Below the pieces are notes generated by a model. It saw only the letters and a program-made list of their open reading frames with translations, was not told the origin of the DNA and did no database searches. A program made the position numbers and the translations under genes. Shown one piece after another: positions 1 through 13,784 of a DNA stretch of 13,784 nucleotides. This stretch comes from Alphaproteobacteria bacterium (GTDB taxonomy: Bacteria > Pseudomonadota > Alphaproteobacteria > Rs-D84), in NCBI GenBank assembly GCA_024402755.1, contig JAKSTD010000004.1, positions 1 to 13,784 on the forward strand. The letters run 5' to 3'. Position 1 is the first letter of the stretch, and each line of letters opens with the position of its first letter.

Positions 1-1
1 T

Positions 2-259
2 TCTGGTCGTCGTTTTGAAATGCAGGCAATCGGTGAGGGTAAGGGCTGTGCGGTGTGGGCTGCATCTTGCAAGGGAAAAGATTTCAAAGGTCAGGGTTGG
101 AATATCGCTGGGGCTGAAATGGTTGGCAAGATTTTTGCTGAACGTATGGCCAAAGCAGGTATCAAAGATAACTATTATTTCGATCGTGGTCGTTATTTGT
201 ATCATGGTCGTGTAAAGGCCTTGGGCGATTCTATGCGCGCAAATGGTATGAAAATTTAA
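2..259 (+). CDS. rplR: 50S ribosomal protein L18, C-terminal part (5' end outside window)
   Basis: This is the last 85 codons of L18, the protein that binds 5S rRNA in the central protuberance of the large subunit. The frame is open from base 2 and ends at TAA 257-259. Family landmarks are the alanine/glycine-rich helix around [19 protein letters not shown], the [20 protein letters not shown] block and the final GMKI. The [12 protein letters not shown] signature near the end is diagnostic of bacterial L18. rpsE starts 15 bases downstream, the usual spc-operon order. The segment before the Ala/Gly helix ([20 protein letters not shown]) carries two cysteines and looks less canonical than the C-terminus. 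Identification is very secure; only the start is missing. Confidence 0.96.
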
Positions 260-274
260 TAAATGGAGCGAAAA

Positions 275-829
275 ATGGCACGTTTTGATGATAAAAAATT
301 ACAGTCAGATAATTTGGTAGATAAATTGGTTTCTATCAACCGTGTTTCCAAAACAGTGAAGGGCGGTCGTAATATGTCGTTTTCTGCTTTGGTGGTTGTT
401 GGTGATAAATCTGGTATGGTTGGATTTGGTAAGGGTAAGGCCTTGGAAGTTCAAGCAGCTGTCCAGAAAGCAACCAAGGCAGCAAAAGCAAAAATGATTC
501 GTGTTCCTTTGAAGGAAGGACGCACATTGCACCATGATAGTGCTGCAAAATATGGCGCCAGCAAATTGGTTGTCCGCAGTGCTGTTCCTGGTACTGGAAT
601 CATTGCGGGTGGTGCGTTGCGTGCGGTATTTGAATGTTTGGGGGTCCAAGACGTTGTTGTGAAATCTCAAGGTTCAAACAATCCAAACAATATGATTCGC
701 GCTGCATTTTTGGCTTTTGAAAAAATGAATTCTCCAAAGACAGTTGCTGCGCGTCGTGGTAAAACTGTGGCGGAAATCATTGCTGGTCGTGATGGTAAAA
801 AGTTAGAAACAGCAGTTGATGCAAAATAA
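275..829 (+). CDS. rpsE: 30S ribosomal protein S5
   Basis: S5 is a small-subunit protein involved in decoding accuracy and mRNA unwinding at the entry tunnel. The 184-residue product has the N-terminal dsRNA-binding-like domain, with [19 protein letters not shown] followed by [20 protein letters not shown]. The C-terminal domain carries [19 protein letters not shown] and then [16 protein letters not shown]. An in-frame ATG lies at 263, but GGAG at 265-268 sits 6 bases before ATG 275, and a start at 275 gives the family-like MARFDDKK N-terminus. I therefore use 275; starting at 263 would add MERK. The next family member expected downstream, rpmD (L30), is absent. Confidence 0.95.
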
Positions 830-853
830 AAAAAATTAACCGAGTATGTAATC

Positions 854-881
854 TTGTATTATATGCGAAACGGACTATAAT
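854..881 (+). promoter_or_regulatory. Predicted promoter upstream of rplO, overlapped by an inverted repeat
   Basis: TTGTAT (854-859), a 16-base spacer and a perfect TATAAT (876-881) sit in the 84-base rpsE-rplO gap. Initiation is predicted near 888, giving a leader of about 26 bases that contains the rplO ribosome binding site (AAGGA, 901-905). A 6-bp inverted repeat, GACTAT (873-878) and ATAGTC (885-890), straddles the -10 element and the predicted start. It could be a small operator or the foot of a leader hairpin. The call is from sequence only. Confidence 0.5.
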
Positions 882-913
882 AACATAGTCATAGGACAAA
901 AAGGAAAAAAGAA

Positions 914-1372
914 ATGAAATTAAATGCTTTGATGGATAATTTTGGTGCAAGAAAAGATGTTAAACGCGTTGGTCGTGGTATGGCATCTGGTTATGGTAAA
1001 ACATCTGGTCGTGGGAACAAGGGGCAAAAGGCGCGTTCTGGTTCACGTAAACAAGCAACGTTCCAGGGTGGACAAATGCCAATTTTGCGCCGTTTTCCAA
1101 AATTTGGTTTTAATAATCCGTTCCATAAAGAATACGCCACAATCAATTTGGGTGATATTGAAAAATTTATCAAATCCGGTAAAATTGATACAAAAAAAGA
1201 AATCAATATTGATACTCTGTTGGATGCAAAAATTTTAAATCGTAAATTGGATGGCTTGAAAGTATTGGGCAAGGGTGAAATTAAAACTGCTGTTAACATT
1301 GTTGCAGCAAAATGGTCTAAATCAGCCGAAGCAGCAATCGTTAAGGCCGGTGGAAAAATCCAATCTAAATAA
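914..1372 (+). CDS. rplO: 50S ribosomal protein L15
   Basis: L15 is a late-assembling large-subunit protein that contacts 23S rRNA. The 152-residue product has the long basic, glycine-rich N-terminal extension (RVGRGMASGYGKTSGRGNKG, about residues 18-37). The characteristic FQGGQMPILRRFPKFGFNNPF follows, then the globular domain with VLGKGEIKTAVNIVAAKWSK near the C-terminus. Length is normal for the family. The start is fixed by AAGGA about 9 bases upstream. It directly follows rpsE because rpmD is missing, and it is 20 bases upstream of secY, so the two are presumably cotranscribed, possibly from the promoter-like sequence at 854-881. Confidence 0.96.
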   Translation: MKLNALMDNFGARKDVKRVGRGMASGYGKTSGRGNKGQKARSGSRKQATFQGGQMPILRRFPKFGFNNPFHKEYATINLGDIEKFIKSGKIDTKKEINIDTLLDAKILNRKLDGLKVLGKGEIKTAVNIVAAKWSKSAEAAIVKAGGKIQSK

Positions 1373-1392
1373 TTTAATAAAAAGATATTCGC

Positions 1393-2709
1393 ATGAATTT
1401 TTTGAAAAAACTTTTTGGCAATCCGACAGATTTACAGAAACGCATCTTGTTTACATTGGGTGCGTTGATAGTGTATCGAATCGGTTCTTTTATTCCATTA
1501 CCCGGTGTTAATGCCAGCGCGGTGTTGCATTTGTTTAATGGTGATAATGGAATGATGGGGATGTTCGATATGTTTTCGGGTGGTTCATTATCCCGTATGT
1601 CGGTGTTGGCATTGAATATTTTTCCATATATTTCTGCGTCTATCGTTATTCAATTATTATCTGCGACCAGTAAATCTTTGATGGATTTACGTAAAGAAGG
1701 TGAATCTGGTCGTATCAAAATCAATCAGTATACACGTTATTTGGCGGTGTTGTTGGCGATTGTTCAGGGTTGGGCGATTGTGCGCAGTTTGGAATCAATG
1801 GCACCAGTCAATGGTGTATCTGCGGTTGCAAATCCTGGATTTTCTTTTGAATTATCTGCGATAGTTGCGCTGGTGGGTGGAACTGTATTCGTTATGTGGT
1901 TGGCAGAACAAATCACTGCGCGTGGTATCGGGCAGGGCGCATCGCTTTTGATTTTTGCTGGTATTATCGCAGAGGTCCCAGGTGGAATTGCAAAACTGTT
2001 CTCGTTGGCGGGGGTTGGTCAAATGTCGCCTGCGATGATTGCATTGGTTTTGGGATTTGTCGTTGGTATCGTTGCATTGATTGCCTTTATGGAACAGGCA
2101 CAACGTCGTATTCAAATACTTTATCCACGTCAGGCATTGGCAAACGGTGTTATGAATACAAATGTTTCATATTTGCCGATTAAGGTTAATATGTCTGGGG
2201 TTATGGGGCCTGTGTTTGCATCGTCAATTATGATGTTGCCTGCGTTTATACAGCGATTCGTTCAAAGTGAAAATTTGGTTGTGCAACAAATTCTTGGATT
2301 CTTTACATATGGAACATGGTCGTATATGGCGCTTTATACCTTGTTGATTGCGTTTTTTGCTTATTTCCAAACCGCGGTCGTTTTCAACAGTGAAGAAACA
2401 AGTAATAATTTGAAAAATATGGGTGGTTATATTCCGGGTGTTCGTCCTGGTGAACAGACCATGCATTATTTGGATGGTGTGGTATCGCGTACAACTGCGA
2501 TTGGTGTTATGTATTTGATTGTTGTGTGCGTTTTGCCAATCATATTGAACACGCGTGGTGGTATGCCATTGATGATTGGTGGAACAAGTGTCTTAATCGT
2601 TGCTGGTGTGGTATTGGATACAATGAATCAAATAAAATCGTATTTGGTTGAAAAGCAATACAACGGTGTTGTTAACAAGGGGCAAAAGAAAGGACGTTTC
2701 CGCGGGTGA
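1393..2709 (+). CDS. secY: Protein translocase subunit SecY
   Basis: SecY is the channel-forming subunit of the SecYEG translocon in the inner membrane. It exports the signal-peptide proteins seen further right and inserts membrane proteins. The 438-residue product has the expected hydrophobic pattern of ten membrane segments. Recognisable signatures are YRIGSFIPLPGVNASAVL (plug region, near the N-terminus), GGSLSRMSVLALNIFPYISASI, the QRRIQILYPRQA cytoplasmic loop, NVSYLPIKVNMSGVMGPVFA, and MGGYIPGVRPGEQT. The C-terminus is short and basic (KKGRFRG). The upstream sequence has no strong ribosome binding site, only an A-rich stretch, so translational coupling with rplO 20 bases upstream is plausible. 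The stop is TGA. In most alphaproteobacteria adk follows; here it does not. Confidence 0.97.
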   Translation: MNFLKKLFGNPTDLQKRILFTLGALIVYRIGSFIPLPGVNASAVLHLFNGDNGMMGMFDMFSGGSLSRMSVLALNIFPYISASIVIQLLSATSKSLMDLRKEGESGRIKINQYTRYLAVLLAIVQGWAIVRSLESMAPVNGVSAVANPGFSFELSAIVALVGGTVFVMWLAEQITARGIGQGASLLIFAGIIAEVPGGIAKLFSLAGVGQMSPAMIALVLGFVVGIVALIAFMEQAQRRIQILYPRQALANGVMNTNVSYLPIKVNMSGVMGPVFASSIMMLPAFIQRFVQSENLVVQQILGFFTYGTWSYMALYTLLIAFFAYFQTAVVFNSEETSNNLKNMGGYIPGVRPGEQTMHYLDGVVSRTTAIGVMYLIVVCVLPIILNTRGGMPLMIGGTSVLIVAGVVLDTMNQIKSYLVEKQYNGVVNKGQKKGRFRG

Positions 2710-2877
2710 ACCGTGCGGGCAAAAAGATTTGATTTTTTTCGTGACGCATAATAAAATGGTCGCTGATAAAAATCGAAACGCATTCAAAAAACGTGTGGAT
2801 TTTGGGTGCAAAGGTGAATCCTCCTTCGCGGAAGCTTTGGTGGATAAATGGACAAGATAGAAAAAGGAAAATAAAAG
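2710..2877 (+). other. secY-rpsM spacer: adk missing, short repeat-like segment
   Basis: This 168-base spacer sits where many alphaproteobacteria carry adk (adenylate kinase). No adk remnant is readable in any frame. It contains a promoter-like sequence (2729-2757) and, at 2817-2850, a GC-richer segment around TCCTTCGCGGAAGCTTTGG with a small TTC-GCG-GAA inverted repeat. Read in the frame that overlaps secY, that segment would give SSFAEALVDKW. This resembles, from memory, short repeat-derived peptides dispersed in other bacterial genomes. Whether it is a dispersed repeat here cannot be told from one copy. Confidence 0.4.
2729..2757 (+). promoter_or_regulatory. Predicted promoter for rpsM-rpsK
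   Basis: TTGATT (2729-2734), a 17-base spacer and TAAAAT (2752-2757) lie just inside the secY-rpsM spacer. Initiation would be near 2764, leaving a leader of about 114 bases that includes the repeat-like segment. It would let rpsM-rpsK be expressed apart from the spc genes. Sequence match only. Confidence 0.4.
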
Positions 2878-3255
2878 ATGGCACGTATAGCAGGTGTTAA
2901 CATTCCGTCTGAAAAACGCATTGAAATTGCTTTGCGTTATATTCATGGTATTGGGCCGGCTAAATCTGCACAGATTTGTTCTGCATTGAAATTGAAAGAC
3001 GGTCTGCGCGCAAAAGATTTAACAGACGAAGATGTTATCAAAATTTCAAATTACATTGAACAAAATTTCAAAGTAGAAGGTGATGTTCGTCGCGAAGTTG
3101 CAATGAATATTAAACGTTTGCAAGATTTGAAAACATATCGCGGAATTCGTCACCGTAATCGTTTACCAGTTCGTGGTCAACGCACACAAACAAATGCCAG
3201 AACTCGTAAGGGTAAACGCGTTGTTGTTGCTGGTTCTGCGACCAAGGGTAAATAA
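2878..3255 (+). CDS. rpsM: 30S ribosomal protein S13
   Basis: S13 lies in the head of the small subunit and contacts P-site tRNA and the inter-subunit bridges. The 125-residue product begins [21 protein letters not shown] and carries the helix-hairpin-helix [16 protein letters not shown]. The conserved [20 protein letters not shown] core follows, then the basic tail [10 protein letters not shown]. Length is normal. The start is supported by AGGA (2865-2868) 9 bases upstream. It follows secY after a 168-base spacer without adk, and precedes rpsK by 58 bases, the conserved alpha-operon order. Confidence 0.97.
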
Positions 3256-3313
3256 TATTAATTGGGTAGAGATTAACACGATAGTTAATTGAAGACATCT
3301 AAAGGAAACACAA

Positions 3314-3697
3314 ATGGCAGTAAATAAATCAAAAAAGAAAGTTGTAAAGAAAGTATCACATGGGATTGCCCATATTGTTGCAACTAATAATAATACACGT
3401 ATAACAATCACAGACCAAAGCGGTGACGTATTCGCTTGGGCAACCGCGGGGGCTACTAATTTCAAGGCCGCAAAAAAATCAACACCATATGCAGCAACTG
3501 TTGTTGCAGATGCAGTCGGTAAAAAGGTTGCAGAAATGGGTATGCAGACAGTTGATGTTTTGATGCGCGGTATTGGTCAGGGTCGTGAATCTGCTGTTCG
3601 TGGTTTGGCAAATGCAGGATTGGTTGTTCAATCTATTACAGACACGACTCGTATTCCACACAACGGGTGCCGTCCAAAGAAAGTTCGTCGTGTGTAA
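3314..3697 (+). CDS. rpsK: 30S ribosomal protein S11
   Basis: S11 is on the platform of the small subunit and helps shape the mRNA exit/Shine-Dalgarno region. The 127-residue product shows GIAHIVATNNNTRITITDQSG, the TPYAA segment, MRGIGQGRESAVRGLANAGL and the invariant end IPHNGCRPKKVRRV. Length is normal. AAGGA (3302-3306) lies 7 bases before the ATG. In most bacteria rpoA and rplQ follow in the same operon; here a terminator starts 23 bases after the stop, so this operon ends at rpsK. Confidence 0.97.
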   Translation: MAVNKSKKKVVKKVSHGIAHIVATNNNTRITITDQSGDVFAWATAGATNFKAAKKSTPYAATVVADAVGKKVAEMGMQTVDVLMRGIGQGRESAVRGLANAGLVVQSITDTTRIPHNGCRPKKVRRV

Positions 3698-3720
3698 TAA
3701 TGCGTTTGAAAAGAAACAAA

Positions 3721-3749
3721 GCACCGCAACTTTTTCGCGGTGTTTTTTT
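3721..3749 (+). terminator. Intrinsic terminator after rpsK
   Basis: CACCGC (3722-3727) pairs perfectly with GCGGTG (3737-3742) across a 9-base loop, followed by seven T (3743-3749). It closes the ribosomal-protein operon directly after rpsK, where rpoA would normally continue. Confidence 0.85.
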
Positions 3750-3753
3750 CAAC

Positions 3754-3796
3754 TCTCCCCACCGCAATGCGTTTTTTCCCCCCCCAGTGGGGGAGA
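3754..3796. repeat. G/C-rich inverted repeat after the rpsK terminator
   Basis: CCCCC (3781-3785) and GGGGG (3789-3793) form a tight hairpin with a 3-base loop. Alternatively TCTCCCC (3754-3760) can pair with GGGGAGA (3790-3796). This stretch is far more GC-rich than its surroundings and directly precedes the protein remnant at 3816-4055. It may mark the edge of an inserted or decayed element. No target duplication or transposase is visible. Confidence 0.4.
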
Positions 3797-3815
3797 ATCC
3801 GCATTCGTCGTGCAA

Positions 3816-4055
3816 GGTGCAGTTAACATTACTACACCCACTACTGCCACTTTGTTTGCTATACACGCAACAGGAACTACAACTCTGTATCATTCAAGAA
3901 CCAAAATATATGAATATAAAATGTGGCGAAACGGTATATTGACTCAACATATGATTCCTGTGAAACGCGACAGTGGTATGTATGATACTGTTTCTAAAAC
4001 TTTCTTTACAAATGCGGGTACCGGGACATTTACGGAGGGACCAGTTGTGCAATAA
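3816..4055 (+). pseudogene. C-terminal remnant of a surface or phage-tail-type protein
   Basis: An open frame of 79 codons ends at TAA 4053-4055 and reads GAVNITTPTTATLFAIHATG, then SRTKIYEYKMWRNGILTQHM, then IPVKRDSGMYDTVSKTFFTN and AGTGTFTEGPVVQ. The block with Y-K-M-W-x-N-G, M-I-P-V, G-M-Y-D-T-V-x-K-F-F-T-N-A-G-T-G is, from memory, the end of concanavalin/LamG-like domains in secreted or tail proteins of gut bacteria and phages. The frame stays open upstream, but only through the rpsK terminator and rpsK itself out of frame. There is no start codon with a ribosome binding site and no N-terminal domain. It is therefore most likely a truncated leftover, possibly from recombination with a full-length copy elsewhere. 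A terminator follows immediately. Family assignment is moderately sure; loss of function is inferred. Confidence 0.55.
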
Positions 4056-4085
4056 AAAACGACCCGCGGATGCGGGTTGTTTTTT
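4054..4085. terminator. Bidirectional terminator between the remnant and infA
   Basis: ACCCGC (4062-4067), loop GGAT, GCGGGT (4072-4077) forms the core. Pairing extends outward through CG/TG (one G-U) to an A6 tract on the left (4054-4059) and a T6 tract on the right (4080-4085). The arrangement gives a U-tail in both directions, so it can end transcription from the + side and from infA on the - strand, whose stop lies 12 bases away. Confidence 0.85.
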
Positions 4086-4096
4086 ATCAATTTGTT

Positions 4097-4351
4097 TTAT
4101 TGATGGTTTGGGGCGCCAGCATCTGAGGCATTTTTGCGTTCGACAAATGTAATACGTCCCTTGTCCAAATCGTATGGTGTCATTTCAACATGAACCTTTT
4201 CCCCAACGTTAACCCAGATGCGCGCCTTGCGCATTTTTCCACATACTGTTGCCAATATCAAATGCCCGTTTTCAAGGCGAACACGGAACATTGTGTTGGG
4301 TAATCTGTCTTCGACCACACCAGAAAAAACAATTACATCATCTTTTGCCAT
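4097..4351 (-). CDS. infA: Translation initiation factor IF-1
   Basis: IF-1 binds the A site of the 30S subunit and cooperates with IF-2 and IF-3 in initiation. The 84-residue product is an S1-type OB fold: [20 protein letters not shown], then [37 protein letters not shown] and the signature [15 protein letters not shown]. The family is usually about 72 residues; the extra is a polar C-terminal tail ([11 protein letters not shown]). The start has AAAGG 9 bases upstream on the - strand. The gene stands alone, ends at a bidirectional terminator, and diverges from the cysteine-rich operon across a 134-base intergenic region holding both promoters. Confidence 0.95.
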
Positions 4352-4383
4352 AAATTAAAACCTTTGTTTTTTGTATGTTTTTA

Positions 4384-4411
4384 ATGATATTCGGCAAAAA
4401 ATAAAATGCAA
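4384..4411 (-). promoter_or_regulatory. Predicted infA promoter
   Basis: On the - strand TTGCAT (4411-4406), a 16-base spacer and TATCAT (4389-4384). Initiation is predicted near 4377, giving a leader of about 26 bases with AAAGG before the ATG at 4351. Confidence 0.5.
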
Positions 4412-4428
4412 GAATTTTTTATTATGCC

Positions 4429-4457
4429 TTGCAAGGTGTCTTGTTTTTTGATAAAAT
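4429..4457 (+). promoter_or_regulatory. Predicted promoter of the cysteine-rich two-gene operon
   Basis: TTGCAA (4429-4434), a 17-base spacer and TAAAAT (4452-4457), the latter preceded by TGA as in an extended -10 element. Initiation near 4464 leaves a short leader of about 22 bases with AGGA (4472-4475) 10 bases before ATG 4486. It diverges from the infA promoter. Confidence 0.55.
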
Positions 4458-4485
4458 ATACTTGTAAATGTAGGAACGGGATACA

Positions 4486-6678
4486 ATGAAAATGATAAAA
4501 TTTTTGTCGTTATTGGTTTTGGCGCCAACGGTTGCCTTTGGCGCAACGCGCGGGGATTCGAGCACACGCGTTGGTGTGCCGCGTGGTTCGCAAACTGCAT
4601 CTCGTATGCCGACTGCTGCTTGGGCAACAGCTGTCCAAACAGCGCAAAGTGTTACGGTAAATTCAAATGCAAATACCGTACAGAATACACAAAATGTTTC
4701 TAATAATAACCAGACAAATACCGAAAAGCAAACAGATGCACCCCAGACGGAAACTGTTGCGACTGTTGATGCAACACCGACAAATTGTCGTAATGCGTAT
4801 CGTCAGTGTATGGATGAATTTTGTTTATTGGACGAAAGCCAGGGCGAAAGATGCGCCTGTTCAAATAATATAAATTCTGCCAAAGATAAAATAAACGCGA
4901 TACTTGCTATCCAGGAAGAAGCAGACAATTTATACACAACTGGTGTTGAACGTGAACAACTTGGGGCCAAGGCGAAACTGGTGTTTGCAGAAAATACAAA
5001 TAATAAACAGGTTTCTAATACGAATTTCTTGGCTTGGCTGGTCGGCGACGACGACGAAGTTGATGAAGATGAAGATATCGGTGAAGATGTAACATTGGGT
5101 GATGATTTATACAAAATGGCATCAAAATATTGTCAGGAAAAATTAGATTCGTGTGGGGATTCTGCGGAAATGGAAGCGGTACTTTATTCGCGTATGATTA
5201 CCCAAGATTGTAAAAATTACGATTCGTATTTACGCGACCAAAAAGCAAATGCAGAATCAAATAAGCGAATCGCTGAATCTGCTGTGCGCAAGGCGCGCCT
5301 TGAAATGTTAGACACAACAAACAAATACAATCGTGGTGAATGTTTATTGGCATATCGTTCTTGTATCGCGGACAAGGGTGGATGTGGTGTGAATTTTGAA
5401 AACTGTTTGGATGCGAATTTATTAAAGCGCCGTTCAAATACTTGTGAAAATATACTCGACCAATGTATGGCTGTGCGTGTGGATGTTGAAAAAGATTGGG
5501 CGGCAGAATCTAAAAGTATTTTGGAAAATGCTATGAAATATGCAGATACAAACAGACGTGGAACATGCCTGGCGCGTGTGCAGAATTGTTTGGAAGAAAG
5601 TTGTTCTACATCAACCAGAACAGAATGTTTGAATGATGTTAATGTGGCGGCTGGAATTTGTCCTGTTATTACAGAGTGCGAAGAGATGATTCCTGGGTTT
5701 CAATCTGTGATAAATGATAAATTGGCATATTTGAAAACAAAGTTTTGTGAAAATGATGTTGATAAATGCTTGCAAGATAAATGTGGCGTCGATTTTACCA
5801 AGGCGGAATGTGTCGGGAAAAAAGCATACGAAATCGCCGCGCTTTGTCCACAAGAAATGTTCGCTTCGTGCAGAGATGTTACGCAGTATAATGTAATTGT
5901 GCAATCTGCGTTGTTACAGATGGATTATCAAATGTTGACGGGATGTGTTAATTATTTCAGCGAACAGTTAAGCAAGGTTTGTGGAACAGATATGGCTTGT
6001 TTGCCGATTGTGGCATCTGCAACATCTTTTGACAAGGTGCCAGAAACAGAAGCGGCAAGTGATGCTTTGAAAGCCAGGGTCATCGCAGATTCTGATGCGG
6101 CAGTTGAAGAATTTTTTAAACAATTTGAAAAAGATAAAACTGTTGTCGCGTGCGCCGATTCGCAAACAAATGTAAGCGATTCAAAGAAAGTTAAGAACAA
6201 AGAATCTTTGGGTGTAAATGTTTTCAATTCTGCAAAGATGCTGGCGAAAATGTCCGCGGAACAACGTAACTTGCGCGAAATGAATTCAAGAAAAGCAGAA
6301 TTAAGCAAGAAAGAATCTTTGGAAAAAGCAGAAAAAAATTGTCTAACGAATTACAAGCCAGAAACAGCAGATAAATCAAAAAGTAACTATATGTATATAA
6401 AAAGTGTTTCGTTTGAACCGGCTTTGCGTAATTGTCATGTTTGTCGTATGCAACAGGTTTGTGAAACCGGCGGTGAATCAAAAGCAGCCGCTGCATTGAA
6501 AGCGGGGGCGGGCGGATTGTCTGCGGGCGCATCAGCTGGGACAATGATAAATGCCGGCTGGGGGACAGCGATAGGTGCCGTTGTTGGTGGTGTTGGTGCT
6601 GGATTGCTCGGTGGTTTCAGTGGTGGTAAACAAGAATTCTGTCAAGAAATTGAATCTTGCGAAGATATAAGTATGTAA
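4486..6678 (+). CDS. Exported cysteine-rich protein A, 36 cysteines, glycine zipper near C-terminus
   Basis: I do not recognise a characterised family. The 730-residue product starts with a Sec signal peptide (MKMIKFLSLLVLAPTVAFGA), then a Ser/Thr/Asn/Gln-rich low-complexity linker to about residue 98. A cysteine-rich body follows: C101-x6-C108-x4-C113 and a CxC (123-125); an acidic patch (GDDDEVDEDED, 187-197) after AWLV; C286-x6-C293-x6-C300-x6-C307; C320-x6-C327; C361-x6-C368-x4-C373; C421-x6-C428-x4-C433; and a terminal CHVC (650-653). The even total of 36 cysteines in an exported protein suggests disulfides. Residues 667-714 are Ala/Gly-rich with GxxxG spacing, a glycine-zipper-like membrane segment that the downstream paralogue lacks. 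The intervening Lys/Glu-rich stretches look helical. The start is supported by a promoter and AGGA. It is the first gene of a two-gene unit; the second begins 19 bases after its stop. Confidence 0.85.
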   Translation: MKMIKFLSLLVLAPTVAFGATRGDSSTRVGVPRGSQTASRMPTAAWATAVQTAQSVTVNSNANTVQNTQNVSNNNQTNTEKQTDAPQTETVATVDATPTNCRNAYRQCMDEFCLLDESQGERCACSNNINSAKDKINAILAIQEEADNLYTTGVEREQLGAKAKLVFAENTNNKQVSNTNFLAWLVGDDDEVDEDEDIGEDVTLGDDLYKMASKYCQEKLDSCGDSAEMEAVLYSRMITQDCKNYDSYLRDQKANAESNKRIAESAVRKARLEMLDTTNKYNRGECLLAYRSCIADKGGCGVNFENCLDANLLKRRSNTCENILDQCMAVRVDVEKDWAAESKSILENAMKYADTNRRGTCLARVQNCLEESCSTSTRTECLNDVNVAAGICPVITECEEMIPGFQSVINDKLAYLKTKFCENDVDKCLQDKCGVDFTKAECVGKKAYEIAALCPQEMFASCRDVTQYNVIVQSALLQMDYQMLTGCVNYFSEQLSKVCGTDMACLPIVASATSFDKVPETEAASDALKARVIADSDAAVEEFFKQFEKDKTVVACADSQTNVSDSKKVKNKESLGVNVFNSAKMLAKMSAEQRNLREMNSRKAELSKKESLEKAEKNCLTNYKPETADKSKSNYMYIKSVSFEPALRNCHVCRMQQVCETGGESKAAAALKAGAGGLSAGASAGTMINAGWGTAIGAVVGGVGAGLLGGFSGGKQEFCQEIESCEDISM

Positions 6679-6697
6679 AATTGGACGGAGAGAATAA

Positions 6698-9262
6698 ATG
6701 AAAAAAATATTAAACTTTGGTTTGTTTTTTGGATTGTTGACGGTGTTTATCGGGGCAACTGATTCTTTGGCTGCAACGACAACCAAAGCAAAAAAACAGT
6801 CCGCACTTCAGGCGGGAACCAAAGTGCGTGCCAAGGTTGAAGCAACTGGTATCTATGACCAAGAATGTTTCGATAAATATTTTGGGTGTATGGATGCGTT
6901 TTGTATTGCTGATAATGAAAATGGTGGAACCTGTATGTGCAGCGATGATGCCGCTAAATATGACGAGCAATTGGAAGCAATTAAAAAAACTTTGGCAGAG
7001 GCAGAACGTATCAGCACAGAAGAAGTAGAAAAAATTCAGGCAGGTGCAAATGCAGATATAATATTTAATGGTGGTGAAAGAATTTATAATGCGGATGGTT
7101 CTGTGGTAAAGGCGGGCGAAACAAAAGCAACCGCGAAGAATACAAGTGCTTTATCGTGGCTGTTCGGTGATGAAGAAGACGACGAAGAAGAATGGGATGA
7201 AATAGATTTGTCTGACAAGGTTGGTCGTGATTTGTATGATTCTGCGAATGAGTTATGTAAAAAACAAATGCCAGAATCTTGTTCAAAAGATATAACACTT
7301 TTGACGCAAATATATTCGCGTCAAATAGTTTCTGATTGCAAAGGGCTGGCAAACAGCATCGCACAAAAGAAAGCCGAAGCAGATGCCGCATTAAATCAGG
7401 CGCGTGCGGCGGTGCGTGGCGCGTTGAAAGATTCTCTGGAAGAATCAAATCAATACGGGCGCGGCGAATGTTTGGTTGAATACAAAAAATGTATGCGGGG
7501 TGAAGATGCGTGCGGTTCTGATTGGTCGCATTGTGTGTTCACAATCGCATCTGAAAATATGCAAAACAATGAATCAAGCAGTGTCGCTGGAACAAAAGTC
7601 GAAACGACAAATGTTTATGATATAACCGCGTCAACAATGGAAATGTTAGAGGCAAAACGTTTCATTTGTGAACGTGTTTTGGATAAATGTGTTGCTGTTC
7701 GTGACTATGTTTGGACCGATTTTTTGCGTGAAGCAGCACCTACAATTCGTCTTGCGGAACAAAATGTAGAATCGCAAAAACGTCAATCTTGTTTGACTGA
7801 TATTTCGAATTGTATTCAAACAGCATGCAAAGACGATATTGCAGGCAAAGGGGTTGCGACAATGGATGCCTGTTTATCAAGACCGGATATGGCGCGTTCG
7901 TTCTGTAAAATTCAAATTGACCCATGCGAAAGAATGGAACCGCAAATCTGGGATTATGTTGTTGCAAAATTGGCAGCAATGCGTGTTGATTCTTGCACAG
8001 CAGAAGTCAAAGAATGCTTTACATCCGAAGACAGATGCGGACCTGATTTTATGAATTGTATCGGAATGGATTTTGCATATATTCACGATATGTGCCCAAT
8101 CGATAAATTGGTAACCTGCAAACAAACAAATCCAAATTTCAAAATGGCTGATTTGGATGAAATGTTAATGGGGTTGTATTTGAATATTGATAACAAGGCA
8201 TTGGAAAATTGTACCAAGGTTGCCGAAGAAAAAATGGTTGAATTCTGTGGCGCGACATCGAATTGTAATTCGTTCGCAGCGGATGAATATATTGGAGCAA
8301 ATTCATTAAAGTCACAAAAAGATGGTTCTGTTTACCGTGTGACTGGTATGATTTCGTTTGGTTCAATAAAAATCGGTGATGCCGCGGGTTCTATTAAAGA
8401 CGGTGGTAAAGTATTAAAGCCGGGCGAAATAGGGGTCAAAGATTATATTGCTGCGGTAAAGAAAAACAATCGTTCTGTTCCAAATGCGGATGCGATTATT
8501 TCCAATATCGAAGAAGAATTGAATAACATTGCGGGAACAATCAACAGAACAATTTCTTTGATTGAATCAGACCAACAGGTTCAATATTGTATCAATGGTC
8601 GTGATTTGTCACAAATAAATGGACGCGGAAATCAAAACAATTCAACATTTGCGCGCTTCCCGAATTTGTTGAACCAATATCGTGTTGCGATTGCACAATC
8701 TGCATTGCGCAAAGCACAAGATAATTATCAAAAGAAATATGAAAAAATAGTATCAGAGGCAACAGAAAACGCATCCATAGATGTTGCACAATACAGATGT
8801 CAAATGTTGCCATTGGGGATGGATGGATTGATTAGTTCTGAACAGACTTCGCTGGATACACCTTATGCGATTTCTTATGATATTGATGAAGGGTTAGATT
8901 TGCAAACCTTGACAAGCGGAGGTAAAGGAATTTCTGGTTTAGGTGGATCAAAAATATCCACATCTAATGATTCTTCTGTTGATGTACTTGTCGGTAAACA
9001 AAAAGACAAAGCAAAAGACACGAAACAAAAAAGTAAAACAAACGGTATAGCTGTCGGGACAGATAAATCAACCGCTATTGATTTGGATGGTTCAGGTATG
9101 AAAGAAGTGACATCCGTATTTAATCGTGATACAAGAATTTGTCATGTTTGCACAACGACCAGTGTTGAAAATTGTGAACAATTGAAAGTCAAAGGGACAA
9201 AAGTCAAAAAGAAAAATTGTGTGACGGATGTTCAAGAATTTTGTGAAGATGTTCAACTTTAA
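6698..9262 (+). CDS. Exported cysteine-rich protein B, 36 cysteines, paralogue of the upstream gene
   Basis: Not a family I can name. The 854-residue product has a signal peptide (MKKILNFGLFFGLLTVFIGA, cleavage probably near TDSLA-A). It repeats the upstream protein's layout without the low-complexity linker: C57-x6-C64-x4-C69 and CxC (79-81); SWLF then an acidic patch (DEEDDEEEWDE, 158-168); C258-x6-C265-x6-C272-x6-C279; C324-x6-C331; C365-x6-C372-x4-C377; C433-x6-C440-x6-C447-x6-C454; CHVC (815-818). It also has 36 cysteines, in the same 14 groups. Extra length lies mainly between the tenth group and CHVC, including a Lys-rich stretch (KQKDKAKDTKQKSK). It has no glycine zipper. GGAG (6687-6690) is 7 bases before the ATG. 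It is cotranscribed with the upstream gene and followed by a terminator. A structural or surface role is inferred only. Confidence 0.85.
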   Translation: MKKILNFGLFFGLLTVFIGATDSLAATTTKAKKQSALQAGTKVRAKVEATGIYDQECFDKYFGCMDAFCIADNENGGTCMCSDDAAKYDEQLEAIKKTLAEAERISTEEVEKIQAGANADIIFNGGERIYNADGSVVKAGETKATAKNTSALSWLFGDEEDDEEEWDEIDLSDKVGRDLYDSANELCKKQMPESCSKDITLLTQIYSRQIVSDCKGLANSIAQKKAEADAALNQARAAVRGALKDSLEESNQYGRGECLVEYKKCMRGEDACGSDWSHCVFTIASENMQNNESSSVAGTKVETTNVYDITASTMEMLEAKRFICERVLDKCVAVRDYVWTDFLREAAPTIRLAEQNVESQKRQSCLTDISNCIQTACKDDIAGKGVATMDACLSRPDMARSFCKIQIDPCERMEPQIWDYVVAKLAAMRVDSCTAEVKECFTSEDRCGPDFMNCIGMDFAYIHDMCPIDKLVTCKQTNPNFKMADLDEMLMGLYLNIDNKALENCTKVAEEKMVEFCGATSNCNSFAADEYIGANSLKSQKDGSVYRVTGMISFGSIKIGDAAGSIKDGGKVLKPGEIGVKDYIAAVKKNNRSVPNADAIISNIEEELNNIAGTINRTISLIESDQQVQYCINGRDLSQINGRGNQNNSTFARFPNLLNQYRVAIAQSALRKAQDNYQKKYEKIVSEATENASIDVAQYRCQMLPLGMDGLISSEQTSLDTPYAISYDIDEGLDLQTLTSGGKGISGLGGSKISTSNDSSVDVLVGKQKDKAKDTKQKSKTNGIAVGTDKSTAIDLDGSGMKEVTSVFNRDTRICHVCTTTSVENCEQLKVKGTKVKKKNCVTDVQEFCEDVQL

Positions 9263-9266
9263 TCGC

Positions 9267-9295
9267 AACCGCCCGTTTGGGCGGTTTTTATTTTC
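9267..9295 (+). terminator. Intrinsic terminator of the cysteine-rich operon
   Basis: AACCGCCC (9267-9274), loop GTTT, GGGCGGTT (9279-9286): a perfect 8-bp stem followed by TTTATTTT. It begins 5 bases after the stop of the second cysteine-rich gene and seals the two-gene unit. Confidence 0.9.
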
Positions 9296-9327
9296 CTTTT
9301 GTTCCTAGTTATTTATGTTTCGGTTTT

Positions 9328-9336
9328 TGATATAAT
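9328..9336 (+). promoter_or_regulatory. Extended -10 promoter before the BOF gene
   Basis: TGA-TATAAT (9328-9336) fits an extended -10 element; no good -35 is visible. Counting from the -10, initiation falls at 9343, which is the A of an ATG that opens an 11-codon frame. The BOF gene itself starts 32 bases later. Confidence 0.5.
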
Positions 9337-9342
9337 CAATTC

Positions 9343-9378
9343 ATGGAAAACAAAATAACAAAAAAGGGATTATTATGA
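9343..9378 (+). CDS. Possible 11-residue leader peptide overlapping the BOF gene start
   Basis: An open frame reads MENKITKKGLL and stops at TGA 9376-9378, overlapping the next ATG (9375-9377) as ATGA, the classic layout for coupled translation. Its ATG coincides with the predicted transcription start, so it could only be translated as a leaderless frame. The ribosome binding site of the BOF gene lies inside it. It may equally be a chance frame in a 32-base leader; there is no second copy for comparison. Confidence 0.3.
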   Translation: MENKITKKGLL

Positions 9379-9734
9379 AAAAAATATCAGTATTGGCTTT
9401 GGCGGCAATAATGCCAATTTGTGGTGCGGTTGCAGGTCCTGGTAAAACTATGAACAATGGAACGATGAATAATGCACATCCTGCTGTGTGGAGCGTGACA
9501 GAAATTATGAACTTGCCAGATGATACACCAGTGGTGATGCGTGGGCGTATTACGAAAAATATGGGAAATAATATTTTTGTGTTCGAAGATGATTCTGGCT
9601 CAATTATGTTGGAAATCGAAGAAGATTCTTGGAATGGTAATACCGTTCGTGTCAATGATGTTGTGACTGTCTATGGTAATGTGGACCAAGGTTCGAATTA
9701 TACAGAAATTGATGTGAATTCAATCGTGAAATAA
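9375..9734 (+). CDS. Exported BOF-family protein (YgiW/YdeI-like bacterial OB fold)
   Basis: A 119-residue product with signal peptide MKKISVLALAAIMPICGAVA and cleavage before GPGK. The mature part is a single bacterial OB-fold domain: PVVMRGRITKNMGNNIFVFE, then DDSGSIMLEIEEDSWNGNTV, and VYGNVDQGSNYTEIDVNSI. The G-x-I, F-x-D-x-(S/T)-G and E-I-D-V blocks are typical of the family, whose enterobacterial members (YgiW/VisP, YdeI) are periplasmic stress-tolerance proteins. Their ligand is not firmly established in general, and nothing here specifies it. AGGGA (9365-9369) sits 5 bases before the ATG. It is monocistronic: its own promoter lies upstream and a terminator begins at the stop codon. Confidence 0.85.
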   Translation: MKKISVLALAAIMPICGAVAGPGKTMNNGTMNNAHPAVWSVTEIMNLPDDTPVVMRGRITKNMGNNIFVFEDDSGSIMLEIEEDSWNGNTVRVNDVVTVYGNVDQGSNYTEIDVNSIVK

Positions 9735-9759
9735 AAAATGCCCAAACGGGCATTTTTTT
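9733..9759 (+). terminator. Intrinsic terminator after the BOF gene
   Basis: ATGCCC (9738-9743), loop AAAC, GGGCAT (9748-9753), flanked by A5 on the left and T6 on the right. The stem can extend through the A/T tracts, and the A tract would also allow termination on the other strand. It overlaps the stop codon. Confidence 0.88.
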
Positions 9760-9781
9760 GTTTCTTTATTATACGTTTTTG

Positions 9782-9790
9782 TGATATAAT
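9782..9790 (+). promoter_or_regulatory. Extended -10 promoter of the outer-membrane protein gene
   Basis: TGA-TATAAT (TG at 9782-9783, TATAAT 9785-9790) repeats the motif found upstream of the BOF gene. The -35 region is poor. Initiation is predicted near 9797, only 3 bases before ATG 9800, and no Shine-Dalgarno lies in between. This implies a leaderless or nearly leaderless mRNA. Confidence 0.55.
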
Positions 9791-9799
9791 TGTTGCGTT

Positions 9800-10777
9800 A
9801 TGAAATTAAAAAAATCTTTGTTTTCGTTATTGATGATGATGTGTGTCGCGCCAGCAATCGCTGGGTGGCAGTATGATGGCTATTACATTGATGACAGTTA
9901 TTATACCGATGATGGAACAAAATTTGTTATCGGTTTTCGTGGTGGGCTGTCATGGGCAAATGCGAAAATTCACAACGAAATTGGGAATTTGTATGGGTAT
10001 TATTATGTGAATGAAACAACGGGTGATGTTATATCTGCCATGGCATGGGAAGCAGCGGGTTCCCCAGCCGGATATTTATCTGCGGGCTATGGCGATTTAT
10101 CAACTTTGCCGGCAAAGGAAAATTTTTCAAAATGGGCTTTTACCGCGGGGGGCAGTATCGGTTTCACGATACCATATCATCCAAATTGGCGGCTTGAGGC
10201 AGGATATGACCATATCGCTGAAACAGATTATAACAGAATTCCGCTGTTTGATGGTGATTTAAATGTTTCTGGTGGCGATGTTGAAGGTGTTGTTAATGTT
10301 TCTAGTAGTGGTGCAACATCAACTGTGTCAACGGATATAATTTCTGCGATGGCTTATTATGATTTCTTTGATGGAAATCAAAAGCCACTGAATACACTTA
10401 TTCCATATTTTGGTTTGGGCATTGGGTATGCTACATCAAAAACCACATTAAAATTGGCAGATATTTACGGTGATTTATCAACAGATTCTGATTTGCAAAA
10501 TTATGGAACACCAGATGCAGACGGGGTTATACAATTTATGCCACCATCTGATAAATCAAAATATCCATCGTCTGAAAATGTCGCTGGGATTGCTGCTTTG
10601 GGTGTTTCGTATGGAATAACAAAATATACTTTCCTTGATTTTGGGGCACGTGTTATTTATATTCCAAAAATTACTTGGAATTTAGTAAATGCTGATGCAT
10701 CACAACATCGTGAATGGTTCAGTGCCAAGAATATGATTTATTCCAATTTCACGGTCGGGTTGCGTTTCGAATTTTAA
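9800..10777 (+). CDS. Outer-membrane beta-barrel protein
   Basis: A 325-residue product with a signal peptide (MKLKKSLFSLLMMMCVAPAI, cleavage before GWQYDG). The mature part is rich in Gly, Tyr and Asp, with alternating hydrophobic/polar stretches typical of barrel strands, for example KFVIGFRGGLSWANA, KWAFTAGGSIGFTI, NWRLEAGYDHIAETDY, LIPYFGLGIGYATSKTTLKL and YTFLDFGARVIYI. It ends FTVGLRFEF, with the C-terminal phenylalanine used by the BAM complex to recognise outer-membrane proteins. Size and layout suit an OmpA-N-terminal/OmpW-like or surface-antigen barrel of roughly 8-10 strands with long extracellular loops. There is no peptidoglycan-binding C-terminal domain. It is apparently monocistronic. 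The exact family is not resolved from the sequence alone. Confidence 0.8.
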   Translation: MKLKKSLFSLLMMMCVAPAIAGWQYDGYYIDDSYYTDDGTKFVIGFRGGLSWANAKIHNEIGNLYGYYYVNETTGDVISAMAWEAAGSPAGYLSAGYGDLSTLPAKENFSKWAFTAGGSIGFTIPYHPNWRLEAGYDHIAETDYNRIPLFDGDLNVSGGDVEGVVNVSSSGATSTVSTDIISAMAYYDFFDGNQKPLNTLIPYFGLGIGYATSKTTLKLADIYGDLSTDSDLQNYGTPDADGVIQFMPPSDKSKYPSSENVAGIAALGVSYGITKYTFLDFGARVIYIPKITWNLVNADASQHREWFSAKNMIYSNFTVGLRFEF

Positions 10778-10797
10778 TCAATTTTTTTGATTGTTTT
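10776..10797 (+). terminator. Weak intrinsic terminator after the outer-membrane protein gene
   Basis: AATCAA (10776-10781), a T5 loop and TTGATT (10787-10792), followed by GTTTT. The stem is AT-rich and the tail short, so efficiency may be modest. On the other strand there is no U-tract, so it should not serve the convergent gene. Confidence 0.5.
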
Positions 10798-11881
10798 ATG
10801 GTTCGTTAAATAAACGCGCTGGGTCAACCGAGTTTTTTCCGCGTCTAACCTCAAGATACATTTCTGGTTTGTTTTCGTTCATGCGACCAATAGGTTCGCC
10901 AGCCAAAACCTCTTGACCAACCAGGGCATCAATTTCGCCCATATTTGTCATAACTGTGTTATATCCATTTTTGTGCGACATAATTATAACTTTGCCAAAG
11001 CCGCGGAAAGAATCAGCAAATTTTACAACACCGTCTGCTGGTGCCATAACAATCGCGTTCCCGCGTGCGCGTATGCGCCATCCGTCTGATTTCAGTCCCA
11101 ATGCGGTCTTTTCACCATAACGAACAACCAGTTTTCCACGAACTGGGACATTTAATTTCCGCTTTGAAAATTTTGCATCACTGGACATTTGGGAAGAACC
11201 AACCCCAGCGGACAATTCAGAAATATTTTTCGCCGCTGCAGATAATTTTTTCAATTTGTTTTGAATATCTTTTTGTTCTTTTTTTAATTTTTCATTTTGT
11301 GCAGAACGTGTTTTTAATAATTTATCTAGTTCACGTCGTGCATTGGTATATTGTTTCGCACTGCGGTCCAGTTTTTCTTTTTCCGTTGTGCGTTGTTCGT
11401 GTATCTTTTCAAGTTCTTTTAATTTTTGTGTCGCATCCATAATTTGGGAATCAAATTGGTCTGTTGCCGCAGCCAGAATTGCCGAAGTTAAAACATAATC
11501 GTGCATAGATTCCGCATCAAAATTTGGATGTGCAGCGATAAAAACCATACCAGCTGCAGCATTTGCGATGTCATTATGATTTTGTGATAATTCAGCATTT
11601 ATTTTATCGCGTTGTTTGTCCAATTCTGCGATGCGTCTGGTTAGCGCATTGCGTTGTTCTTCTAAATTGCTGACCTTGTCAGCGGTCTTGACCAACTGTT
11701 TTTTTGTGGTTTCAACATCGCGAGCAGACGTTTTTAATTGCTGTTCAATTTGTTTGTGTTTTTGTTCTGTCTGTTTGATTTGGTTTTGAATTTTAGACAG
11801 TTCATTATTGCCAGCGCCTATCGCAGAAGATAAGCCAAGTCCAAATATAATAGCAGATAAAAATATTCTGTTTTTAGACAT
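10796..11881 (-). CDS. envC: EnvC-like murein hydrolase activator (coiled coil + degenerate LytM/M23 domain)
   Basis: A 361-residue product with signal peptide MSKNRIFLSAIIFGLGLSSA (cleavage near IGA-GNN). Two long Lys/Glu/Gln-rich coiled coils (about residues 27-100 and 146-220) flank a short hydrophobic-helix region, as in EnvC, where the coiled coil binds FtsEX. The C-terminal LytM domain (about 245-358) starts LNVPVRGKLVVRYGE and contains APADGVVKFADSFRGFGKVI, GQEVLAGEPIG and YLEVRRGKNSVDPARL. The metal ligands of active M23 peptidases are missing: the first His and Asp are replaced in the GWRIRARG segment, and the HxH site reads MTN. It is thus likely a non-catalytic activator of amidases that split septal peptidoglycan, not an enzyme. 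It is convergent with the outer-membrane gene and has its own promoter on the - strand. The amidase partner is not in the window. Confidence 0.8.
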   Translation of the reverse strand: MSKNRIFLSAIIFGLGLSSAIGAGNNELSKIQNQIKQTEQKHKQIEQQLKTSARDVETTKKQLVKTADKVSNLEEQRNALTRRIAELDKQRDKINAELSQNHNDIANAAAGMVFIAAHPNFDAESMHDYVLTSAILAAATDQFDSQIMDATQKLKELEKIHEQRTTEKEKLDRSAKQYTNARRELDKLLKTRSAQNEKLKKEQKDIQNKLKKLSAAAKNISELSAGVGSSQMSSDAKFSKRKLNVPVRGKLVVRYGEKTALGLKSDGWRIRARGNAIVMAPADGVVKFADSFRGFGKVIIMSHKNGYNTVMTNMGEIDALVGQEVLAGEPIGRMNENKPEMYLEVRRGKNSVDPARLFNEP

Positions 11882-11889
11882 TTGAGATT

Positions 11890-11918
11890 ATTCTAGCAAA
11901 ATAATAAAAAATTGTAAA
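11890..11918 (-). promoter_or_regulatory. Predicted leaderless promoter of the EnvC-like gene
   Basis: On the - strand TTTACA (11918-11913), a 17-base spacer and TAGAAT (11895-11890). Initiation is predicted near 11883, 2 bases before the ATG at 11881. No Shine-Dalgarno lies in between. Confidence 0.55.
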
Positions 11919-11932
11919 TCAATGATTTTATG

Positions 11933-11961
11933 TTGACAATATGAAGTTGTTGTATTAATAT
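11933..11961 (+). promoter_or_regulatory. Near-consensus leaderless promoter of the unrecognised gene
   Basis: A perfect TTGACA (11933-11938), a 17-base spacer and TAATAT (11956-11961). Initiation is predicted near 11968, 2 bases before ATG 11970. It is divergent from the EnvC-like promoter, with only 14 bases between the two -35 elements. Confidence 0.65.
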
Positions 11962-11969
11962 TGCGCTTT

Positions 11970-12980
11970 ATGAACAAAGTTAATCTTTTTTATTCTAATC
12001 AAACTATTGTGGACAGTATTGATTTGTCTGTTCCGTGTGTTGTTATGTTGAGTGGTTTGCGGAGTGATACCCCAAAAGAATTTTCAAAAAACTGTTTGTG
12101 TAAAATTGACAAGATGTTACAACAAGCCAATTTAAAGGCAAATGTTTGCGGAACTGTTCATGATTTGTCTTTTTTGAATGCAAATGTTGCGAAGATTCTT
12201 TGTGGTATAAATGATAAGATTTTTAACAAATATAAAAATGTATTCGTATTTGGATTTCATTTTTTTGTGCCAGGCTTTTTTAGAAAATATGCTAACAGAG
12301 TGTTCGATTTGACGATTTTGCCTCGTATAGTGGATGAGGCAGGAAATCCACAACCTGTAGAAAAAGTTAAAGATAATTTTAGAAAAATAGTTTTCTTGGC
12401 ACATTGTTATGGAATACGGATGGCTTCCATGCTGGACGATATTTTGACTAAAAAATTACGTGAATTGAATTATAGTCAGCAACAGGCGGATGATATACAA
12501 AAACAACTGGTCTTTATTGTTGAATCGCCCAGTGGAATTTTTACGAATATCAAGGCGACACATATCAAATTTGCATCTTTGTCTGATGAACTTATGCGGT
12601 ATAAAGATTTATATAGTACTGATAACAATATTACATATAATGAACAATATAATATTATTATTACACCACAAATGTATAAAAAAACAAGTATGTTCAAAAA
12701 AATAAAAAACATAGAACATAGTTTCTGGCCGTTGAGTATTTGTAATGATATGACACAACAAGGTAAAATGACCGTTAATCTTTTAAACAAGGTGTTTTAT
12801 AATGCGTTGACTTTGGAACGTATTAATGGACTGGGGATGCTGGTTGATATGGATGGTGTAAAAAAGGCTACAGTAAAAAAAACGATGATGAAATTTTTTG
12901 AAAAAATCCCGACACAGAAAGTAAAAAACATTGTTTTTGTGTCATATTCTGTGGTTAATTCTTTAAAAAAAACTAGATAA
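11970..12980 (+). CDS. Unrecognised protein, 336 residues, possible alpha/beta-hydrolase-like motif
   Basis: No family recognised. The start is ATG 11970; an in-frame TTG at 11961 overlaps the -10 element and is rejected. There is no signal peptide or obvious membrane segment, so it is probably cytoplasmic, or secreted without a cleaved signal. Hydrophobic strands are visible at VPCVVMLSGL (21-30), NVFVFGFHFFVPGF (90-103), IVFLAHCYGIRMASMLDDIL (140-159), LVFIVESPSG (170-179) and IVFVSYSVVN near the end. The third has the shape strand-AHCYG-helix (residues 144-148), reminiscent of the nucleophile elbow of alpha/beta hydrolases with Cys in place of Ser; the glycine two residues before the nucleophile is replaced by Ala. 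Codons are more AT-rich than in neighbouring genes, with many Lys, Asn and Ile. It sits between the EnvC-like gene and an APH-fold kinase, each with its own promoter. The hydrolase reading is a weak inference. Confidence 0.75.
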   Translation: MNKVNLFYSNQTIVDSIDLSVPCVVMLSGLRSDTPKEFSKNCLCKIDKMLQQANLKANVCGTVHDLSFLNANVAKILCGINDKIFNKYKNVFVFGFHFFVPGFFRKYANRVFDLTILPRIVDEAGNPQPVEKVKDNFRKIVFLAHCYGIRMASMLDDILTKKLRELNYSQQQADDIQKQLVFIVESPSGIFTNIKATHIKFASLSDELMRYKDLYSTDNNITYNEQYNIIITPQMYKKTSMFKKIKNIEHSFWPLSICNDMTQQGKMTVNLLNKVFYNALTLERINGLGMLVDMDGVKKATVKKTMMKFFEKIPTQKVKNIVFVSYSVVNSLKKTR

Positions 12981-12990
12981 TTTTTTTTAA
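12963..12990 (+). terminator. Possible A/T-only terminator after the unrecognised gene
   Basis: TTAAAAAAAA (12963-12972) and TTTTTTTTAA (12981-12990) are perfectly complementary across an 8-base loop that contains the stop codon. There is no G/C pair, so a stable hairpin is doubtful. Confidence 0.25.
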
Positions 12991-12998
12991 TAATTGTA

Positions 12999-13026
12999 TT
13001 GACAAAATAAAAAATATGTCTATAAT
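12999..13026 (+). promoter_or_regulatory. Consensus promoter of the APH-fold kinase gene
   Basis: A perfect TTGACA (12999-13004), a 16-base spacer and a perfect TATAAT (13021-13026). Initiation is predicted near 13033, one base before ATG 13034. No ribosome binding site is present, so the mRNA is predicted leaderless. Confidence 0.7.
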
Positions 13027-13033
13027 ATATGGT

Positions 13034-13784
13034 ATGAGTATGGAAATAAAAGAACCACATGGTCGTGAAACTTGTGTCGCTTATTTTGGCGACTTGTATG
13101 TCATGAAGCGTCCGTTGCCAGGGCGCGATAAAGATGCATGGTTGAAAAAACAGCACAGAACCAAGGAAATTATTGATGAAATAGGGGCATTGAATAACCC
13201 TGTATATAATATTCCAAAAATGGTTTATATCAAAGATGATGAATATCAATTATTGGAAGAACGCGCAATGGGTGAACCATTAAATCTGGAATTTTATCAA
13301 AGTTTATCCCCACGTCAACGCACAGAAATCGTAAATGGAATCGCCAGTTTTTTAGTTGATATGAATGAATTAAAACCTGTGCACGAAGAGGTTTATCATA
13401 ATATTTCAACAGAATTAAAAATGGAAAAATTTGGAAATATTATCGAAAGCAAAATGCCGCGTTGGTTTAAAACAGATGAAATTAAATATATAGCTAATTT
13501 GAAAAAAGAAATTTCTGGATTTGAATATGTTACACGTGAAGCTTGGTCGCATAGCGATTTGAATCCTGGTAATATCTTATATGATAAAAATACCAGCAAA
13601 TTATCTTTTATAGATTTTGCCGAAGCAAGTTATAATTTTATCTATCGCGATATTTTTTCACCGTTGAATGTGGACCTTAGAATTTGCAGACCTGTGTACG
13701 ATTTATACACCAGATTACATGACAAAGATAAATATAAAATGCCCGGACTTCGCAATCCAGAATTGCAGCGAATTATGCGATACA
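13034..13784 (+). CDS. Aminoglycoside-phosphotransferase-fold kinase, 3' end beyond window
   Basis: The frame is open for 250 codons to the window edge without a stop. It begins MSMEIKEPHGRETCVAYFGD; a second ATG lies two codons in. The N-lobe has YVMKRPLPGRD, where K25 could be the ATP-binding lysine, and a hinge-like YQLLEERAMGEPL. The C-lobe carries the Brenner-type catalytic motif HSDLNPGN (173-180: catalytic D175, Mg-binding N180) and the second metal motif SFIDFAEA with D194. This is the APH/choline-kinase fold (PF01636-like), whose members phosphorylate small molecules such as choline, thiamine, sugars or aminoglycosides, or act in lipopolysaccharide and cell-wall sugar metabolism. The substrate cannot be told here. 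Chromosomal context and low similarity to resistance enzymes argue against an antibiotic-resistance role. Confidence 0.8.
   Translation, partial: MSMEIKEPHGRETCVAYFGDLYVMKRPLPGRDKDAWLKKQHRTKEIIDEIGALNNPVYNIPKMVYIKDDEYQLLEERAMGEPLNLEFYQSLSPRQRTEIVNGIASFLVDMNELKPVHEEVYHNISTELKMEKFGNIIESKMPRWFKTDEIKYIANLKKEISGFEYVTREAWSHSDLNPGNILYDKNTSKLSFIDFAEASYNFIYRDIFSPLNVDLRICRPVYDLYTRLHDKDKYKMPGLRNPELQRIMRY

Follow-up and report, generated by a model that had tools for sequence, protein, structure and literature searches.

Genes A and B encode homologous giant exported proteins that share an invariant frame of 36 cysteines, and they belong to a family found so far, within the samples searched, solely in the alphaproteobacterial order Rs-D84. 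In the explanation that we consider best, and about equally likely to be right or wrong, the two proteins would form part of a disulfide-stapled helical envelope scaffold, with A anchored in the membrane and B soluble, that is oxidized by a DsbA-like enzyme working without DsbB or VKOR. The window (the whole stretch of DNA that was analyzed, 13,784 nucleotides) is the contig labeled C79 in a genome of 627 kb that is 61.6% complete, and its features are collected in Table 1.

The reading frames of A and B are both open and adjacent, with an intergenic gap of 19 bases, such that the two-gene operon described in an earlier note on this DNA stands locally; as the whole picture it falls short, since the family comprises about ten members. 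The same note had given the pair its own promoter and terminator. The terminator is the part that held up, as a good-looking hairpin follows B and terminator-like sites are in slight excess in the window (14 observed versus 7.6 expected). Promoter-like sites are not in excess over shuffles (23 observed versus 24.4 expected), so that the site upstream of A amounts to a consensus match. Ordinary envelope genes lie near the pair, coding for an outer-membrane beta-barrel-like protein (window positions 9800–10777) and a coiled-coil M23 peptidase (10796–11881). Between rpsK and infA, a coding stretch at 3573–4096 resembles the end of another surface protein, and in many relatives it is a giant of group C (see below), not this stretch, that adjoins infA. 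Near the C gene on another contig, 17 bases of a C/G-rich, repeat-like stretch in this rpsK–infA region occur again, so that 3573–4096 may reflect a rearrangement or an assembly join.

Table 1. Features of the A–B locus, in window positions.
Feature	Positions	Strand	Remarks
infA (IF-1)	4097–4351	-	divergent neighbor of A; Pfam match eIF-1a
Promoter-like site 5' of A	4429–4457	+	consensus match only
ORF A	4486–6678	+	exported, 730 aa, with 36 Cys; largely helical, ending in a beta/glycine-zipper domain
A, N-terminal module C-x6-CMDxFC-x9-CxC, residues 101–125	4786–4860	+	
A, acidic low-confidence loop after WLV, residues 187–200	5044–5085	+	pLDDT < 50
A, RGEC-led C-x6-C-x6-C-x6-C, residues 286–307	5341–5406	+	
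A, C-terminal beta domain with CHVC and last two Cys, residues 635–729	6388–6672	+	AlphaFold2 model
A, glycine-zipper helical hairpin, about residues 666–714	6481–6627	+	candidate membrane insertion
Ribosome-binding-like stretch GGACGGAGAG 5' of B	6683–6692	+	read by eye
ORF B	6698–9262	+	exported paralogue of 854 aa whose 36 Cys align with those of A; lacks a comparable glycine zipper
B, N-terminal module of the same kind, residues 57–81	6866–6940	+	
B, C-x6-C-x6-C-x6-C, residues 258–279	7469–7534	+	
B, C-terminal three-stranded beta domain, residues 800–853	9095–9256	+	AlphaFold2 model
Terminator-like hairpin 3' of B	9267–9286	+	good-looking
BOF-family OB-fold exported protein	9375–9734	+	3' of B; Pfam match

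The cysteine frame itself is as the earlier note had described it. Each protein carries 36 cysteines (4.9% of the residues of A and 4.2% of those of B), which, grouped by eye, fall into exactly the same 14 groups (5,2,1,4,2,4,2,4,2,3,1,1,3,2), behind an N-terminal stretch that reads by eye as signal-peptide-like in both. The shared spacings are all found (C-x6-C-x4-C plus CxC, an RGEC-led C-x6-C-x6-C-x6-C, and CHVC), as is the acidic patch, which follows WLV in one protein and WLF in the other. A and B are clearly homologues, in agreement with the proposed paralogy (BLASTP 171 bits, E=1e-48, 27% identity across 485 columns). In a superfamily alignment, all 36 cysteines of A coincide with the 36 of B at an identity of 21.0% outside these columns, so that the sequence between the cysteines has indeed diverged. 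Furthermore, 21 of the 35 inter-cysteine spacings are equal in the two proteins, a value that was not reached when the spacing order was shuffled 20,000 times (mean 3.2, maximum 10). Selection had been proposed to keep this frame, with homologues lacking conserved cysteines named as the case against; among the 120 best homologues of each protein the cysteines are kept, all 36 at a frequency of at least 0.99 in A and of 1.0 in B, and two A homologue sequences carry 35. The cysteines of the N-terminal module of A recur in all 15 groups compared, barring C101 in family f6.

At E<=0.01, the protein database holds 954 homologues of A and, among the candidates sharing most words with B, 1246 of B. 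Their gene order is stable: of 80 named loci, 78 have B 3' of A, and in 72 of the 78 the two genes are separated by -1 to 69 bases; A and B thus belong together genetically. On the other side of A, infA is found in 54 of the 80 loci, contig ends truncating some of these, and a BOF-family gene follows B in 55. Beyond infA there is often a group C giant, with a gene for a protein of ~235 aa behind it in 42 loci; in the window's genome, C (assigned by the tree) is on another contig, beside a clpX-like gene (clpX by eye). As the earlier note had anticipated in naming no characterized family, neither protein has a match in Pfam, NCBIfam, PDB sequences, PHROG, or PADLOC, and tblastn at 1e-5 with A as the query finds no homologue in 50,697 phage and 72,556 plasmid records. 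Its reading of the pair as a two-component structure captured the operon pairing and missed both the paralogues and the restriction to a single order.

These paralogues were sorted by iterated profiles over the fetched loci, together with a tree and gene neighbors, into groups A, B, C, D, F, G, H, I, J, and K, the letters being labels given in this analysis. One complete chromosome from the same genus (G060, 1,001,484 bases) encodes ten members, of which one is weak (E=6.6e-14); together they sum to 8429 residues, or about 2.5% of the chromosome when calculated by hand; the tenth has 26 cysteines. In the tree of 45 members, A, B, C, and D each form one supported clade, the rows of order family f5 are long-branched, and the f5 protein f5a groups with A (support 100/99), such that A seemingly predates the split of those order families. 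Three tandem giants in f5 (L040:14398-16691) are followed by two more cysteine-rich genes.

Searching related genomes by profile, much as the earlier note had advised, we obtained matches to the A+B profile in 199 of 201 order genomes, with at most five candidates scored per genome. Order families f2 and f4 match only weakly, the best E values being 6e-5 and about 1e-8 to 1e-16, and the two genomes that lack a match are among the rows of these two families. The DNA pattern for CMDxFC occurs in 180 of 191 genomes scanned, that is, in all 173 scanned from family f1 (5 to 11 matches per genome in 18 listed f1 genomes at least 98% complete) and in 7 of 18 from other order families. In two 98%-complete genomes, G141 and G070, the best A+B matches reach 1.9e-115 and 4.7e-121, and the A–B pair may be absent or broken there. 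Outside the order, an A+B+C profile matched none of the 380 other genomes in a class-wide sample of 385 in which at most two candidates per genome were scored; all five matching genomes are from Rs-D84 ("Candidatus Enterousia"), and, among those without a match, 20 are itemized, all from outside the order, and 360 are not. "Candidatus Enterousia" is also among the names of the homologue records, and locus L125 is from Candidatus Enterousia intestinigallinarum (OX097180.1). Enterousia is a genus of this order, whose members have reduced genomes (near or below 1 Mb in Enterousia), are fermentative without a respiratory chain, lack standard sugar, amino acid, and peptide transporters, and are perhaps partner-dependent (PMC12306168). 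In the open literature on Enterousia and Rs-D84, including searches with cysteine-rich or disulfide terms, none of the titles listed describes the family, which does not prove that no description exists.

What the cysteines do is indicated best by their number. Counted from the first motif cysteine, and thus omitting earlier ones that mostly lie in the signal-peptide-like start, totals are even in 118/120 and 78/78 sequences of A, in 120/120 and 73/73 of B, and in all 30 scored members of groups D, F, G, H, I, J, and f5, while across the family they run from 18 to 44. In merged unique sets, 188 of 194 A sequences have exactly 36 cysteines, four of the six departures being by two and two by one, and so do 182 of 184 B sequences, both departures being by two. 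The parity depends on this starting point, in that whole-ORF totals are even in only 94/120 (A) and 90/120 (B), the extra cysteines preceding the motif. For comparison, whole ORFs of neighboring genes, named by eye, are even in 13/29 (RNase HII), 16/30 (Pgk), 11/35 (ClpX), 5/15 (RecO), and 6/16 (the DsbA-like gene), with an NrdR-like gene as the exception (12/13). We note that orthologue counts, being linked by descent, do not amount to independent trials, and that f6 is unscored (its strict landmark is missing, 1/31), having 31 cysteines, or 30 by eye once the one in its signal-peptide-like start is set aside. Groups K and f3 and locus L038, which run off their contigs or stretches, were left out and have 26, 16, and 24 cysteines.

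Even totals that change in steps of two fit internal disulfides, and we regard internal stapling of the family, as read from these counts, as probable; A and B would then form up to 18 internal disulfides each. The earlier note had suggested a disulfide-linked heteromer of A and B, and the counts do not support this, given that A and B are almost always even from the first motif cysteine and that the paralogues differ by even steps. Intermolecular bonds between the two are therefore decidedly improbable: the fixed operon pairing and identical frames speak for them, and even totals would be compatible with two bridges (or any even number) or with a domain swap, but most departures from 36 in either protein are by two and the group that is mostly odd is C, not A or B.

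A weaker argument for internal disulfides than parity is the paired loss of cysteines. In a table of 15 groups, in which A, B, and C are represented by their first 25 members plus those of the window and two more of C, and with columns matched at a tolerance of one, 25 of the 36 cysteine columns are variable. Ten of these fall into five pairs of identical pattern (101/223, 293/320, 433/556, 462/505, and 659/719), three form a triplet, and 12 stand alone, with near-matching patterns at 373/381 and 428/454. C293 and C320, for instance, have one common presence pattern over the 15 groups and are both missing from C, F, G, and H, which form one clade, such that their loss was probably one event. 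As the paired losses are few events, they slightly lower our confidence in stapling.

Group C differs from the other scored groups: with the count begun at the first motif cysteine, 57 of its 66 sequences have an odd total. It has 29 conserved cysteines (0.91 to 1.0) and extras that mostly come in twos, and the mostly odd total points to a probable free or linking cysteine in C. The window genome's own C has 32 cysteines and is even; a group C giant with the small gene behind it is found at L151:11915-14443 and 14518-15225, and a group C giant at L033:664-2952. The ~235-aa partner has nine cysteines from a WW-like landmark on in 41 of 41 countable sequences (four of 45 are without the landmark), and the two odd totals would suit one intermolecular disulfide between C and this partner. 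We consider such a bond quite unlikely, however: C is odd in 19 of 21 loci lacking an adjacent partner, compared to 38 of 43 rows with one, and the partner was found in only 22 of 59 genomes searched, with no match in the window's (incomplete) genome and 36 others. A C–partner bond is thus not the general reason for the odd count, which calls for another one, such as a homodimer, where the partner is missing.

AlphaFold2 models of A (pLDDT 77.0, pTM 0.46) and B (pLDDT 78.1, pTM 0.52) consist mostly of long helices with a C-terminal beta domain, a low-confidence linker behind the signal-peptide-like start, and a low-confidence acidic loop. Fold searches with these models gave no clear match, which does not by itself make a new fold. 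In A, two helices (residues 666–684 and 693–712) form the glycine-zipper hairpin, inserted into the C-terminal beta domain of the model. The hairpin region is 58–59 residues long in 113 of 120 homologues in which the boundary motif was found, and its best 19-residue hydropathy is 1.53, versus 0.97 for the best window of B. Weak PDB matches of A to CHCHD10 (E 0.29–0.51) fall on residues 670–720, that is, on this glycine-rich hairpin and not on the cysteine modules. In the f5 locus described above (L040), the cysteine-rich genes are followed by one for a 121-aa glycine-rich protein that resembles a freestanding copy of the hairpin of A.

The main rival to a scaffold, and one that we regard as rather unlikely, is a contact, adhesion, or secretion apparatus for metabolites, perhaps tied to a type IV secretion system. 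A VirB4-family match (PF03135) is present in 46 of 53 order genomes, a small VirB3-like gene (VirB3 by eye) lies 5' of VirB4 in four of the five loci listed, companion genes for other cysteine-rich exported proteins stand beside several paralogues, and an order that is reportedly without standard transporters and perhaps partner-dependent (PMC12306168) could make use of such an apparatus. Nevertheless, no family member lies beside virB4 in the five listed of seven fetched loci, A and B match no type IV secretion family in Pfam, and their conservation beside housekeeping genes would be unlike that of variable adhesins.

The VirB3-like and VirB4 pair itself occurs in several order families (L195:9241-11960, L200:8943-11654, L196:4228-6926, and L199:7128-9892), followed in L195, L196, and L200 by an exported protein of ~205 aa. 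About 6 kb from virB4 in L199, which belongs to f2, where the profile finds giants weakly or not at all, lies a 474-aa ORF with 20 cysteines (L199:86-1510). Paralogues followed by another cysteine-rich exported gene (22–29 Cys) are seen at L148:3477-4811, L150:9224-10480, L157:7181-8374, and L165:8389-9381; the two companions that were scanned gave only weak EGF- or ephrin-receptor-like matches.

The order encodes a DsbA-like enzyme: a Thioredoxin_4 match (PF13462) over the cutoff is present in 49 of 53 order genomes and in all six class outsiders. The gene is usually single (two copies over the cutoff in G043 and G046), and the seven order sequences read carry CPYC and hydrophobic N-terminal segments. 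In the window's genome, the enzyme (L145:1341-2159) has two such segments, with cysteines in or near them. The DsbB Pfam model matches none of the 53 order genomes and five of the six outsiders, and the VKOR model matches none of the 53 and one of the six; a divergent or unrelated partner would escape these models. The lack of a recognizable DsbB or VKOR weighs against so many disulfides being made. According to PMC12453122, obligate anaerobes tend to keep cysteines out of exported proteins, bacteria with more even-cysteine exported proteins generally have DsbA together with DsbB or VKOR, and, in an E. coli assay, glutathione disulfide recycled a clostridial DsbA that has no known partner.

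The lack of DsbB and VKOR matches, and of respiratory chains in the order (PMC12306168), would also suit cysteines that bind metal, clusters, or heme, or that serve as a redox store. This reading is highly improbable, as cysteine totals are with few exceptions even and change in steps of two, C-x6-C on helices is the spacing that recurs, histidines are rare (one scored His column in A and three in B), and no metal or heme family was matched in Pfam. The distinction from c-type heme sites drawn in the earlier note also holds, in that the sole C-x2-C of each protein is CHVC, with R as the next residue in A and T in B, and there is no CxxCH.

Returning to the stapled scaffold, we propose that A and B belong to the core of a family that is specific to the order and made up of exported helical proteins, their folds being stapled, on this view, by internal disulfides, and that after export they are probably oxidized by the membrane-anchored DsbA-like enzyme of the order through its CPYC site, which may in turn be recycled by small-molecule disulfides or by another partner. 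The C-terminal glycine-zipper hairpin perhaps holds A in the membrane, B would be the soluble partner from the same operon and possibly in contact with A, and A, B, and the paralogues would together build a tough envelope or surface scaffold. For that last step, a function as scaffold, the grounds are size, copy number, and conservation, and we put it forward tentatively, at somewhat less than an even chance. OmpA-domain proteins are found in all 53 order genomes, so that the family does not simply replace tethers of this kind. With similar caution, and leaning slightly against it, we suggest that an order of fermentative gut bacteria without respiratory chains builds its envelope from ~10 stapled helical proteins, with the DsbA-like enzyme recycled by something other than DsbB or VKOR.

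If all cysteines pair, the ~10-member set would hold of the order of 150 disulfides. Were the proposal true, the family would represent an envelope scaffold of a new type, and the order would provide a natural setting in which oxidative folding proceeds anaerobically; this would contradict the trend against exported cysteines in anaerobes (PMC12453122) and raise the question of where the oxidizing power comes from. The family would also supply this uncultured order, which is thought to be partner-dependent (PMC12306168), with a candidate structural signature. Finally, the parity rule (even totals in all scored groups save C) predicts which members are internally stapled and which carry linking cysteines.

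CHCH or twin CX9C proteins consist of helices with paired cysteines, as do A and B by prediction. A and B are far larger and have a recurrent C-x6-C, in line with the difference from twin CX9C that the earlier note had drawn: there is one x9 gap per protein (C113–C123 in A and C69–C79 in B), and no CHCH family is matched in Pfam at E<=1. The chlamydial OmcA and OmcB, as described in PMC6752827, are likewise cysteine-rich exported envelope proteins of a disulfide-dependent bacterium, but there disulfides form both within and between proteins and a DsbA–DsbB pair is present, whereas here the counts fit internal bonds and no DsbB was found in the 53 order genomes. No OmcA/OmcB-type family matches A or B in Pfam at E<=1, and, judged from the cysteine totals, even counts would argue against cross-linking of this kind for A and B. 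As in the DsbA/DsbB pathway, the order keeps a thioredoxin-fold DsbA-like enzyme with CPYC; unlike in that pathway, neither DsbB (0/53) nor VKOR (0/53) is matched. Lastly, in contrast to the anaerobe trend set out in the source on even-cysteine bias (PMC12453122), this fermentative order has very cysteine-rich exported proteins.
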